Under the pieces are notes generated by a model that saw nothing but the letters and a program-made list of their open reading frames with translations, made no database searches and was not told where the DNA came from. Shown piece by piece: positions 1 to 64,000 of a stretch of DNA of 64,000 nucleotides. Every line of letters starts with the position of its first letter. The stretch's first letter is position 1. Position numbers and translations under genes: made by a program. The DNA comes from Hyphomicrobiales bacterium (GTDB lineage: Bacteria > Pseudomonadota > Alphaproteobacteria > Rhizobiales > Rhizobiaceae), in the NCBI GenBank assembly GCA_900466875.1, contig UBNQ01000037.1:21019-85018 (forward strand), read 5' to 3'.

Positions 1-62
1 AGGGTTTGGGAGGGGACTTTGCGGACAAATGCCGCGCAATCATTACAGCCGGAAGCAGCCAG

Positions 63-2135
63 TTACTTCCGCTTCTCGAACCCGCCCTTGGCCGCAGGCT
101 TCTTCTTGAAAGGCTTGTCGCCATCGGCCTTTGCAAACGGCTTGTCGCCAAACGCCTTCTTCTTGAACGGCTTATCGCCAGAAGGCTTGTCGCCTGTCTT
201 CTTGGCGAAGTCGCCCTTCGGCTTTTCGCCCCAGACGTCGTCGTCCATGCGGCGTTCGGCGCTGGCCTTTTCGCCTTTCGGCTTCCAGTCCTTGCGCGGT
301 CCGTCGCTGAACGACTTTTCGCCATCCTTGAACGGCTTCTTTTCACGGAAAGGCTTGTCGCCAAACGGCTTGTCGCCGCGCGGGCCATCCTTGCGGAAAC
401 CGTCCTTCTTCGGACCATCCTTCCACGGCTTGTCCATCCGCGGGCCGTCGCGCTTGGTAAAGCCCTCGTCATCCGTGCCGCGGGAGAACTTGGAAAAATC
501 CGGTGCGGCGTCGAGACGCGTCACGCGAATGCCGCGCTCCATCGTCTTGTCCTTGCCGAGCTTGGCCATGAACTTGTCGGCATGCGCTTCGGCAATTTCG
601 ACAAAGGTCTCGTCGGCCTGCATCTTGATCGCACCGATCTCGTTCTTGCTGAGATCGCCGCTTTTGCAGATCATGGGGATCAGCCAGCGCGGTTCGGCGC
701 GCTGCTTGCGGCCGACCGACAGCGAGAACCACACAGCCGGACCGAAATCGCCGCGCGGCGTCAGCGGCCGCGAAGCCGGATCGCCCTGCGCGCCGTCACG
801 CGGCTTGCGTGCTTCGAGCGATACGACGCTGACATCTTCCGGCGCGGAATTCTTGCCGCGATAGAGCGACACGAAAGCGCGTGCAAGCCTTTCCGCATCG
901 AAACGTTCGATGAGCTTGGCGATCAGCGCCTGTTCGTCCTCGTCCGTCGTCACCTCGGTGAAGATCGGATCGGCAAACAGCCGCTCTTCGTCACGCACCG
1001 TCACCTCGTCGGCAGACGGCGGGTTTGCCCAGGTCGGCTCGATCTTGGCGCCGAACAGAAGGCGCTCTGCCTTGCGGCGCTGGGTCACCGGCACGATCAT
1101 CGCGCTGACGCCCTTGCGGCCCGCACGGCCGGTACGGCCGGAACGGTGCAGCAGCGTTTCCGAATTGGTCGGAAGATCCGCATGGATAACGAGTTCCAGC
1201 CCCGGCAGGTCGATGCCGCGGGCGGCAACGTCGGTCGCAATGCAGACGCGGGCACGGCCGTCGCGCATGGCCTGCAGCGCATGGGTGCGCTCGTTCTGCG
1301 TCAGCTCGCCCGAAAGCGCCACGACGGAGAAATTGCGGTTGGAAAGCCGCGAGTGCAGATGGTTAACGGCCGCACGCGTCGAGCAGAACACGATCGCATT
1401 CGGCGATTCGTAATAACGCAGCACGTTGACGATGGCGTTTTCACGGTCGGACGGGGTCACCAGCAGGGCGCGATAGTCGATATCGACATGCTGCTTCTGT
1501 TCGGCGGCCGTCGCGATGCGCACGGCATCGCGCTGGTAGCTCTTCGCCAGCTTGGCGATCGCGGCCGGGACGGTGGCCGAGAACATCAGCGTGCGGCGCG
1601 TGTCAGGTGCGGATTCGAGGATGAATTCCAGGTCCTCGCGAAAACCGAGATCGAGCATCTCGTCGGCCTCGTCGAGAACCGCGACGCGGATCTCCGACAT
1701 ATCAAGCGCGTTGCGGCGAATATGATCGCAGATACGGCCCGGCGTGCCGACAACGATATGCGCGCCACGCTCCAGCGCCCGGCGCTCGTTGCGGATATCC
1801 ATGCCGCCGACGCAGGACGTGATCACGGCACCGGCTTCGGCATAAAGCCAGTCGAGCTCGCGCTTCACCTGCATGGCAAGTTCGCGGGTCGGCGCAATGA
1901 CGAGTGCGAGCGGCGCTGCGGCACGGCCAAAACTGTCGCGATCTTCAAGCAGGGTCGGCGCCATGGCGATGCCGAAGGCCACCGTCTTGCCGGAGCCCGT
2001 CTGGGCGGAAACCAGCGCGTCGGCGGTCGTGAGCGCCGGGTCCAGCATGGCCAGCTGAACGGGGGTCAGCGTCTCGTAACCACGCTTCTGCAAAGCCTTC
2101 GCGATCGCCGGAACGGCGCCGTTGATATCGGTCAT
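63..2135 (-). CDS. DEAD-box ATP-dependent RNA helicase with DbpA-type RNA-binding domain and basic tail
   Basis: ATP-driven RNA unwinding enzyme of about 690 residues, expected to act in the cytoplasm on ribosome assembly or mRNA. The Q-motif region (TPVQLAML), Walker A (AQTGSGKT, near residue 45), the LDEAD box, MFSAT and HRSGRTGRAG are all readable in order, so both RecA-like domains are complete. Residues of about 470-550 resemble the DbpA/CsdA RNA-binding fold. The last 130 residues are low-complexity and made of repeated KDGPRKD, GDKPF and KPFKD units, as in many rhizobial DeaD-like proteins. An ATG at 2135 follows directly on a TTG at 2138; no strong ribosome binding site separates them, so the start is uncertain by one codon. 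Which of DeaD, RhlE or DbpA it corresponds to is not resolved here. Confidence 0.93.
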   Translation of the reverse strand: MTDINGAVPAIAKALQKRGYETLTPVQLAMLDPALTTADALVSAQTGSGKTVAFGIAMAPTLLEDRDSFGRAAAPLALVIAPTRELAMQVKRELDWLYAEAGAVITSCVGGMDIRNERRALERGAHIVVGTPGRICDHIRRNALDMSEIRVAVLDEADEMLDLGFREDLEFILESAPDTRRTLMFSATVPAAIAKLAKSYQRDAVRIATAAEQKQHVDIDYRALLVTPSDRENAIVNVLRYYESPNAIVFCSTRAAVNHLHSRLSNRNFSVVALSGELTQNERTHALQAMRDGRARVCIATDVAARGIDLPGLELVIHADLPTNSETLLHRSGRTGRAGRKGVSAMIVPVTQRRKAERLLFGAKIEPTWANPPSADEVTVRDEERLFADPIFTEVTTDEDEQALIAKLIERFDAERLARAFVSLYRGKNSAPEDVSVVSLEARKPRDGAQGDPASRPLTPRGDFGPAVWFSLSVGRKQRAEPRWLIPMICKSGDLSKNEIGAIKMQADETFVEIAEAHADKFMAKLGKDKTMERGIRVTRLDAAPDFSKFSRGTDDEGFTKRDGPRMDKPWKDGPKKDGFRKDGPRGDKPFGDKPFREKKPFKDGEKSFSDGPRKDWKPKGEKASAERRMDDDVWGEKPKGDFAKKTGDKPSGDKPFKKKAFGDKPFAKADGDKPFKKKPAAKGGFEKRK

Positions 2136-2280
2136 CAATCTTGTCTTTCGGAATGTACCGCGCCTGCTGGCGCCATGGCTGCAACGATCGCAGCCGAACG
2201 TTTGCGCCGTCCCTATAGGGTAAGCTGCAAAAAGTCAAAGGATGGGTGAGTTGCACGGGAGGCGCATATATCGAAATGAG

Positions 2281-2598
2281 CTATGCTGATTTGATAATAG
2301 TATGGTCGGCACCGCAATTTGCGCAGCACTTGCCGGGAAATGCCCGTTGCGGCAACCAACTCACTTTGTCAGTTCGAAAGAGCGATATGGTTTTGCGTCG
2401 ACTGAAGATAGAGACCCCACACGTCCGGCATTTAAACCAAAACAGCACAGGCAAACCATGGGCCAGCCAAATAATGGAGCCAACCACCTGTCCCGGAATG
2501 CCGTAAATCCGCGTGAGATAAGACAGCCAGAAGGTTGACGTGATAAAAACGAACAACGTCCATCCGACGTATAGCCAAGACTTTTGATAGAGTGACAT
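2281..2598 (-). CDS. small membrane protein with two CxxC pairs
   Basis: Hypothetical protein of 105 residues, not recognised as a named family. Two hydrophobic segments follow the N-terminus (residues about 6-25 and 33-50). The cytoplasmic part carries CRTC and, near the end, CCANCG, so a single zinc-ribbon-like metal site built from two cysteine pairs is plausible. The ATG at 2598 was chosen because an in-frame upstream extension to 2685 lacks hydrophobic or conserved character. Codon use is less G+C-biased than in the flanking genes. It lies alone between the helicase and cysA. Confidence 0.55.
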   Translation of the reverse strand: MSLYQKSWLYVGWTLFVFITSTFWLSYLTRIYGIPGQVVGSIIWLAHGLPVLFWFKCRTCGVSIFSRRKTISLFRTDKVSWLPQRAFPGKCCANCGADHTIIKSA

Positions 2599-2674
2599 CA
2601 GATTGCAGCCTAATCCTATGACACCATCTACCGCTGCTTGGTCACGATCCGCAAGCCGGCGAAGCGTTGAGGTC

Positions 2675-3694
2675 TTACACCGCAAACACCTTCGCTCTTC
2701 TCAAAGTCACGAACCCCTGTTCCCCAGCCTTCACCACCCTCTCCGGCTCCACATCAAACTCCAGTGCCTCACCGGCACCCGTCGTCGCCAGTACGCGACG
2801 GCCATCCGCCCGGTCGAGAACTCGGCTGATCGTCGCCGCAATTCCCGGCCCTTCATCGGACCAGTCGATATCGCTCGGCCGCGCATAAAGCTCGCCCCTG
2901 CCATCAGCCACACCCGCAGCCTCGACGGAAAGCCCCCCGACATAAGCCCGGCCATCCCGCACCTGCGCCGCAATCACATTCGCATCGCCGAGAAATTTCA
3001 TCACGAAGGCCGATTTCGGATCGCGGCACACCTCTTCCGGCGTCCCCTGCTGCACGATCTGCCCATCCTTCAGGATCACCACCCGGTCAGCCAGATCGAG
3101 CGCCTCCTCCTGATCGTGGGTGACGAACAGCGTGGTGATCCCGAGTTCCGAATGAATCTCGCGCAGCCAGCGGCGCAAGTCGCGCCGCACATTGGCATCG
3201 AGCGCCCCGAAAGGCTCGTCGAGCAACAACACTTTCGGATCGACCGAAAGAGCACGCGCCAGCGCCACGCGCTGCCGCTGCCCGCCGGAAATCTGTGCAG
3301 GGAAACGATCCCCGAGACCTTCCAACCGCACCAGCCGCAACAGGTCGCTCACGCGGCTCTCGATCGCCGAGCGGTCGCGCTTTACCTTCGACACCTTCAT
3401 GCCGAAAGCGATATTGTCGGCCACCGTCATATGCGGAAACAGCGCATAGTGCTGGAAGACGAAACCGACGCCGCGATCGCGAACCGGAATGTCGGTCGCA
3501 TCCTGGTCACCGAAATGGATCGCGCCGCCATCGGCATATTCCAGCCCTGCCACCATGCGCAGTATCGTGGTCTTGCCTGAGCCGGATGGGCCCAGAAGCG
3601 CAACCAACTCGCCGCTCTCGATATCGAGCGACACGCCCTTGACGGCCTGAAAGCTCTCGAAGGTTTTGACGACGTTTTCGAGATGGATCTTCAT
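2675..3694 (-). CDS. cysA: sulfate/thiosulfate ABC transporter ATP-binding protein CysA
   Basis: ATPase subunit of the sulfate/thiosulfate importer, at the cytoplasmic face of the CysTW permease. About 339 residues with Walker A GPSGSGKTTIL, signature ISGGQRQRVALARALS, Walker B VLLLDEPFGALD and the H-loop segment FVTHDQEEA. The C-terminal 100 residues form a TOBE-like regulatory domain. The ATG at 3694 overlaps the cysW stop by 4 bases (ATGA), which indicates translational coupling, and gives the usual family N-terminus MKIHLENV. It is the last gene of a four-gene operon with the order binding protein, cysT, cysW, cysA. Confidence 0.95.
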   Translation of the reverse strand: MKIHLENVVKTFESFQAVKGVSLDIESGELVALLGPSGSGKTTILRMVAGLEYADGGAIHFGDQDATDIPVRDRGVGFVFQHYALFPHMTVADNIAFGMKVSKVKRDRSAIESRVSDLLRLVRLEGLGDRFPAQISGGQRQRVALARALSVDPKVLLLDEPFGALDANVRRDLRRWLREIHSELGITTLFVTHDQEEALDLADRVVILKDGQIVQQGTPEEVCRDPKSAFVMKFLGDANVIAAQVRDGRAYVGGLSVEAAGVADGRGELYARPSDIDWSDEGPGIAATISRVLDRADGRRVLATTGAGEALEFDVEPERVVKAGEQGFVTLRRAKVFAV

Positions 3695-4569
3695 GATGTT
3701 TTCTCTGCCGGATTTTCGGTTTTGCTGACGCGGCCCGCACCCTGGCGCTCGAGCGCCACCTTGGCGATGATGGTGAAGACGGCGATCAACGCCAGGATCG
3801 AGGCGGCGGCAAAAGCACCGGTCGCATTGTAGTCGTGATAGAGCAGTTCGATATGCAAAGGCAGCGTATTGGTCTGGCCGCGGATATTGCCGGACACGAC
3901 CGAAACCGCACCGAATTCGCCCATGACACGGGCATTGCAAAGGATCACGCCGTAAAGCAGCGCCCATTTCACATTCGGCAGCGTCACCGAAAAGAAAGTG
4001 CGCCAGCCGGACGCGCCGAGCGAGGTCGACGCCTCTTCCAGATCCCGCCCCTGCGCCTGCATCAGCGGGATCAGTTCACGCGCGACAAAAGGTGCGGTGA
4101 CGAACATCGAGGCGATGATGATGCCCGGAACGGCAAACAGGATCTTGATGTCATGCGCATCGAGCCACGGCCCGAACAGGCCCTGCAGCCCGTAGACGAA
4201 CAGATAGGCGACACCGGCAACGATCGGCGATACGGAAAACGGGATCTCGATCACAACGAGCAGAAACCGCTTGCCCCGGAAATCGAACTTGGTGATCGCC
4301 CAGGCGGCGGCAATTCCGAAGACGGTATTGATCGGCACAGCAATCAGCGCCGCCAGCACCGTCAGCATCACCGCATGCAGCGTATCGGGATGCACGACCG
4401 TATCGCGATAAAGCTGCCAGCCCTTCGAAAAGGCCTCGACGCCGATAATGACCAGCGGCGCGAGGATGACGAAGGCGACGAGCACGAAAACGATGCCGAT
4501 CAGCGAACGGCGAAACAGCGGGGCATCACCGACGCGCGGCGGCTTGCGGCGAGTGGAAACTGTGCTCAT
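3691..4569 (-). CDS. cysW: sulfate ABC transporter permease CysW
   Basis: Inner-membrane permease of the sulfate/thiosulfate importer, 292 residues with about six membrane spans. The EAA loop that docks with the ATPase is visible as DLEEASTSLGASGWRTF. It starts three bases after the cysT stop and overlaps cysA by four bases, so cysT, cysW and cysA are almost certainly one transcription and translation unit. Length and order match CysW proteins of other Proteobacteria. Confidence 0.94.
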   Translation of the reverse strand: MSTVSTRRKPPRVGDAPLFRRSLIGIVFVLVAFVILAPLVIIGVEAFSKGWQLYRDTVVHPDTLHAVMLTVLAALIAVPINTVFGIAAAWAITKFDFRGKRFLLVVIEIPFSVSPIVAGVAYLFVYGLQGLFGPWLDAHDIKILFAVPGIIIASMFVTAPFVARELIPLMQAQGRDLEEASTSLGASGWRTFFSVTLPNVKWALLYGVILCNARVMGEFGAVSVVSGNIRGQTNTLPLHIELLYHDYNATGAFAAASILALIAVFTIIAKVALERQGAGRVSKTENPAEKTS

Positions 4570-4572
4570 GGC

Positions 4573-5397
4573 TTATCCCTTCACCGTATAACGCAGCGCC
4601 CGCGCCTGCAGCCAGTTGGTGACGGCAAGCATGAAGAAGGCGGCCAGCAGCAGCACGGAGGCGATCGCAGCAGCAGCCTGATAGTCGTATTCCTCCAGCC
4701 GGATGAAGATCAGCAATGCGGTGATTTCCGTCGACATCGGCTGATTACCGGCAATGAAGATGATCGCACCGAATTCGCCGAGGCAGCGGGCAAAGGACAA
4801 GGACACGCCGGCGAGAAGTGCCGGGGCCAGAAGCGGCAGGATGACCTTGCGAAAGATCGTCCAGTCCGATCCGCCGAGCGATTGCGCCGCCTCTTCCAGC
4901 GCCGGATCGAGATCCTCCAGCACCGGCTGCACCGTACGCACGATGAACGGCAGCGAGGTAAAACACATGGCAATCATGATGCCGATCGGCGTATAGGCGA
5001 CCTTGATGCCGAACCCTTCCAGTACCGAGCCGAACCAGCCGCTATTGGCAAACAGCGCGGTGAGCGCAATGCCGGCAACGGCGGTCGGCAGCGCAAACGG
5101 CAGATCTACCACCGCATCGACGATCCGCCTGCCGGGAAACCGATAGCGTGTGATCACCCAGGCAAGCGCCAGACCGAAAAACAGGTTGAAGGTCGTGGCG
5201 CCAAGCGCCGAAAGCACCGTGACGCGATAGCTCGCCATCGAGCGTGACGACGAAACGATCCGCCAGTAATCTTCGAACCCCAGGCTCGCGGCCTTGAATG
5301 CCAGTGCCGCCAGCGGCAGCACGACGATCAGGCCGACATAAAACAGGGTCACGCCCAGGGATAGCGGCAGGCCGGGCAGGACATTGCGTCGTCTCAC
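4573..5397 (-). CDS. cysT: sulfate ABC transporter permease CysT
   Basis: Second permease of the sulfate/thiosulfate importer (CysT, also called CysU), 274 residues with six predicted spans and an EAA loop (DPALEEAAQSLGGSDW). The start is a GTG at 5397 (VRRRNV) preceded by an AAGGAA-type ribosome binding site about nine bases away. It follows the binding-protein gene by 235 bases, and that gap is filled by a palindromic repeat element, so the two parts of the operon may be processed or expressed at different levels. Confidence 0.94.
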   Translation of the reverse strand: MRRRNVLPGLPLSLGVTLFYVGLIVVLPLAALAFKAASLGFEDYWRIVSSSRSMASYRVTVLSALGATTFNLFFGLALAWVITRYRFPGRRIVDAVVDLPFALPTAVAGIALTALFANSGWFGSVLEGFGIKVAYTPIGIMIAMCFTSLPFIVRTVQPVLEDLDPALEEAAQSLGGSDWTIFRKVILPLLAPALLAGVSLSFARCLGEFGAIIFIAGNQPMSTEITALLIFIRLEEYDYQAAAAIASVLLLAAFFMLAVTNWLQARALRYTVKG

Positions 5398-5471
5398 GCG
5401 GTCGGTTCCTTATAACATGGCAAAACCCGGTGGATGGAAATCCGCCGGGTGGATACAGCAATTCGTGGCAT

Positions 5472-5589
5472 CCCTCATCCCTGTGCTTGTCACAGGGATC
5501 CAGCCGACGCGCGTCTGCGCGGCGAAAGGAGCTTTTCCAGCCCAAGGACTTGGGCTGGCTGGATTCCTGTGACGAGCACAGGAATGAGG
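5472..5589. repeat. palindromic intergenic repeat, family A, copy 1
   Basis: A 118-base element whose ends form a long imperfect inverted repeat: CCCTCATCCCTGTG at the left and CACAGGAATGAGG at the right, with an internal hairpin around CCCAAGGACTTGGG. Two further copies in the opposite orientation lie at 49454-49572 and 53050-53189. It sits between the sulfate-binding-protein gene and cysT, so the transcript would fold into a stable stem within the operon. Confidence 0.85.
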
Positions 5590-5632
5590 AAGTGGAGATG
5601 GCAGCCTAGCGCGAAAAGCTGCTGCCGAGCAA

Positions 5633-6616
5633 TCAACGGCTGCCGTAAAGCTTGTCGAGCGTGCCACCTGACGCAAAATGCTCGGACTGGATCTTGCTCC
5701 AGCCGCCGAACACGTCATCGACCTTGACGAGGCGAACCTCGGGAAACTCGCTCTTGAATTCGGAAGCGACCTTTTCGTTATGAACGCGATGGCCGAATTC
5801 GGCAGCGATCTTCTGGCCTTCTTCCGTATAGAGGAAGTCGAGATAGCTCTTGGCGAGCGCTTCGGTGCCGTGCTTCTTGGCAACCTTGTCGACAACCGCA
5901 ACCGGGAATTCCGCAAGCAGGCTGACGGACGGGATGACGCTTTCAACCTTATCCTTGCCGAACTGCTTTTCGATGCCGCGGGTTTCAGCCTCGAACGTGA
6001 TCAGCACGTCGCCCTGGCCGCGCTCGACAAAGGTCGTCGTTGCCGCACGACCGCCGGTATCGAAGACCGGGACGTTGTCAAAGATCTTGGTGATGTAAGC
6101 TTCGACCTTTTCCTGATCGTCCTTGTACTCCTCCTTCGCCCATGCCGTGGCGGCGAGATAGGTGTAGCGCGCATTGCCCGAAGTCTTGGGATTCGGGAAG
6201 ACGGCATGCACATCGTCACGGGCGAGATCGGCCCAGCCCTTGATGTTCTTCGGGTTGCCGGCGCGCACCAGGAAGGCCGGGAAGGAATAGAAGGGCGAGG
6301 CATTGTTCGGGAACGCCTTGGTCCATTCCGGAGAGACAAAACCGTTCTTTGCGAGGAAATCGATATCGGTCGACTGGTTGAAGGTCACCACGTCAGCCTC
6401 AAGCCCTTCGACGATAGAACGCGCCTGCTTCGACGTGCCGGCATGCGACTGGTCGATGGTGACGCCCGGATGGCCCTTCACGAAGGCTTCGTTGACGGCA
6501 ACGAACAGCTCGCGCGCAACGTCGTAGGAAGCGTTGAGAAGCTTCTGCTCCTGCGCCATTGCCGGCTGGACGAACAGTGCCGCAATGGCGGTACCGAGAA
6601 TGAGGAGGCGTTTCAT
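5633..6616 (-). CDS. periplasmic sulfate/thiosulfate-binding protein
   Basis: Substrate-binding protein that delivers sulfate or thiosulfate to CysTWA; about 327 residues with an N-terminal signal peptide (MKRLLILGTAIAALF, predicted cleavage after AMA). The family landmark LNASYDVARELF follows the signal, and GDVLITFEAE lies in the second lobe. The ATG at 6616 has a good GGAGA ribosome binding site seven bases upstream, whereas an extension to 6640 would spoil the signal peptide. It is the first gene of the sulfate operon. Sequence alone does not separate Sbp (sulfate) from CysP (thiosulfate) preference. Confidence 0.93.
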   Translation of the reverse strand: MKRLLILGTAIAALFVQPAMAQEQKLLNASYDVARELFVAVNEAFVKGHPGVTIDQSHAGTSKQARSIVEGLEADVVTFNQSTDIDFLAKNGFVSPEWTKAFPNNASPFYSFPAFLVRAGNPKNIKGWADLARDDVHAVFPNPKTSGNARYTYLAATAWAKEEYKDDQEKVEAYITKIFDNVPVFDTGGRAATTTFVERGQGDVLITFEAETRGIEKQFGKDKVESVIPSVSLLAEFPVAVVDKVAKKHGTEALAKSYLDFLYTEEGQKIAAEFGHRVHNEKVASEFKSEFPEVRLVKVDDVFGGWSKIQSEHFASGGTLDKLYGSR

Positions 6617-6926
6617 CAGGTGTCTCCGGAAATTGGCCACGAATTTGAATGTGGGCGAAAACTATCGGCACCCAGCTAAAACCGCGAGGAATTGCCCTCC
6701 TCCGCCTGACCCGGACTTAGAATTTCCGTCCATTTTTCGCCATATTTGGCAATGGTTATGCCCGACCGTGCGTTTCGCCCTGCCGCGACAAGAAATCGGT
6801 TCCAGCTGGCCAGACTGGTCTGGTGAAGCGGAGCGCAACCGTATAGGACCGGATTGCAGCCCTCCTGCCTTCCGCGACAGCCCGGCTCGCCTTTTTATCC
6901 GCATTCATTGCCGAAGTCGTCGCACC
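6617..6926. other. divergent intergenic region with no gene seen
   Basis: This 310-base stretch separates the leftward sulfate operon from the rightward DMT transporter and must hold both promoters. A long reading frame runs into the transporter from the left but has no family features. I could not identify a CysB-type operator or a riboswitch. Confidence 0.5.
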
Positions 6927-7793
6927 ATGAAAAACAAGAGCATTGGCTATGTCTACGTTCTGCTGGCCATAACCATTTTTGCCGCGCAGGACGGATTTTC
7001 AAAGTTCCTCGCGGAAAAATATCCGGTCATCGCCTTCACGATGATCCGCTTCTGGGCCTTTGCCGCCTTCGTCATCCTGTTTGCCGCCGTCTCGCCCGGC
7101 GGATTGCGCCAGGCCTTCGTCACCCGCCACCCTTTCCTGCAGATGCTGCGCGGCCCGCTTCTGATGCTCGAAATCATCCTCGTGGTTTACGCCTTCACCG
7201 CGGCCGGTCTCGCCATGACACAGGCGATCATGCAGGCGACGCCGCTCATCATCACGGTCCTTTCGATCCCGCTTCTGGGCGAAAAGGTAGGCTGGCGGCG
7301 TGGTGTCGCCGTGCTCGTCGGCCTCATCGGCGTGCTGGTCATCCTCAATCCGGGCGGCATCGAGTTCGGCACCCACCTCATCTGGCCGCTCGCCGGCGCA
7401 TTCGCCTTCGGTCTCTACGGCATCGCCACCCGTGCGGTCGGTCGCGAGGATACCGCAGTCACCAGCGTTCTTTATACAGGCGTCTTCGGCGCCATCGCCG
7501 CCACCGCGATCGGTGTCTTCTACTGGACACCGATCGCCACGCAGGACTGGCCGGCCCTGATCGCGCTCTGCATCTGCGGCGCGCTCAGCCATTTCTTCCT
7601 GATCAAGGCCTATGGCATTTTGAGCGCGGTCGAAGTCCAGCCGCTCACCTATCTGCAGATCGTCCTCAGCGTCGGCGTGGCCACCTTCTTTTTCGGCGAG
7701 ACGATCACAGGGAACATGGTGGTCGGTGCGGTAATCGTCGTTGCGGCCGGGCTGTTCACCGTCTGGCGGGAACACAGGCTCGGGATCAAGTAA
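6927..7793 (+). CDS. EamA/DMT-family membrane transporter
   Basis: Inner-membrane transporter of the drug/metabolite superfamily, 288 residues with about ten membrane helices arranged as two EamA repeats. The family hallmarks are a helix ending in PVIAFTMIRF and the LGEKVGWRRG / FFGETITGNM segments at the end of each repeat. Members usually export amino acids or metabolites; the substrate cannot be read from sequence. The ATG at 6927 places the first helix directly at the N-terminus. The gene stands alone, divergent from the sulfate operon. Confidence 0.88.
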   Translation: MKNKSIGYVYVLLAITIFAAQDGFSKFLAEKYPVIAFTMIRFWAFAAFVILFAAVSPGGLRQAFVTRHPFLQMLRGPLLMLEIILVVYAFTAAGLAMTQAIMQATPLIITVLSIPLLGEKVGWRRGVAVLVGLIGVLVILNPGGIEFGTHLIWPLAGAFAFGLYGIATRAVGREDTAVTSVLYTGVFGAIAATAIGVFYWTPIATQDWPALIALCICGALSHFFLIKAYGILSAVEVQPLTYLQIVLSVGVATFFFGETITGNMVVGAVIVVAAGLFTVWREHRLGIK

Positions 7794-7890
7794 GAGCGCC
7801 CTCTGTTGACGACTATCCGTGGCGATACGGGGACGCCATTTGATATCGGAAAGTAATTCTATCTTAAGCGGCAAAATCTAGTCTGGTTGC

Positions 7891-8907
7891 ATGACCAGAA
7901 CAGAGCTGTCCGTCGTCGTTCCCTGCTTCAATGAAGAAGCTGTACTGGAAGAGTTTTCCGGGCGGATGTCGCGGGCCTGCGCCGCGGTCACGCAGGACTA
8001 TGAAATCGTTTTCGTCGATGACGGGTCCTCCGATCGCACATGGCCTCTCATCGAGATGCTGTCGCAAAAAGATCCCCGCATCGTCGGCGTGCAGCTCTTC
8101 CGCAATCACGGGCACCAACTGGCAGCCACGGCAGGGCTTTCACTTGCAAGGGGCGAGCGCGTTCTTCTGATCGACGCCGACCTGCAGGATCCGCCGGAAT
8201 TGCTGCCGTCCATGGCAAGGCTCATGGACGAGGGGTTTGACGTCGTTTACGGGAAGCGCATCGCGCGTGCCGGTGAAACCACCTTCAAACGGCTGACCGC
8301 ATCGGTCTTCTACCGCCTGCTGAACAGGCTCTCGTCGGTTCCGATCCCGGAAGACACAGGCGATTTCAGGCTGATGGCCCGTCCGGTCGTCGATATCCTC
8401 AACGGCATGCCCGAAAGGCACCGCTTCATCCGCGGCATGGTCAGCTGGATCGGCGGACGGCAGGCGGCCTTCCCTTACGCACGCGATGCCCGTTTTGCCG
8501 GCGAGACCAAATATCCGCTGCGCAAGATGATCTCGCTTGCCATCGACGCCCTGACCAGTTTTTCCACCAAACCTTTGCGCGCCGCCGTCTGGCTCGGCCT
8601 CATGTCGTCGCTTTTCGCCTTCGCCATCCTCTTTTACGCCGTCTTCCAATGGGCCGCCGGCAATGTCGTTCCGGGCTGGGCAAGCTCCGTCGTCGCGATC
8701 TCATTCTTTTCCGGCACGCAGCTCTTCGTCATGGGAGTCTTCGGTGAATATCTCGGGCGCGTTGTTCAGGAGGTGAAGGGGCGGCCTCTATTCACCATCG
8801 GCAAGATCTGCCGCAACGACGCCAACGCGGAACTTTCGGGCGATATAGAGAGCCTGCGCAAAGCCGTGACCGACTATCCGCGGTCGGAAAAACGCATTTC
8901 TCGCTAG
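7891..8907 (+). CDS. family 2 glycosyltransferase, polyprenyl-phosphate sugar transferase type
   Basis: Transfers a sugar from a nucleotide donor to a polyprenyl phosphate, as in the GtrB/ArnC/DPM1 group; 338 residues. The catalytic domain starts with LSVVVPCFNEE, contains FVDDGSSD and the DADLQDPPE segment (donor and metal binding), and ends in two membrane helices at residues about 230-285. It is followed after eight bases by a multi-spanning membrane protein, the usual arrangement for a lipid-linked sugar donor and the enzyme that uses it. The acceptor and sugar are unknown. Confidence 0.9.
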   Translation: MTRTELSVVVPCFNEEAVLEEFSGRMSRACAAVTQDYEIVFVDDGSSDRTWPLIEMLSQKDPRIVGVQLFRNHGHQLAATAGLSLARGERVLLIDADLQDPPELLPSMARLMDEGFDVVYGKRIARAGETTFKRLTASVFYRLLNRLSSVPIPEDTGDFRLMARPVVDILNGMPERHRFIRGMVSWIGGRQAAFPYARDARFAGETKYPLRKMISLAIDALTSFSTKPLRAAVWLGLMSSLFAFAILFYAVFQWAAGNVVPGWASSVVAISFFSGTQLFVMGVFGEYLGRVVQEVKGRPLFTIGKICRNDANAELSGDIESLRKAVTDYPRSEKRISR

Positions 8908-8915
8908 GAGCCAGC

Positions 8916-10571
8916 ATGACGATGACGTCGGGCACGGATGACATCGGGACGACTGCGGCCAGCGAGAAAAAAGCCGCCCGCATGTCCGACCGGCGGGTCG
9001 TTCCGCTCATCCTGCTGGCAGCGCTCATTTCGCTGATCCCGATCCTGTCGGTCCGCTTCCCGCCGATGACCGACTACGCCAACCACTATGTCCGGCTCTG
9101 GCTTCTGTCAGGCGGCATCGAACGCCCGTTCATGGCGCAAGTCTACCAGATCGACTGGAACGTCGCCTGGACCAATATCGCCATCGATCTCCTGGCCTTT
9201 GCGCTCGGCAAGATAGCAACGATGGATTTCATCGCTCCCTTCGTCCTGGCGCTGGCGCTGCTTCTGCCGCCGATCGGCGTGACGCTGCTCAATCGCAGGC
9301 TTTTCGGCGGGTTTCACTGGTGGCAATTGCTGTGCTTCGCGCTCGCCTGGAATGCAGTATTTCTTTTCGGCTTCCTGAGTTTTTCGATCAGCCTGGGCCT
9401 GGCGCTCATCTTTGCCTATCTCGATGAATGCCTGAAGGATCGCGGTGCGATACACATCTTCGCGCTGCGCATCGCCTGTGCGGCGATCCTGCTCACTGCT
9501 CACCCGTTCGGCCTGCTGTTCTACACCGCCTTGCTGGCGGCCCTGGCATTCGGCTCCTCGGCGGCTCCCCTGAAACAAGGGCGTGCATTCGCCGCCGCCA
9601 TAGGCCGTGTTGTCATAGCCGTCACACCGGTCTTTCTGCCGCTGATCGCCTTCCTGCTGTTCGGCCCGTCCCTGCCCGGCCAGAGGGACGTGCCCCTGCT
9701 CGACAGCCTGCACTGGGACAATCCGTCAATCATGCGCTCGCTGAAGGTGTTGCTCACCTATTTCAGGACCTATGACGCACGTATCGACATGATCTACCTG
9801 ATGCTCTTTATCGTGGTGGTCAGGGAAACGATCCGGCGCAGCCTCATCAGCGTGCATTGGGGTCTGGTGCTGGTCGCGATCGTCACTGCTCTTTTGTCGA
9901 TGATCATGCCGACGCATGCCTTTGATACCGGAGGCATGGACGTCCGCCTGCCAAGCATGATGACCCTTGCTGCAGCGGCGGGACTGAGGCCGGAGGTGAA
10001 GGGGCGGCTGCAAACCATCGTGTTGCCGGCAGTGCTCCTTCTTGTCGTCGTCCGGACGGCCTTCATCGAATACGTATGGCTTCAACGCAATATGGACGTC
10101 ACCGCCGTTGAACGTGTCCTGCAACACGTGAAGCCGGGTTCCGCCGTGCTGCCTGCCCATGCTCAGACGGACCCTCAAGACCTGGTCAACATGCCGGTCG
10201 GGCGCATCGTCGGCGGCATGTTCCCGAGCTATATCCATTATCCTGCACTGGTAAGCGTCGAGCAGGATGCCTTCATGCCATACCTGTTCACCGCGGCAGG
10301 TAAACAGCCCCTGCGCGTCCGAGAACCTTGGACGGAAATCGCCGTGCCTGAAGGCATTCCAATTCCCACCGATGTGCTGAACGAAGCGGCGCCTCATTAT
10401 GCGCCCTATATGGCCGACTGGAAGAACCGCTTCGACTACGTGCTGGTGTTGAACGCAGACATGACCAGCCCAGACCACCCGATGCCGGCTATCGACGCCG
10501 TCCATCTGGTCGCGGACGAAGGCTTTGCGCGCCTCTATCGCATCGACCATCCGAAACCATCGCAGGAATAA
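8916..10571 (+). CDS. multi-spanning membrane protein, possible GT-C-type glycosyltransferase
   Basis: Integral membrane protein of 551 residues with roughly ten to eleven hydrophobic segments and a soluble C-terminal region of about 150 residues. An acidic residue lies in the first external loop (PPMTDYANHYVR), a position that is catalytic in many GT-C enzymes; there is no stronger motif. A GGAG ribosome binding site precedes the ATG, and only eight bases separate it from the upstream glycosyltransferase. I infer that it transfers the lipid-linked sugar made by its neighbour across or onto an envelope polymer. It could instead be an unrelated membrane protein. Confidence 0.6.
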   Translation: MTMTSGTDDIGTTAASEKKAARMSDRRVVPLILLAALISLIPILSVRFPPMTDYANHYVRLWLLSGGIERPFMAQVYQIDWNVAWTNIAIDLLAFALGKIATMDFIAPFVLALALLLPPIGVTLLNRRLFGGFHWWQLLCFALAWNAVFLFGFLSFSISLGLALIFAYLDECLKDRGAIHIFALRIACAAILLTAHPFGLLFYTALLAALAFGSSAAPLKQGRAFAAAIGRVVIAVTPVFLPLIAFLLFGPSLPGQRDVPLLDSLHWDNPSIMRSLKVLLTYFRTYDARIDMIYLMLFIVVVRETIRRSLISVHWGLVLVAIVTALLSMIMPTHAFDTGGMDVRLPSMMTLAAAAGLRPEVKGRLQTIVLPAVLLLVVVRTAFIEYVWLQRNMDVTAVERVLQHVKPGSAVLPAHAQTDPQDLVNMPVGRIVGGMFPSYIHYPALVSVEQDAFMPYLFTAAGKQPLRVREPWTEIAVPEGIPIPTDVLNEAAPHYAPYMADWKNRFDYVLVLNADMTSPDHPMPAIDAVHLVADEGFARLYRIDHPKPSQE

Positions 10572-10577
10572 CCGCCG

Positions 10578-12656
10578 TCAATCCGACAGCAGCTCCCTCA
10601 CGCGACGCGCAAAGGCGTCGCTGAGGAACGGCTTGGTCATCACATGCATGCCATGCTCCAGATGACCGTGGTTCAGCACCGCATTTTCCGCATATCCGGT
10701 GACGAACAGAACCTTGAAGTCCGGCCGCTCGGCGCGCACCGCATCCGCCAGCTGCCGTCCGTTCATGCCGCCCGGCAGGCCGACATCGGTCACCAGAAGA
10801 TCGATCGGCTGTCCGGAATTCATGATCTTCAGCGCCGTTGGCCCATCGCCGGCTTCCAGCACATGATAGCCAAGCTCTTCGAGGATCTCGACGGCCACCA
10901 TCCGCACCAGCGGTTCGTCGTCGACGACGAGGATGGTTTCGTGATCGGCAGACCGCGGCGCCGAGGTCACTTCGGCCACATCATCGTCGCTGCTGTCTTC
11001 GCCCAGATGGCGCGGCAGGTAGATACAGATCATCGTGCCCTTGCCGAGCTCCGAATAGATCCGCGCCGTTCCGCCGGATTGGCCGGCAAAACCATGCACC
11101 ATGGAAAGACCGAGACCCGTGCCCTGTCCGATCGGCTTGGTCGTATAGAATGGATCGAAGGCACGCTCGACGATTTCCGGCGGCATGCCGGTACCCGTAT
11201 CGCTGACGCAGAGCGACACATATTGCCCCGGCGGCAGTCCGCGCTGGCGGGCAGCCCGCTCGTCGAACCAGCGGTTGGATGTTTCGATCGTCAGCTTGCC
11301 GCCGTCGGGCATCGCATCGCGTGCATTGATGCACAGGTTGAGCAGCGCGTTTTCCAGCTGCCCAACATCGACGAACGTCGTCCACAGACCGCCGGCGAAA
11401 GCCGTCTCCACATGGATCGTCGGCCCGACGCTGCGGGTGACGAGGTCCTGCATGCCCGACACGAGACGGTTGAGCAGCACCGGTTTTGGATCAAGCGTCT
11501 GTCGACGGGAAAACGCAAGCAGACGCTGGGTCAGGCCCGCAGCGCGTTTGGCGGCTCCCTGCGCCCCGGTGATATAGCGGTCGAGATCGCTGATCCGACC
11601 CTGCGCAAGCCGCGTCTGCATCAGCTCCAGCGAGCCGGAAATGCCGGCGAGCAGATTGTTGAAGTCATGCGCGAGACCCCCGGTCAGCTGGCCGACCGCC
11701 TCCATCTTCTGGGCGTGGCGCAACTGTTCTTCGGCGCGCATCAGCTCCGCGGTGCGTGCCGAAACCCGCTGTTCCAGTGTGTCATTCAATGCCCGCAACG
11801 CCGAGGCCGCGCGATCCCGCTCCGCCTCCACCGTCCGGCGCGCTTCGATATCGAGCAGCACGCCCGGAAAATGCAGCGGCGTGCCGTCGGGCGAAAGCTC
11901 CACCCGCCCATTGGCTTCCAGCCAGTAGAAATTCCCGTCCAGACGTCGTGTCCGGTACTGGTGTGCCCAGGGGCCGTTGCGCGTCAACGCGTCGTTAATG
12001 GCCGCCGTCAGCCCCGCCTTGTCGTCGGGATGCACCGTCTCGATAATCTGGTCGAGGCTCAACCCTTCGCGCCCGAGCGCCGGATCAAGCCCGAACGCGC
12101 TGGCAAAAGCCTCGTCGATGGTGAACTTGTCGGCCCTGATATCCCAGAACCACGTGCCGATGATGGCGCCGGCCGCCAGCGCAAGCTTCACCCTCTGGAT
12201 GTTTTCGCGCGCCACAGCCTCGCTTGCCTTCAGCGCCGCCTCCGCCTGCTTGCGGGCGGTGATGTCGCGAAACAGGACCGATACCTGCCTGAGGCTGGCC
12301 GGCTCCACGCGCGAGCTGGAGACTTCGATATAACGGCCGATAGCCTCGAACTCCAGTTCGAAGCGGATCGCCTCGCCGCTGCGCAACACGCTCCCGTAAA
12401 GCTCGATCCATTTGTCGGCGGCCTTCGGTTCGATCTCGCGAAGACGCTTGCCGACGATGTTGGCAATGCCGGTCTGGCGCTCGTAGCCGGAATTGGCTTC
12501 GATATGCACATAATCGCTGAGCGGCCCATCTGGTCCGTCGATGAACTCGATGATGCAGAAACCTTCGTCGATCGCCTCGAACAATGCGCGATACCGCGCC
12601 TCGCTCCGGAACAGGGCATCGTCATCCGGAAGATCAAGCATTTCGTCAGAACTCAA
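10578..12656 (-). CDS. hybrid sensor histidine kinase (PAS-PAS-HisKA-HATPase-REC)
   Basis: Predicted cytosolic signalling kinase of 692 residues with no membrane helix. Two PAS domains occupy about residues 15-135 and 165-285. The phosphoacceptor helix shows MEAVGQLTGGLAHDFNNLL. The ATPase domain shows NARDAMPDGG, DTGTGMPPE and GTGLGLSMVHGF. A C-terminal receiver contains ILVVDDEPLVRM and the phosphoacceptor aspartate in LLVTDVGLPG. The TTG at 12656 has an AGAGGA ribosome binding site; an ATG at 12641 is the alternative start. No output regulator is adjacent, and the signal is unknown. The architecture resembles the kinase at 21195-23141. Confidence 0.9.
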   Translation of the reverse strand: MSSDEMLDLPDDDALFRSEARYRALFEAIDEGFCIIEFIDGPDGPLSDYVHIEANSGYERQTGIANIVGKRLREIEPKAADKWIELYGSVLRSGEAIRFELEFEAIGRYIEVSSSRVEPASLRQVSVLFRDITARKQAEAALKASEAVARENIQRVKLALAAGAIIGTWFWDIRADKFTIDEAFASAFGLDPALGREGLSLDQIIETVHPDDKAGLTAAINDALTRNGPWAHQYRTRRLDGNFYWLEANGRVELSPDGTPLHFPGVLLDIEARRTVEAERDRAASALRALNDTLEQRVSARTAELMRAEEQLRHAQKMEAVGQLTGGLAHDFNNLLAGISGSLELMQTRLAQGRISDLDRYITGAQGAAKRAAGLTQRLLAFSRRQTLDPKPVLLNRLVSGMQDLVTRSVGPTIHVETAFAGGLWTTFVDVGQLENALLNLCINARDAMPDGGKLTIETSNRWFDERAARQRGLPPGQYVSLCVSDTGTGMPPEIVERAFDPFYTTKPIGQGTGLGLSMVHGFAGQSGGTARIYSELGKGTMICIYLPRHLGEDSSDDDVAEVTSAPRSADHETILVVDDEPLVRMVAVEILEELGYHVLEAGDGPTALKIMNSGQPIDLLVTDVGLPGGMNGRQLADAVRAERPDFKVLFVTGYAENAVLNHGHLEHGMHVMTKPFLSDAFARRVRELLSD

Positions 12657-12733
12657 GGATCGGTCCTCTTACGCGGCGTTTTATTTCATTAGCATAACGC
12701 GCATTAAAGGAAATCAGTTGCGACGGAACGATT

Positions 12734-13339
12734 TCACGTCGTGGCGCGCAATCCGCCTGCCATCAGGCTAAATGCTTCTATCGCCTTGGGAAGAACCTCT
12801 GCCGGATTGTCGCTCGCCGCCACCCAGAGCGCTGCGTTGAGCGCGGCACCGTTGAGAAGCCGCGCCGCGGCCTCTATGTCGACCGGCTTCATGACGCCGT
12901 TCTCGATCATCAGGCGAACCCCCTTGCGCGTCTCCTCGAGGCAGCTGTTCTGGCTCGGCCATTGCGACGGATCGCCCAGCACCGCCGGCCCGTCGAGCAG
13001 CACGATCCGCTGGATCTCGGGATCGAGCGCCATCTCGATATAGGCCGCCCCTTCGCCAAGCAACGCCTGCCAGATATTGCCCGGCTCGTCCGCGGCTCGT
13101 TTCGCGCCGATCTCCCGCGCCCGTGCCGCCATTTCGCCGTCGAGCTGGTTCACCACTGCGGCCAACAGGCCGCGTTTGTCACCGAAATTATGATAGAGCG
13201 CGCCGCGCGTCAGCCCGGCATCAGCCGTCAGCTCGTCCATCGAGGCATTGGCAAACCCTTTTTCCGCAAAGGCTTTTCGCGCCGCCGCAATCAGCTTGGC
13301 CCGATTTTCTTCCATCTTTTCCAGACGCTTTCCCGCCAT
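12734..13339 (-). CDS. TetR/AcrR-family transcriptional regulator
   Basis: DNA-binding repressor of 201 residues. The N-terminal helix-turn-helix is clear (KAFAEKGFANASMDELTADAGLTRGALYHNF read in two parts around residues 20-50), and the C-terminal ligand-binding domain is TetR_C-like. The ATG at 13339 has a GGAG ribosome binding site six bases upstream; a TTG at 13345 is less likely. It is divergent from the RidA-family gene, and the shared intergenic region carries three copies of a 13-base palindrome, so it is probably autoregulated and controls ridA. Confidence 0.9.
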   Translation of the reverse strand: MAGKRLEKMEENRAKLIAAARKAFAEKGFANASMDELTADAGLTRGALYHNFGDKRGLLAAVVNQLDGEMAARAREIGAKRAADEPGNIWQALLGEGAAYIEMALDPEIQRIVLLDGPAVLGDPSQWPSQNSCLEETRKGVRLMIENGVMKPVDIEAAARLLNGAALNAALWVAASDNPAEVLPKAIEAFSLMAGGLRATT

Positions 13340-13358
13340 GGCCAACTCCGAATTTCAG

Positions 13359-13421
13359 ATACGCAGCGTATATGAACTTGACATACGTGCCGTATGCAAC
13401 CATTTTACATACGAGCCGTAT
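13359..13421. promoter_or_regulatory. three tandem ATACGNNNCGTAT operators between tetR and ridA
   Basis: Three 13-base palindromes lie at 13359-13371 (spacer CAG reading), 13383-13395 (spacer TGC) and 13409-13421 (spacer AGC), each matching ATACG-N3-CGTAT exactly. Their starts are 24 and 26 bases apart, about two to two and a half helical turns. A TTGACA at 13378-13383 overlaps the middle site, consistent with a repressor blocking a rightward promoter for ridA. The divergent TetR regulator is the obvious binder. Confidence 0.85.
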
Positions 13422-13496
13422 ATCAAATAAGTCCCCGGCTTGTGAAGCCGTATCTCTGGATGCGCAATTGGAAACATCACGAAGAAAGATCGGACC

Positions 13497-13895
13497 ATGA
13501 CAAAACGCGAAACCATTTTCCCGCCGAACCGCCACGCGCTCTACGAACAGCATGGCTATTCCGCCGCCATTCGCTCCGGCGACCTCCTGTTCGTCTCGGG
13601 CCAGGTCGGCAGCCGCGAGGACGGCACGCCCGAACCTGATTTCAAGGCACAGGTCGAACTGGCCTTCGCCAATCTCCAGGCAGTTCTGAAAGCCGCCGGA
13701 GCCGGACTGGACGACATTATCGACGTCACCACCTTCCACACCGATCCCGAAAACCAGTTCGGCACGATCATGGAAGTGAAAAGCCGGATCTTCCCCGCAG
13801 CCCCCTATCCAAACTGGACAGCCATCGGCACCACCTGGCTCTCCGGCTTCGATTTCGAAATCAAGGTCATCGCCCGCGTTCCGCAGGCTGCCTGA
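13497..13895 (+). CDS. RidA/YjgF/YER057c family protein
   Basis: Small enamine/imine deaminase-type protein of 132 residues; the family forms cytoplasmic trimers that detoxify reactive imines. Family segments seen are LFVSGQVGSREDG and PYPNWTAIGTTWL. The typical C-terminal arginine is at IKVIARVP. Tight control by a dedicated TetR repressor is unusual for housekeeping RidA and suggests an inducible, substrate-specific paralogue, for instance in degradation of an aromatic or quinone-like compound. The actual substrate is unknown. Confidence 0.9.
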   Translation: MTKRETIFPPNRHALYEQHGYSAAIRSGDLLFVSGQVGSREDGTPEPDFKAQVELAFANLQAVLKAAGAGLDDIIDVTTFHTDPENQFGTIMEVKSRIFPAAPYPNWTAIGTTWLSGFDFEIKVIARVPQAA

Positions 13896-14293
13896 CGCAC
13901 CGCGCAGACCCGGCCCGGCATGATATCACGCCACGGCTCGCGGGGATGATCGGACCTGGCGCTGAAAATATTCGCATTGTCCCGAAAGGACTTGGGCCAA
14001 CCGCCGGGCCGATTTCATCCCCGCGCCCGGAAATGGCACGACACTCTTCCCGTCATCGGATGGGAACCGGGTTCGCGAACCGGCACCTTCCTCAACGGGT
14101 CGCAACCCGGTCTCCGGTGATGGTCGATGATTAAGGTCGAACGGGAACTGACAAGTCTCGGGAAGACCGGATGAAACGGCCGGGGCAGGCAGACCAAAAT
14201 CTACCTCATACCCAATACAACCACTGCCTGCCCCATTCCCGTTTCAACCATGCTGGTGCGAGCCAGTGTGGATATGGGTGCTTGCAGCCATTA
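13896..14293. other. non-coding stretch, no gene recognised
   Basis: Nearly 400 bases without a convincing reading frame. It contains local inverted repeats such as CCGGGTTCGCGAACCGG near 14065 and CGGGTTGCGACCCG-like pairing just downstream. A structured small RNA is possible but I recognise no known family. Confidence 0.4.
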
Positions 14294-14475
14294 CCCCCCT
14301 CTGCCCTGCCGGGCATCTCCCCCACAAGGGGGGAGATCGGCAAGATGTCAGCTCACCGCCCCAAGCAAACGTCATACTCCACTCCGCCTACTATTCTACG
14401 CCAGCTGGGGAGCGGCGGTAGTGCCGAGTGTGATCTCCCCCCTTGTTGGGGAGATGGCCGGCAGGCCAGAGGGGG
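14294..14475. repeat. MITE-like palindromic element, family C
   Basis: A 182-base element with about 28-base terminal inverted repeats: CCCCCCTCTGCCCTGCCGGG at the left, and its complement with two mismatches ending at 14475. Each end also carries a hairpin around TCTCCCCC...GGGGGAGA. It has no coding capacity and only one copy in the window. It lies 28 bases beyond the 3-prime end of the hydrolase gene at 14504. Confidence 0.75.
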
Positions 14476-14503
14476 TGTCTACTCGCTCAGCGCCTTCAAA
14501 AAG

Positions 14504-15583
14504 CTACAGCCGGTGATCGGCAAACAACGGCGCATGCTCCCCGACAAAATACCGATCCAGCTCCGCCTCCGTCACCTGCGCCAGCGTTTCCGGCTGCCAG
14601 CGTGGATTGCGGTCCTTGTCGATCACGGCAGCGCGCACGCCCTCGTAGAAATCAGGATTGCGCAGAAGCTCGGAAGCGACCGTGAATTCCCGCTCCAGGC
14701 ATTCGACCAGGCTGGAGCTTTTGCGCCCGGCACGCAGCAGCCGCAAGGTCAGCTTCAGGCTCGTCGGCGAGCGCTTGGCGATCACGTCCCGTGTGAAGGC
14801 GGCAAATTCGCCCTCTTCCTTTTCAAGCGCCGCAAGGATTTCCTCTACCGTATCGAAACCGAAGACCCGATCGATCAGCGCCCGTTGCCCCTCCAGCCGG
14901 CTTTCACCCGCAGGGCCGGCAAAACCTCCGATCACTGCCGCGATCTCCGCGTCGGACGCACCGGCACCGAGCGCGCCCAGCGCCTGCGTCAACGCACCGA
15001 GCTTTTCGGACGGTACAAAATAATCCGCGAAACCGGCAAAGATCGCATCCGCCGCCCCGACGATCTCCCCGGTCAGTCCCATCCAGGTCCCGACCTCGCC
15101 CGGAGCCCTCGGCAGCAGCCACGTTGCCCCGACATCCGGCGCGTAACCGATCCCGGTTTCCGGCATGGCAAGCTTCGTTCGCTCGGTCACGATCCGATGT
15201 TTGCCATGGGACGCGACGCCCACGCCGCCGCCCATGACGATACCGTCCATCAGCGCCACATAGGGTTTCGGATAGCGCGCGATCGTATAGTTGACCGGAA
15301 ACTCCTCGCGCCAGAACCGCGTCACTTCGGGATCACCTGCCTTGCCGAGCTGGTAGATCGCCCGGATATCGCCACCGGCGCAGAGCCCACGCTCGCCCTC
15401 GCCCGTCAGGATCACGCAGGAAATCTCAGGATCTTCGGCAAACCGTTCCAGCGCCGGCTTCATCACATGCACCATGGCAAGGTTGAGACTGTTCAGCGCC
15501 TTCGGCCGGTTAAGCCTGATGATCGCCGCCGACCCGATACGGTCGAAAAGGATTTCGTCGGTCTGAACTGCGCGATCTGTCAT
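14504..15583 (-). CDS. 3-hydroxyisobutyryl-CoA hydrolase / enoyl-CoA hydratase family protein
   Basis: Crotonase-fold enzyme of 359 residues, a length typical for 3-hydroxyisobutyryl-CoA hydrolase of valine catabolism rather than the 260 residues of plain enoyl-CoA hydratases. The oxyanion-hole segments GERGLCAGGDIR and MDGIVMGGGVG are present, and the catalytic region AMPETGIGYAPDVGATW has the Glu and Asp expected for HIBCH. The ATG at 15583 has an AGGGG ribosome binding site; an upstream extension runs through a repeat element and is unlikely. No other valine-pathway gene is adjacent. Confidence 0.85.
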   Translation of the reverse strand: MTDRAVQTDEILFDRIGSAAIIRLNRPKALNSLNLAMVHVMKPALERFAEDPEISCVILTGEGERGLCAGGDIRAIYQLGKAGDPEVTRFWREEFPVNYTIARYPKPYVALMDGIVMGGGVGVASHGKHRIVTERTKLAMPETGIGYAPDVGATWLLPRAPGEVGTWMGLTGEIVGAADAIFAGFADYFVPSEKLGALTQALGALGAGASDAEIAAVIGGFAGPAGESRLEGQRALIDRVFGFDTVEEILAALEKEEGEFAAFTRDVIAKRSPTSLKLTLRLLRAGRKSSSLVECLEREFTVASELLRNPDFYEGVRAAVIDKDRNPRWQPETLAQVTEAELDRYFVGEHAPLFADHRL

Positions 15584-15700
15584 GCCTGCCCCTGAACGTG
15601 ATTGCCGGTCCGCAATCATAACGGTGAGCAAATCGGTGATGCCAGAGATAATATTGGGCATGATTGCCGCATTGGGGGAGATTGTTGCGGTCGGTCGCGA

Positions 15701-15883
15701 TCCCCTCACTTGCAATTTCTGAAACTTAGCTGCGCTAAGATTTCGAAATTGCTTTCTCTCCCACAAGGGGAGAGATACCGGAGATCGCGGCACCCTCGGT
15801 GCCTTACCTCTCCCCCTGTGGGAGAGGTTACAAAATCAAGATCTTAGCCAAAGGCTAAGTCTTAGATTTTGTTGGTGAGGGGA
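15701..15883. repeat. MITE-like palindromic element, family D
   Basis: A 183-base element bounded by TCCCCTCAC and GTGAGGGGA. Inside are four nested hairpins: one around CTTAGCTGCGCTAAG, one TCTCTCCCACAAGGGGAGAGA, one ACCTCTCCC...GGGAGAGGT and one around CTTAGCCAAAGGCTAAG. It lies between the HIBCH-like gene and the 3-prime end of the RND pump gene and would act as a strong transcript structure in either direction. Confidence 0.75.
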
Positions 15884-15907
15884 ACCTTCCGCGCGTGCAA
15901 ATCCCCC

Positions 15908-18900
15908 CTACTCCGCAGCCATCGGCATATCCCGCCGTGCCTCGAACAGATCACCCTGATTGGCAGGCTGATCTTCGCCCTCCTTCGCCTTCGGCTCCCG
16001 CCCGAAGAACAGCGCGTAACCGGCGGGAAGCACCAGAATGGTCAGCACGGTTGCCACCAGAATGCCGCCCATCATCGCATAGGCGAGCGGCCCCCAGAAC
16101 AGGCCCCAGGAGATCGGGATCAGCGCCAGAACCGCCGTCATTGCGGTCAGCATGATCGGCCGGAAACGACGCACGGCCGCGCCGATGATGGCTTCCTGCC
16201 GGTGCATGCCAGCTGCGATATCCTGGTCGATCTGGTCGATCAGGATGATCGAGTTGCGGATGATGATGCCGAGCAGCGCAATCACGCCGAGGATCGCCAC
16301 GAAACCGAAAGGCGCCCCGGTGATCAGCAACGCCATGGCAGCGCCGATAATGCCGAGCGGACCGGTGGCCAGCACCAGCAGCGCCTTGCCGAAATGCCTC
16401 AGCTGCATCATCAGCAGAAGCATGATGACGAGCAGCATGACCGGCGCCTTGGCGGCGATCGAGGCCTGACTTTCGGCCGCATCTTCGGCACCACCCTGGA
16501 TCTCGATCCGGTAGCCGGCCGGAAGTGCACCCCGCAGGTCGGCAATCGAATTGTAGAAATTCATCGACGCCTGCGTCGCCTCGATACCATCGGGCAGTGT
16601 CGCCTTGACGGTGATTGTCGGCAGGCGGTCACGCCGCCATTCGATGCCCTGTTCCATCACCGGCACGACCTGCGCGATCTGCGATACCGGCACGAAGCCG
16701 CCGAAATCGGTCGGCACATAGACCGACTGCACGGCCGACAGAAGATCGCGGGTGGCATCCGGCTCGCGTAGCACGATCGAGACGGTTTCCTCGCCGTCGC
16801 GGAAATCGGCAAGCGGTGCACCAGCGGTTGCCGCCTGCAGCATCTGCCGCACGCGCTGAGACGAGACACCAAGCGCCCGTGCGCGGTCCTGATCGATGAC
16901 CAGCTTCATGCCCGGCACCGGCTCCATCCAGTCGTCATGGATCGAACCGAAGAGCGGGTTCTGATGATAACGCTCCTTCACCTGATCGGCGATGCGGCGC
17001 ACTTCAGCCTTGTCCGGGCCGATGACGCGCATCTGCACCGGCCAGCCTGTCGGCGGGCCGAGGAACAGGCGGTCGACCTTGCTGCGAACGGTCGGAAAAT
17101 CGTCGGCCAGGATCTGCCGCAGCTTGACGATCATCCGCTCGCGCTCTTCCAGTCCCTTCGACATGATCAGCAACTGCGCATAGTTCGGATTGCGAAGCTG
17201 CTGGTCGAGCGGCAGGAAGAAGCGCGGCGCGCCCTCGCCGATAAAGGTGGCGATGAAGGTCTTGTCCTGATCGGGCATGATCTTGTCTTCGAGCGCCTTG
17301 GCCTGACGTTCCACCTCCTCGATCGCGGTTCCTTCCGGCAGCCACATGTCGACCAGAATTTCCGGCCTGGACGATTGCGGGAAGAAGCTCTGCGGAATGA
17401 ACTGGAACGACCACAGGCTGCCGGCAAAGATGCCAAGCGTTGCGAGAAGAATGATCGCCTTGTGGCGGACGGACCAGGTCACCGCATGCCGCACGCTGCG
17501 ATACATGCGCGTATCATAGGCATCGTGGTGATGGCCGGTTCCGGCATGGGCGCGCTGCTTCAAGAGCATGTAGCCAAGCCACGGGGTAAAATAGACCGCC
17601 ACGAACCACGAGACGATCAGCGCGATGCCGACCACGTAGAACAGCGAGCGCACATATTCGCCGGCGGTGGAATCGGCAAACCCGACCGGAATGAAGCCGG
17701 CGGTGGTGATCAGTGTGCCGGTCAGCATCGGGAAGGCGGTGGAGGAATAGGCGAATGTCGCAGCCTCAAGCCGTGGCAATCCCTCCTCCAGCTTGCGCTC
17801 CATCATCTCGACCACGATCATCGCATCGTCGACGAGCAGCCCGAGCGCGATGATCAGTGCGCCGAGCGAGATGCGCTGCAGCTCGATGCCGAGATAATAC
17901 ATGATCGCAAGCGTCGCCGAGAGCACCAGCGGAATGGCGATCGCGATCACGATACCCGACCGCCAGCCGATCGAGATCAGCGACACGACGAGCACGATGG
18001 CAAGAGCCTCCATCAGCGCCTGGGTGAATTCCCCGACAGCCTCGGTAACTACTTCCGGCTGGTTGGAAATCTGGTGCACTTCGGCACCGATCGGCAGCGT
18101 TTCTGCAAAGCGCTTATACATCTCCTCGACGTTGTGACCGACATCGGTCACCTTGAACCCGTTGGCCATGACGATACCGAGCTGGACGCTGTCATGTCCG
18201 TTGAAACGGAATTTCCGTTCATAGGGATCGACCAACCCATCCTTGACGGTGGCGATATCGCCGAGCCGGATGACCTGATCGCCGGTTTTGATCCGCAGCT
18301 CGCGAATATCCTCCGGCGTGGTCACACCGCCTTCGACGGAAATGCGCACCGAGCGATCGGCCGTCTGCACCGAGCCTGCGGCATCGATGTCGTTCTGACC
18401 GGCGAGAGCTTCCTGGATATTGGTGATCGTCAGGCCGCGTTCGGCCAGCGCCTTGGAGGAAACGTCGATGAAGATTTTTTGCGGCTGGTCGCCCAGAATG
18501 GTCGCCTTTTCGACACCCGGCACGGTGAGCAGCATGTCGCGCGCCTGAATGGCGAACTGCTTCAGTTCCGGATAGCTGTAGCCGTCGCCGGTGATCGCAT
18601 GCAGCGTGATGTAGGTGTCGCCGAACTCATCGTTGAAATAGGGGCCACGCAGACCGGTCGGCAGGTCCTGTTTGATGTCGCCGACCTTCTTGCGCACCTG
18701 ATAGAAGGCGTCTGCCACTTCCTGCGCATTCGTGTCGCCCTTGACCTGAATGGTCGAGATCGAGAACCCGGCGCGCGTATCGGACTTGATCCAGTCGAGA
18801 TGCGGGGTCTCCTGCAGCTTGCGCTCGATCTTGTTGACCACCTGGTTCTGCATGTCCTCGACCGAGGCGCCGGGCCATGCGCTCTGCACGATCATCACGC

Positions 18901-19069
18901 GGAAGGTAAAGTCGGGATCTTCCTTCTGGCCCATGTTCATCACGCCAAGAATGCCCATGACGATGATGAGGCCGAACAGGAAGCGCGCGATGCTCGGATG
19001 GCCGATCGCCCAGCGCGACAGGTTGAAGCCGCCCTTTGGCTGCGGATTTGCCTGATTGGAGGAACTCAT
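15908..19069 (-). CDS. RND-family efflux pump inner-membrane transporter
   Basis: Proton-driven export pump of 1053 residues with the AcrB-like plan: twelve membrane helices and two large periplasmic loops. The proton-relay aspartate pair is in GLLVDDAMIVVEMMERK, and the N-terminal segment HPSIARFLFGLIIVMG forms the first helix. The proline-rich loop region and C-terminal helices (ILVLPAGYALFFG) are intact. It lies 27 bases after the adaptor gene. No outer-membrane channel gene is present, so it probably borrows a TolC from elsewhere. It belongs to the less-studied acriflavin-resistance branch with short N-termini; the substrate is unknown. Confidence 0.93.
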   Translation of the reverse strand: MSSSNQANPQPKGGFNLSRWAIGHPSIARFLFGLIIVMGILGVMNMGQKEDPDFTFRVMIVQSAWPGASVEDMQNQVVNKIERKLQETPHLDWIKSDTRAGFSISTIQVKGDTNAQEVADAFYQVRKKVGDIKQDLPTGLRGPYFNDEFGDTYITLHAITGDGYSYPELKQFAIQARDMLLTVPGVEKATILGDQPQKIFIDVSSKALAERGLTITNIQEALAGQNDIDAAGSVQTADRSVRISVEGGVTTPEDIRELRIKTGDQVIRLGDIATVKDGLVDPYERKFRFNGHDSVQLGIVMANGFKVTDVGHNVEEMYKRFAETLPIGAEVHQISNQPEVVTEAVGEFTQALMEALAIVLVVSLISIGWRSGIVIAIAIPLVLSATLAIMYYLGIELQRISLGALIIALGLLVDDAMIVVEMMERKLEEGLPRLEAATFAYSSTAFPMLTGTLITTAGFIPVGFADSTAGEYVRSLFYVVGIALIVSWFVAVYFTPWLGYMLLKQRAHAGTGHHHDAYDTRMYRSVRHAVTWSVRHKAIILLATLGIFAGSLWSFQFIPQSFFPQSSRPEILVDMWLPEGTAIEEVERQAKALEDKIMPDQDKTFIATFIGEGAPRFFLPLDQQLRNPNYAQLLIMSKGLEERERMIVKLRQILADDFPTVRSKVDRLFLGPPTGWPVQMRVIGPDKAEVRRIADQVKERYHQNPLFGSIHDDWMEPVPGMKLVIDQDRARALGVSSQRVRQMLQAATAGAPLADFRDGEETVSIVLREPDATRDLLSAVQSVYVPTDFGGFVPVSQIAQVVPVMEQGIEWRRDRLPTITVKATLPDGIEATQASMNFYNSIADLRGALPAGYRIEIQGGAEDAAESQASIAAKAPVMLLVIMLLLMMQLRHFGKALLVLATGPLGIIGAAMALLITGAPFGFVAILGVIALLGIIIRNSIILIDQIDQDIAAGMHRQEAIIGAAVRRFRPIMLTAMTAVLALIPISWGLFWGPLAYAMMGGILVATVLTILVLPAGYALFFGREPKAKEGEDQPANQGDLFEARRDMPMAAE

Positions 19070-19096
19070 TGGGGTATCCTTTCAGCGCAACAACAA

Positions 19097-20251
19097 TCAG
19101 GGCTGGATCGAAGCGGTGGACTGGGTCGACACGCTGCCGAAGCGGGAAGCAACCGTCTCGGGCAGCTTGACCTTCAACCCGTCCCGCATGAACTGAGTAC
19201 CGGCCGATACGACGAGATCGCCCTTGGCAAGCCCTTCAGAAACCCGGGCAACGCTGTCGCCATATCCGGCGACCGTTACCGCACGGGAGCTGACCTCCCC
19301 CTTGTCGCGATCGACGATCCAGACCACCGGCTTGCCGTCCTTCTGGGCAAGGGCCGCCAGCGGCACACCGAAGGTCGGCGCCACATTGTCCTCGACCGCA
19401 TCGATCGTCGCCGTCATGCCGATCAGCACGCGGTCGTCGGCGGGCAGGCTGACGCGCACGGCGAAGGTGCGGGACTGGGCATCGGCGCTGCCGGCCACTT
19501 CGCGAACCTTGCCCTCGAGCACCAGGTCCCGCGCCGACCAGAAGCTGGCCTTGACCGTCTTGCCCGGCTTGAAATGCGCGATATCCGTTTCCGGCACCGC
19601 GATTTGCACTTCCTTCTCGCCATCGACGGCAACGGCAACAACGGTCGTACCGGCGCTGACGACCTGGCCGATATCGGCGCTGACGGTCGTCACGATACCG
19701 TTCTGGGTGGCCTTTAGTTCGGTATAGGCAACCTGGTTATTGGCCTCTTCCAGAGCCGATTCTGCCGACTGAAGCTGCGACTGCGCCTGATCGGCGGCAA
19801 GCTGAGCCTGTTCGAGCTGCGACTGCGAGGTGGCGCTCTTTTCCGCCAGCGTTTCTGCACGCTTTCGGGCAAGGCCGGTAATCTCGACCTGCTTTTGCGC
19901 GGAAGTGAGGTCGGCATCGGCACGGCGAACCGAAAGCTGGTAATCGACGGCATCGAGCCTTGCGAGCACGGTGCCGGGCTCCACCCGATCACCCACATCG
20001 ACCAGCCGCTCCGTGATCTTGCCGGCAACGCGGAAACCGAGGTTCATCTCCGTCCTTGCCCGGACCGAACCGGAATAGACGAGGCTGCGCCCGATCTCCG
20101 GCCCGCCGATCTCGACCACCTTCACCGGCCGCACGGGATCCGGCGCTTCGACAGCCTTCTCCTCGGAGCAGGCTGAGAGAGCACTGAGCGCGACTGCGAG
20201 AAACAGCCCTTTTGCGAAAACGCAAGAACGACGATGATTGGTCAAGGACAT
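19097..20251 (-). CDS. RND efflux periplasmic adaptor lipoprotein
   Basis: Membrane-fusion protein linking the RND pump to an outer-membrane channel, 384 residues. A lipobox (ALSACSEE) follows a signal peptide, so it is anchored in the inner membrane. Residues of about 45-100 form the first lipoyl half, a coiled-coil hairpin of about 100 residues rich in Gln and Ala follows (LTSAQKQVE to EEANNQV), then the beta-barrel. The ATG at 20251 has a GGGAG/GTGGGG ribosome binding site. It sits between the TetR regulator and the pump. Confidence 0.92.
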   Translation of the reverse strand: MSLTNHRRSCVFAKGLFLAVALSALSACSEEKAVEAPDPVRPVKVVEIGGPEIGRSLVYSGSVRARTEMNLGFRVAGKITERLVDVGDRVEPGTVLARLDAVDYQLSVRRADADLTSAQKQVEITGLARKRAETLAEKSATSQSQLEQAQLAADQAQSQLQSAESALEEANNQVAYTELKATQNGIVTTVSADIGQVVSAGTTVVAVAVDGEKEVQIAVPETDIAHFKPGKTVKASFWSARDLVLEGKVREVAGSADAQSRTFAVRVSLPADDRVLIGMTATIDAVEDNVAPTFGVPLAALAQKDGKPVVWIVDRDKGEVSSRAVTVAGYGDSVARVSEGLAKGDLVVSAGTQFMRDGLKVKLPETVASRFGSVSTQSTASIQP

Positions 20252-20318
20252 GGTCCCCACTCCCGGTGGCGATTGCATATGGCGCCTTGCGGCCCCGGCT
20301 TTTGATTTCGAGGTTTTT

Positions 20319-20921
20319 CTATTTCAGCGCCCTGATGGCGAAATCGACCAGATCGGCCGGCGTCGTGCGACGGTTCTCGATCAGGCATTCGGCGATGATC
20401 TGCGGGTGACAGAGCGTCACCGTGCAATCACAAAGACATTCCGCGGCAGCATCGGCATCTTGAGCGCGAAATTCACCGGCGGCAATACCCTCGCGGACGA
20501 GACCGGCCACGATCTCCCGCATCTGCATGATATGATCCTCGATGACCGACCACTGCTCCTGGATGGCGACGACGACCATCTCATGCACCTTGTCGTCGTG
20601 CAGCATCGTATCGACGGTGATCTTGTGCTGCTGGAGAAAATGATCCCGCACACGCTCGGAAACACTGACCGTACGCTTCGCGTTTTCCAGCGCGACGTCA
20701 CGGCTGGCATCCAGCAACTTGCTGGCAAGCGCCCGGTGGATCTCCGCCTTGGACGAGAAGAACCGATAGATGTTGGCGGGCGACATGCCGAGATCCTTGG
20801 CAATGTCGGCCACATTGGTCTTCGAATACCCGTAATGCTTGAACAGGCGCTCCGCGGCTTCAAGAATTCGTTCGATATTCTCGCGGCGCAAAGCCTCTGC
20901 CTGCAGGTCGAGGTTATCCAT
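20319..20921 (-). CDS. TetR-family regulator of the RND efflux operon
   Basis: Repressor of 200 residues. The HTH domain reads ILEAAERLFKHYGYSKTNV followed by DLGMSPANIYRFFSSK, and the C-terminal part resembles TetR_C regulators adjacent to efflux pumps. It is the first gene of the operon (67 bases upstream of the adaptor on the same strand). A strong inverted repeat lies immediately upstream, so autoregulation of the entire operon is the simplest reading. The C-terminal domain has an unusual group of cysteines (ECLCDCTVTLCH), which could sense thiols, oxidants or metal; that is inference. Confidence 0.9.
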   Translation of the reverse strand: MDNLDLQAEALRRENIERILEAAERLFKHYGYSKTNVADIAKDLGMSPANIYRFFSSKAEIHRALASKLLDASRDVALENAKRTVSVSERVRDHFLQQHKITVDTMLHDDKVHEMVVVAIQEQWSVIEDHIMQMREIVAGLVREGIAAGEFRAQDADAAAECLCDCTVTLCHPQIIAECLIENRRTTPADLVDFAIRALK

Positions 20922-20931
20922 AAATCCTCAC

Positions 20932-20973
20932 GAATTACGACTGACGAATTTTAATTTTCGTCAATCGTAATTC
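20932..20973. promoter_or_regulatory. 17-bp inverted-repeat operator upstream of the efflux operon
   Basis: Left arm GAATTACGACTGACGAA (20932-20948) and right arm TTCGTCAATCGTAATTC (20957-20973) are complementary at 16 of 17 positions, with an 8-base A/T spacer. It begins 11 bases upstream of the tetR start codon, so a bound repressor would block transcription. It is the probable binding site of the TetR regulator at 20319-20921. Confidence 0.85.
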
Positions 20974-21194
20974 AAAAGCAGCGACCTGTCAACGCTGCGT
21001 CATCCACCCAACATTGAGCGCGTTAAAACAATCAACTTTAGGTAAGGACTTGTTGAAGTTAACCGCCCCTTTTGATGGTCCCGATAAAGAGATCATGCTA
21101 TCACTTGCCGAAATGCCGGATGAGGCAGGAACCAAATCCCGGATCGGACGTTACCGCGCGCCGAACTGACGATAGTCGTGGTTCGAGGGGGAAC

Positions 21195-23141
<1,947 letters not shown>

Positions 23142-23152
23142 CCAACCGGGCT

Positions 23153-23177
23153 TGAACCATTCGCCGCGCCACGCGTT
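23153..23177 (+). promoter_or_regulatory. possible EcfG-type promoter (one mismatch) of the BON gene
   Basis: TGAAC-N16-CGTT, one mismatch from GGAAC-N16-CGTT, with its -10 end 31 bases upstream of the ATG at 23209. Single-mismatch matches are expected by chance in a window this size, so this rests mainly on position. Confidence 0.35.
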
Positions 23178-23208
23178 GTCTTCCCGTTCGAACACGGGAG
23201 GTATCGAG

Positions 23209-23502
23209 ATGGTCTTCAAGCATCAGCAGTTCTACGACGCACCGCCGGAAATCGAAATCGAATTCCCGCCCAGCGCAACGCTGGAAGCGGCCGTCTCCGA
23301 TGCGCTCGCCTCATCCGGCGGCATCGACGCAAGCGATGTCACGGTTACCGCGAATGGTTCGACGATCACGCTTGCCGGCGCGGTCCTCCGGCAGGAGGAA
23401 GTCACTCGTGCCGAGGAGGTCGTCCGCGGTGTCAACGGTGTCACCGAGGTGCGCAACGGCCTCGTGGTGACCGGTCCAGACCAGATTGACCGCGGAATTT
23501 GA
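23209..23502 (+). CDS. BON-domain protein
   Basis: Small protein of 97 residues made of one BON domain (LEAAVSDALASSGGIDASDV to VVRGVNGVTEVRNGL), a fold found in osmotic-stress and membrane-associated proteins such as OsmY. No signal peptide is visible, so it is likely cytoplasmic or peripheral. The ATG at 23209 follows GGGAGG. The residues DVTVTANGSTITLAGAV match the central beta-strands of BON. It follows the kinase by 67 bases, and a hairpin CGCTTGATTTTCAAGCG lies shortly after its end. Confidence 0.8.
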   Translation: MVFKHQQFYDAPPEIEIEFPPSATLEAAVSDALASSGGIDASDVTVTANGSTITLAGAVLRQEEVTRAEEVVRGVNGVTEVRNGLVVTGPDQIDRGI

Positions 23503-23720
23503 CGCGGCCGGCATGACTTGAGCCGCTTGATTTTCAAGCGTTATAGCGATTTCCCTCGCCTGCCTGATGTCACCATATTCAGGCGGAGCGCCTGTGCATT
23601 ATGCGGGCAATGGCGTCGCTTTTTCTACGATCGCTTACATTTTTGGAACAGGCATCGCCGCCAGCGGGGCGGCAGCCGTGTAAGAGACTGATTGATTTCA
23701 GCAAAAATGTAAGAATTGCC

Positions 23721-24593
23721 GTGACTTACCAAAACTCGAATTACCTGGCCTCGGTTGAGGACATAAGCACCCATCTGGATGATCCGAACCTCGTCATTCT
23801 GGATTGCACGTCAACCGTGATCCCGGCAGACGCCGGATTTACGGTCGCCGATGGCCGCGAGGCATTCGAAGAGGGCCATATTCCCGGCGCGCAGTTCGTT
23901 GATCTTCAAAGCGACCTCTCCACCCCCTCCGACCACCTGCTTTTCACCCTCCCCTCCGCCGACCATTTCGGCGATGCCCTGAACAGGCTTGGAGTTGGCG
24001 AAAACAGTCGCGTCATTCTCTATTCGACCGGCCAGCCCGGTTGGGCCGCACGGGTCTGGCTCATGCTCCGTGCCTTCGGCTTTGACAACGCTGCCGTGCT
24101 GAACGGTGGCTGGAAAGCCTGGACCAATGCCGGCCTGACAGTGGAGACCGGCGCGGCAAAAACGCGACCTGTCGCTTCGAAGCCGTTCGGCTGGACCTAT
24201 CGGCCCGGTTTCTTCGTGTCGAGCGAAGAGGTGACCGCCCGTGCGGATGGCGAAGCGCTGGTCAACGCTCTGGGTCCCGATTCCTTCCGTGGCGAGGCCT
24301 CGATTGCCTATGGCCGTCCGGGGCGCATTCCCGGCAGCGTCAACATTCCGACATTTTCTCTCGTCGACCCCGAAACAGGTTTCTATCTGTCTCAGGATCG
24401 GATCGAGACGATTTTTGCCGACGCCGGGGTCAGGCCTGACGCGCCGCTGATCGCCTATTGCGGTGCCGGCGTGGCCGCCAGCAATATCGTCTTCGCCCGC
24501 TCGCTCAGCGGCGCGCAAGCGCGCTCCGTTGTGTACGACGGCTCGCTGCTGGACTGGTCATCTGATCCCGAACGACCACTCATTAGCGGCTGA
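23721..24593 (+). CDS. rhodanese-type sulfurtransferase (SseA-like)
   Basis: Two-domain rhodanese that moves sulfane sulfur from thiosulfate or 3-mercaptopyruvate to an acceptor; 290 residues from the GTG at 23721. The inactive N-terminal domain contains RVILYSTGQPGWAARVW, and the active domain contains the catalytic loop AYCGAGVAAS with the nucleophilic cysteine. The loop is closer to mercaptopyruvate enzymes (CGSGVTA) than to thiosulfate enzymes (CRKGVT). The start is uncertain: an ATG at 23601 would add 40 residues without family features. It lies 31 bases upstream of the MetQ-like gene, so both probably serve sulfur or methionine metabolism. Confidence 0.82.
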   Translation: MTYQNSNYLASVEDISTHLDDPNLVILDCTSTVIPADAGFTVADGREAFEEGHIPGAQFVDLQSDLSTPSDHLLFTLPSADHFGDALNRLGVGENSRVILYSTGQPGWAARVWLMLRAFGFDNAAVLNGGWKAWTNAGLTVETGAAKTRPVASKPFGWTYRPGFFVSSEEVTARADGEALVNALGPDSFRGEASIAYGRPGRIPGSVNIPTFSLVDPETGFYLSQDRIETIFADAGVRPDAPLIAYCGAGVAASNIVFARSLSGAQARSVVYDGSLLDWSSDPERPLISG

Positions 24594-24624
24594 ACGACTT
24601 TTAAAACCAGGAAAGATTTTGACC

Positions 24625-25446
24625 ATGAAACCCGCTTTCGGACGCCGTAGCGCGATCCTGTCACTGCTCGGCCTGACATTGCTGGCCGGCATTTCTTCGG
24701 TAAACCCGGCCCGCGCCGAGGAATTCGCCCCGATCAGGATCGGCATCAACGCCGGCCTTTCGGCCGATGCCGTCAATCAGGCCGCCAAAGAAGCTGCGGA
24801 AAAAGGCCTCAAGGTCGAGGTTATCGAATTCACCGATTGGGTCGTACCCAATGAAGCGCTGAAATCCAAAGAGATCGACGTCAACTACTTCCAGCACCAG
24901 CCGTTTCTGGAGCAGAACGCGAAAAAGGCCGGGTACGATTTCGTTTCGGTCGGCGTCGGCACGCTGACCAAGCTCGGCTTCTATTCGAAGAAATACAAGT
25001 CGATCGAGGAACTGCCGGAAGGCGCAAAGGTGGCGATTTCCGACGATCCGGTCAACGGCGGCCGGGCGCTGGAACTGCTGCAGTCGATCGGCCTCATCAA
25101 GCTCAAGGATGGCCTGACATCCGCCGCCATTCCGGCCGATATCGTCGACAACCCGAAGAAGCTGGAGATCATCGAACTGCCGAACCAGCAGATCCCCCGC
25201 GCGCTCGATGATGTCGATCTCGGTCAGGGATACCCGTCCGGCATGGGATTGTTCGGTGTCGACCCGAACTCAGCCCTCGTCTTCGATGGCGTCCAGACGC
25301 GTTATGCCCTGCGCTTCTTCGTTCGAAAGGAAGACGAGGCCAACAAGAGCGTTCTGGAATTCGTCAGGACATACCAGAGTTCGCCTGAGGTCCGCGCCAT
25401 CCTGAAGAAGCATTTCGGCGACTTGACCGTTCCCGCCTGGGACTGA
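24625..25446 (+). CDS. MetQ/NlpA-family substrate-binding protein without lipobox
   Basis: Periplasmic binding protein of 273 residues of the D-methionine-binding family. The conserved segments KEIDVNYFQHQPFL and PNDP-like region (ISDDPVNGGRALELLQ) are present. Unlike classical MetQ, the signal region (LLGLTLLAGISSVNPARAEE) has no cysteine, so the mature protein should be soluble in the periplasm and not a lipoprotein. No MetN or MetI is adjacent. An AGGAAAG ribosome binding site precedes the ATG at 24625. It pairs with the upstream sulfurtransferase. Confidence 0.88.
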   Translation: MKPAFGRRSAILSLLGLTLLAGISSVNPARAEEFAPIRIGINAGLSADAVNQAAKEAAEKGLKVEVIEFTDWVVPNEALKSKEIDVNYFQHQPFLEQNAKKAGYDFVSVGVGTLTKLGFYSKKYKSIEELPEGAKVAISDDPVNGGRALELLQSIGLIKLKDGLTSAAIPADIVDNPKKLEIIELPNQQIPRALDDVDLGQGYPSGMGLFGVDPNSALVFDGVQTRYALRFFVRKEDEANKSVLEFVRTYQSSPEVRAILKKHFGDLTVPAWD

Positions 25447-25458
25447 TCCAAACCCAAC

Positions 25459-25489
25459 AAAAAAGGGTGCGGCGAAAACCACCGCACCC
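25459..25489. terminator. probable bidirectional terminator
   Basis: Perfect 8-base arms GGGTGCGG and CCGCACCC with a 9-base loop. On the minus strand the stem is followed by six T residues, a good intrinsic terminator for the leftward gene ending at 25544; on the plus strand it follows the MetQ-like gene by 18 bases with a weaker T-run. Confidence 0.8.
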
Positions 25490-25543
25490 CTAATTCAATA
25501 CTGAAATTCAATAGCCCCGCGTTCAGCTAGGGCTGAAAATGTC

Positions 25544-26884
25544 TCAGGCAGCAGCTTCCTCGGCAGCCTCAGCATGCGATGCATTCAGACGGCGCGCCAC
25601 GATATCGTGGTTGAGCCACTGGACCGGGCCGGCCGGTGCCGACGATTCGGCGAAGATGAGCTTGCCCGTTGCTTCAACCACGAACACGCTCAGAAGGTCG
25701 CTGATCAGCGCCTTGCTGTCGCGGTGCATCTGGGAAATTTCGTTCGACGTGCTGATGGTCAGATCCGCCTGATCCTGGCTGTTGGCCATCGGCCATGCCG
25801 AGAAATCGTAGAATGGACGCATGACGGCGCTGCCCTGCATGTCGGTGATCTTCTGCAGAACGTCCTTCATCGAGAACCCGTCCTTCAGAAGCTTCTCGCA
25901 GGCCTGCCACTGGCTTTCCGCCCACGCGCCGCCGTTTTCCTTCTTCAAGGCGAGCAGCAGCGGGATCAGCGGCAGTTCGATGCCGGTGAACACGTCGGAG
26001 GAATTGGTGCGGATTTCGGGACAATTGTAGACCGAAGCCTTGATGCCCTCGGCCCATGCCTTTTCCGCGATGCCTTCGAGACGCATCTTGGCATAGCCCT
26101 GGGTGTAGTTCGTGTAGGTCTGCCAACGATAGCCACCGTCGATCAGCACTGCGGTGCCGTGATAGCCATAGGCCGTGTAACGAACCTGATTGCCGGCCGC
26201 TTCGACACGTGCACGGATAGCAGCGCTGGCGTCGATCAGATGCTGGAAGGTGATGGCGGAAACTTCATCGAAATTCTGCAGGATGAGCTTGCCCAGATCG
26301 CTTTCGACCAGAGCCTGCGACGACATGTGGCGGCCGGCCGTACCCTTGTAGATGCGGTTGGCGATGACGAGGAAGACCTTGGCCTTCGGAATGCCGCCCG
26401 CCATTGTGTGGGCAAAGAAGACATTGCGGCCTTCGCCGATCATGCCGTCGAGCACCGTCATGACTTCGGAAACAGCATTCTTGAAACGCGCGGTGCCGGC
26501 ATCGCGGCACTTCTGGATATAATCCCAGTCGAGCTTTTCGGTCTGCCAGTTGTCCAGCGTCAGCTTGGTCAGAAGCTCGGTCGGCGTCGGTCCGCCTTCA
26601 GGCGCATCGAGATCGAAGCCGGCCATGACGGGGATGTTGATGATCTTGCCGCCCAGCCGGGCTTCGGCATCCGCGAGTTCTTCGGCGTTGAGCGGGCGAA
26701 GCGCGTTGTTTTCGTCACGGCGTCCGACCGTGACGCCGACGATTTCCATGCCGGCGCGCTTTGCTTCGTCGAGCAGGCCGGTTGCGTATCCGCGACCGAA
26801 CAATTCACCGAAGAGAACAAACACGTCGCCTTTACGGAAGACGGTGTTCTCTGCGAGGCGATTTACTGCGACTGGGTTCTTCAT
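25544..26884 (-). CDS. FabMG-like enoyl-ACP-reductase-family protein (tentative)
   Basis: Conserved protein of 446 residues. I recall closely similar rhizobial proteins annotated as enoyl-ACP reductase FabMG family, but I cannot verify the match here and found no diagnostic SDR triad. A glycine-rich turn near the N-terminus (LFGELFGRGYATGLLDEA) followed by EIVGVTVGRR resembles a nucleotide-binding Rossmann start. No signal peptide or membrane span is apparent. The gene is single, ends 55 bases from a terminator, and its upstream neighbour on the same strand (the dehydrogenase) has its own terminator. The functional name should be treated as provisional. Confidence 0.55.
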   Translation of the reverse strand: MKNPVAVNRLAENTVFRKGDVFVLFGELFGRGYATGLLDEAKRAGMEIVGVTVGRRDENNALRPLNAEELADAEARLGGKIINIPVMAGFDLDAPEGGPTPTELLTKLTLDNWQTEKLDWDYIQKCRDAGTARFKNAVSEVMTVLDGMIGEGRNVFFAHTMAGGIPKAKVFLVIANRIYKGTAGRHMSSQALVESDLGKLILQNFDEVSAITFQHLIDASAAIRARVEAAGNQVRYTAYGYHGTAVLIDGGYRWQTYTNYTQGYAKMRLEGIAEKAWAEGIKASVYNCPEIRTNSSDVFTGIELPLIPLLLALKKENGGAWAESQWQACEKLLKDGFSMKDVLQKITDMQGSAVMRPFYDFSAWPMANSQDQADLTISTSNEISQMHRDSKALISDLLSVFVVEATGKLIFAESSAPAGPVQWLNHDIVARRLNASHAEAAEEAAA

Positions 26885-27023
26885 GCTGTCAGCTCTTTAG
26901 TCAATTTGATCATCGAGTCGTCACTCGAACAGGGTGTCGACAGTCTCATGACCGGAATGGCACGGAATAGGAAGTCATATTAAGTGACTGTACATTTCAA
27001 AGCGTGAACAAGGCCTCAATTGA

Positions 27024-27067
27024 CCATGCACGAAAAGGGCATGGCTGCGGCAAATCTCGCCGCAGCC
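27024..27067 (-). terminator. intrinsic terminator of the glucose dehydrogenase gene
   Basis: On the minus strand GGCTGCGGC (27067-27059) pairs with GCCGCAGCC (27051-27043) and is followed by ATGCCCTTTTCG. A second small hairpin CCATGC...GCATGG overlaps it. It lies just past the stop at 27075. Confidence 0.65.
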
Positions 27068-27074
27068 TGCTCGC

Positions 27075-29417
27075 TTATCTGGGCAGTGCGTAGGCGATCA
27101 CGTAATCGCCCGGCTTGGTGCCGACGGAGCCATGGCCGCCGGCAACGATGACGACGAACTGGCGGCCGTCCTCGACCGCATAGGTCATCGGCGTCGCCTG
27201 CCCGCCGGCCGGAAGCCGCGCTTCCCACAACTGGCGGCCGTTGGTGAGGTTATAGGCGCGCAGATAATCGTCGACCGCGGCACCGAGGAACGCCACGCCG
27301 CCCTTGGTGATCATCGGTCCGCCGATACCGGGCACGCCCACCTTGAACGACAGCGGCAGGGGCGTCATGTCACGCACGGTGCCGTTGCGATGCTTGTAGG
27401 CAATCTCGCCGGTTCGAAGATCCGCACCGGCGACATAACCCCATGGCGGCGCCTGGCAGGGGATTTGCAGCGGTCCGAGGAATGGCCCCATGAACACACC
27501 GTAGGGCGCGCCGTCATTGCGGTTCAGTCCCTGCTCGGATCCCTTTTCATCCTGTCCCTTTGCCGGAATATCGGCGCGCGGCACCAGTTTCGAGGTGAAC
27601 GCGAGATAGGTCGGCATGCCGAACATCACCATCCGCTCGGGATCGACCGCGACCGAACCCCAGTTGAACGTGCCGAAATTGCCCGGATAGACGATCGTGC
27701 CGTTGAGCGAAGGCGGCGTGTACTGGCCCTCATAGTTCATCTGCTCAAGCCGGATGCGGCACACCATCTGGTCGAACATGGTGACGCCCCACATGTCCCG
27801 GCCTTCGAGCGTCCGCGGACGGAAATTGAGCGCCGAAATCGGCTGCGTCGGAGACGCGTGATCCTCGGGGATCGTGCCACCGGGCGCCGGCTGTTCGGTA
27901 ACGGGAATGATCGGCTCGCCGGTGCGTCGGTCAAGCACATAGATATCGCCCTGCTTGGTCGGCCCGACGAGCGCCGGCACGACCGAATTGTCCGACTTGG
28001 TGATGTCGAGCAGCACCGGCTGCGCCGGGACGTCCATGTCCCACAGGTCGTGATGCACCGTCTGGCGCACCCAGCGATCGGCACCGGTATTGATGTCGAG
28101 CGCCACGATCGATGACGAATATTTTTCCACATTTTCCGACCGGCCCATGCCGAGCTGGTCCGGCACCTGGTTGCCGAGCGGGATATAGACGAGGCCGAGT
28201 TCCTCATCGACGGAGAAGACCGACCAGCTGTTCGGCGAGTTGGTCGTATAGGTCTGGCCTTCCGGCAACGGCTGGGTCTGGCCCGGATTGCCCGAATCCC
28301 AGTTCCAGATCAGCTGGCCGGAATTGACGTCGAAGGCGCGGATGACGCCGGACTGTTCCTGCGTCGAATAGTTGTCGTTGACCGCCCCGCCGATGATGAT
28401 CTTGTTGCCGACGATCGCCGGCGGCGAGGTCGAATAATAATAGCCGGCAGGATTGTACCTCATCCCCTTTTCGAGATGCAGCGTGCCGCCTTCGGCAAAG
28501 GACGGGCAAACCTCGCCGTTCTTGGCATCGAGCGCGATCAGGCGGGCATCCGCTGTCGGCAGATAGACGCGTTCGGCGCAAGGGGTGCCGGCTGCGGCCG
28601 CCTGATCCCGGTAATAGCTGACGCCGCGGCAGGTCTGATGCTGCCGGTCGGGGTTCATCCCGGAATTGGCGTCGTATTTCCAGATCTGCTTGCCGCTCGC
28701 GGCATCGAGCGCGATCGCCAGATTGTGCGGCGTGCAGAGATAAAGCGCATTGCCGATCTTCAGCGGCGTCACCTGATAGGTCGTCTCGCCGACATCGTCG
28801 GGCAGCTTCACGTCGCCGGTCTGGTAACGCCAGACCTCCTGGAGTGAGCCGACATTGTCGGCATTGATCTGGTCGAGCGGCGAATAACGCTGGCCATAGG
28901 GCGTGCGGCCGTACTGGTGCCATTCGCCATCCGGCACATTTCCGCCGAGCGCGGGTGCTGCGGCAACCTTCTCTTCCGGCAGATCACCGCTCTGGTCGAG
29001 CGGATCGAAAAACATCGAGACGACGGCGATGACGACGGCAAGCGCCACCGCGACGGCAAGCGGCTTGGCGCTTGCGCCATAACGCGCGCCGGTCGGGCTG
29101 ATGAAACCGAGCGGACGGCGGATCCACGGCGTGAGCAGCCACATGCCCAGCAGAATGATCACTCCGCCGCGCGGGCCGAGCTGCCACCAGTCGAACCCGA
29201 CCTCCCAGATCGCCCAGGCGAGCGAAGCGACGACGATGACCGCATAAAGATGCAGCGCCAGCAGCTTGCGGGCGAAAAGAAGCGCCGCGGTGATAAGAAA
29301 ACCGATCCCGCAGAGAAGGTAATAGGCGCTACCGCCGAGCGAAAGCAGATAGGCCCCGCCGCCCGCAAGCGCGAGCCCCATCAACGCAATGATGATTGCC
29401 GTAATCCGAATAGCCAT
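27075..29417 (-). CDS. gcd: membrane-bound PQQ-dependent glucose dehydrogenase
   Basis: Quinoprotein that oxidises glucose to gluconolactone in the periplasm and passes electrons to ubiquinone; 780 residues. The first 130 residues form five membrane helices, the remainder an eight-bladed quinoprotein propeller (GQRYSPLDQINADNVGSL, LEGRDMWGVTMFDQM, WGSVAVDPERMVMFGMP). The ATG at 29417 is preceded by GAGG six bases away; longer starts at 29423 and 29432 are possible. PQQ-synthesis genes are not present in the window. Length matches E. coli Gcd and rhizobial relatives. Confidence 0.93.
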   Translation of the reverse strand: MAIRITAIIIALMGLALAGGGAYLLSLGGSAYYLLCGIGFLITAALLFARKLLALHLYAVIVVASLAWAIWEVGFDWWQLGPRGGVIILLGMWLLTPWIRRPLGFISPTGARYGASAKPLAVAVALAVVIAVVSMFFDPLDQSGDLPEEKVAAAPALGGNVPDGEWHQYGRTPYGQRYSPLDQINADNVGSLQEVWRYQTGDVKLPDDVGETTYQVTPLKIGNALYLCTPHNLAIALDAASGKQIWKYDANSGMNPDRQHQTCRGVSYYRDQAAAAGTPCAERVYLPTADARLIALDAKNGEVCPSFAEGGTLHLEKGMRYNPAGYYYSTSPPAIVGNKIIIGGAVNDNYSTQEQSGVIRAFDVNSGQLIWNWDSGNPGQTQPLPEGQTYTTNSPNSWSVFSVDEELGLVYIPLGNQVPDQLGMGRSENVEKYSSSIVALDINTGADRWVRQTVHHDLWDMDVPAQPVLLDITKSDNSVVPALVGPTKQGDIYVLDRRTGEPIIPVTEQPAPGGTIPEDHASPTQPISALNFRPRTLEGRDMWGVTMFDQMVCRIRLEQMNYEGQYTPPSLNGTIVYPGNFGTFNWGSVAVDPERMVMFGMPTYLAFTSKLVPRADIPAKGQDEKGSEQGLNRNDGAPYGVFMGPFLGPLQIPCQAPPWGYVAGADLRTGEIAYKHRNGTVRDMTPLPLSFKVGVPGIGGPMITKGGVAFLGAAVDDYLRAYNLTNGRQLWEARLPAGGQATPMTYAVEDGRQFVVIVAGGHGSVGTKPGDYVIAYALPR

Positions 29418-29673
29418 GAACATCCTCGTCATATCTCGAGAAAGCGCCAGAAGACCCTCTGACACCCGCGCCTTGTCGACTTTGGCCATTCGGTGAAAAT
29501 CCGAACCGGTCCGGCGCAAGACGTAAATTAGGGGGAACCGTTGGAAAGGACAGAGGTTGGGCGTTGAAAGCAGCAGGATTGTACCAGCGATGGCAAGGCG
29601 ATCCGGACGACCGCCTTGAAAACCTCATCTCGTCCCTATGTCTCTCCTGACGATCAGGGAGTTTTCATTGAGC

Positions 29674-30399
29674 ATGCCCTATGAACTCTATTACTGGGAC
29701 GGCATCCAGGGCCGTGGAGAATTCATCCGCCTGGCACTGGAAGACGCAGGCGCCAAATATATCGACAAGTGCCGCAGCTCGACCGGCACACAGGTCATGA
29801 TGGAATTTCTCAAAGGCAGCCACGGCCACGATCATATGCCCTTCGCGCCGCCTTTCCTGAAGGACGGCGAACTGGTTGTCTCCCATGTCGCCAACATCCT
29901 TTTCTATCTCGGTCCGAAGCTCGGCCTCGTTCCCGAAGACGAAAAGAGCCGCCTGATCGCCAACGGTCTGCAACTGACCATCACGGACTTCGTCTCCGAA
30001 GCACACGACACCCATCACCCGATCAGCACCGGCGACTATTACGAAGACCAGAAGACCGAGGCGAAAGCCCGCTCGACGGCCTTTATCAAGGACCGCATCC
30101 CGAAATTCCTCGGTTATTTCGAACGCATGTTGTCCACCAGCCCCTCAGACGAAGGCTTCATCCTCGGCAATGGCCTTACCTATGTGGACCTGTCGCTGTT
30201 TCAGGTGATGGAGGGTCTGCATTACGCGTTCCCGAAAGCCATGAAGGCGTCGGAAGGCAGTTATCCGCGGCTCGCGGCGCTTCGCGAGAAAGTTTCGAAA
30301 CGGCCCAATATCGCGGCCTACCTGAAATCGGGGCGTCGCCTGCCGTTCAGCGAGTCCGGGATCTTTCGTCACTATCCCGAACTCGATCTTGGTGACTGA
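29674..30399 (+). CDS. glutathione S-transferase-like protein
   Basis: Cytosolic GST-fold protein of about 241 residues. The N-terminal thioredoxin-like domain begins YELYYWDGIQGRGEFIRLAL with the aromatic residue pattern of sigma/alpha-like GSTs, and the cis-proline region appears as PPFLKDGELVVSHVANILFYL. The helical C-terminal domain is complete (FILGNGLTYVDLSLFQVMEG). The start at 29674 begins the fold directly; an upstream ATG at 29638 is possible. The gene converges on sodC with only two bases between stops. A weak GGAAC-N16-GGTT lies about 115 bases upstream. Confidence 0.85.
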   Translation: MPYELYYWDGIQGRGEFIRLALEDAGAKYIDKCRSSTGTQVMMEFLKGSHGHDHMPFAPPFLKDGELVVSHVANILFYLGPKLGLVPEDEKSRLIANGLQLTITDFVSEAHDTHHPISTGDYYEDQKTEAKARSTAFIKDRIPKFLGYFERMLSTSPSDEGFILGNGLTYVDLSLFQVMEGLHYAFPKAMKASEGSYPRLAALREKVSKRPNIAAYLKSGRRLPFSESGIFRHYPELDLGD

Positions 30400-30401
30400 C
30401 G

Positions 30402-30917
30402 TTATTCGATGACGGCGCAGGCGAGCCGCTTGCCCGCATTGCCGGAAGGCTGGCCGGAATAATCGTCGGGATTGGCATGGATCATCAGTGCCTTGCCCTT
30501 GATGGCGCTGTCGCCATCTTCCAGCGTAACGGCCGTATTGAACACCTGCGCCCTCAGCGTGCCGTCGGCCGGCACATACTGGTTCGGCATGTCGCCGGCA
30601 TGCTGGCCCTTTTCGGTCAGATAACCGTGGTCGGCATTTGTAGGATTGAAGTGACCGCCTGCCGATTCGTGGCCGGTCGTATGATCGCAACTCCCGGTCT
30701 GATGCACGTGGAAGGCAACCCACTGCCCGGCCGGCAAGCCGGTGATTTCGACGGCGATCATCACGCCGGCCTTGGTGCCGGTAAGGTCTGCGGAACCGAT
30801 CTCCTTGCCGTCTGCGCCGACGAAAGTGGCGGCTGCCTTGGAGGCATCCTGGCTCATCGCCATGCCGGGCAGAACGATGGTGCCGGCCGCAAGGGCTGCG
30901 GTGAGAAGATATTTCAT
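30402..30917 (-). CDS. sodC: periplasmic Cu/Zn superoxide dismutase
   Basis: Dismutates superoxide in the periplasm; 171 residues with a signal peptide (MKYLLTAALAAGTIVLPG, cleavage near AMS-QD). Metal ligands are visible in AFHVHQTGSCDHTTGHESAG and HFNPTNADHG. The C-terminal segment AGKRLACAVIE supplies the electrostatic arginine and the disulfide cysteine. AGGAGAACAGC precedes the ATG at 30917. It begins 29 bases after the ECF sigma factor gene on the same strand, so it is probably expressed together with the sigma factor. Confidence 0.95.
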   Translation of the reverse strand: MKYLLTAALAAGTIVLPGMAMSQDASKAAATFVGADGKEIGSADLTGTKAGVMIAVEITGLPAGQWVAFHVHQTGSCDHTTGHESAGGHFNPTNADHGYLTEKGQHAGDMPNQYVPADGTLRAQVFNTAVTLEDGDSAIKGKALMIHANPDDYSGQPSGNAGKRLACAVIE

Positions 30918-30946
30918 GCTGTTCTCCTGATTTATGAAGCGGGACG

Positions 30947-31453
30947 TCAGCCCGCTTCCTCCCCAAGTTCCTGCAGAATCTGGTGGCGCGCCCGGTTGAG
31001 CCGGCTCTTCACCGTGCCCACCGCGCAATCGCAGATGACAGCCGTCGCCTCGTAACTTTCCCCGAGGATCGCCACCAGCGTCAGCACCTCGCGGTAATGC
31101 GGCGGAAGCTTCTGCAACGCGCGCTGCACCTCGCGTGCCCGTGCTGCCATCTCTTGGGATGCTGCAATCGGCGTATCGCCCGAGACGTTTTCCTCCAGGC
31201 CCGGCGCTTCGCGACCGAGAATTTTGGAGCGTGTATAGAAGGTGTTGCGCATGATCGTGAAAAGCCACGACTTGAGCTTCGTGCCGCGCTCGAACTTGTC
31301 GAGATTGGCGAGCGCCTTCATCAAGGTTTCCTGCACCAGATCGTCCGCATCCGAAGGGTTGCGGCAGAAGGTTCGGGCAAATGCGCGAAGAGCCGGTATC
31401 AGCCTGACGATATCTTGACGAGCAGGGTCACCGTTCAACTGTGGGTCAGACAC
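30947..31453 (-). CDS. EcfG-like ECF sigma factor
   Basis: RNA polymerase sigma factor of 168 residues of the general-stress (EcfG/ECF15) type. Region 2 reads ADDLVQETLMKAL and KSWLFTIMRNTFYTR; region 4 reads AVGTVKSRLNRARHQIL. The start is a GTG at 31453 with a GGAGAGG ribosome binding site. A perfect GGAAC-N17-CGTT promoter lies 48 bases upstream on the same strand, implying autoregulation. sodC follows directly, and a NepR-like gene sits 600 bases to the right. No PhyR-type response regulator is in the window, so this may be a secondary EcfG paralogue; that is inference. Confidence 0.88.
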   Translation of the reverse strand: MSDPQLNGDPARQDIVRLIPALRAFARTFCRNPSDADDLVQETLMKALANLDKFERGTKLKSWLFTIMRNTFYTRSKILGREAPGLEENVSGDTPIAASQEMAARAREVQRALQKLPPHYREVLTLVAILGESYEATAVICDCAVGTVKSRLNRARHQILQELGEEAG

Positions 31454-31500
31454 CGTTGTCTACCTCTCCTTACTCTTCATGGCTGAATTGACGGGTGGCA

Positions 31501-31526
31501 AACGCATGCATTCGCGATTTGGTTCC
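31501..31526 (-). promoter_or_regulatory. EcfG-type promoter of the sigma factor gene (exact)
   Basis: On the minus strand GGAAC (31526-31522), a 17-base spacer and CGTT (31504-31501). It matches the general-stress consensus GGAAC-N16/17-CGTT exactly and faces the sigma factor start at 31453. Confidence 0.85.
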
Positions 31527-31555
31527 GAAAACCCGAGCCCCCATTTCATCCACTC

Positions 31556-31581
31556 GGAACAAAGGCTGTGAGCCACCCGTT
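31556..31581 (+). promoter_or_regulatory. EcfG-type promoter of the small acidic protein gene (exact)
   Basis: GGAAC (31556-31560), a 17-base spacer and CGTT (31578-31581), 39 bases before the ATG at 31621. It is arranged back to back with the sigma factor promoter, 30 bases apart. Confidence 0.85.
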
Positions 31582-31608
31582 TTGTCTCCCGAAGCAAGAT
31601 GAAGATGA

Positions 31609-31827
<219 letters not shown>

Positions 31828-31843
31828 ATTCACCCAGATGTTG

Positions 31844-31882
31844 AATAGACGGTTCGCCACGCGGACCGTCTATTATTTTTGT
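31844..31882 (+). terminator. intrinsic terminator after the small acidic protein gene
   Basis: Perfect 10-base arms AATAGACGGT (31844-31853) and ACCGTCTATT (31865-31874), followed by ATTTTTGTTT. It lies 17 bases after the stop codon and separates this unit from the NepR-like gene. Confidence 0.85.
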
Positions 31883-32017
31883 TTGTATTCATCTGTGACA
31901 TTTTCGGGATTTCCGAAGAGGTCGGTATTGCTGTATGGAAATCTAATGGAAGCTCCGGGCGCGGTCGCCGTGTTTCAGGTTCGGTACCGTATGGTGAAGG
32001 TCGCATCAGAGGTCGGG

Positions 32018-32188
32018 ATGACGAAAGAAAATGCTCAGCTCGATGAGCGGGAGGCACGAATGGGGCGCCGCGTAACTGGCAAGGTCTCGGTTCTGCTGAC
32101 GGAGATCGAAAAGGAAGAAGTTCCCGATCGCCTGCTGGAGCTCGCCCGCAAACTGCAGACTGCCCTCAACGAAAAACTTGAGCGCTAG
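32018..32188 (+). CDS. NepR-like anti-sigma factor (small)
   Basis: Protein of 56 residues ending in LLTEIEKEEVPDRLLELARK, which follows the NepR pattern of a helix, a short EPVPD-type turn and a second helix. NepR binds and blocks EcfG sigma factors until phosphorylated PhyR removes it. The N-terminal part is hydrophilic and disordered as in known NepR proteins. The ATG at 32018 has a GAGG site upstream; one at 31991 is possible. No EcfG-type promoter was found for it, unlike its neighbours. Identification rests on this short region and gene context, so it is likely but not certain. Confidence 0.65.
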   Translation: MTKENAQLDEREARMGRRVTGKVSVLLTEIEKEEVPDRLLELARKLQTALNEKLER

Positions 32189-32251
32189 GCCGGCTTTTCC
32201 AGCCAGGTCGAGGCACGGCCTCCGGACAATTGTCCGCAACCGTACAGAACC

Positions 32252-32277
32252 GGAACCATCGTCATCGTCCCACGGTT
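32252..32277 (+). promoter_or_regulatory. EcfG-type promoter of the DUF892 gene (one mismatch)
   Basis: GGAAC (32252-32256), 17-base spacer and GGTT (32274-32277), 46 bases before the ATG at 32324. Confidence 0.6.
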
Positions 32278-32323
32278 AGACGCCTGCAATCGTCAATCCG
32301 ACAATTGATAGGGAGAAACCACG

Positions 32324-32824
32324 ATGGCGACGTCAAAGACGCTGGACGACCTTTTCTACGAGACCCTCAAGGACATCTATTACGCCGAAAGGCAGATCGT
32401 GAAGGCGTTGCCGAAAATGGCGCGCGGCGCCCAGGATCCGAAGCTGAAAGCCACCTTTGAGACCCACAGGGAACAGACCGAAGGCCAGATCGAACGCCTG
32501 AAGCAGGTCTTCGAAATCCTCGGCAAGCGCGCACAGGGCAAGACCTGCGACGCGATCGAAGGCATTCTTTCCGAAGGCGAGGAAATTCTGGAGGAATTCA
32601 AGGGCACGCCAGCTCTCGACGCCGGCCTACTCGCCGCCGCTCAGGCTGTCGAGCATTACGAGATCAGCCGATATGGCACACTTCGTGCGTGGGCGCTGCA
32701 GCTTGGCCTAAAGGATGCGGCAAAGCTTCTCGACGAAACGTTGCAGGAAGAATCGAAAACTGACGAGCTGCTGACCGATCTTGCCGAAAGCGCCGTCAAT
32801 ATCGCTGCCAAGAAGGCGGCCTGA
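32324..32824 (+). CDS. DUF892 / YciF-type ferritin-like protein
   Basis: Protein of 166 residues with the four-helix ferritin-like fold of the YciE/YciF family, associated with stress and stationary phase. Helix signatures are LDDLFYETLKDIYYAERQI, KATFETHREQTEGQIERL and QAVEHYEISRYGTLRAWA, with Glu and His at possible di-iron positions. It starts after GATAGGGAGAAACCACG and has an EcfG-like promoter. A convergent terminator follows. A second, more divergent member lies at 62707-63213. Confidence 0.92.
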   Translation: MATSKTLDDLFYETLKDIYYAERQIVKALPKMARGAQDPKLKATFETHREQTEGQIERLKQVFEILGKRAQGKTCDAIEGILSEGEEILEEFKGTPALDAGLLAAAQAVEHYEISRYGTLRAWALQLGLKDAAKLLDETLQEESKTDELLTDLAESAVNIAAKKAA

Positions 32825-32845
32825 TACCGCAACCGTTTGAAAGAT

Positions 32846-32869
32846 AAAGCCCGGATCGCTCCGGGCTTT
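32846..32869. terminator. bidirectional terminator
   Basis: AAAGCCCGGA (32846-32855) pairs perfectly with TCCGGGCTTT (32860-32869) around a 4-base loop. It lies between the stops of the DUF892 gene and the convergent small gene ending at 32878 and serves both. Confidence 0.85.
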
Positions 32870-32877
32870 ATAACGTG

Positions 32878-33129
32878 TCAGCGATAGGCGATCGGTCCTA
32901 TCCCCGTACCGGGGGGCTGCATCGCAGCGGCGATCTCGATCGGCAGCATGTTGCCGTTGAGCGCCTGGCATCTGAAGACGCGACTGTCGCGTCCGCCACG
33001 TGTGGCGAGATGCGTGCGGGCGGCATCAAGAGCCAATTCGTAACTGTGATAGAATGACGCGGATTGAACGCCATCGATGACATAGACCCATCCGGTCGCA
33101 TGAGGCATTATATCGCAGTAGTTGTGCAT
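32878..33129 (-). CDS. small hypothetical stress protein
   Basis: Protein of 83 residues: HATGWVYVIDGVQSASFYHS followed by YELALDAARTHLATRG. This resembles DUF2188-like proteins that carry a short beta-hairpin and helix, but the match is weak. It has no signal or membrane segment. AAGGAG precedes the ATG at 33129, and an EcfG-type promoter lies 25 bases upstream. Confidence 0.75.
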   Translation of the reverse strand: MHNYCDIMPHATGWVYVIDGVQSASFYHSYELALDAARTHLATRGGRDSRVFRCQALNGNMLPIEIAAAMQPPGTGIGPIAYR

Positions 33130-33153
33130 GACGAGTCTCCTTCCCGGCACCGG

Positions 33154-33178
33154 AACTGAGCAGACACGCAAAAGTTCC
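33154..33178 (-). promoter_or_regulatory. EcfG-type promoter, nearly palindromic (one mismatch)
   Basis: On the minus strand GGAAC (33178-33174), 16-base spacer and AGTT (33157-33154), ahead of the gene starting at 33129. The same bases read on the plus strand also give GGAAC-N16-AGTT (33152-33176), so the site could fire both ways. Confidence 0.6.
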
Positions 33179-33252
33179 GCCGCTTCGGGAAGATTTTTTA
33201 TTCATAAAACTGCAGCGTTCTCACGCGACATTGCAGTTTTTAACATTTCTTC

Positions 33253-33277
33253 GGAACTTATCTGCAGCGCATGAGTT
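33253..33277 (+). promoter_or_regulatory. EcfG-type promoter of the DUF2934 gene (one mismatch)
   Basis: GGAAC (33253-33257), 16-base spacer and AGTT (33274-33277), 26 bases before the ATG at 33304. Confidence 0.6.
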
Positions 33278-33303
33278 AGGCGATTTGGGCAATGGAGACG
33301 ATG

Positions 33304-33696
33304 ATGGCGGCTTCTCAGGAAAACTGGATCAAGCACAGAGCGTACGAATTGTGGGAGCAGGAAGGTTATCCTTCCGGCAAGGATACCGAGCATTGGGAAC
33401 GCGCAAAGCTGGAATATGCGGCGCTCAAACCCACGGCTTCGGAAACTGAAGCGCCCAAGCGCGGCGCAGCGGCCGCGAAGCAGATGGCCGCTTCTGCCAA
33501 ACCGGCCAAAAACGGAGCGACCAAGACAGTCGCGGCCGAAAAGGCAACAAAGACGGCTGCCCCCAAGGTAGCCAAAAAGGCCGACAAGCCCTCAGCGGCA
33601 GCCAAGGCCAACGGCCAGCAGAAAGTTCCCGCTGCCGCAGCTGCGGTAAAGCCGGAGCAAACCAAGAAGCGGCCGAATAAAGCAGCCGCCGAATAG
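33304..33696 (+). CDS. DUF2934 protein with Lys/Ala-rich tail
   Basis: Protein of 130 residues. The first 35 form the DUF2934 motif (IKHRAYELWEQEGYPSGK then HWERAKLEY), a short conserved helix-turn unit of unknown function common in rhizobia. The remaining 95 residues are a low-complexity Lys/Ala/Pro tail resembling histone H1 or DNA-condensing tails. GGAG lies six bases before the ATG at 33304. With its EcfG-type promoter it may compact or protect DNA in stress; this is inference from composition. Confidence 0.8.
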   Translation: MAASQENWIKHRAYELWEQEGYPSGKDTEHWERAKLEYAALKPTASETEAPKRGAAAAKQMAASAKPAKNGATKTVAAEKATKTAAPKVAKKADKPSAAAKANGQQKVPAAAAAVKPEQTKKRPNKAAAE

Positions 33697-34039
33697 GCTC
33701 AAACTTCCGAGCCGACCTTTTTAACGTGAACGATACAGTAACCGGCGACTCTGTCGCCGGGCAATTCTCTTTGTATGTTGTATGGATGAAAGACATGGGC
33801 TCGACGACCGGGATAAACGCAGTTTTCGACAAACCGTCCGACCGGAATGACCGTCAGCGCCATCGATCTCCCAAACACAAAGCGACAGTCGGCAAGATAG
33901 CGTCCCCTGATCACGTGATCTTGCGGGAGACAAGCCGATGAGCGCTTACGTTTCCATCGAACCGCAGAATAATCTCTATCCCCGACGGAGGAATCGCGTA
34001 GGCTTGGGTTCTGTCGCGGCCCAGGGGGAAAGTGCCAAG
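33697..34039. other. intergenic region upstream of glgA, no gene supported
   Basis: Short frames exist on both strands (for example 33726-33941 plus and 33699-33914 minus) but lack ribosome binding sites and family features, and their codon use is weak. No clear promoter was found for glgA. Confidence 0.45.
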
Positions 34040-35515
34040 ATGAAGATATTGTCCGTTACGTCGGAAATCTACCCGCTGATAAAGACCGGCGGACTGGCTG
34101 ACGTGACCGGTTCTCTTCCCAAGGCGCTTGCGCCGTTGGGAATCGAGACCACATCGCTTGTGCCCGGCTACCCCAAGGTGTTGGAGCAACTCGGACAGGC
34201 TACTACGCTGATGGAGTTCGAAGACCTGCTGGGTGAGCGCGCCACGCTTCGCCATGCCCATGTGGAAGGTCTCGATCTTCTCGTTCTGGATGCTCCCACC
34301 CTCTACGATCGTCCTGGCGGCCCCTATGTCGATCAGCACGGCAAGGACCATCCGGACAACTGGAAACGGTTTGCCGTCCTTTCGCTGGCCGCGGCCGAGA
34401 TTGCTGCAGGCGCGTTGCCCGGCTGGGTGCCCGACCTCGTGCACACGCACGACTGGCAGTCGGCGATGACCTCGGTCTATATGCGCCGCAGCGGTTGCAT
34501 GACCCCGGTCGTCATCACCATTCACAACATCGCCTTCCAGGGCCAGTATTCCGCCGACCTGTTGCCGTTTCTCGGGCTGCCGCCGGAAGCCTATTCGATC
34601 GACCAGCTCGAATATTTCGGCGATATCAGCTTCCTGAAAGGCGGGCTGCAGACAGCCGACGTGATCACCACCGTCAGCCCGACCTATGCCCGCGAAATCC
34701 TGACGCCGCGATTCGGCATGGGGCTGAACGGCGTGCTCAACGAGCGGGTGGAAATCTTGCGCGGCATCGTCAACGGGATCGATCTGGATGTCTGGGACCC
34801 GGCGACCGACGAGTTTCTGCCCCAGACCTTCGATATCAACACCCTGCGTCGCAAGCGCGAAAACAGGCAGCCGCTGCTCGACCGTTTCGGCCTCGACTCC
34901 GATGACAGAGGCCCGATCTTCGCCGCCATCAGCCGCATCACCTGGCAGAAGGGCATCGACATGCTGGCCGATACCGCCGATGAGGTGATCCATAACGGCG
35001 GACGCATCATCATCGTCGGCCAGGGCGATCACGCGATCGAGCAGTCGCTCCTGGAAACGGCATCCCGTTATCCCGGCCGCATGGCAGTCCATATCGGCTA
35101 TGACGAGCCGACTGCCCATCTCGTTCAGGGTGGTGCCGACGCGATCGTCCAGCCCTCCCGTTTCGAGCCCTGCGGCCTCACCCAGCTTTATGCCCTGCGC
35201 TACGGCTGCGTCCCGGTGGTCTCGCGCACCGGCGGGCTTTCGGAGACCATCATCGACGCCAACGATGCGGCCATGTCCGCCCGCGTTGCGACAGGCTTCC
35301 AATTCCATCCGGTCACCACCAACGGCCTGCGACTGGCGCTGCGCCGAGCGCTTCACGCGTATGAACAGCCGAAAATGTGGGCGCGGCTGCAGAACCAGGG
35401 CATGAAGACGAAGTTTTCATGGGAACGCAGCGGCCAGCAATATGCCTCCGTCTACCGCAGCCTCGTCCAGAAAGCATCGCCGACCACGGGATTAAGACGG
35501 CTGAAATTCTGGTGA
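34040..35515 (+). CDS. glgA: glycogen synthase (ADP-glucose type)
   Basis: Extends glycogen from ADP-glucose; 491 residues of GT5 family. The donor-binding segment [20 protein letters not shown] is at the N-terminus, and the second domain holds [14 protein letters not shown] and the catalytic [18 protein letters not shown]. The ATG at 34040 begins the family N-terminus MKILSVTSE with an AGGGGGA site ten bases upstream. The other glycogen genes (glgB, glgC, glgP) are not adjacent, unlike in the usual operon, though glgX is 1.3 kb away and convergent with an intervening gene. Confidence 0.94.
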
Positions 35516-35612
35516 CATCAGGGATGTAAAGAAATTCTTCCCGTTTTAATAACTGTCGCACGCTTGCAATCTTAACCTTAGAAACACCCTGCCAATACAA
35601 CCGCTTGACGAG

Positions 35613-35625
35613 ATACGTGCCGTAA
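35613..35625. promoter_or_regulatory. near-copy of the TetR/RidA operator upstream of the HsdR-N gene
   Basis: ATACGTGCCGTAA differs by one base from the middle operator at 13383-13395 (ATACGTGCCGTAT). Both sit just downstream of a CTTGAC sequence that could be a -35 element. It lies 34 bases before the ATG at 35659. Confidence 0.45.
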
Positions 35626-35658
35626 GTCACCTTCACACGGTAAACGGGTGGGGATTAC

Positions 35659-36714
35659 ATGAGCACAATCGAAGAAAGCCTGCGCGCGATTGCCGAGCGC
35701 GTGAAATCGCATTCCAGTACCATGGCCACGGAAGAAGCGGTGAAGACTGCGGTCGTTCTGCCGTTTCTGCGTTCACTCGGATACGATGTATTCGACCCGT
35801 CCGAGGTGGTCCCCGAGTTCACCGCCGACGCGGTCGGGAAAAAGGGCGAGAAGGTCGACTACGCCATAAAAATCGACAACGAGATCCGTATTCTCATCGA
35901 ATGCAAGCCGATCTCGGTTGCGCTGGAGCGAAAACACCTCGACCAGCTCTATCGCTATTTCAGCGTGACGAACGCGAAGTTCGCCATCCTGACCAACGGA
36001 CGAACCTTCAATTTCTATACCGATCTCGAGGCGCCGAATAAGCTGGATGCTCGACCCTTCTTCGTCTTCGACGTATCGGATTTCAATGCAGGTATTATTG
36101 CCGAGTTGCGCAAATTCGAAAAGGGCGCCTTCGACGTGTCCGCCATATTGGCGACGGCCGAGCGTCTGAAATACACATCCGGCGTCAAGCAGATCATATC
36201 CAAGCTGATCGAGGACCCTTCCGAAGAATTCGTCCGAATGACCTCGGCCGGTGTCTATGAAGGACGGATGACATCCCAGGCACGAGAAATGTTCACCGGC
36301 ATCGTCCGCGCAGCATTCCGTGAAGTGATCATGGACACGGTCAAGAGCCGCCTCTCGAACGCCTTGGCAGATACCGAGGAAGTCATCGAGAAGATCGACA
36401 CGCCGATCGAGGACGAACCCGATGTCGTGACGACCGAAGAGGAACGCGAAGGTTACATGATCGTGAAAGCGATCGTTCGCGATACGATTGCAGCCAGGCG
36501 GATCGTCATGCGGGATCAGAAATCCTATTGCGGCATCCTGATCGACAACAACAACCGCAAGCCATTGGCGAGGCTGTGGTTCAATCGATCGGTCAAATAT
36601 ATCGGGCTTTTCGATGGGGAGGCCGAGGAAAGACTGATCGTGGACAGCCTGGACAAGATCTACGAATACAGCGACCGGCTGAGGGCGACGGCGAAGAAAT
36701 ACCTGCAGGAGTGA
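35659..36714 (+). CDS. orphan HsdR-N-type restriction-endonuclease-fold protein
   Basis: Protein of 351 residues whose first 150 resemble the N-terminal nuclease domain of type I restriction HsdR subunits. The PD-(D/E)xK core reads KVDYAI ... ILIECKP, with E25, D67, E81 and K83 as candidate catalytic residues. There is no helicase domain, and no HsdM or HsdS gene nearby, so it is not a complete restriction system. The C-terminal 150 residues are unassigned, with an acidic stretch around 255-270. Neighbours are glgA and glgX. Function could be defence, DNA repair or a domesticated nuclease. Confidence 0.75.
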   Translation: MSTIEESLRAIAERVKSHSSTMATEEAVKTAVVLPFLRSLGYDVFDPSEVVPEFTADAVGKKGEKVDYAIKIDNEIRILIECKPISVALERKHLDQLYRYFSVTNAKFAILTNGRTFNFYTDLEAPNKLDARPFFVFDVSDFNAGIIAELRKFEKGAFDVSAILATAERLKYTSGVKQIISKLIEDPSEEFVRMTSAGVYEGRMTSQAREMFTGIVRAAFREVIMDTVKSRLSNALADTEEVIEKIDTPIEDEPDVVTTEEEREGYMIVKAIVRDTIAARRIVMRDQKSYCGILIDNNNRKPLARLWFNRSVKYIGLFDGEAEERLIVDSLDKIYEYSDRLRATAKKYLQE

Positions 36715-36737
36715 TCTGCAAGCGGGTCATCAAATGG

Positions 36738-36762
36738 AAAAGCCGGCCATTGGCCGGCTTTC
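36738..36762. terminator. bidirectional terminator between the nuclease-like gene and glgX
   Basis: AAAGCCGGCCA and TGGCCGGCTTT (about 36739-36761) form an 11-base stem between the two convergent stop codons. Confidence 0.8.
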
Positions 36763-36785
36763 CTCTGCGAGATAATCAAACGCGA

Positions 36786-38864
36786 TCAAGGACGCCTGAA
36801 CAGCGCCAGGCTTCGGCCTTCCAGCTCGAAATCCTTTTCCTTGGTAATCGTCAGCCCGCGTTTGGCGGTGTCGGAGGTGGTGAGTTCAAGCACCCAGCCG
36901 CCCTCTCCGAATTGCGGGATACGGAAGGGAACGTTGCCTTCGAACGGATTGCACAGGAGCAGCACGTCGTGCCAGACGCCTTCCTCCTCCTGCAGATCAC
37001 CGCGGCCGAGATAGACACCGAGCGTCGTGCCCTCGTCCCACTGATCGGGCTGCTGGAAACCGCCGCCGGCATTGAACCATTTGATATCGGTGCCGTCGCG
37101 CCAGCTTTCGCGGCGCAGGAGCGGCTGTTCGGCCCTGAGCTTGATCACCTGGCGGGTGAACTCGCGCAACTCTTCACACGTCTCCGGCAGGTCGTCCCAG
37201 TGCACCCAGGAAATCTCGCTGTCCTGCGCGTAACCGTTATTGTTGCCCATCTGGCTGCGGCCGAACTCGTCGCCGGCAAGCAGCATCGGCGTGCCGTGAG
37301 AGAAGAACAGCGTGGCCAGCAAATTGCGCTTCTGCCGGTCGCGCACGGAATTAATGCCCTCGTCTTCGGTCGGGCCTTCTTCTCCGTAATTATAGGACCG
37401 GTTGTCGTTATGGCCGTCGTTATTGTCCTCGCCATTCGCCTCGTTATGTTTCTCGTTATAGGAGACGAGATCGTTCAGCGTGAACCCGTCATGGGCGGTG
37501 ATGAAATTGACGCTCGCCCATGGCCGGCGGCCGCGCTGGTCGTAGAGATCGCCGGAACCGAGCAGCCGGGCGGCAAAATCGGTCGAGACATTGTCGCCCT
37601 TCCAGTATTCGCGCACCGTATCGCGGTACTTGTCGTTCCATTCCGCCCAGCCCGGCGGGAAACCGCCGACCTGATATCCGCCGGGCCCGATATCCCATGG
37701 TTCGCCGATCAGCTTGAGCTTGGATAAAACCGGATCCTGCGTCACCGCGTCGAAGAACCCGCCGCGCTCGTCGAACCCTTCCGGCTCGCGGCCGAGGATC
37801 GTGCCGAGATCGAAGCGGAAACCGTCGACATGCATATGTTCCGCCCAGTAACGCAGACTGTCCATCACCATCTGCAGCACCCGCGGATGTGAGGTGTTGA
37901 CGGTGTTTCCGGTGCCGGTATCGTTGATGTAATACCGGTGATTATCCGGCATCGTGCGGTAATAGGAAAAGTTGTCGATGCCCTTGAAGGAAAGCGTCGG
38001 GCCAAGCTCGTTGCCTTCCGCCGTGTGGTTATAGACCACGTCGAGAATGACCTCGATCCCGGCATCGTGGAAGGACCGCACCATGTCGCGGAACCCCTGG
38101 ATGCCGCGAGGCCCGTAATAGCGTGAAGCGGGCGCGAAGAAACCGAGCGAGTTGTAGCCCCAGAAATTCTTCAGCCCCTTGTCGAGCAGATGCTGGTCGT
38201 CCGGGAACCAGTGAACCGGCAGAAGCTCCACCGACGTGATACCGAGGCTCTTGATATAATCGACGCTCGCCTTGTGCCCCATGCCGTCGAACGTGCCGCG
38301 CAGCTCTTCCGGCAGGGCGGAGTTGAGCTGGGTGAACCCCTTCACATGCGTCTCGTAGACGACGGCCTTCGGCCAGGGAACGTTGGGGCGGTTGTTGTCC
38401 TGCCAGTCGAATTCGTTCGGATCGATCACCTTGGCTTTCGGCGTGAACGGCGCGCTGTCGCGCGTATCGAAGGTGAGATCCTTGTCCTCGTGCAGAAGAT
38501 CATAGGCGAAATGTGCCTCGTTCCACTCGATGTTGCCGGCAAGCTCGCGGGCATAGGGATCGATGAGCAGTTTATTGGAATTGAAGCGATGACCGTTTTC
38601 GGGATCGTACGGCCCGTGCACGCGAAAGCCGTAAAGCGCGCCGGGCGTCAGACCGGGAACGTAACCATGCCAGATTTCATGCGTGTATTCCGGCAACTCG
38701 AGCCTGGCAATCTCGATCTTTCCGCTCGGGTCGTAGATGCACAGTTCGATACGCTCGGCATGCGCCGAAAAGATCGCGAAATTGACGCCCTTGCCATCGA
38801 AATTGGCACCGAGCCGCGTCCAGTCGCCTGCCTCTATCGAAAACTGATTGGCTTTCATGTCCAT
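36786..38864 (-). CDS. glgX: glycogen debranching enzyme
   Basis: Hydrolyses alpha-1,6 branches of phosphorylase-limit glycogen; 692 residues of GH13 with an N-terminal CBM48-like domain (FAIFSAHAERIELCIYD). Catalytic segments are DVVYNHTAEG, GFRFDLGTILG (nucleophile Asp), LIGEPWDIG (acid Glu) and FITAHDGFTLNDL. The ATG at 38864 has AGGGG seven bases upstream; a second ATG follows at 38858. It is not in an operon with glgA. No EcfG-type promoter was found upstream. Confidence 0.94.
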   Translation of the reverse strand: MDMKANQFSIEAGDWTRLGANFDGKGVNFAIFSAHAERIELCIYDPSGKIEIARLELPEYTHEIWHGYVPGLTPGALYGFRVHGPYDPENGHRFNSNKLLIDPYARELAGNIEWNEAHFAYDLLHEDKDLTFDTRDSAPFTPKAKVIDPNEFDWQDNNRPNVPWPKAVVYETHVKGFTQLNSALPEELRGTFDGMGHKASVDYIKSLGITSVELLPVHWFPDDQHLLDKGLKNFWGYNSLGFFAPASRYYGPRGIQGFRDMVRSFHDAGIEVILDVVYNHTAEGNELGPTLSFKGIDNFSYYRTMPDNHRYYINDTGTGNTVNTSHPRVLQMVMDSLRYWAEHMHVDGFRFDLGTILGREPEGFDERGGFFDAVTQDPVLSKLKLIGEPWDIGPGGYQVGGFPPGWAEWNDKYRDTVREYWKGDNVSTDFAARLLGSGDLYDQRGRRPWASVNFITAHDGFTLNDLVSYNEKHNEANGEDNNDGHNDNRSYNYGEEGPTEDEGINSVRDRQKRNLLATLFFSHGTPMLLAGDEFGRSQMGNNNGYAQDSEISWVHWDDLPETCEELREFTRQVIKLRAEQPLLRRESWRDGTDIKWFNAGGGFQQPDQWDEGTTLGVYLGRGDLQEEEGVWHDVLLLCNPFEGNVPFRIPQFGEGGWVLELTTSDTAKRGLTITKEKDFELEGRSLALFRRP

Positions 38865-38954
38865 GCAACGCCCCTCTGCCGGAAGATCAATGTTTGAGAA
38901 AATCAGGCCTACAATGGTGCGGCGCGGCAATTGGTTCCGTCAGGCCCGTGGCGC

Positions 38955-38980
38955 GGAACGAGATTGCCGACAGGATCGTT
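38955..38980 (+). promoter_or_regulatory. EcfG-type promoter (exact)
   Basis: GGAAC (38955-38959), 17-base spacer and CGTT (38977-38980), 51 bases before the ATG at 39032. Confidence 0.85.
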
Positions 38981-39031
38981 TCCTTCCCCACGTCCAGTCT
39001 ATCTTTTGCGCTCGCGATAGGAGGAAAAACC

Positions 39032-39295
39032 ATGACATCTCTCACCCCTCAGGAACTCGAAGGACGGCTCAATGCCCATCGCGAACTGATGATCGAAATG
39101 CTCTCGGCCATGATCGGCGGAGAGGTGACGATCACCAGCTTCCTCAGAAAATTGCGGGACGACGCGACCTTCAAGGACCATGAGGAAGATCCCGGCGTGA
39201 TGCCGGAAGCGGCCTTTGCGATCGAAAACGCAGCCGCTCGGGAAATCCGCGCCATTCTGGAAGCGGCACGGGCAAGAGCTTCGGCCACCGGTTAA
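39032..39295 (+). CDS. small helical stress protein
   Basis: Protein of 87 residues, predicted mainly helical, with no signal or membrane segment. No named family is recognised; MIEMLSAMIGGEVTITSFLR and EDPGVMPEAAFAIENAAARE are the most distinctive parts. A strong AGGAGG lies eight bases before the ATG, and an exact EcfG-type promoter precedes it. It is divergent from glgX. Confidence 0.85.
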   Translation: MTSLTPQELEGRLNAHRELMIEMLSAMIGGEVTITSFLRKLRDDATFKDHEEDPGVMPEAAFAIENAAAREIRAILEAARARASATG

Positions 39296-39332
39296 TGGAA
39301 TCACGCCTTATTTTAGGGCTTATTTACATTTG

Positions 39333-39346
39333 TGGCAGGCCTGCCA
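39333..39346. other. perfect 14-base palindrome TGGCAGGCCTGCCA
   Basis: Self-complementary over all 14 bases, located 38 bases after the stop at 39295 and 18 bases before the -35 element of the next EcfG-type promoter. It may be a protein-binding site or a short hairpin. Confidence 0.4.
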
Positions 39347-39364
39347 TGTTTATGGCGATTTCAT

Positions 39365-39390
39365 GGAACTACAATGGCGCCAGCAACGTT
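39365..39390 (+). promoter_or_regulatory. EcfG-type promoter of the 25-residue membrane protein (exact)
   Basis: GGAAC (39365-39369), 17-base spacer and CGTT (39387-39390), 28 bases before the ATG at 39419. Confidence 0.85.
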
Positions 39391-39418
39391 CTGGGTCCAG
39401 AGTTCGATGGAGGCGGCA

Positions 39419-39496
39419 ATGGTCAGGGAATGGTTTGAAGTGGCAGGTTTCGCGCTGGTGATAGCCGCCTGCTACATGTTCGTTATTCCGGTTTAA
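39419..39496 (+). CDS. 25-residue single-span membrane microprotein
   Basis: Very short gene: the protein begins MVREWFEV and continues with about 17 hydrophobic residues (AGFALVIAACYMFVIP) to a TAA stop. The ATG at 39419 has GGAGG five bases upstream; an in-frame ATG at 39407 is possible (29 residues) but has no such site. The exact EcfG-type promoter 28 bases upstream and a terminator shortly after make a complete minimal transcription unit. The product should be an inner-membrane microprotein with a short charged cytoplasmic end. It may regulate a larger membrane protein, as other bacterial microproteins do, or act in envelope stress; that is inference. Confidence 0.65.
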   Translation: MVREWFEVAGFALVIAACYMFVIPV

Positions 39497-39539
39497 AGTT
39501 TCCCGAGGAGGGGAATGAGGCCTCGACAAAAGAGGCCCC

Positions 39540-39577
39540 ATGCTCTCGTGGCCAATGGCTGCGAGAGCATCATCTTT
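39540..39577 (+). terminator. probable intrinsic terminator after the microprotein gene
   Basis: ATGCTCTCG (39540-39548) pairs perfectly with CGAGAGCAT (39562-39570) and is followed by CATCTTTTG. A shorter GGCCTC/GAGGCC hairpin lies just before it (39519-39537). Confidence 0.65.
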
Positions 39578-39635
39578 TGTGGCGACGATGAGGCTGCCAC
39601 TCGCTTCACAAACCATTATCCGATGTAAAATTCGC

Positions 39636-39661
39636 GGAACGTTTCCCCTCCCCGGCTTGTT
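39636..39661 (+). promoter_or_regulatory. EcfG-type promoter (one mismatch)
   Basis: GGAAC (39636-39640), 17-base spacer and TGTT (39658-39661), 49 bases before the ATG at 39711. Confidence 0.5.
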
Positions 39662-39710
39662 AGCCCTTCGAGACAGGTCGCCTTGTGAGCGACTGACACG
39701 GGAGACTGCC

Positions 39711-39908
39711 ATGCAGCACTTTTTCGCAATGCTCAGGAACCGTTTTTTATCCCGCCGGGAGCAACCGACGTTTCAAGCGGCGCGTCCCGAAGAGATTCAG
39801 GTCGTGGTGCCGGGTGCCGTCGTGCTTCCGCTTCCCAAGACCCAGCGGGATGAAATCAGCGTACCGGCATCGATCAACGGGCGCGATCTGTCTACCGGTC
39901 GGCTCTGA
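39711..39908 (+). CDS. small hypothetical protein upstream of pfpI
   Basis: Protein of 65 residues, no family recognised. The N-terminus is basic and aromatic (MQHFFAMLRNRFLSRRE), possibly an amphipathic membrane-binding helix, and the rest is a Pro/Val-rich extended segment. GGGAG lies seven bases before the ATG. It precedes the PfpI gene by 49 bases and probably shares its transcript. Confidence 0.7.
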   Translation: MQHFFAMLRNRFLSRREQPTFQAARPEEIQVVVPGAVVLPLPKTQRDEISVPASINGRDLSTGRL

Positions 39909-39957
39909 GAAGCCGACAGACACCCCACCAAGAAGAACAATCCAGAAGGAGCTTATC

Positions 39958-40518
39958 ATGGCGAATATCAAGTCCGCCAAAATCCTCATTATGGCCACCG
40001 ACGGCTACGAGCGTTCGGAACTGCGCGTTCCGCTGGAAGAACTGACCAAACGCGGCGCGGATGTCAAAATCGCCTCGATCAAATCCGGCGAGATCAAGAG
40101 CTGGGATGAGAAGGACTGGGGCGATAGCGTGACCGTCGATCTCGATGTGAAACAGGTGAAGGTCGATGATTTCGACGCCCTTGTTCTGCCCGGCGGCCAG
40201 ATCAACCCGGACGTGCTGCGCAACAACGAGGATGCGGTCCAGTTGGTGCGCGAATTCGTCAGCAGCGGAAAGCCGGTCGCCGCCATCTGTCACGGCCCAT
40301 GGCTGCTGATTGAGGCCGATGCGCTGCGTGGACGCAAGGCGACCTCCTATTCCTCGATCCGCACGGACCTGCGCAATGCCGGCGCGAAATGGGAGGATGA
40401 GGCCGTCGTGACCGACAACGGCATCATCACCTCCCGTTCGCCGGAAGACCTTGCCCAGTTCGTCGACAAGATCGTCGAGGAAGTGGAAGAAGGCCTGCAC
40501 CAGCGCCGCGCGGCGTGA
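39958..40518 (+). CDS. DJ-1/PfpI-family protein (YhbO-like)
   Basis: Class I glutamine-amidotransferase-like fold, 186 residues. The nucleophile elbow AICHGPWLLIEAD carries the reactive cysteine, and the Glu after the first strand is in ATDGYERSEL. Members act as stress proteases, glyoxalases or protein deglycases; which of these applies is not settled by sequence. AAGGAG precedes the ATG at 39958. It forms the end of the stress island, followed by a repeat element. Confidence 0.92.
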   Translation: MANIKSAKILIMATDGYERSELRVPLEELTKRGADVKIASIKSGEIKSWDEKDWGDSVTVDLDVKQVKVDDFDALVLPGGQINPDVLRNNEDAVQLVREFVSSGKPVAAICHGPWLLIEADALRGRKATSYSSIRTDLRNAGAKWEDEAVVTDNGIITSRSPEDLAQFVDKIVEEVEEGLHQRRAA

Positions 40519-40533
40519 GTGATCATCGGCAGA

Positions 40534-40665
40534 GCCCCTCATCCGCCTGCCGGCACCTTCTCCCCGTAATGACGGGGAGAAGGAAAGGATTTGCAAACTC
40601 TACGGTGCCCAGCGTGGCACACGTTCCCTCTCCCGGCAAACGAGGAGAGGGTTAGGGTGAGAGGC
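40534..40665. repeat. palindromic intergenic repeat, family B (RIME-like), copy 1
   Basis: Starts GCCCCTCATCCGCCTGCCGG and ends GGGTTAGGGTGAGAGGC, with internal hairpins TTCTCCCCG...CGGGGAGAA and a CCTCTCCC/GGAGAGG pair. It resembles the RIME type of rhizobial intergenic mosaic elements, from memory. Copies also at 46698-46838 and 51647-51803. Confidence 0.8.
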
Positions 40666-40690
40666 GATTGCACCACTCTCAAACCATCAC

Positions 40691-41740
40691 CTAATCTTCC
40701 GCACCAAGTCTGAGAAAATCCAGCAGCCTCGCCTCACTGACCCTCAGTCCACGGGTGGCCTTCGTGGCGGGATGTGTCATGATTTTCCTCAAAGGCCCAT
40801 CATCCTCCGCAAGCTCCAGAATGCTCGGATGGATATAGCTCGATCGGCAAACGGCAGGAGTGTTCTGCAGCGCGTCCGAGGCCGCCTTTGTCAGCGCCTT
40901 GATCTTCGGCCGCTTGTCTTCGTCCTCCACAATCGCCCAGGCCGTCATGAACGCCGCAAGGCTTCCGCCCCAGGTCCGAAATGTCTTGGCGGAGACGGGA
41001 AAGCCGGCCGCCTTGGCGAGATAGGCGTTGAGCCTGCCGGAATCGACCGGCCGCGGCATGCCGTGTTCGTCGGGAAACGAAAACAGCTGGCGGCCTGGCA
41101 GATCGGAAATTTCCTCAAGGATGCGTTGCAGCCGCGGGTGTTTCAACGTGTGCTGCACCCGCTTGCCGCCCTTGGCCGTGAAGCGCAGCAGCACGCCCTC
41201 GCCGGACAGAACCATATGACGCTTCAAAAGCGTCGTCGCCCCATAGGTGCGGTTTTCTTTCGCATAAGCCCGGTTGCCGACCCGCAGATGCGTGGCATCC
41301 ATCAGTGCGACGAGCGCTGCCAGCACGCAATCGGACTGGTCGAGGCCGAGCGACAGGTCGCGTTTCACCTTGCGGCGAATGCGCGGCAACGCTTCGCCGA
41401 AACGCAACAGCTGGTCGAACTTCTGCTCGCTGCGATAGCTCTGCCACTCGCTGTGATAGCGATATTGTTTTCGCCCACGGGAGTCATAGCCCGTCGCCTG
41501 CAGATGGCCGCGCGGATCGATGCAGATCCAGACATTGTCATAGGCCGGCGGCAGGCCGAGCGCAGTGATGCGCAGACGTTCATTTTCGCTGGAAAGAAGC
41601 GCGCCATCCGGTAGCTTGTAGCAAAATCCCTTGCCGCGCTTCAGGCGGCGGATGCCCGGCTCCGTATCGTTGACATAGGTGAGCCCGATGGTTTCGAGAG
41701 AAACCGCATCGATTTCGATGGTTTTGAGCGACAGGTCCAT
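40691..41740 (-). CDS. DNA topoisomerase IB
   Basis: Eukaryotic/poxvirus-like topoisomerase that relaxes supercoils by a 3-prime phosphotyrosine; 349 residues. The N-terminal domain reads TYVNDTEPGIRRLKRGKGF, the catalytic domain has RVGNRAYAKENRTYGATTL, KTFRTWGGSLAAFM, and the nucleophilic tyrosine in CRSSYIHPSIL. The arginine and lysine positions look intact. It occurs in many rhizobia as a single gene. The HWE kinase gene lies 63 bases upstream on the same strand, so they may be cotranscribed. Confidence 0.93.
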   Translation of the reverse strand: MDLSLKTIEIDAVSLETIGLTYVNDTEPGIRRLKRGKGFCYKLPDGALLSSENERLRITALGLPPAYDNVWICIDPRGHLQATGYDSRGRKQYRYHSEWQSYRSEQKFDQLLRFGEALPRIRRKVKRDLSLGLDQSDCVLAALVALMDATHLRVGNRAYAKENRTYGATTLLKRHMVLSGEGVLLRFTAKGGKRVQHTLKHPRLQRILEEISDLPGRQLFSFPDEHGMPRPVDSGRLNAYLAKAAGFPVSAKTFRTWGGSLAAFMTAWAIVEDEDKRPKIKALTKAASDALQNTPAVCRSSYIHPSILELAEDDGPLRKIMTHPATKATRGLRVSEARLLDFLRLGAED

Positions 41741-41802
41741 GAGCGCTAGAACGGCGGCGGGTTATGCTTCGTTCCTGCGCCGACCGATCAAATCGTCACC
41801 AG

Positions 41803-43500
41803 CTACATCACCAGGCTGCGACGCTCGTCGCTCGCCTCGTCGCGTTCCAGATTGGCGCGCGGCGCGACGAGCCGCCAGACCAGGCCTTCCGGCCGGAATT
41901 CGACATCCACCTGCCCGCCAAAGGCCGCCACCGCATGCCGCTGGATGATCGTCGTACCAAAACCCTTGCGGGACGGCTCGGTGACCAGCGGACCGCCGCT
42001 TTCCTCCCAGACAAGCCGGATTTTCGGCACACCGTCGTCTTCAGGGGCGATGTCGTCCCAGCGAATCCGCACCCGCCCCTGTGGCACCGACAGCGCGCCG
42101 TATTTGACAGAATTGGTCGCCAGTTCGTGCAGTACCAGCCCGAGATTCTGCACGGCTTCGGCTTTGAGCATGAAATCTTCGCCACTTACCAGCAGCCGGT
42201 CACCGGCCTCGAAGGTCGACAGATGGATCTCGATCACGCGCCTCAGGCGCACGCCGGCCCACTGTTCCTTGGCCAGCGCCTCGATCGATTTTCCGAGCCC
42301 CTGAAGGCGGGTGCTGATCGCCTTCTGGAACTCCGGCATGGTCGTGTCCTGACGGCCGAGCTGGCGCATCATCGCCTGGACCAGCGTCAGGATGTTCTTC
42401 GTGCGATGCACCAGTTCATGCAGGATGAGATGAATGCGGTCTTCCGCCTCGCTTCGGTCGAAGGATGCATTGGAAAGCGCCACGGCCACCTGGTTGGCCT
42501 CGGTGATGCGGGTCTCGACCGGCGAGACGATCTCTCCCTTGCCGATCCGCGCCGCCATGTCGGCGATCTGGCGGATCGGGGTGCGCAACTGGCGGGCGAT
42601 CGTATAGGCAAACAGCAGGGCCAGCGTGAGGAATATCACGCCGCCTGCCACCAGTTGCTTGAACGTGGTGATAATGCCTTCCTGGGCAGACGCGATCGGT
42701 CCCCAGACGACGGCTTTCCATGTCCAGCCGGTAATCTGGGCATAGCCGTACATTTGCTTTTCATCGCCTTCGACATCTTCGATCGTGCCCTTGAAGCCGG
42801 TCATCAACCGCAGGGTCTCGGCATCGAAAGGCTGGCCGGACGTGATCTTGTCGGCACCGGCCGATGCCACGACCTGGCCCTGCCCGTCGATGACGGCAGC
42901 CGACCAGCCGGTGGGAAGCCCTTCGACGGAGACCAGCTTTTCCATGTCTTCGGCATTCTGCGTCATGATGATCGCCGAACCGGAATGGGAAAGTTCGTTC
43001 GGCAAGGGCATGGCGACGTTGAACACCCACTTGTTGCTCGTCTTGCCGAAAAACACGCTGGAAACTTCGGTGATGCGCGATTTCAGCACCGATTCCAGCG
43101 CCGGCATGTTCGACATCTTGGCCAGCGGATCGCCGAAGGGCGAGCGCGTATTCAGGCGCTGCTGGCCGTCCTTGTCGACGACGATCACATAAAGCGAATT
43201 GGAGCGAAGGCTGCGCTGCGTACGATCATGGAAGGCTCTCAGGTCCCCCGCCTCAAGCTCCGGCGAGGTGATCAGAAGGCGAAGGGTTGTCGCCATATCC
43301 TGCAATTCGCGATCAACGGAGCGGGCGATCAATTGCGCATCTTCGGCCGTCTCGTTGGCAAGTCCCTCACGTTCCTGACCTTCCAGCTGAAGGACAAGAA
43401 AACCGACGAAGGCAAGCAGCGGCAAGGCAACGACTATCACCAGCGCCATCAGATAGGCGCCGATCGAGGCTGTTGGGAAAAGACGCGAAAACCTGAACAT
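41803..43500 (-). CDS. membrane HWE-family sensor histidine kinase
   Basis: Sensor kinase of 565 residues: a membrane helix near residue 15-40, a periplasmic sensing domain of about 235 residues (dCache-like), a second helix near 275-295, HAMP, then an HWE kinase core. The phosphoacceptor histidine is in LILHELVHRTKNIL, the N-box is LHELATNSVKYGAL, and the WxE motif is LVWEESGGP. In alphaproteobacteria this class often feeds the PhyR/NepR/EcfG general stress pathway. It has no cognate response regulator beside it. A link to the sigma factor 10 kb away is inference. Confidence 0.9.
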   Translation of the reverse strand: MFRFSRLFPTASIGAYLMALVIVVALPLLAFVGFLVLQLEGQEREGLANETAEDAQLIARSVDRELQDMATTLRLLITSPELEAGDLRAFHDRTQRSLRSNSLYVIVVDKDGQQRLNTRSPFGDPLAKMSNMPALESVLKSRITEVSSVFFGKTSNKWVFNVAMPLPNELSHSGSAIIMTQNAEDMEKLVSVEGLPTGWSAAVIDGQGQVVASAGADKITSGQPFDAETLRLMTGFKGTIEDVEGDEKQMYGYAQITGWTWKAVVWGPIASAQEGIITTFKQLVAGGVIFLTLALLFAYTIARQLRTPIRQIADMAARIGKGEIVSPVETRITEANQVAVALSNASFDRSEAEDRIHLILHELVHRTKNILTLVQAMMRQLGRQDTTMPEFQKAISTRLQGLGKSIEALAKEQWAGVRLRRVIEIHLSTFEAGDRLLVSGEDFMLKAEAVQNLGLVLHELATNSVKYGALSVPQGRVRIRWDDIAPEDDGVPKIRLVWEESGGPLVTEPSRKGFGTTIIQRHAVAAFGGQVDVEFRPEGLVWRLVAPRANLERDEASDERRSLVM

Positions 43501-43686
43501 TCCGCTATCTTAAGCCAATAATAAAGCTGCAGGCAGACGCTGCCCGCTGTCACTGATCATCAGTCGTCCCGCCCTACGCTAATACATCTTAGCCCGGAAC
43601 GGTTCTAACTGCTTTTGCGGATAACGCCAAGAATTGTTTGGCACAATCCGAACCACTGACGCTCGACAGGATTGCGAAAGCGTGTC

Positions 43687-43713
43687 CGACATGTGCCGTT
43701 ACGGCACATGTCG
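43687..43713 (-). terminator. perfect 13-base hairpin after the sugar ABC operon
   Basis: CGACATGTGCCGT and ACGGCACATGTCG flank a single T. It is the first structure after the stop at 43723 on the minus strand and is probably the operon terminator, although the following sequence (GACACGCTTTCG) has only a short T-run. Confidence 0.6.
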
Positions 43714-43722
43714 CGTTATCGG

Positions 43723-44823
43723 CTAATTGATCCGGTTACCTGTTTCAGGGTCGAAGACCACCGCCTTGTCGAGGTTGAACACAAAACGAAAGGTCTGGCC
43801 GGGTTCGACCACGGTTTCCGCGCGGGCGCGGCCGGTAAAGGTCGTACCGTCGAGTTTGCCCGTGACGAACGTATCGGATCCGGTCGGCTCTACGATCATG
43901 ACCTCGGCGTCGATACGCGCGCTGGCTACTGCGGCCGCATCGGCCGACCCTTCATCCGAGATCGCTTCAGGACGCAGGCCGAGAACGACTTGGCTGCCCT
44001 CGGGAATCGAAGTTGTGACCGACGGTGGAATTTTGACCGTCACACCCTGCCCGCCTGCGTCGAACAGCCGGATACCACCGGAAACGACCGTACCTTTCAG
44101 CATGTTCATCGCCGGCGAACCCATGAAATCGGCAACGAAAAGATTGGCCGGGCGGTTGTAGATTTCCGCCGGCGTGCCGACCTGCTGGACGATGCCTTCC
44201 TTCAATACGACGATCTTGGTCGCCAGCGTCATCGCCTCGATCTGGTCATGGGTGACGTAGACGATCGTTGCATGTGTGTTCTGGTGCAGCGCCTTGATCT
44301 CGGCCCGGACTTCGACGCGCAGCTTGGCATCAAGATTGGACAGCGGTTCGTCGAACAGGAAGACGCGCGGCTGGCGCACCAGCGCCCGGCCCATCGCGAC
44401 ACGCTGGCGCTGCCCGCCGGAAAGCTGGCTGGGGCGACGCTTGAGAAGATGTTCGATCTGCAGGGTTTTTGCTACCTGCGCCACCGCCTTGGCACGGGCT
44501 GCCTTGTCGATACCGCGCATTTCGAGCGCAAAGGCGATATTCTCTTCCACAGTCATGTTCGGATAAAGCGCATAGGACTGGAAGACCATGGCGATATCGC
44601 GCTTCGACGGATGCAGGTCCGTCACCACCTGACCGTCGATGACGATGTCACCGGAAGACGGCGGTAGAAGGCCTGCGATGGCATTCAGCAACGTGGACTT
44701 GCCGCAGCCGGACGGGCCGACAAGCACGAGAAAGCCACCCTTTTCGAGGCTGATATCGATACCCTTGAGGATCTCGACGCTGCCGATCTTCTTGCGAATG
44801 TTCCTGATTTCAAGAAAGCTCAT
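43723..44823 (-). CDS. sugar ABC transporter ATP-binding protein (UgpC/MalK type)
   Basis: ATPase of 366 residues for a CUT1-family sugar importer. Walker A is VGPSGCGKSTLL, the signature LSGGQRQRVAMGRALVRQP, Walker B VFLFDEPLSNLDA, and the H-loop YVTHDQIEAMTL. A C-terminal TOBE/MalK regulatory domain follows residue 240. It is the last gene of the operon (binding protein, two permeases, ATPase), six bases after the permease stop. Confidence 0.94.
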   Translation of the reverse strand: MSFLEIRNIRKKIGSVEILKGIDISLEKGGFLVLVGPSGCGKSTLLNAIAGLLPPSSGDIVIDGQVVTDLHPSKRDIAMVFQSYALYPNMTVEENIAFALEMRGIDKAARAKAVAQVAKTLQIEHLLKRRPSQLSGGQRQRVAMGRALVRQPRVFLFDEPLSNLDAKLRVEVRAEIKALHQNTHATIVYVTHDQIEAMTLATKIVVLKEGIVQQVGTPAEIYNRPANLFVADFMGSPAMNMLKGTVVSGGIRLFDAGGQGVTVKIPPSVTTSIPEGSQVVLGLRPEAISDEGSADAAAVASARIDAEVMIVEPTGSDTFVTGKLDGTTFTGRARAETVVEPGQTFRFVFNLDKAVVFDPETGNRIN

Positions 44824-44829
44824 GAAAGT

Positions 44830-45711
44830 TTATCCCTTGACGGCGCCGGCCATGAGACCGCGCACGAAATAGCGTCCGGCGACGACATAAACGAACAGCG
44901 TCGGCAGCGCGGCAAAGACGGCCGCCGCCATGTCGACATTGTATTCCTTGACGCCGGTGGAGGACGAAACGAGGTTGTTGAGCGCCACCGTCATCGGCGA
45001 GGCTTCGCCGGACGAAAACGAGACGCCGAACAGAAAGTCGTTCCAGATATTGGTGAACTGGTAGATGACGGTGACGACGATGATCGGCCCCGAACTTGGC
45101 AGCAATATCCGCCAGAAGATCTTGAGGAACCCGGCACCATCGATCATTGCCGCCTTCACCAATTCGTCCGGAAAGGCTTCGTAATAGTTGCGGAAGAACA
45201 GCGTGGTGAAGCCAAGGCCGTAAACAACGTGGACCAAGACAAGTCCGGTCGTCGAATTCGAAAGGCCCATCAGGCCGAGCAGCCGCGCCATCGGAATCAA
45301 TACCGCCTGGAACGGGATGAAGCAGGCAAACAGCATCATGCCGAAAACGATCTTGTGGCCGGGAAAGCGCCACTTGGTCAGAACATAACCGTTGAGCGCA
45401 CCGAGCAGAGTCGAAATGACGACGGCCGGCACCACCATCTTGATCGAGTTCCAGAAATAGCCCTTGATGCCGACGCAGGAGACCCCGATGCAGGCCTCGC
45501 CCCAGGCCTTCATCCAGGCCGCGATCGACGGATCGGTCGGCAGCGCCAGCATGTCGCCACCGCGGATTTCATCGAGCGATTTGAGCGAAGTCGACAGCAT
45601 CACGTAAAGCGGCAGCAGGTAGACCACCGCAAGGACGATCAGCGCGCCGTAGATGAAAAACCGGGTGAAGCGCGCCGAGCCGGCGCTGATGGTTTCGGGT
45701 GCGGCGCTCAT
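44830..45711 (-). CDS. sugar ABC transporter permease (MalG type)
   Basis: Inner-membrane permease of 293 residues with six helices and the EAA loop DELVKAAMIDGAGFLKIFWR. Its first four bases overlap the upstream permease (ATGA). The N-terminus up to the first helix is short, as in MalG. Confidence 0.94.
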   Translation of the reverse strand: MSAAPETISAGSARFTRFFIYGALIVLAVVYLLPLYVMLSTSLKSLDEIRGGDMLALPTDPSIAAWMKAWGEACIGVSCVGIKGYFWNSIKMVVPAVVISTLLGALNGYVLTKWRFPGHKIVFGMMLFACFIPFQAVLIPMARLLGLMGLSNSTTGLVLVHVVYGLGFTTLFFRNYYEAFPDELVKAAMIDGAGFLKIFWRILLPSSGPIIVVTVIYQFTNIWNDFLFGVSFSSGEASPMTVALNNLVSSSTGVKEYNVDMAAAVFAALPTLFVYVVAGRYFVRGLMAGAVKG

Positions 45712-46634
45712 TGTTTTTTCTCCCGCAGTTCCGAATAGAGATAGGGAACGATGATCGCGGTAATGCCCATCAGCATCATCACGGCGCTGGCCGAACCGAC
45801 ATTCATCTGGTTGCGGTTGAACGTGTAGGAATACATGAAGGTGGACGGCAGCTCGGTCGCATTGCCCGGCCCGCCACCGGTCAGCGCGATGACGAGGTCG
45901 TAGGATTTGATCGCCATATGCGCGAGCACGATGAAGGCCGAGAGAAATACGGGTCGCAGTAGCGGAATGATGATGCGGCGGTAGATCGAGACCGTCGAGG
46001 CCCCGTCGATCTGCGCCGCCTTGATGATCTCGCCGTCGATGCCGCGAAGGCCGGCCAGAAACATCGCCATGATGAAGCCCGAAGCCTGCCAGACGCCGGC
46101 GATGACGACGGTATAGATCGCCATATTCGGGTTGACCAGCCAGTCGAAGGTAAAGCTCTCCCAGCCGAGATTGCGCATCGTGTGCTCAAGCCCGAGGCCG
46201 GGATTGAGAAACCACTTCCAGGCCGTACCGGTAACGACGAAGGAGAGCGCCATCGGATAAAGAAAGATCGGCCGCAGCACGCCTTCGGCGCGAATGCGCT
46301 GGTCCATCAGGATGGCGATGAAAAGCCCGATCGCGGTGCAGAGCGCGATATACAGAATGCCGAAAATGGCGAGGTTCTGCATCGCCACATACCAGTTCGG
46401 CTGCGACCAGAGCCGGAAATAGGCATCGAACCCGCCCCATTTATAGACAGGAAGGATGCGCGACGTGGTGAAGGACAGCGTGATCGTCCAGAGAATGAAA
46501 CCGTAGACGAAAATCAGGATGACGGCGAAGGACGGCGCGAGCACCAGCTTGGGCAGGCCGTTGCGCAACCTGTCGGCAAAGGATTTTCGCGGCCGTTCCG
46601 CAGCGATCACCGGCATCGGTTCGATTGTCGTCAT
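45708..46634 (-). CDS. sugar ABC transporter permease (MalF type)
   Basis: First permease of the sugar importer, 308 residues, six helices and the EAA loop GEIIKAAQIDGASTVSIYRR. The ATG at 46634 has GGAGA eight bases upstream; a longer frame runs into the repeat element and is rejected. The family B repeat separates it from the binding-protein gene by about 250 bases, which probably favours higher expression of the binding protein. Confidence 0.93.
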   Translation of the reverse strand: MTTIEPMPVIAAERPRKSFADRLRNGLPKLVLAPSFAVILIFVYGFILWTITLSFTTSRILPVYKWGGFDAYFRLWSQPNWYVAMQNLAIFGILYIALCTAIGLFIAILMDQRIRAEGVLRPIFLYPMALSFVVTGTAWKWFLNPGLGLEHTMRNLGWESFTFDWLVNPNMAIYTVVIAGVWQASGFIMAMFLAGLRGIDGEIIKAAQIDGASTVSIYRRIIIPLLRPVFLSAFIVLAHMAIKSYDLVIALTGGGPGNATELPSTFMYSYTFNRNQMNVGSASAVMMLMGITAIIVPYLYSELREKKQ

Positions 46635-46697
46635 GGGGTTCTCCGGCGACATGCAAGAATGAGATTGCAAGATATCTGTGGCAGCGATTGTGGGTTT

Positions 46698-46838
46698 GCC
46701 CCTCATCCGCCTGCCGGCACCTTCTCCCCGTTCTGACGGGGAGAAGGAGGTATGCCGCACCGCCTCCCTCCCTCTTTAAAATCGAGCGGGGCAAGTCCCC
46801 TCTCCCCGCATGCGGGGAGAGGGTTAGGGTGAGGGGCA
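46698..46838. repeat. palindromic intergenic repeat, family B (RIME-like), copy 2
   Basis: Begins GCCCCTCATCCGCCTGCCGG and ends GTTAGGGTGAGGGGC, with CTCCCCG hairpins at both sides. It is placed inside the sugar transporter operon, between binding protein and permease genes. Confidence 0.85.
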
Positions 46839-46882
46839 CTTGCCGCACTCTGCGTGAGCGGCGGCTCTCCAGCGTCAGTCGA

Positions 46883-48136
46883 TCACTTCGCCGCAGCAAC
46901 CGCTTCCGGCAGACGCTTCAGTGCCGCATCCGTCGTCAGCTGACCGTTGAGATGCTGGGTGATGACGTCGAGCATGGCTTCCTTGATGGCGGCCGGCTGG
47001 GCGTAACCGTGGGCCAGAGAGCCCATCAGCGTGCCCTTGGACGAAGCTTCAGCCAGATCCTTCATGCCCTTCTTGGCGCAATCGTCGAATTCCGTATCCG
47101 GAATGTCGGTACGGGCCGGAACCGAACCCTTCACCTTGTTGAAGGCGATCTGGAAGGCCGGGTTTTCGACAGCGGATGCCATCTTCATCTGCGCGTCGGC
47201 GGCATCGCCGCCCACGTCGAACATCATGAACTGGTCGGCGTTGAACAGAACAGAGCCCTGCGTGCCGGGGAAGCGGATGCAGACGAAATCCTTGCCCGGT
47301 TCCTTCTTGGCGCGCAGCCATTCGCCCTTCGACCAGTCGCCCATTTCCTGTGCACCGGCCTTGCCTTCGATGACAAGAGCGGTCGACAGGTTCCATTCAC
47401 GGCCGGAGAAATTCGGGTCGAAATAGGTGCGAAGCTTCGACATGTCGTCAAAAACCTGCTTCATCGTATCGCTGGACAGCGCTTCCGGATCGGCTTCAAG
47501 CACGGCCTTCTTGTAGAAATCGGGTCCGCCGCGCGAAAGAACCACGGCTTCCCACAGCGTGCCGTCCTGCCACGGAACGCCACCATGGGCGAGACCGATG
47601 ATGCCCTGTTCCTTGAACTTGTCGAGCAGCGCAAACAGCTCGTCCATATTGGTCGGCTCCTTGGCGCCGGCCTTGTCGAGTGCCGCCTTGTTCAGCCACA
47701 GCCAATTGGTCGAGTGGATATTGACCGGGGCGGCGACCCAGTGACCGTCATATTTGGAAAATTCCTGCAGTGCCGGCGGAATGACCTTGTCCCAGCCTTC
47801 CTTAGCCGCGAGATCGTCAAGGTTGGCGGCGACACCCATCTCGGACCAGTCGCGCAGGTCGAAGCCGAGCAACTGCACGGCGGTCGGCGGATCGCCGGCG
47901 GTGACGCGGGCGCGAAGTGCGGTCATGGCGGCAGAACCGGCACCACCGGCAACCGGCATGTCCTTCCAGGTCACGCCTTCCTTGGCGAGGTTTTCCTTCA
48001 GCACGTTGAGTGCTGCAGCTTCACCGCCAGATGTCCACCAGTGCAGGACCTCGACTTCGGCGGCCTTGGCAGCACCGGCTGTCATCGCGATCAACGCGGC
48101 ACCGGCGGCCAGTTTCGTAATGGCACGAATATTCAT
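46883..48136 (-). CDS. extracellular sugar-binding protein of an ABC transporter
   Basis: Periplasmic binding protein of 417 residues, family 1 (CUT1), with a signal peptide ([18 protein letters not shown], cleavage after AKA). The mature start [19 protein letters not shown] and the segment [18 protein letters not shown] are typical of glucose/mannose-binding proteins of rhizobia and pseudomonads. The exact sugar is not proven. It is divergent from a LacI regulator, with a perfect 14-base palindrome 45 bases upstream of the ATG. Confidence 0.92.
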
Positions 48137-48180
48137 TGATGATCTCCTCCAAATCCGGGCTACTCTCCGGACAGGGGAAT

Positions 48181-48194
48181 TTATAACGTTATAA
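48181..48194. promoter_or_regulatory. LacI-type operator TTATAACGTTATAA
   Basis: Perfect 14-base palindrome with the central CG typical of LacI-family operators. It lies between the divergent sugar-binding protein and LacI genes, on the transporter side. Confidence 0.85.
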
Positions 48195-48337
48195 CCCGAG
48201 TCAGTGTCAACCCATGCGCGAAGGTTTTTGAATTGCCCTCGATCAATTTTTTAAAGTATTGATCTGCCTTACGAATTTCAGAAAGTTTTGGAAATATCCG
48301 CCGCCCTTCAAGAAATTTCTGGAAATCGGCGTAGAAT

Positions 48338-48351
48338 TTGTAACGATATAT
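48338..48351. promoter_or_regulatory. degenerate second LacI-type operator
   Basis: TTGTAACGATATAT matches the perfect palindrome at 11 of 14 positions and lies 44 bases upstream of the lacI-type start, 157 bases from the first site, so looping or autoregulation is possible. Confidence 0.45.
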
Positions 48352-48394
48352 ATGGAGGCTCGGCCACCGTGAGCGGCCGGATGGAGGAACAGAG

Positions 48395-49447
48395 ATGCCG
48401 CTGGACGATGCGGAAGACGAGCACCAGCCGAACACGGCAGGCGCCTCGGCTTCAAATCCCGGCCCACACCGCAAGCCGACATTAAAGACGATTGCCGAAC
48501 TGACCGGGCTTGCCGTGACCACGGTTTCGCGCGCGCTCGGCGACGATCCGCTGATTGCCCGCGAGACGCGCCAGCGCGTTCAGGCCACCGCAGCGAAGGT
48601 CGGCTACCTGCCGGACCGGGCGGCTCAGCGCCTGAGAACCGGCCGAACCAATGTCATCAGCCTGATCCTCGATCCGCATGAGGAAATCCTCGGCTACGGC
48701 ACATCGATGATCCGGGGCATGACGGCGACATTGCGCGGCACGCCCTATCACCTCGTCATCACGCCGCATTTTTCCGATACGCCGCATATCGATCCGGTCC
48801 GTCATATCGTCCGCAACCGCATGGCCGACGGCATATTGTTCAGCCGCACCGAACCGTCGGACGAGCGGGTGAAATTCCTGCTGGAAGCGGGGTTTCCCTT
48901 CGTCTGCCATGGCAGGACCGAGCTTGCGACGCCGCATCCTTATGTCGATTACGACAATTACCGTTTCACCTACGAGGCGGCGAAAAAGCTGATCACCTCG
49001 GGCTGTCGCCGGCTGTTCATCATCCTGCCGCCCGAGCGCTTCACCTTCCACCACCACATGCGCCACGGCTTCATGACGGCAGTGCGGGAGGAAGGCGTCG
49101 GTTTCGAAATCGCGGAAGGCATTACGCTCGACAGCAAGGCGGACGCGGTCCGCGATCGCGTCGCGGCGCGGATGGCGGAGCGCAATCCGCCGGATGGTTT
49201 TATCTGCGGCGGCGAAGTCTCGGCCATGGCCGTGATGTCGGCCACGCATGATCTTGGGCTTGAGATTGGGCGCGATGTCAGGCTGGTAGCCAAGCAGACA
49301 TCCGGACTGTTCGATCAGGTGCGGCCACGGATCGAGACGATCTATGAGGACCTGTCGGAGGCCGGAAGGCTGATGGCGGGGCTGTTGCTGAAGCGGATGG
49401 CGGGGGCGACGCCGGTGGGTGAATTGCAGGCGGTGCTGGAGGTGTGA
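48395..49447 (+). CDS. LacI-family transcriptional regulator
   Basis: Repressor of 350 residues. The helix-turn-helix reads TLKTIAELTGLAVTTVSRAL, with a hinge helix AAQRLRTGRT and a periplasmic-binding-protein-like sensor domain (VISLILDPHEEILGYGTSM). An extra 25-residue hydrophilic N-terminus precedes the HTH. GGAGG lies before the ATG at 48395. The effector is presumably the sugar carried by the divergent transporter. Confidence 0.93.
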   Translation: MPLDDAEDEHQPNTAGASASNPGPHRKPTLKTIAELTGLAVTTVSRALGDDPLIARETRQRVQATAAKVGYLPDRAAQRLRTGRTNVISLILDPHEEILGYGTSMIRGMTATLRGTPYHLVITPHFSDTPHIDPVRHIVRNRMADGILFSRTEPSDERVKFLLEAGFPFVCHGRTELATPHPYVDYDNYRFTYEAAKKLITSGCRRLFIILPPERFTFHHHMRHGFMTAVREEGVGFEIAEGITLDSKADAVRDRVAARMAERNPPDGFICGGEVSAMAVMSATHDLGLEIGRDVRLVAKQTSGLFDQVRPRIETIYEDLSEAGRLMAGLLLKRMAGATPVGELQAVLEV

Positions 49448-49453
49448 CCCAGT

Positions 49454-49572
49454 CCCTCATTCCTGTGCCTGTCACAGGAATCCAGCCAGCCCAAGTCCTT
49501 GGGCTGAAAAGAGTCCTTTCGCCGCGCAGACGCGCGGCGGCTGGATCCCTGTGACAAGCACAGGGATGAGGG
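49454..49572. repeat. palindromic intergenic repeat, family A, copy 2
   Basis: Begins CCCTCATTCCTGTG, ends GCACAGGGATGAGGG, with the CCCAAGTCCTTGGG internal hairpin. It is inverted relative to copy 1 at 5472-5589 and lies between convergent stop codons, only seven bases after the lacI stop. Confidence 0.85.
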
Positions 49573-49583
49573 GCGGGGTAACC

Positions 49584-51089
49584 TCAATCCTCCTCGACAA
49601 ACACCTCCTCGCGCTTCTTCCGCACACTCGGCAGGAAGACGACAATCAGCACGATCACCGCGATGATGAGCAGTGTGGCGCTGATCGGACGCGTGACGAA
49701 CGTGCTCGGATCCCCGCGCGACAAAATCATCGCCCGCCGCAGGTTTTCCTCCAGCAACGGCCCCAGCACGAAACCGAGCAGAAGCGGTGCCGGCTCGCAG
49801 CGCAGCTTCAAGAGCAGGTAACCGAGCAGGCCAAAGAAGGCGACGGCATAGAGGTCGTAGACGTTGGAATTGACGCTGTAGACCCCGATCGAGCAGAAGG
49901 CCATGATGATCGGGAAGAGCAGGTAGTAGGGAATGGTCAGAAGCTTTACCCAGAGCCCGATCAGCGGCAGGTTGAGGATGACGAGCATCAGGTTGCCGAT
50001 CCACATCGAGGCGATGATGCCCCAGAAGAGCGCCGGCTGTTCCGCCGCCACGTTCGGGCCGGGCACGATACCCTGGATGATCATTGCACCGACCATCAGC
50101 GCCATGACCGGGTTGGCCGGAATGCCGAGGGTGAGAAGCGGAATGAACGAGGTCTGGGCGCCGGCATTGTTTGCCGATTCCGGACCGGCGACGCCGGCCA
50201 CCGCGCCATGGCCAAACTCTTCCGGCTTTTTCGACACCTTCTTTTCCACCGTATAGGAGGCAAACGAGGCAAGGATCGCGCCGCCGCCTGGAAGAATGCC
50301 AAGCACCGAACCGATCGCCGTGCCGCGCAGGACGGGCGCGATCATCGCGCGAAAATCTTCACGGCTGGGCATGAGGCCGGAAACCTTGGCCACCAGAACT
50401 TCGCGGGTCCTTTCGTTTTCCAGATTGCGCAGGATTTCCGCAATGCCGAAAACACCAACCGCGACCGCCACGAAATTCAAGCCATCGGCATATTCGCGGA
50501 TGCCGAGAGTGAAGCGTGGTGCACCGGTATAGATGTCTGTGCCGACAAGCCCGAGCAGCAGGCCAAGCGCCACCATGGCCAGCGCCTTGATGATCGAGCC
50601 GTGCGCCAGCGCGATCGACGAGACGAGACCGACGACCATCAGCGAGAAATACTCGGCGGCCCCGAATTGAAGTGCGATCTCGGTCAACGGCGGCGCGAAA
50701 ATCGCCACGAGGAAGGTCGAGACCGTGCCGGCAAAGAAGGAGCCGATGGCGGCGATCGCAAGCGCTGCCCCCGCCTTGCCCTTACGCGCCATCTGGTAAC
50801 CGTCGATCGCAGTGACGGCCGACGAGGATTCGCCCGGCATGTTGATCAGGATCGCCGTGGTCGAGCCGCCATATTGCGCGCCGTAATAGATGCCGGCGAG
50901 CATGATCAGCGACGAAACGGGCTCGAGCTGAAAGGTGATCGGCAAAAGCATGGCGATCGTCGCGGTGGCGCCGATGCCGGGCAGAACGCCGATCAGCGTG
51001 CCGAGCAGCACGCCGATCAGGCAGAAGAACAGGTTCTCGATCGATCCCGCCGTCTGGAAGCCGAGAAGAAGGTTATTGAACAGATCCAT
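49584..51089 (-). CDS. tctA: tripartite tricarboxylate transporter large permease TctA
   Basis: Large membrane subunit of a TctCBA secondary transporter, 501 residues and about twelve helices. Family signatures are LPGIGATATIAMLLPITF and GAQYGGSTTAILINMPGE, with the second repeat motif GILPGGGAILASFASY. It starts 10 bases after tctB. The transporter imports citrate or related carboxylates together with the periplasmic TctC. Confidence 0.95.
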   Translation of the reverse strand: MDLFNNLLLGFQTAGSIENLFFCLIGVLLGTLIGVLPGIGATATIAMLLPITFQLEPVSSLIMLAGIYYGAQYGGSTTAILINMPGESSSAVTAIDGYQMARKGKAGAALAIAAIGSFFAGTVSTFLVAIFAPPLTEIALQFGAAEYFSLMVVGLVSSIALAHGSIIKALAMVALGLLLGLVGTDIYTGAPRFTLGIREYADGLNFVAVAVGVFGIAEILRNLENERTREVLVAKVSGLMPSREDFRAMIAPVLRGTAIGSVLGILPGGGAILASFASYTVEKKVSKKPEEFGHGAVAGVAGPESANNAGAQTSFIPLLTLGIPANPVMALMVGAMIIQGIVPGPNVAAEQPALFWGIIASMWIGNLMLVILNLPLIGLWVKLLTIPYYLLFPIIMAFCSIGVYSVNSNVYDLYAVAFFGLLGYLLLKLRCEPAPLLLGFVLGPLLEENLRRAMILSRGDPSTFVTRPISATLLIIAVIVLIVVFLPSVRKKREEVFVEED

Positions 51090-51099
51090 CAGTCAAATC

Positions 51100-51561
51100 C
51101 TAAAACCGAACCCAAGGGCCGAAACGCTGGAAGGGAAGGCCGAGCCCGTAGGAGAAGACGAGAACGGAGAAGACCGTCAGCAGAACGGCCAGCACGATCG
51201 CCGTCAGCGGCTTCATCTTGTGAGACGCGAAGGCGGCGATCAGCGCGGCGAAGAACAGCGACGGCACGAAACCAAGCCCCCGCACGGTGATGCCGAAAAA
51301 GATCGGCGCCGCCAGAATGAAGATGATACCGCGCCAGGCAATCGGCCCGATCGGTTCTCCCTCGACGCGAAAGGCCTGAAACAGGATGATCGCCCCGAAC
51401 AGGATCAGCGCCAGCGCCAGGATGAACGGGAAATACCCCGGCCCCATGCGAAACGCCGTGCCGAGTTCGAGCTCGATCGACTGATAGGCGAAGAAGATGC
51501 CGGTCAGGACCAAGAGTATGCCGCAGATCAGGTTGGCTTTGTCGAATGACTTGGAATTCAT
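51100..51561 (-). CDS. tctB: tripartite tricarboxylate transporter small permease TctB
   Basis: Small membrane subunit of 153 residues with four helices. The family segment is LGTAFRMGPGYFPFILALAL. The ATG at 51561 follows GGAGA. It is separated from tctC by a family B repeat, so the usual tctC-tctB-tctA order is kept but with a 272-base gap. Confidence 0.9.
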   Translation of the reverse strand: MNSKSFDKANLICGILLVLTGIFFAYQSIELELGTAFRMGPGYFPFILALALILFGAIILFQAFRVEGEPIGPIAWRGIIFILAAPIFFGITVRGLGFVPSLFFAALIAAFASHKMKPLTAIVLAVLLTVFSVLVFSYGLGLPFQRFGPWVRF

Positions 51562-51646
51562 GGTGTCTCCGTTGGTGTGGGAGATGGCTTTCATCGATCG
51601 CTAGAGGGCTGGAGCCCTCTCTGCCCTCTCACTTGCCGCGACCTCC

Positions 51647-51803
51647 GCCCCTCATCCGCCTGCCGGCACCTTCTCCCCGCAGGCGGGGCGAAGGACCTTT
51701 GCCGCACCCGCTCGCCTACTCTCCACATTAGAGAGAATTGGAAAGAGTCGCGGCAAACTCGTCCCCTCTCCCCGCGCGGGGGGAGAGGGTTAGGGTGAGG
51801 GGC
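51647..51803. repeat. palindromic intergenic repeat, family B (RIME-like), copy 3
   Basis: Begins GCCCCTCATCCGCCTGCCGG and ends GGGTTAGGGTGAGGGGC. It lies within the tct operon between tctC and tctB. Confidence 0.85.
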
Positions 51804-51833
51804 AATCACACCCGCAAGTGGAAGCGTCAGGCG

Positions 51834-52817
51834 TTAATCCGCGTATTGCCCCGCAGCCTCGATGATCGGCTTCCAGCGGGTGATTTCGCTTTCCAGCTTG
51901 GCTTTCAGCGCGGCCGGCGTGGCGTCGGTTTCCGAAGACGGCTTGGTGCCGAGTTCGGCGAAGCGAGCGGTGATGTTCGGATCCTTCAGCGCGCCCTGCA
52001 GCGACTTCGACAGGCGCTCGTTGATCTCGGCCGGCGTGCCCTTCGGCGTGTAGATGCCGTGCCAGATACCCACCGTCATGCTTTCAAGCCCGGCTTCCTT
52101 GACGGTCGGCAGGTCCTTGAAAATCTCAAGACGCTCGGGCGAGGTCACGGCATAGGCCTTGATCGTGCCGCCCTGGATCTGTTTGGTCGTGTTGGTGGTC
52201 TGGTCGCACATGATATCGACCTGGCCACCGAGAAGATCGGTCATCGCAGGTCCCGTGCCCTTGTAGGGAACGGTGACGAGCGGGGTCTGGATCGCGCTCA
52301 TGAACAGCATGCCGCAAAGATGCGATGCAGCGCCGATGCCGGCATTCGCCACCGTCACCTTGTCGGCATTGGCCTTGGCGTATTCGACGAGCCCCTTGAG
52401 GTCGGTCGCTTCCATGTCCTTGCGGGCGACGATCGTCATCGGCACGTCGGTAACGAGGCCGACATATTCGAAGGCGTTCAGCGTGTCATAGGCGAGCTTG
52501 CGATAGAGCGTGGCGCTGGTGGCCATGCCGATGTGATGCAGCAGGACAGTGTAGCCGTCGGCTTCGGCCGCGGCGACACGGCCGGCGCCAAGCGAACCAC
52601 CGGCACCGCCGACATTTTCGACGACGATCTGCTGGCCGAGATCCTTCGACATGGATTCGGCGACGAGACGCGCAACCGTATCCGTCGGGCCACCGGCCGC
52701 AAACGGCACGACCATGGTGATCTGACGCTCGGGATAACCTTGCGCGCCCGCCTGTGCGGAAAACAGCGTTACGGCGGCAACGGCAGTCGCGCCGAGAACG
52801 GCGTTAAACAATTTCAT
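51834..52817 (-). CDS. tctC: tricarboxylate-binding periplasmic protein TctC
   Basis: Substrate-binding protein of the TctCBA transporter (Bug family), 327 residues with signal peptide (cleavage after AQAGA). Ligand-loop segments are VVPFAAGGPTDTVAR and ANAGIGAASHLCG. The ATG at 52817 has GGGAGGAG upstream; longer frames run through the repeat. It is the first gene of the operon and lies 382 bases beyond the response-regulator stop on the same strand. Confidence 0.94.
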   Translation of the reverse strand: MKLFNAVLGATAVAAVTLFSAQAGAQGYPERQITMVVPFAAGGPTDTVARLVAESMSKDLGQQIVVENVGGAGGSLGAGRVAAAEADGYTVLLHHIGMATSATLYRKLAYDTLNAFEYVGLVTDVPMTIVARKDMEATDLKGLVEYAKANADKVTVANAGIGAASHLCGMLFMSAIQTPLVTVPYKGTGPAMTDLLGGQVDIMCDQTTNTTKQIQGGTIKAYAVTSPERLEIFKDLPTVKEAGLESMTVGIWHGIYTPKGTPAEINERLSKSLQGALKDPNITARFAELGTKPSSETDATPAALKAKLESEITRWKPIIEAAGQYAD

Positions 52818-53199
52818 GGATTTTCTCCTCCCAGAGACCAATGTCCAGCCATCATCTGCAGACGCGCATCTCCTCCGGCGCCTGCTTGCCTCCATTTGCG
52901 GAACTTGCCGCAGCGCTGGCAATCGGTTCTGGCGAGGGTCAGAGGTGATAATATTCAAATCGCAGCGCAACATGGGTGGATTTGGGAACAATGCCCCGAT
53001 GCAATGGGGGGATTTCCACCCAAAGAAGGTGTGGCGGATTGTCGTAGCACCCTCATTCCTGTGCTTGTCACAGGAATCCAGCCAGTCCAAGTCCTTGGGC
53101 TGAAAAGACTCCTTTCGCCGCGCAGACGCGCGTCGGCTGGATCCCTGTGACATACCGTGGGCAAAGCCCGAGGGGCACAGGAATGAGGAGGAGATCACC
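52818..53199. other. promoter region of tctC with a repeat element
   Basis: Non-coding stretch holding the tctC promoter on the minus strand. I searched for a sigma-54 site (TGGCAC-N5-TTGC) and saw no convincing match. The left part carries family A repeat copy 3. Confidence 0.5.
53050..53189. repeat. palindromic intergenic repeat, family A, copy 3 with extra bases
   Basis: Begins CCCTCATTCCTGTG and ends GCACAGGAATGAGG. Compared with the other two copies it has about 20 additional bases near the right end (around ATACCGTGGGCAAAGCCCGAGG), so it is a mosaic variant. Confidence 0.8.
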
Positions 53200-54576
53200 T
53201 CACTCTCCGCGATCGTCCTGCGACAGGCTCTCGATCCCCAGCATCTTCTTGTCGAGCCCGTATTTCTGCATTTTCTCGTAAAGCGTCTTGCGGGAAATTC
53301 CGAGCGTCTCATAAACCGGCTTCAGCGCGCCACCGTGAGCGGCAATCTCACCGGCAATCAGATTGCGCTCGAAGGCTGCAACCTTTTCCGCCAGACGCCC
53401 GCCATTCTCTTTCACGGCTGCGCCCGGCTCTCCCGAACCCGGATCGAGCCCCAGCACCAGACGGTCGGCGGCGTTGCGCAACTCGCGCACGTTGCCCGGC
53501 CAGTCGCGCTGGGCGATCAGCGAGATGACATCCGGCGGCACGATCATGTCCTCGCGGCCGTAACGGGCAGCCGCCTCGCGCACGAGCTGCAGGAAAAGAA
53601 GCGGAATATCCGCCCGCCGCTGCGCAAGCGCCGGCACATGCAGCGTCGCGACATTCAGCCGGTAGAGAAGATCGGCGCGGAAGCGGCCGGCGGCAACCTC
53701 CGCCTCCAGATCGACCTTGCTGGTAGCGATGAAACGCACGTCGAGCGGCACGGTCTCGTTGGAGCCCAGACGGGTAATCACCCGCTCCTGCAGCACACGC
53801 AAAAACTTCGCCTGCAGGTCGAAGGGCATGGAGCTGATCTCGTCGAGAAGGATCGTCCCTCCCCGCGCATGTTCGAATTTTCCATATCGCGGACGCAGCG
53901 CACCGGGGAATGCTCCGGCTTCATGGCCGAACAGCTCGCTTTCGATCAGCGTTTCGGGAAGGGCTGCGCAATTGATGGCGATCAGCGGCCGGTTGGCGCG
54001 GGGGCTGATGTCGTGCAAGGCACGCGCCACCACTTCCTTGCCGACGCCGGTATCGCCGATCACCAGCGTATCGGCATCCGTCGCGCCGATCGCGCGGATG
54101 CGATAACGAAGGTCGACCATCACCTGCGTACGTCCGGGCATCCGGGCTTCCACATCGTCGCGTTTTCCCGCTACGGCCCTCAGGCGCCGGTTTTCCAAAA
54201 TCAGCGCCCGCCGCTCCAGTGCGCGACGGATGACGCCGGCCAGATGCTGCGGGGTGAAAGGCTTTTCGAGAAAATCGTATGCGCCCTCGCGCATTGCCTT
54301 GACCGCCAGCTGCACGTCGCCATGGCCGGTCACGAGAATGACCGGGATTTCCGCATCGAGTTCGCGCACCCGGTGCAGCAGCGTCATCCCGTCCAGCCCC
54401 GGCATTCGGATATCGCTGACGATCACACCATCAAAACCGAAACCGGAAAGCTCCAGCACATTTTCCGCATTGGGAAACGTGTCGACGGTCAGATCGAAGA
54501 GTTCCAAAGCCTGGGCGGTGGAGCGGCGAAGTTCCTCTTCGTCATCGACAAGCAGCACCCGTTGCGGAAGCGTCAT
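53200..54576 (-). CDS. DctD/NtrC-type response regulator with altered GAFTGA motif
   Basis: Regulator of 458 residues: receiver (VLLVDDEEELRRS, phosphoacceptor in VIVSDIRMPGLDG), AAA+ domain (Walker A GDTGVGKEVVARALH, sensor GGTILLDEIS) and a C-terminal Fis-type HTH (ISRKTLYEKMQKYGL). The loop that normally contacts sigma-54 reads GAFPGA in place of GAFTGA. It overlaps the kinase gene by four bases. Placement before tctCBA suggests control of carboxylate uptake, in the role usually held by TctD. Confidence 0.92.
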   Translation of the reverse strand: MTLPQRVLLVDDEEELRRSTAQALELFDLTVDTFPNAENVLELSGFGFDGVIVSDIRMPGLDGMTLLHRVRELDAEIPVILVTGHGDVQLAVKAMREGAYDFLEKPFTPQHLAGVIRRALERRALILENRRLRAVAGKRDDVEARMPGRTQVMVDLRYRIRAIGATDADTLVIGDTGVGKEVVARALHDISPRANRPLIAINCAALPETLIESELFGHEAGAFPGALRPRYGKFEHARGGTILLDEISSMPFDLQAKFLRVLQERVITRLGSNETVPLDVRFIATSKVDLEAEVAAGRFRADLLYRLNVATLHVPALAQRRADIPLLFLQLVREAAARYGREDMIVPPDVISLIAQRDWPGNVRELRNAADRLVLGLDPGSGEPGAAVKENGGRLAEKVAAFERNLIAGEIAAHGGALKPVYETLGISRKTLYEKMQKYGLDKKMLGIESLSQDDRGE

Positions 54577-56399
54577 TCGGCGGCCTCCATCACGCTTGCA
54601 TCGGCGACATCGAGTTCAATGGCAAACACCGCCCCTCCTTCAGGATGATCGGTAACCGAAAGGCTGCCGCCGAAATCCTTGACGATATTGTAGGAGATCG
54701 ACAGGCCGAGCCCCAACCCCTTGCCGACGCCCTTGGTGGTGAAGAACGGGTCGAAGATGCGCTCGCGAATGGCGGCAGGAACACCCGGCCCTCGGTCGCG
54801 CACGATGATCATGACCTTCTCAGCCGTGCCTGAGGCGGAAACATCGATACGCCGGTCCTCAAGCCCTTCAACGGCATCGGCGGCATTGGTGACGATGTTG
54901 ACCAGCACCTGCTGCAGCCGAACCGCGCCCGCCATCACCCGAGGCAGGCCCGGGTCGACCGTGATGCGCAGTTCCGCATCGGCCGCTTTCAGCCGCGCCG
55001 AAACGATTTCGATCGTATCGCGGATGACATCCTCGACGCTGACAGCACCGAGCTTTTCATTCGGCTTTCGGGCAAAATTGCGCAAATGCCGGCTGATCGA
55101 GGCCATGCGGTCGATCAGCGCCGAGATGCGCTTGAGATTGTCGCTCGCGTCTTCCACGCGGCCGCGCTCGATCAGCAAACCGGTCGTTTCCGCATAGGTT
55201 TTGGCGGCCGCGAGCGGCTGGTTGAGTTCGTGGGAAAGGGCTGCCGACATCTGGCCAAGCCCCGCAAGTTTTCCCGCCTGCACCAGATCGGCCTGGGTCT
55301 GGCGCAACCGGCGCTCCGTCAGCCGTCGCTCGGCAATCTCCTTTTCGATCCGGCTGTTGACGCGGGCAAGCGCTGCGGTGCGCTCGTCGACCCTGCGCTC
55401 CAGCTCGTTCTGCGCTTCGGCCTGCAACTGCATGCGTTCAGCCAATCGCGCCCGGCGCTGCAGCACGATCGCCGAGGCAAGTCCGGCAAGGCAGAGCGCC
55501 AGAAACACCGCCGCCATCATCGTCTGCGCCTGCCAGCGCACCGAGGCCGTATCCATCAGCACGTTCACCGTCCAGCCGGCACCGGGCATGGCCTGCGATA
55601 CGTAGAGATATTCCCTCTCCGCGCTCCCGTTCCGGATCAGCATAGTCTCGTGGCCGGCAAAGCTGCCATAGGCGAGCGGCAGCTGGTGCAGCTTCACATC
55701 CGCATATCGCCTCGAAGTTTCGGTCCGGCCGATCCGCTCCGGCGTCAGCGGCAGGATGGCCGCGAAACGCCATTCGTCGCTGCCGGTCATGAAGATGATG
55801 CCTTCCGGATCGGAGACGAAAATCCGGTCGTCGCCGCCGGCCCAGGAGGCCTCGATCGTATCGAGATCGACCTTGAACACGATCACGCCCAAAATCCTGC
55901 CGCCCATCACGATCGGCGAACTGAAATAATAACCCCGCTTGGCCGATGTCGTGCCGACCGCAAAGAACCGGGACTGTTCGCCCCGCGCCGCCTCCTGGAA
56001 ATAGGGGCGATAGCTGAAATTCTCGCCGACGAAGCTGACGGGAGAATCGTAATTGCTGGCCGCGATCGTCGTGCCGTCCATGGTCATGATGTAGATGTCC
56101 GACGATTTCAGCAGCGCATTGACGGATTTCAGATACCGGTTGGCGGAAAGCCGCAACGCCTCGTTGCCGGGGTTCTCGATCAGCACCTCGATGATCTCGT
56201 CATCGGCAGTCAGTGCCGGCAGCGCCTCGTAGCGTTTCAAATGCCCATCCAGCGCCGAAACCGCCAGCCTCAGCGTCGTCCCCGCCTGCAACTCCGCCTC
56301 GTCCATATAGCTGTGCGCCACAAGGTCGTGCACCTTCCACGTCAGCACGAGGCCGAGCGCAAGACACAAAACGGATACTGCCAAGATACGATGCTTCAC
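54573..56399 (-). CDS. DctB-type sensor histidine kinase
   Basis: Membrane sensor of 608 residues with two helices (near residues 5-22 and 285-305) around a periplasmic double-Cache domain of about 260 residues (FSYRPYFQEAARGEQSRFFA, YYFSSPIVMGGRILGVIVFK), as in DctB for dicarboxylates. A coiled coil precedes the H-box ALSHELNQPLAAAKTYAE. ATPase motifs are NAADAVEGL, DRGPGVP and GVGKGLGLGLSIS. The GTG at 56399 is chosen because the first helix starts directly; an extension to 56558 is hydrophilic and unlikely. It overlaps the regulator by 4 bases. Confidence 0.9.
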   Translation of the reverse strand: MKHRILAVSVLCLALGLVLTWKVHDLVAHSYMDEAELQAGTTLRLAVSALDGHLKRYEALPALTADDEIIEVLIENPGNEALRLSANRYLKSVNALLKSSDIYIMTMDGTTIAASNYDSPVSFVGENFSYRPYFQEAARGEQSRFFAVGTTSAKRGYYFSSPIVMGGRILGVIVFKVDLDTIEASWAGGDDRIFVSDPEGIIFMTGSDEWRFAAILPLTPERIGRTETSRRYADVKLHQLPLAYGSFAGHETMLIRNGSAEREYLYVSQAMPGAGWTVNVLMDTASVRWQAQTMMAAVFLALCLAGLASAIVLQRRARLAERMQLQAEAQNELERRVDERTAALARVNSRIEKEIAERRLTERRLRQTQADLVQAGKLAGLGQMSAALSHELNQPLAAAKTYAETTGLLIERGRVEDASDNLKRISALIDRMASISRHLRNFARKPNEKLGAVSVEDVIRDTIEIVSARLKAADAELRITVDPGLPRVMAGAVRLQQVLVNIVTNAADAVEGLEDRRIDVSASGTAEKVMIIVRDRGPGVPAAIRERIFDPFFTTKGVGKGLGLGLSISYNIVKDFGGSLSVTDHPEGGAVFAIELDVADASVMEAAE

Positions 56400-56561
56400 G
56401 TCTGAAGGGCTCCTCCTCCCTCGACCGGAACGCGTATATCTTACGGAGCGCCGTGAAATTTTCCAATGGGGTCTCGCGGGATGGGTGTAATGACATCGGG
56501 ATGGGAAAGGCGCACCATCCGATCTATATTGATATTCGCAGTCACTTTCGGGGAACAAGGC

Positions 56562-56768
56562 ATGTCCACCGATATCAAGAATGCGGAAACGCCGATGCAG
56601 ACCGCGGAACGGGTGAGAAGGCTACACGGCGTGCAACTCAGCGAAGACGCCAAAAAACCTCTGCCGCGTAGCGCCTATGATGAGCTGTGGAACGACGAAG
56701 GTGCACCTGCGCTTTCGGACGAAGAATTCCGCAGCAGCAATCCGCCCAAAACGCTTGACTTGGGGTAG
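56562..56768 (+). CDS. small hypothetical protein
   Basis: Protein of 68 residues, hydrophilic and acidic toward the C-terminus (ELWNDEGAPALSDEEFRSS), with no signal or membrane segment and no recognised family. The ATG at 56562 has GGGGAAC upstream. It is divergent from the DctB-like kinase and 61 bases from the DUF4126 gene. Confidence 0.65.
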   Translation: MSTDIKNAETPMQTAERVRRLHGVQLSEDAKKPLPRSAYDELWNDEGAPALSDEEFRSSNPPKTLDLG

Positions 56769-56829
56769 GATATCGCTTCGATGTGCAATCCATGAGGGCA
56801 GACCGCTTCGGGCGGTAAAAGGGGTTTAA

Positions 56830-57306
56830 ATGGTTTCCTTGCTTGCGCTTTTCATGGGCGGTGTCGCCGGTCTCCGGGCCATGATGGCGCCGGCGCTTGT
56901 CACCTGGGCGGCAGCGCTCGGCTGGCTTGATCTTTCCGGCTCCTGGCTATCCTTTCTCGGTTCCAACTGGGCGGTGCTGATCCTCACCATTCTCGCTGTG
57001 CTCGAACTGGTGACCGACCAGTTGCCCAATACGCCGAGCCGCAAGGTGCCGCAGCAATTCATCAGCCGGCTGATAACCGGCGGTGTAGCGGGCGCCGCGA
57101 TCGGCATTCCCCATGGCCTGTGGCTGGCCGGCCTCGTCTCCGGCGTTCTTGGTGCCATCGCGGGCACCTATGGCGGCGCCTGGGCGCGGGCACAGCTGGC
57201 CGAGGCGTTCGGGAAGGATGCACCGGCCGCCTTCATCGAGGATGGCGTCGCTTTCGTCGTGGCCTTCATCATCATCTTGGCTCTGCCCGCGGCGGCAACG
57301 ATATGA
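56830..57306 (+). CDS. DUF4126 membrane protein
   Basis: Small integral membrane protein of 158 residues with four to five glycine-rich helices (GGVAGLRAMMAPALVTWAAA, LVSGVLGAIAGTYGG). The family is of unknown function. Its stop overlaps the next ATG (ATGA at 57303-57306), so it is translationally coupled to the flavin reductase-like gene, which suggests a shared redox or transport role. Confidence 0.85.
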   Translation: MVSLLALFMGGVAGLRAMMAPALVTWAAALGWLDLSGSWLSFLGSNWAVLILTILAVLELVTDQLPNTPSRKVPQQFISRLITGGVAGAAIGIPHGLWLAGLVSGVLGAIAGTYGGAWARAQLAEAFGKDAPAAFIEDGVAFVVAFIIILALPAAATI

Positions 57307-58670
57307 AGCGCTTCGACGCGATCATCATCGGCGCCGGGCAGGCAGGGCCTTCGCTCGCCGGCAGGTTCAACGATGCGGATAAGACGGTCGCGATCATCGA
57401 GCGAAAACATGTCGGCGGCACCTGCGTCAACACCGGCTGCAAACCGACCAAGACGCTGGTCGCCAGCGCCTATGCCGCCCATCTCGCCCGCCGTGCATCG
57501 GATTACGGTATCGGTATCGGCAGTGACGTGACGGTCGATATGCAGGCGGTGATGCGCCGCTCCCACAAGGTGACGCTCGACAGCCGCCACGGTAACGAAA
57601 GCTGGCTGGAGGGCATGCCGAACTGCACGCTTATCCGCGGCCATGCACGGTTCGAAAGCAGCAATGTCATTCGTGTCGGCGACGAGTTGCTGACTGCGCC
57701 GCAGATTTTTCTCAATGTCGGCTCGCGCGCGACGATTCCGGATTTCGCCGGTGTGGGCGACATCCCCTATATGACCAACACCGATATCGTCATGCTCGAC
57801 CGGCTGCCGAAACATCTCGTCATCGTCGGCGGGAGCTATATCGGGCTTGAATACGCGCAGATCTATCGGCGCTTCGGCGCGGAAGTCACCGTCGTCGAAA
57901 AAGGCCCGAGGCTGATCGGCCGCGAGGACGAGGACATTTCCCTGGCGGTGCGTGAAATCCTTGAAGCCGAGGGTATCCATATCCGCACTGGGGCCGAATG
58001 TATCCGCTTCCGGAAGGAAGGAGACAACATCGCAGTAGGCGTGAATTGCGACGAAGGCGACCCCGAAGTGATCGGCTCCGATGTGCTTCTCGCCGTCGGG
58101 CGACGGCCGAATACCGACGATCTGGGACTGGAAACCGCTGGCGTGGAACTCGACGCGCGCGGCTTCGTCAAGGTGGATGAGCGGCTTGCGACCAATGTCG
58201 CCGGCATCTGGGCACTGGGGGACTGCAACGGTCGCGGTGCCTTTACCCACACCGCCTATAACGATTTCGAAATCGTTGCCGCCAATCTCTTCGACGGCGA
58301 GGACCGCAGGGTTTCGCAACGTCTGCTGGGCTATGCGCTGTTCATCGACCCGCCGCTTGGCCGCGTCGGTCTGGGCGAGGAACAGGCACGCAAGGCGGGC
58401 CATGATGTGCTGGTCGGCAAGCGGCCGATGACCAATGTCGGCCGTGCCGTCGAAAAAGGCGAGACCAAGGGCTTCATGAAGATCGTCGCCGACGCGAAGA
58501 CGAAGAAAATCCTCGGGGCAGCGCTGCTCGGCACCGGTGGTGACGAGGCGATCCACGGTGTGTTGGAGCTGATGAATGTCGGCGCGAGTTACGACGACCT
58601 GCGCTGGGCAGTACCCATCCACCCGACAGTTTCCGAACTCTGGCCGACCCTCGTGTTATCGATGAAATAG
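57303..58670 (+). CDS. FAD-dependent pyridine nucleotide-disulfide oxidoreductase (mercuric-reductase-like)
   Basis: Flavoenzyme of 455 residues of the class I disulfide reductase group. FAD binding is at AIIIGAGQAGPSLAGRF, the redox disulfide at GGTCVNTGCKPTK, NAD(P)H binding at LVIVGGSYIGLEYAQIYRR, a second FAD contact at GIWALGDCNG, and the active-site base region at VPIHPTVSELWP. The C-terminal pair of cysteines that binds Hg in MerA is absent, so it is not a classical mercuric reductase. The substrate is unknown. Confidence 0.9.
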   Translation: MKRFDAIIIGAGQAGPSLAGRFNDADKTVAIIERKHVGGTCVNTGCKPTKTLVASAYAAHLARRASDYGIGIGSDVTVDMQAVMRRSHKVTLDSRHGNESWLEGMPNCTLIRGHARFESSNVIRVGDELLTAPQIFLNVGSRATIPDFAGVGDIPYMTNTDIVMLDRLPKHLVIVGGSYIGLEYAQIYRRFGAEVTVVEKGPRLIGREDEDISLAVREILEAEGIHIRTGAECIRFRKEGDNIAVGVNCDEGDPEVIGSDVLLAVGRRPNTDDLGLETAGVELDARGFVKVDERLATNVAGIWALGDCNGRGAFTHTAYNDFEIVAANLFDGEDRRVSQRLLGYALFIDPPLGRVGLGEEQARKAGHDVLVGKRPMTNVGRAVEKGETKGFMKIVADAKTKKILGAALLGTGGDEAIHGVLELMNVGASYDDLRWAVPIHPTVSELWPTLVLSMK

Positions 58671-58749
58671 AACATCTCCTTGGCATAAGGGGATCGGCAA
58701 GCTTTTCCGCTTATGAACAGGATCAAACGATCCTGTCGGGATGGAAAAC

Positions 58750-60717
58750 ATGTGCGGATTTGCTGGTTACGCGGGAGATGGGTTGGGTGTGGAACGCGCG
58801 CCGCAGCTTCTATCCGCCATGGGGCAGGCGATTGCCCATCGCGGGCCGGATGGCAGCGGCGTCAGGACCGCGCCCGGTATCGGCCTTTCGCATGTTCGCC
58901 TGTCGATCGTCGGCCTAACCGATGGCCAGCAGCCGATGACGAGCGCCGACGGGCGCTATACGATCGCCTTCAACGGCGAGATCTTCAACTATGTCGAACT
59001 GCGCGACGAGCTGAAGGCGCGGGGCGCCATCTTTCGCACCGGCTCGGACACGGAAGTCCTGCTGCAGCTTTATGCGTTTGACGACGAGCGCTGCCTGGAA
59101 AAACTGAACGGCGACTTTTCCTTCGCCATATGGGATGCGGCGGAACGGCGGCTGATGCTGGCGCGCGACCGCATGGGCGTGCGGCCGCTCTTTTATACCG
59201 AACACAGGGGCACGCTGTATTTCGCCTCCGAGGTGAAGGCGTTGCTGACGGTGCCCGGCATCGAGGCAGAACTTGATCCCTTTGCTCTCGACCAGATTTT
59301 TACACTCTGGGCGCCGATTGCCCCGCGCACCGCCTTCCGCAACATTTTCGAGCTGGAACCCGGCCAGCTGCTGATCCGTGAAAATGGTCAAAACCGCCTG
59401 AGATCATACTGGTCGCTCGATTATCCCGATGCCGGCGAGCATGGCATGGCGACCGCCACGGACCATTCGGAAGAACTGCGCGATCTGCTGACCGATGCGG
59501 TTCGACTGAGGATGCGCGCCGATGTGCCTGTCGGCTCCTATCTTTCGGGCGGGCTCGATTCCTCGCTGATCACGGCGCTGGCAGCTCCGATGGCGCCGGG
59601 CGGGCTCAACACCTTTTCCGTCACCTTCGACAGCGCCGAACATGACGAAAGCAGCTTTCAGCGGCAGGTCGCGGCGGCACTCGGCACGCATCACCGGTCC
59701 GTCGCCTCTTCGGCCGAGGCTATCGCTTGTGCCTTTCCCGATATCGTCCGTTTTACCGAACGGCCGATCCTGCGCACCGCACCTGCCCCACTTTATACGC
59801 TGGCCGGTCTCGTTCGCGACAATGGCATGAAGGTGGTGCTCACCGGCGAAGGCGCCGACGAGATATTCGCCGGCTACGACATTTTCAGGGAAGCAAAAGT
59901 GCGCCGCTTCTGTGCCCGACAGCCCGGCTCGAAGGTCAGGCCGCATCTTTTCCGCAAGCTTTACCCCTATCTGCCGGGACTGAAACAGCAGTCGGCGGAA
60001 TATCTTTCTGCCTTCTTCAACGTCTCCGGCACAGATCCATCCGACCCGCTCTTCTCGCACCAGCCGCGGATGAAAAGCACGGCAGCGGCAAAAATCTTCT
60101 ATTCAGCCGACCTGCGGCAAACACTTGGGCGTTACGATGCCGCCGAAGAGCTTGCTGCACGCCTGCCCGAACGTTTTGGTCGCTGGCACCCGCTGCATCA
60201 GGCGCAATATTTGGAAACCCGTCTGCTTCTGCCGGGCTACATCCTCTCAAGCCAGGGCGACCGGATGGCCATGGCACATGGCATAGAGGGCCGCTTTCCT
60301 TTCCTCGATCATCGTCTGGTCGAGTTCGCCTCACGGCTTTCGCCCGATACCAAGCTCAGGGGCTTGCGTGAAAAGCAGATCCTGCGCGAGGCGGCGAAAG
60401 GGCTTTTGCCGGAAAGCGTGATCGAGCGGCAGAAGCAGCCCTATCGCGCACCCGACAGCCGCTCCTTCAGCGGCCCCGCAACCGCCGAACAACCCTATGT
60501 CGCCAAAATGCTGTCCGAACGTGCGATTACGGCAAACGGATTGTTCAATCCGATGGCGGTCTCCAAGCTTCATGCAAAATGCAGCAGGCAGGACGTTGCC
60601 GGTTTTCGCGACAACGCCGCCTTCGTCGGAATTCTCTCGACGCAGCTGTGGCACGATAATTTCACTGGAAAACAATCGCTGGTTGACGAGCCCGCGCTTT
60701 CGAAAAGCCAGATTTGA
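58750..60717 (+). CDS. asnB: glutamine-hydrolysing asparagine synthase
   Basis: Makes asparagine or amidates a related carboxylate using glutamine; 655 residues. The class II amidotransferase domain requires an N-terminal cysteine, and the ATG at 58750 (MCGFAGY) supplies it; the upstream ATG at 58741 would place Cys at position 5. The ATP-pyrophosphatase loop is YLSGGLDSSLITAL. C-terminal synthase segments are VVLTGEGADEIFAGYD and QGDRMAMAHGIEGRFPFLDH. The neighbouring glycosyltransferase suggests a polysaccharide-modifying role is possible, as for some AsnB paralogues in exopolysaccharide clusters; that is inference. Confidence 0.93.
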   Translation: MCGFAGYAGDGLGVERAPQLLSAMGQAIAHRGPDGSGVRTAPGIGLSHVRLSIVGLTDGQQPMTSADGRYTIAFNGEIFNYVELRDELKARGAIFRTGSDTEVLLQLYAFDDERCLEKLNGDFSFAIWDAAERRLMLARDRMGVRPLFYTEHRGTLYFASEVKALLTVPGIEAELDPFALDQIFTLWAPIAPRTAFRNIFELEPGQLLIRENGQNRLRSYWSLDYPDAGEHGMATATDHSEELRDLLTDAVRLRMRADVPVGSYLSGGLDSSLITALAAPMAPGGLNTFSVTFDSAEHDESSFQRQVAAALGTHHRSVASSAEAIACAFPDIVRFTERPILRTAPAPLYTLAGLVRDNGMKVVLTGEGADEIFAGYDIFREAKVRRFCARQPGSKVRPHLFRKLYPYLPGLKQQSAEYLSAFFNVSGTDPSDPLFSHQPRMKSTAAAKIFYSADLRQTLGRYDAAEELAARLPERFGRWHPLHQAQYLETRLLLPGYILSSQGDRMAMAHGIEGRFPFLDHRLVEFASRLSPDTKLRGLREKQILREAAKGLLPESVIERQKQPYRAPDSRSFSGPATAEQPYVAKMLSERAITANGLFNPMAVSKLHAKCSRQDVAGFRDNAAFVGILSTQLWHDNFTGKQSLVDEPALSKSQI

Positions 60718-60737
60718 AGCTGCGCGCGCAGCTTTTC
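60717..60737 (+). terminator. probable terminator after asnB
   Basis: AAGCTGCGCGCGCAGCTT is a perfect 18-base palindrome directly at the stop codon, followed by TT. Confidence 0.55.
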
Positions 60738-60879
60738 GCGTCTCACGCTCGCGTGATCGATAAAATTTTAGTATTGTCTTTATGAGGATCGGAACGAGCT
60801 GCCTTTAAGCCTTCCGGCACACCGCGCCACGATCCATATTGTGGGTAGACATCGCGACCAAGTCAGGGAGTTACACACC

Positions 60880-61923
60880 ATGACCGTATCGATCATCATC
60901 AAGACCCTGGATGACGAAAAGCGCATTGCCCGCACGATAGAATGCGCGCTCAAGGCCCTGCCGGACGGACAGGGCGAGATCATCGTGACCGACCTCGGCT
61001 CGCGAGACCGTACGACCGAGATCGCATCCGCTTATCCGGTGCGCCTGATGCAGATCGCCCGCCCCGCGCGTTTCCGCAGTGGCGCAGGCTCACAGCTCGG
61101 CTATCAATATGCGCGTCACGATTTCATCTGCATGATCGACGGTGACATGGAACTCGACCCCGGCTTCCTGAAGGAGGCGATCAGCTTCCTCGACCGTCAT
61201 CCGCGCAGCGGCGGCGTTACCGGCCATATGGAGACGGCGGCATCCGGCAACGGATTGATGTCCGACAACCGCATCGGCTCGGTGGATCAACTGGCAGGAG
61301 GCGGGCTTTACCGCCGCCGGGCGGTCGACGCGATCGATTATATGGCCGACCGAAACCTCCACGGTTACGAGGAGTTGAACCTCGGCATCCGGCTGCGCAG
61401 CACCGGTTGGAAACTGCATCGGCTGGACTGCCCTTTCGCCCGGCATCACGGCCGGGATGCCCGCTCCCGCGACCTCCTCCTGCAGCAGGTAAGAACGAAG
61501 GAACCCTTCGGCATTGGCGAATTGCTGCGTGCGGCAACCGGCAAGCCCTATTTCTATCGGCTGCTGCGTGACCTGCCGGAACTCGGGATGCTGGCGTTTG
61601 CCTGGATCTTCATCCTCGCCTCCGCTGTGCTGCTCGCCACACTGCCCGGTATCACATTGCCGGCACTCATCATCGCCGCATGCCTTAGCCTTGCGGTCGC
61701 CGTCATGTCCTATCGCACCGGGCGGCTGAAAACCGGTCTTTACGCGGTGATCGTCCGCTTCCTTCAGGCCTTGGCGCTTCCGGTCGGCTACATCACTCCG
61801 CGTAGAAACCCCCGTTCCTGGATCGAAAGCCGCGTTCTCGGCGAGCCCGATGCGGAAGTGAGCCGCGAGAGCGATCAGGCGATGAGCGGCTATGATGCCG
61901 GCATGGCGCAGGTCACGCGCTGA
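60880..61923 (+). CDS. family 2 glycosyltransferase with C-terminal membrane helices
   Basis: Glycosyltransferase of 347 residues. The N-terminal GT-A domain reads VSIIIKTLDDEKRIARTI and IVTDLGSRDRT, with the metal-binding DGDMELDPG; a further GYEELNLGIRL carries the acidic catalytic segment. Two to three membrane helices lie at about residues 245-310. The ATG at 60880 has AGGGAG ten bases upstream. It lies 162 bases after asnB in the same direction, separated by a terminator-like palindrome. The product is probably a cell-surface polysaccharide; no other polysaccharide genes are close. Confidence 0.88.
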   Translation: MTVSIIIKTLDDEKRIARTIECALKALPDGQGEIIVTDLGSRDRTTEIASAYPVRLMQIARPARFRSGAGSQLGYQYARHDFICMIDGDMELDPGFLKEAISFLDRHPRSGGVTGHMETAASGNGLMSDNRIGSVDQLAGGGLYRRRAVDAIDYMADRNLHGYEELNLGIRLRSTGWKLHRLDCPFARHHGRDARSRDLLLQQVRTKEPFGIGELLRAATGKPYFYRLLRDLPELGMLAFAWIFILASAVLLATLPGITLPALIIAACLSLAVAVMSYRTGRLKTGLYAVIVRFLQALALPVGYITPRRNPRSWIESRVLGEPDAEVSRESDQAMSGYDAGMAQVTR

Positions 61924-61960
61924 GCTGCAATTTCGCCGCATCCGGCACCGGACATTCTTC

Positions 61961-61985
61961 GGATCAAATCCTCCGCTGGCTCGTT
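61961..61985 (+). promoter_or_regulatory. EcfG-type promoter (one mismatch)
   Basis: GGATC (61961-61965), 16-base spacer and CGTT (61982-61985), 36 bases before the ATG at 62022. Confidence 0.5.
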
Positions 61986-62021
61986 TCGACATAATAGCCA
62001 CGTGACAAGGAGGACGACCAC

Positions 62022-62234
62022 ATGGCCAATGCCAGCTCGAAACACATCGGTTCCGGCGCACAGGGAAAAAGCAGCGGCAACGGTGCGATGACCGATATCG
62101 ACAAGGCTATTCTCCCCGACAACATGGTCCTGTCCAACCGTGACAAGGCACAGCATAGCCGCGAGCGCGGACTGGACGGCAAGACGGTTCGCAACGAACA
62201 GTTCCACGACAACGAAACCAACCATCTGGACTGA
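62022..62234 (+). CDS. small hydrophilic protein
   Basis: Protein of 70 residues rich in Ser, Asn, Asp and Lys (KHIGSGAQGKSSGNGAM), predicted disordered, with a conserved-looking C-terminal part LDGKTVRNEQFHDNETNHLD. No family was recognised. AAGGAGG precedes the ATG. It resembles the small proteins of the stress island in size and promoter. Confidence 0.75.
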   Translation: MANASSKHIGSGAQGKSSGNGAMTDIDKAILPDNMVLSNRDKAQHSRERGLDGKTVRNEQFHDNETNHLD

Positions 62235-62432
62235 AATGCTCCAACTTGCGCCACCGTGAACGGGGCGTAAATCAGGATCACCGAATCATTACTTCGATTT
62301 AATCTGCCGCCGCTTGAAACGGCGGTGGAACGGAGTAGGCTCATGCCATCGTCGGCTACTGGACAGGGCTCCGGCGACGGAAAGACTGAAGGGGTACCCC
62401 GAGTTCTTTCGCCCCCATGATGGAGGCAGAGC

Positions 62433-62645
62433 ATGATTCCGGCAGCAGAAAGCAGTGCTTTCGATCCGAACGACCTGACATTCCTGAAACGTGTGTTCGA
62501 CGACGTTTGCGTCGAGCACGGCTTGCATGGCGGCAGCGCCGCAGCCAGCAATGTTGCTGTGACGATGATCCAGCTCTACCAGCGCGGCGTGAAGGACGAA
62601 AAAAGCCTGCATCGTCACTTCGATGAGAACAATTTCTTCGGCTGA
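62433..62645 (+). CDS. small conserved hypothetical protein
   Basis: Protein of 70 residues, helical: LTFLKRVFDDVCVEHGLHGG then MIQLYQRGVKDEKSLHRHF. I recognise the pattern FLKRVFD-VC-E-LYQ-GVKDE as one found in many rhizobia with no assigned function. GGAGG lies seven bases before the ATG. No clear EcfG-type promoter was found. Confidence 0.75.
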   Translation: MIPAAESSAFDPNDLTFLKRVFDDVCVEHGLHGGSAAASNVAVTMIQLYQRGVKDEKSLHRHFDENNFFG

Positions 62646-62706
62646 GGCCGTTTGTTTTCATGCGATTGCTGACGCAAACCCGGTGTCCACTTTTGCGCGA
62701 CATGCT

Positions 62707-63213
62707 TCAGCGCTTTGCCTGAAGATCCCGTTCGTCACGCATCAGGAAAACCCGCGTGATGGGATCGAGATTGTCCTCGAGCCACGTGGCCATCGCGGTC
62801 TCTTCCGCAAGGATGCGTTCGAACACGGCTTGAGCTTCGGTTTTGCCCAGCTCGTCGGCGGCCGTGATCAGCATGCGGTATGTCGCGATCTCCAGATGCT
62901 CGAAGGCATAGGCTTGAGCGGTGAATTTCACCACCTCGTCGCTCATCACCAGCGCCGGGATACCGTGTACGGTCGCGGCGATGCGGCCGGCAATGTCCTT
63001 GAGCGTCGAAGGCGCGCCGGAAAAATCGTTGAGCAGGGTCTGCAGCGCTTCCGCCTGGCTTCGCGTCTCGTCGAGATGCGCGAGCATGCGCGCTTTCAGA
63101 TCGGGATAGTTTTCCAGCCGCCGCGTCTGCGCGGTGAGCGACGTGATCGCCTGCTCCTCCATCGCATGAGCGCTTTTCAGCCAGGCAATGAAATTGTCTT
63201 TCGCATGGGTCAT
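62707..63213 (-). CDS. second DUF892 / YciF-type ferritin-like protein
   Basis: Protein of 168 residues with a four-helix bundle: FIAWLKSAHAMEEQAITSL, SQAEALQTLLNDFSG, AQAYAFEHLEIATYRMLI and ERILAEETAMATWLEDNL. Glu and His in EEQ and FEHLE suit a di-iron site. GGAGGAGCTT precedes the ATG at 63213. It is a distant paralogue of the gene at 32324-32824, and both have EcfG-like promoters. Confidence 0.88.
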   Translation of the reverse strand: MTHAKDNFIAWLKSAHAMEEQAITSLTAQTRRLENYPDLKARMLAHLDETRSQAEALQTLLNDFSGAPSTLKDIAGRIAATVHGIPALVMSDEVVKFTAQAYAFEHLEIATYRMLITAADELGKTEAQAVFERILAEETAMATWLEDNLDPITRVFLMRDERDLQAKR

Positions 63214-63271
63214 AAGCTCCTCCCTCCGTGTCGTCCCGAAGATAATACACGGGCCCGTGATAGCCAGAGGC

Positions 63272-63297
63272 AACCCCGAACCATGGCGGGAAGTTCC
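63272..63297 (-). promoter_or_regulatory. EcfG-type promoter of the second DUF892 gene (one mismatch)
   Basis: On the minus strand GGAAC (63297-63293), 17-base spacer and GGTT (63275-63272), 59 bases before the start at 63213. Confidence 0.5.
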
Positions 63298-63375
63298 ACC
63301 CAATAATGCGCGAAATCGCCGCGGCATGCCCTCAAGAGATGCAAATGCGGCATATCAGCTCCTGTTAAAAAAGTG

Positions 63376-63400
63376 GGAACCATCACTTGCGCCGAGGGTT
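63376..63400 (+). promoter_or_regulatory. EcfG-type promoter of the proline-rich protein gene (one mismatch)
   Basis: GGAAC (63376-63380), 16-base spacer and GGTT (63397-63400), 24 bases before the ATG at 63425. Confidence 0.5.
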
Positions 63401-63424
63401 GTCGATGCATTAATGGAGGCGCCG

Positions 63425-63601
63425 ATGATCCCAGATCCAAGAGAGCCCACGGAGCAGCCGCCTATGCCGGCGCCAGGATGGACACCAGATCCGCCGATCA
63501 ACGAACCGGAACCCGACAGGCTGCCCGATGAGGCGCCGGTCCCCAATCCGGATGAGACAAACAGACCGCCCGTCTACATGCCGCCAGGAAATGCGGTGTA
63601 A
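63425..63601 (+). CDS. small proline-rich protein
   Basis: Protein of 58 residues of which almost a third is proline, with Asp and Glu between (EPDRLPDEAPVPNPDE). It must be extended and unstructured. GGAGG lies six bases before the ATG at 63425; an ATG at 63413 is the alternative. It may be a linker-like, surface or stress protein; no family was recognised. It lies 23 bases upstream of the next small gene. Confidence 0.65.
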   Translation: MIPDPREPTEQPPMPAPGWTPDPPINEPEPDRLPDEAPVPNPDETNRPPVYMPPGNAV

Positions 63602-63624
63602 CCGGCGGCATCGAAGAGAACGAC

Positions 63625-63831
63625 ATGACAGTATCGAGTAAGAGCATGCCGAGCCGCGATGCGTCTCGGTCCCAGCAGCCGGCAGAGTTCAAACCGTGCC
63701 TGTGGAAGCTGCTGGCAGTGACGGCCGGTATTCTGGCCGCCGTATTCGTTGCCATGCAGACGGTCGACGACACCTATCTGGGTTCGTTCGACACCAAGGT
63801 TTCCACGCCACAGATGCAAAAGGCTGGATAA
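63625..63831 (+). CDS. small single-span membrane protein
   Basis: Protein of 68 residues with a basic Ser-rich N-terminus, one membrane helix (LWKLLAVTAGILAAVFVAMQ) and a short C-terminal tail on the other side. AGAGAA precedes the ATG at 63625. It is probably cotranscribed with the proline-rich gene. No family was recognised. Confidence 0.65.
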   Translation: MTVSSKSMPSRDASRSQQPAEFKPCLWKLLAVTAGILAAVFVAMQTVDDTYLGSFDTKVSTPQMQKAG

Positions 63832-63915
63832 CCCGGGTAAGGTTATGCGCAATGGTCTCGCGACCGTCGCGGTCGCGGGAACAAAATCCGAAATCTCGGC
63901 GTTCATCCGTCAGAT

Positions 63916-64000
63916 ATGACGAGGTGGCGCAAGGTGGACGTGAGCAGTTTTTCCAATCCAGATCTGACAGATCCGGTGCTTGAACGCATGCGGGTCATCA
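63916..64000 (+). CDS. start of a gene running off the window
   Basis: An open frame from ATG 63916, with alternative GTG starts at 63934 and 63940, continues to the window end. The readable part (DVSSFSNPDLTDPVLERMRV) is hydrophilic and too short to identify. A GAGG site lies upstream of the GTG at 63934. Confidence 0.35.
   Translation, partial: MTRWRKVDVSSFSNPDLTDPVLERMRVI

Follow-up and report, generated by a model that had tools for sequence, protein, structure and literature searches.

A conserved 25-residue predicted membrane microprotein behind an EcfG-type promoter in one genus of Rhizobiaceae

A gene of only 25 codons (39419–39496, plus strand) in the 64,000-nucleotide stretch of DNA that was analysed (the window) encodes a predicted single-pass membrane microprotein, MVREWFEVAGFALVIAACYMFVIPV, and the pattern of codon changes across relatives indicates that selection acts on it as a protein. 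Conservation is the decisive test here, because any single match to the promoter motif is weak evidence; since the promoter, the ribosome site, the length and the residues are each conserved, this is a well-founded microprotein candidate. We hold, with a little better than even confidence, that the product is a membrane microprotein of the stress regulon, which would act through contacts in the membrane and whose gene would form a one-gene general-stress transcription unit.

In the window, the gene order is glgA and then glgX (opposite strand), which we take to be these genes from their translations, an 87-residue gene, the microprotein gene, a 65-residue gene and a PfpI/DJ-1 protein. The microprotein gene is preceded by an EcfG-type promoter, GGAAC-N17-CGTT (39365–39390, plus strand), and by a Shine–Dalgarno site GGAGG (39409–39413, plus strand) five bases 5′ of the ATG, and three hairpins follow the stop codon. 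A preliminary description, made from this DNA alone, had placed a GGAGG site, a 25-codon frame and a terminator together with the promoter within about 210 bases; the span from promoter to hairpin measures 206 bases in the window, and the frame recurs in every genome read, with an ATG start, a Shine–Dalgarno-like site and exactly 25 codons in 55/55 genomes. A GTG start occurs in one locus (L086) outside this 55-genome set. We also considered a 29-residue form starting from an in-frame ATG 12 bases upstream and set it aside; it is missing in some relatives (e.g., L008, L011, L016).

A search with a peptide profile finds the frame in 55 of the 57 genomes of the window's GTDB genus, with a single match per genome, and one locus per genome was read for the 55 genomes carrying it. 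These hold 37 distinct microprotein sequences, in all of which M1, W5, E7, A9, C18 and P24 are invariant, while position 3 is always R or K and position 4 always E or D. Since W5, E7, A9, C18 and P24 do not vary across 37 distinct proteins, specific side chains are kept, beyond hydrophobicity as such. Over the 37 distinct coding sequences, taken from 40 distinct loci, entropy at codon positions 1, 2 and 3 is 0.43, 0.16 and 1.10, and the pooled dN/dS is 0.121, a value we treat as descriptive because the sequence pairs are not independent. For a random subset of 20 sequences, pN/pS is 0.20; over 200 column shuffles the mean is 0.86 and the minimum 0.41, and none of them (0/200) came as low as the observed ratio. 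Within the window's clade, 6 distinct coding sequences all encode the same peptide; a pair of them differs on average at 5.0 synonymous sites and at 0 nonsynonymous ones. Conservation of the frame in relatives, the absence of which had been named beforehand as refuting the gene, is therefore what is found (55/57 genus genomes, dN/dS ≈ 0.12). In 64 kb, chance could place a short hydrophobic frame close to an EcfG-like site, and the conservation would then be that of the DNA only; the codon-position pattern, the dN/dS, the failure of any shuffle of the 20-sequence subset to come as low and the identical frame length in 55/55 genomes leave a chance frame scarcely credible, and contradict it already as far as sequence can.

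Of the two genus genomes without a match, G024 has glgX, but the 9.4 kb read ahead of that gene lacks the frame and contains one near-match promoter (ending TGTT) and no exact one; the other, G006, is uninformative because its contig starts 556 bases before glgX and the expected site is cut off. A pattern scan of one genome per species over 84,980 species returned 85 stretches, of which 37 were confirmed; these carry the titles Neorhizobium, Rhizobium, Pseudorhizobium, Xaviernesmea, Aliirhizobium or “Rhizobiales bacterium,” and several of them are identical here to loci of genomes of the window's genus, which puts the window among these organisms. The peptide profile covers the window's own family, and the scan of 84,980 species reaches other families for close relatives only.

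The promoter is conserved almost as strictly as the frame. GGAAC-N16/17-CGTT lies upstream of the gene in 54/55 genomes, with a spacer of 16 in 40 and of 17 in 14, the window included, and in each it is plausibly spaced from the ATG: the motif starts 51–55 bases ahead of it in 51 genomes, 66 in two and 73 in one. In the remaining genome (L149), GGAAC and the gene are kept and the exact CGTT is absent. A spacer of 17 is also allowed in the EcfG-type motif. The window as a whole holds seven GGAAC-N16/17-CGTT sites, six of them with N17, against 1.12 expected, a number reached in 0/100 shuffles. Reported for EcfG of R. etli is GGAAC-N16-CGTT (PMC3892343), so the likeness to that regulon lies in a shared promoter type and the difference in the spacer, which is 17 in the window although 16 in 40 of the 54 genomes. 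The “exact EcfG promoter” of the preliminary description thus holds for the motif, which is present here and in 54/55 genomes, and has to be qualified for the spacer, 17 in the window against the published 16 (PMC3892343). Matches in 54/55 genomes at a nearly fixed position strengthen the assignment as a stress promoter, which we regard as supported, and membership of the general stress regulon is predicted from the promoter only.

Other sites of this type in the window lie near genes of several kinds. An ECF sigma factor gene (30947–31581, minus strand), about 8 kb from the microprotein gene, has its own GGAAC-N17-CGTT, and its product matches Pfam Sigma70 regions 2 and 4 as well as the PhyR sigma2 model, so that it is possibly a second EcfG-type sigma factor. 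A second GGAAC-N17-CGTT near this gene points in the opposite direction, towards a frame of 68 residues for which Pfam gives no match, and a Cu/Zn superoxide dismutase gene adjoins the sigma factor gene. Further GGAAC-N16/17-CGTT sites are found at 21128–21152, before a gene resembling a PAS/histidine kinase by eye, at 41750–41775, nine bases 5′ of a type IB topoisomerase frame, and at 63878–63903, near the right end of the window.

Alignment of 40 distinct loci across genomes brings out a second upstream element (39326–39356, plus strand) with two boxes ending in TGGC, at 39333–39336 and 39353–39356 in the window. The proximal TGGC lies 8 bases upstream of the −35 GGAAC (TGGC-N8-GGAAC) in 47/55 genomes, and.GGC is found at the register of the first, distal box in 39/55; the boxes are 20 bases apart. 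Their separation by two helical turns, in phase with the −35, suggests a regulator bound beside the polymerase; the paired GGC boxes are a possible, putative binding site for a further regulator. The proximal box was dropped as a regulon-wide site: with up to one mismatch it matches 31 places in the window's genome, whereas a reversed control matches 48, which is no enrichment. Box and promoter combined, with up to two mismatches in four genomes, find the gene's own promoter in three and one other place; the pattern matched nothing in the window's genome because its 16-base spacer is unsuited there. Overlapping the distal box is a perfect 14-base palindrome, TGGCAGGCCTGCCA (39333–39346, no strand), which the preliminary description had pointed out just upstream of the promoter. 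It is exact and correctly placed, but no role for it is supported, since it occurs in 1/55 genomes (any perfect palindrome of at least 12 bases in 3/55); we have rejected it as a functional site, and from this comparison it is a local peculiarity of this genome.

Downstream of the stop codon, the window's clade has three hairpins on the plus strand. The first (39498–39516, 7 pairs) is drawn from the sequence and from folds of 24 chosen loci, the second (39519–39537, GGCCTC...GAGGCC) from the sequence and folds of 6 loci of the window's clade, and the third (39540–39570, 14 pairs, 8 of them G–C) is followed by CATCATCTTTTGT. Hairpins 1 and 3 have counterparts in 24 aligned loci (chosen out of 40), and in many relatives a hairpin CTCCTGRGGAGGAG takes the place of the first. 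The third, with its short T tract, is a probable terminator in the window, where the cytochrome c gene discussed below is absent. As a hairpin, the terminator of the preliminary description is real; as a terminator it is moderately convincing, for the T tract is short, terminator-like sites in this stretch are at about chance level (2 found, 1.4 expected) and hairpin 3 of many relatives extends into the last codons or 3′ end of a convergent cytochrome c gene.

Such stable 3′ hairpins, present in the 24 chosen loci, would suit a transcript that is mainly a regulatory RNA, with the peptide secondary or a leader. We consider this quite improbable, given that the dN/dS of 0.12 and the invariant residues show selection on the peptide, that inspection by eye shows no hairpin 1 in divergent members retaining the peptide (e.g., L018–L021) and that the covariation term is near zero or unfavourable in all three hairpin alignments. 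No Rfam family was found; a known RNA at the locus was discarded, as the only two Rfam matches lie far below their cut-offs. A leader peptide is furthermore unlikely in the 19 of 36 loci showing cytochrome c, because the downstream neighbour is convergent there.

The microprotein itself consists of a short charged start and one hydrophobic stretch of about 18 residues. Its best 17-residue Kyte–Doolittle mean is 2.2–2.6 (four peptides computed) and its hydrophobic moment over residues 8–25 is 0.02–0.11 (five peptides computed). The very low moment implies that it is not an amphipathic membrane-lytic helix, and both measures fit a single non-amphipathic helix, in keeping with the one hydrophobic helix predicted in the preliminary description. 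Small membrane proteins induced by stress, which are a kind of protein and not a homology family, have fewer than 50 residues, one hydrophobic helix and a gene of their own, as is predicted here, with 25 residues in 55/55 genomes and hydropathy for four peptides. Searches for a family gave nothing above threshold: Pfam has no family for two members; in NCBIfam the best match of the window's peptide is daptide_123 (E = 0.043, 13.6 bits, under the cut-off of 25), with none for two further peptides; and the profile matches no PDB chain sequence, so that a PDB relative was rejected. As far as the literature was searched, three stretches of the family consensus occur in no paper, and the papers found on EcfG with small membrane proteins, on the R. 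etli EcfG regulon, on RpoE2 small proteins and on small proteins of S. meliloti and Neorhizobium showed no evident description of the microprotein. From its sequence it looks like one of the stress-linked membrane microproteins, with no named family found.

A short hydrophobic peptide with a structured message and a stress-type promoter might also be the membrane toxin of a type I toxin–antitoxin pair, which we think very improbable. The gene is not patchy, with one match each in 55/57 genomes and the same neighbours nearly throughout; plasmid carriage was dismissed when one family member, queried against 72,556 plasmid records, gave zero matches; the helix is not amphipathic; and the window's sole sigma-70-like minus-strand site points away from the gene (minus-strand promoter-like sites at the locus: 1 found against 0.4 expected, in the window only).

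The neighbours are indeed nearly constant. In the stretches fetched for the 55 genomes, the 87-residue gene, the 65-residue gene and glgX are each found in 54 and the PfpI/DJ-1 gene in 53, counts in which a gene lying beyond the fetched stretch may be missed. The 87-residue gene (39032–39295) has its own GGAAC-N17-CGTT at 38955–38980 and the 65-residue gene (39711–39908) a near-match promoter ending in TGTT; for neither is there a Pfam or NCBIfam match.

In part of the genus, an operon of cytochrome c, CtaG-type, COX1 and COX2 genes lies between the microprotein and 65-residue genes (e.g., L144:7205–12886); it is absent or partial in other genomes. Within the fetched stretches, COX1 and COX2 are found in 25/55, the CtaG-type factor in 26/55 and cytochrome c in 33/55, and the cytochrome c gene is convergent, ending 74–138 bases from the ATG in the 19 loci with coordinates. 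This proximity, and the small membrane proteins known to stabilise terminal oxidases (PMC12719787), would fit a microprotein that belongs to a respiratory complex as an accessory subunit or helps in its assembly, this complex having at first been the adjacent cytochrome oxidase. We now judge this improbable and have given it up as the leading idea. The microprotein is kept where the stretch has no COX1 (30/55) or no cytochrome c (22/55), the window included, and this persistence where oxidase genes are absent makes a role tied to the neighbouring oxidase unlikely; it lies on the opposite strand and has its own promoter, and its profile matches no PDB chain sequence. An oxidase subunit would be expected to be encoded with or beside the oxidase genes, and COX1 and COX2 lie in the fetched stretch in only 25/55.

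For the stress-regulon membrane microprotein that we favour, the following course of events may be envisaged. Under stress, sigma EcfG would transcribe the one-gene unit as a short message, perhaps under modulation by another regulator at the paired GGC boxes, and translation of this message would give the 25-residue peptide. The peptide is expected to insert in the inner membrane as one short helix, from about residue 8 to 25, with the short charged N-terminus probably cytoplasmic (N-in is a guess). There it would pack against a membrane protein or against itself, with W5, E7 and A9 near one end and C18 and P24 near the other, and such packing may tune, under stress, a membrane complex already in place or the state of the membrane itself. 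That the length is strictly kept and that W, E, A, C and P never vary leads us to favour a specific contact over a general effect on the bilayer. Several points speak against this reading: the constant neighbours belong to families of soluble enzymes (glgX, PfpI) or match no family, about 18 hydrophobic residues are short for a membrane span, and the narrow distribution, the genome G024 with glgX and no frame, the missing exact CGTT in L149 and the window's spacer of 17 count against it as well.

The closest parallel by description is YohP of E. coli, a 27-residue protein reported to lower membrane potential or fluidity and to slow metabolism (PMC12719787). Like the predicted microprotein, YohP is a small membrane protein of fewer than 30 residues, and its production is linked to starvation and stress (PMC12719787); unlike it, YohP comes from another bacterial class, whereas the window's microprotein has an EcfG-type promoter and the invariant W, E, C and P, and YohP is reported mainly N-out (PMC12719787), against the N-in guessed here. 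By analogy, the peptide might act on the lipid bilayer itself, lowering membrane potential or fluidity and so slowing metabolism; the shared size class and presumed stress control (PMC12719787), a single-copy gene with its own promoter and the lack of an evident membrane-protein neighbour agree with this. It seems to us rather unlikely, as the invariance of W5, E7, C18 and P24 in 37 distinct proteins is more than such an action would seem to need, the C-terminal end has no positive charge and the very low hydrophobic moment is unlike that of an amphipathic pore former. The contact reading finds its likeness in MgtS, AcrZ and MgrB, in which a helix binds and tunes a membrane protein (PMC12719787), and in the oxidase-linked CydX and CcoM (PMC4325964, PMC10433244), which illustrate the mode of action expected here; unlike all of these, the microprotein has no Pfam, NCBIfam or PDB-sequence match. 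Within the Rhizobiaceae, small unannotated membrane proteins have been validated in S. meliloti, among them SEP6 and SEP16 from ribosome profiling, which we liken to the microprotein by description (PMC10117765); the main text of that paper does not contain “25 aa,” “RpoE2” or “Neorhizobium.”

Beyond the genus, there may be one relative. When the profile was run against 297 and then 394 genomes of the family, the matches outside the genus were only weak ones (best E = 0.008 and 0.002). Ten such genomes matched at E ≤ 0.05 in the 394-genome search, eight of them (including G236) followed up in one screen and two loci (L036, L037) by a somewhat different one; promoter and frame occur together in one, G236, and not in the other nine, and the second screen over other loci (L026–L050) gave no positive. 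G236 (E = 0.029) has a 25-codon frame, MTNDYWQPVALMLVAASCYFMIIPL, behind GGAAC-N16-CGTT and GGAGGAG, and all three genomes examined of its genus (g130) carry such a 25-codon frame with an exact promoter. A DNA motif for C-Y-x-x-[VI]-[VI]-P-x-stop is found in 13 of the 394 family genomes against 1 for the reversed control; eight of the 13 belong to the window's genus, three to g130, and two are places without promoter or frame. The terminal-motif matches L251 and L263, in other genera, were discarded, as they lack both the promoter and the frame. Two results speak against common descent: a search with the g130 peptide recovers the true places of the window's genus at no better than E = 0.2–0.9, in 4 of 8 genomes, with no match in the window's genome, and the g130 frame sits at a different locus. 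Because length, C18, Y19, P24 and promoter type are the same, the g130 peptide may be a diverged relative by common descent, which from these sequences is plausible, not proven.

At the three g130 loci (L221, L222, L223), a second small open frame follows the 25-residue frame after about ten bases and resembles another single-helix membrane protein. The one in L223 has 56 codons and matches nothing in Pfam or NCBIfam. Downstream of 20 homologues of the 87-residue gene in other genera (L201–L220), no promoter with a small hydrophobic frame was found.

As a distinctly tentative proposal, these peptides may represent a new family of general-stress effectors: inner-membrane peptides of a fixed 25 residues, with input from EcfG and the GGC boxes, at different loci in at least two genera of Rhizobiaceae, in which the invariant membrane cysteine C18 and the terminal P24 would serve to bind a single membrane target and to switch it, possibly depending on thiol chemistry or redox state. 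As far as found, the microprotein is restricted to one GTDB genus and a weakly supported relative in a second, so it does not belong to the core of the stress response in alphaproteobacteria. Common gene finders miss frames this short, and alphaproteobacterial stress regulons have for this reason probably been catalogued without their smallest members. A known stress promoter, taken together with conservation of the frame, can reveal microproteins of fewer than 30 codons.
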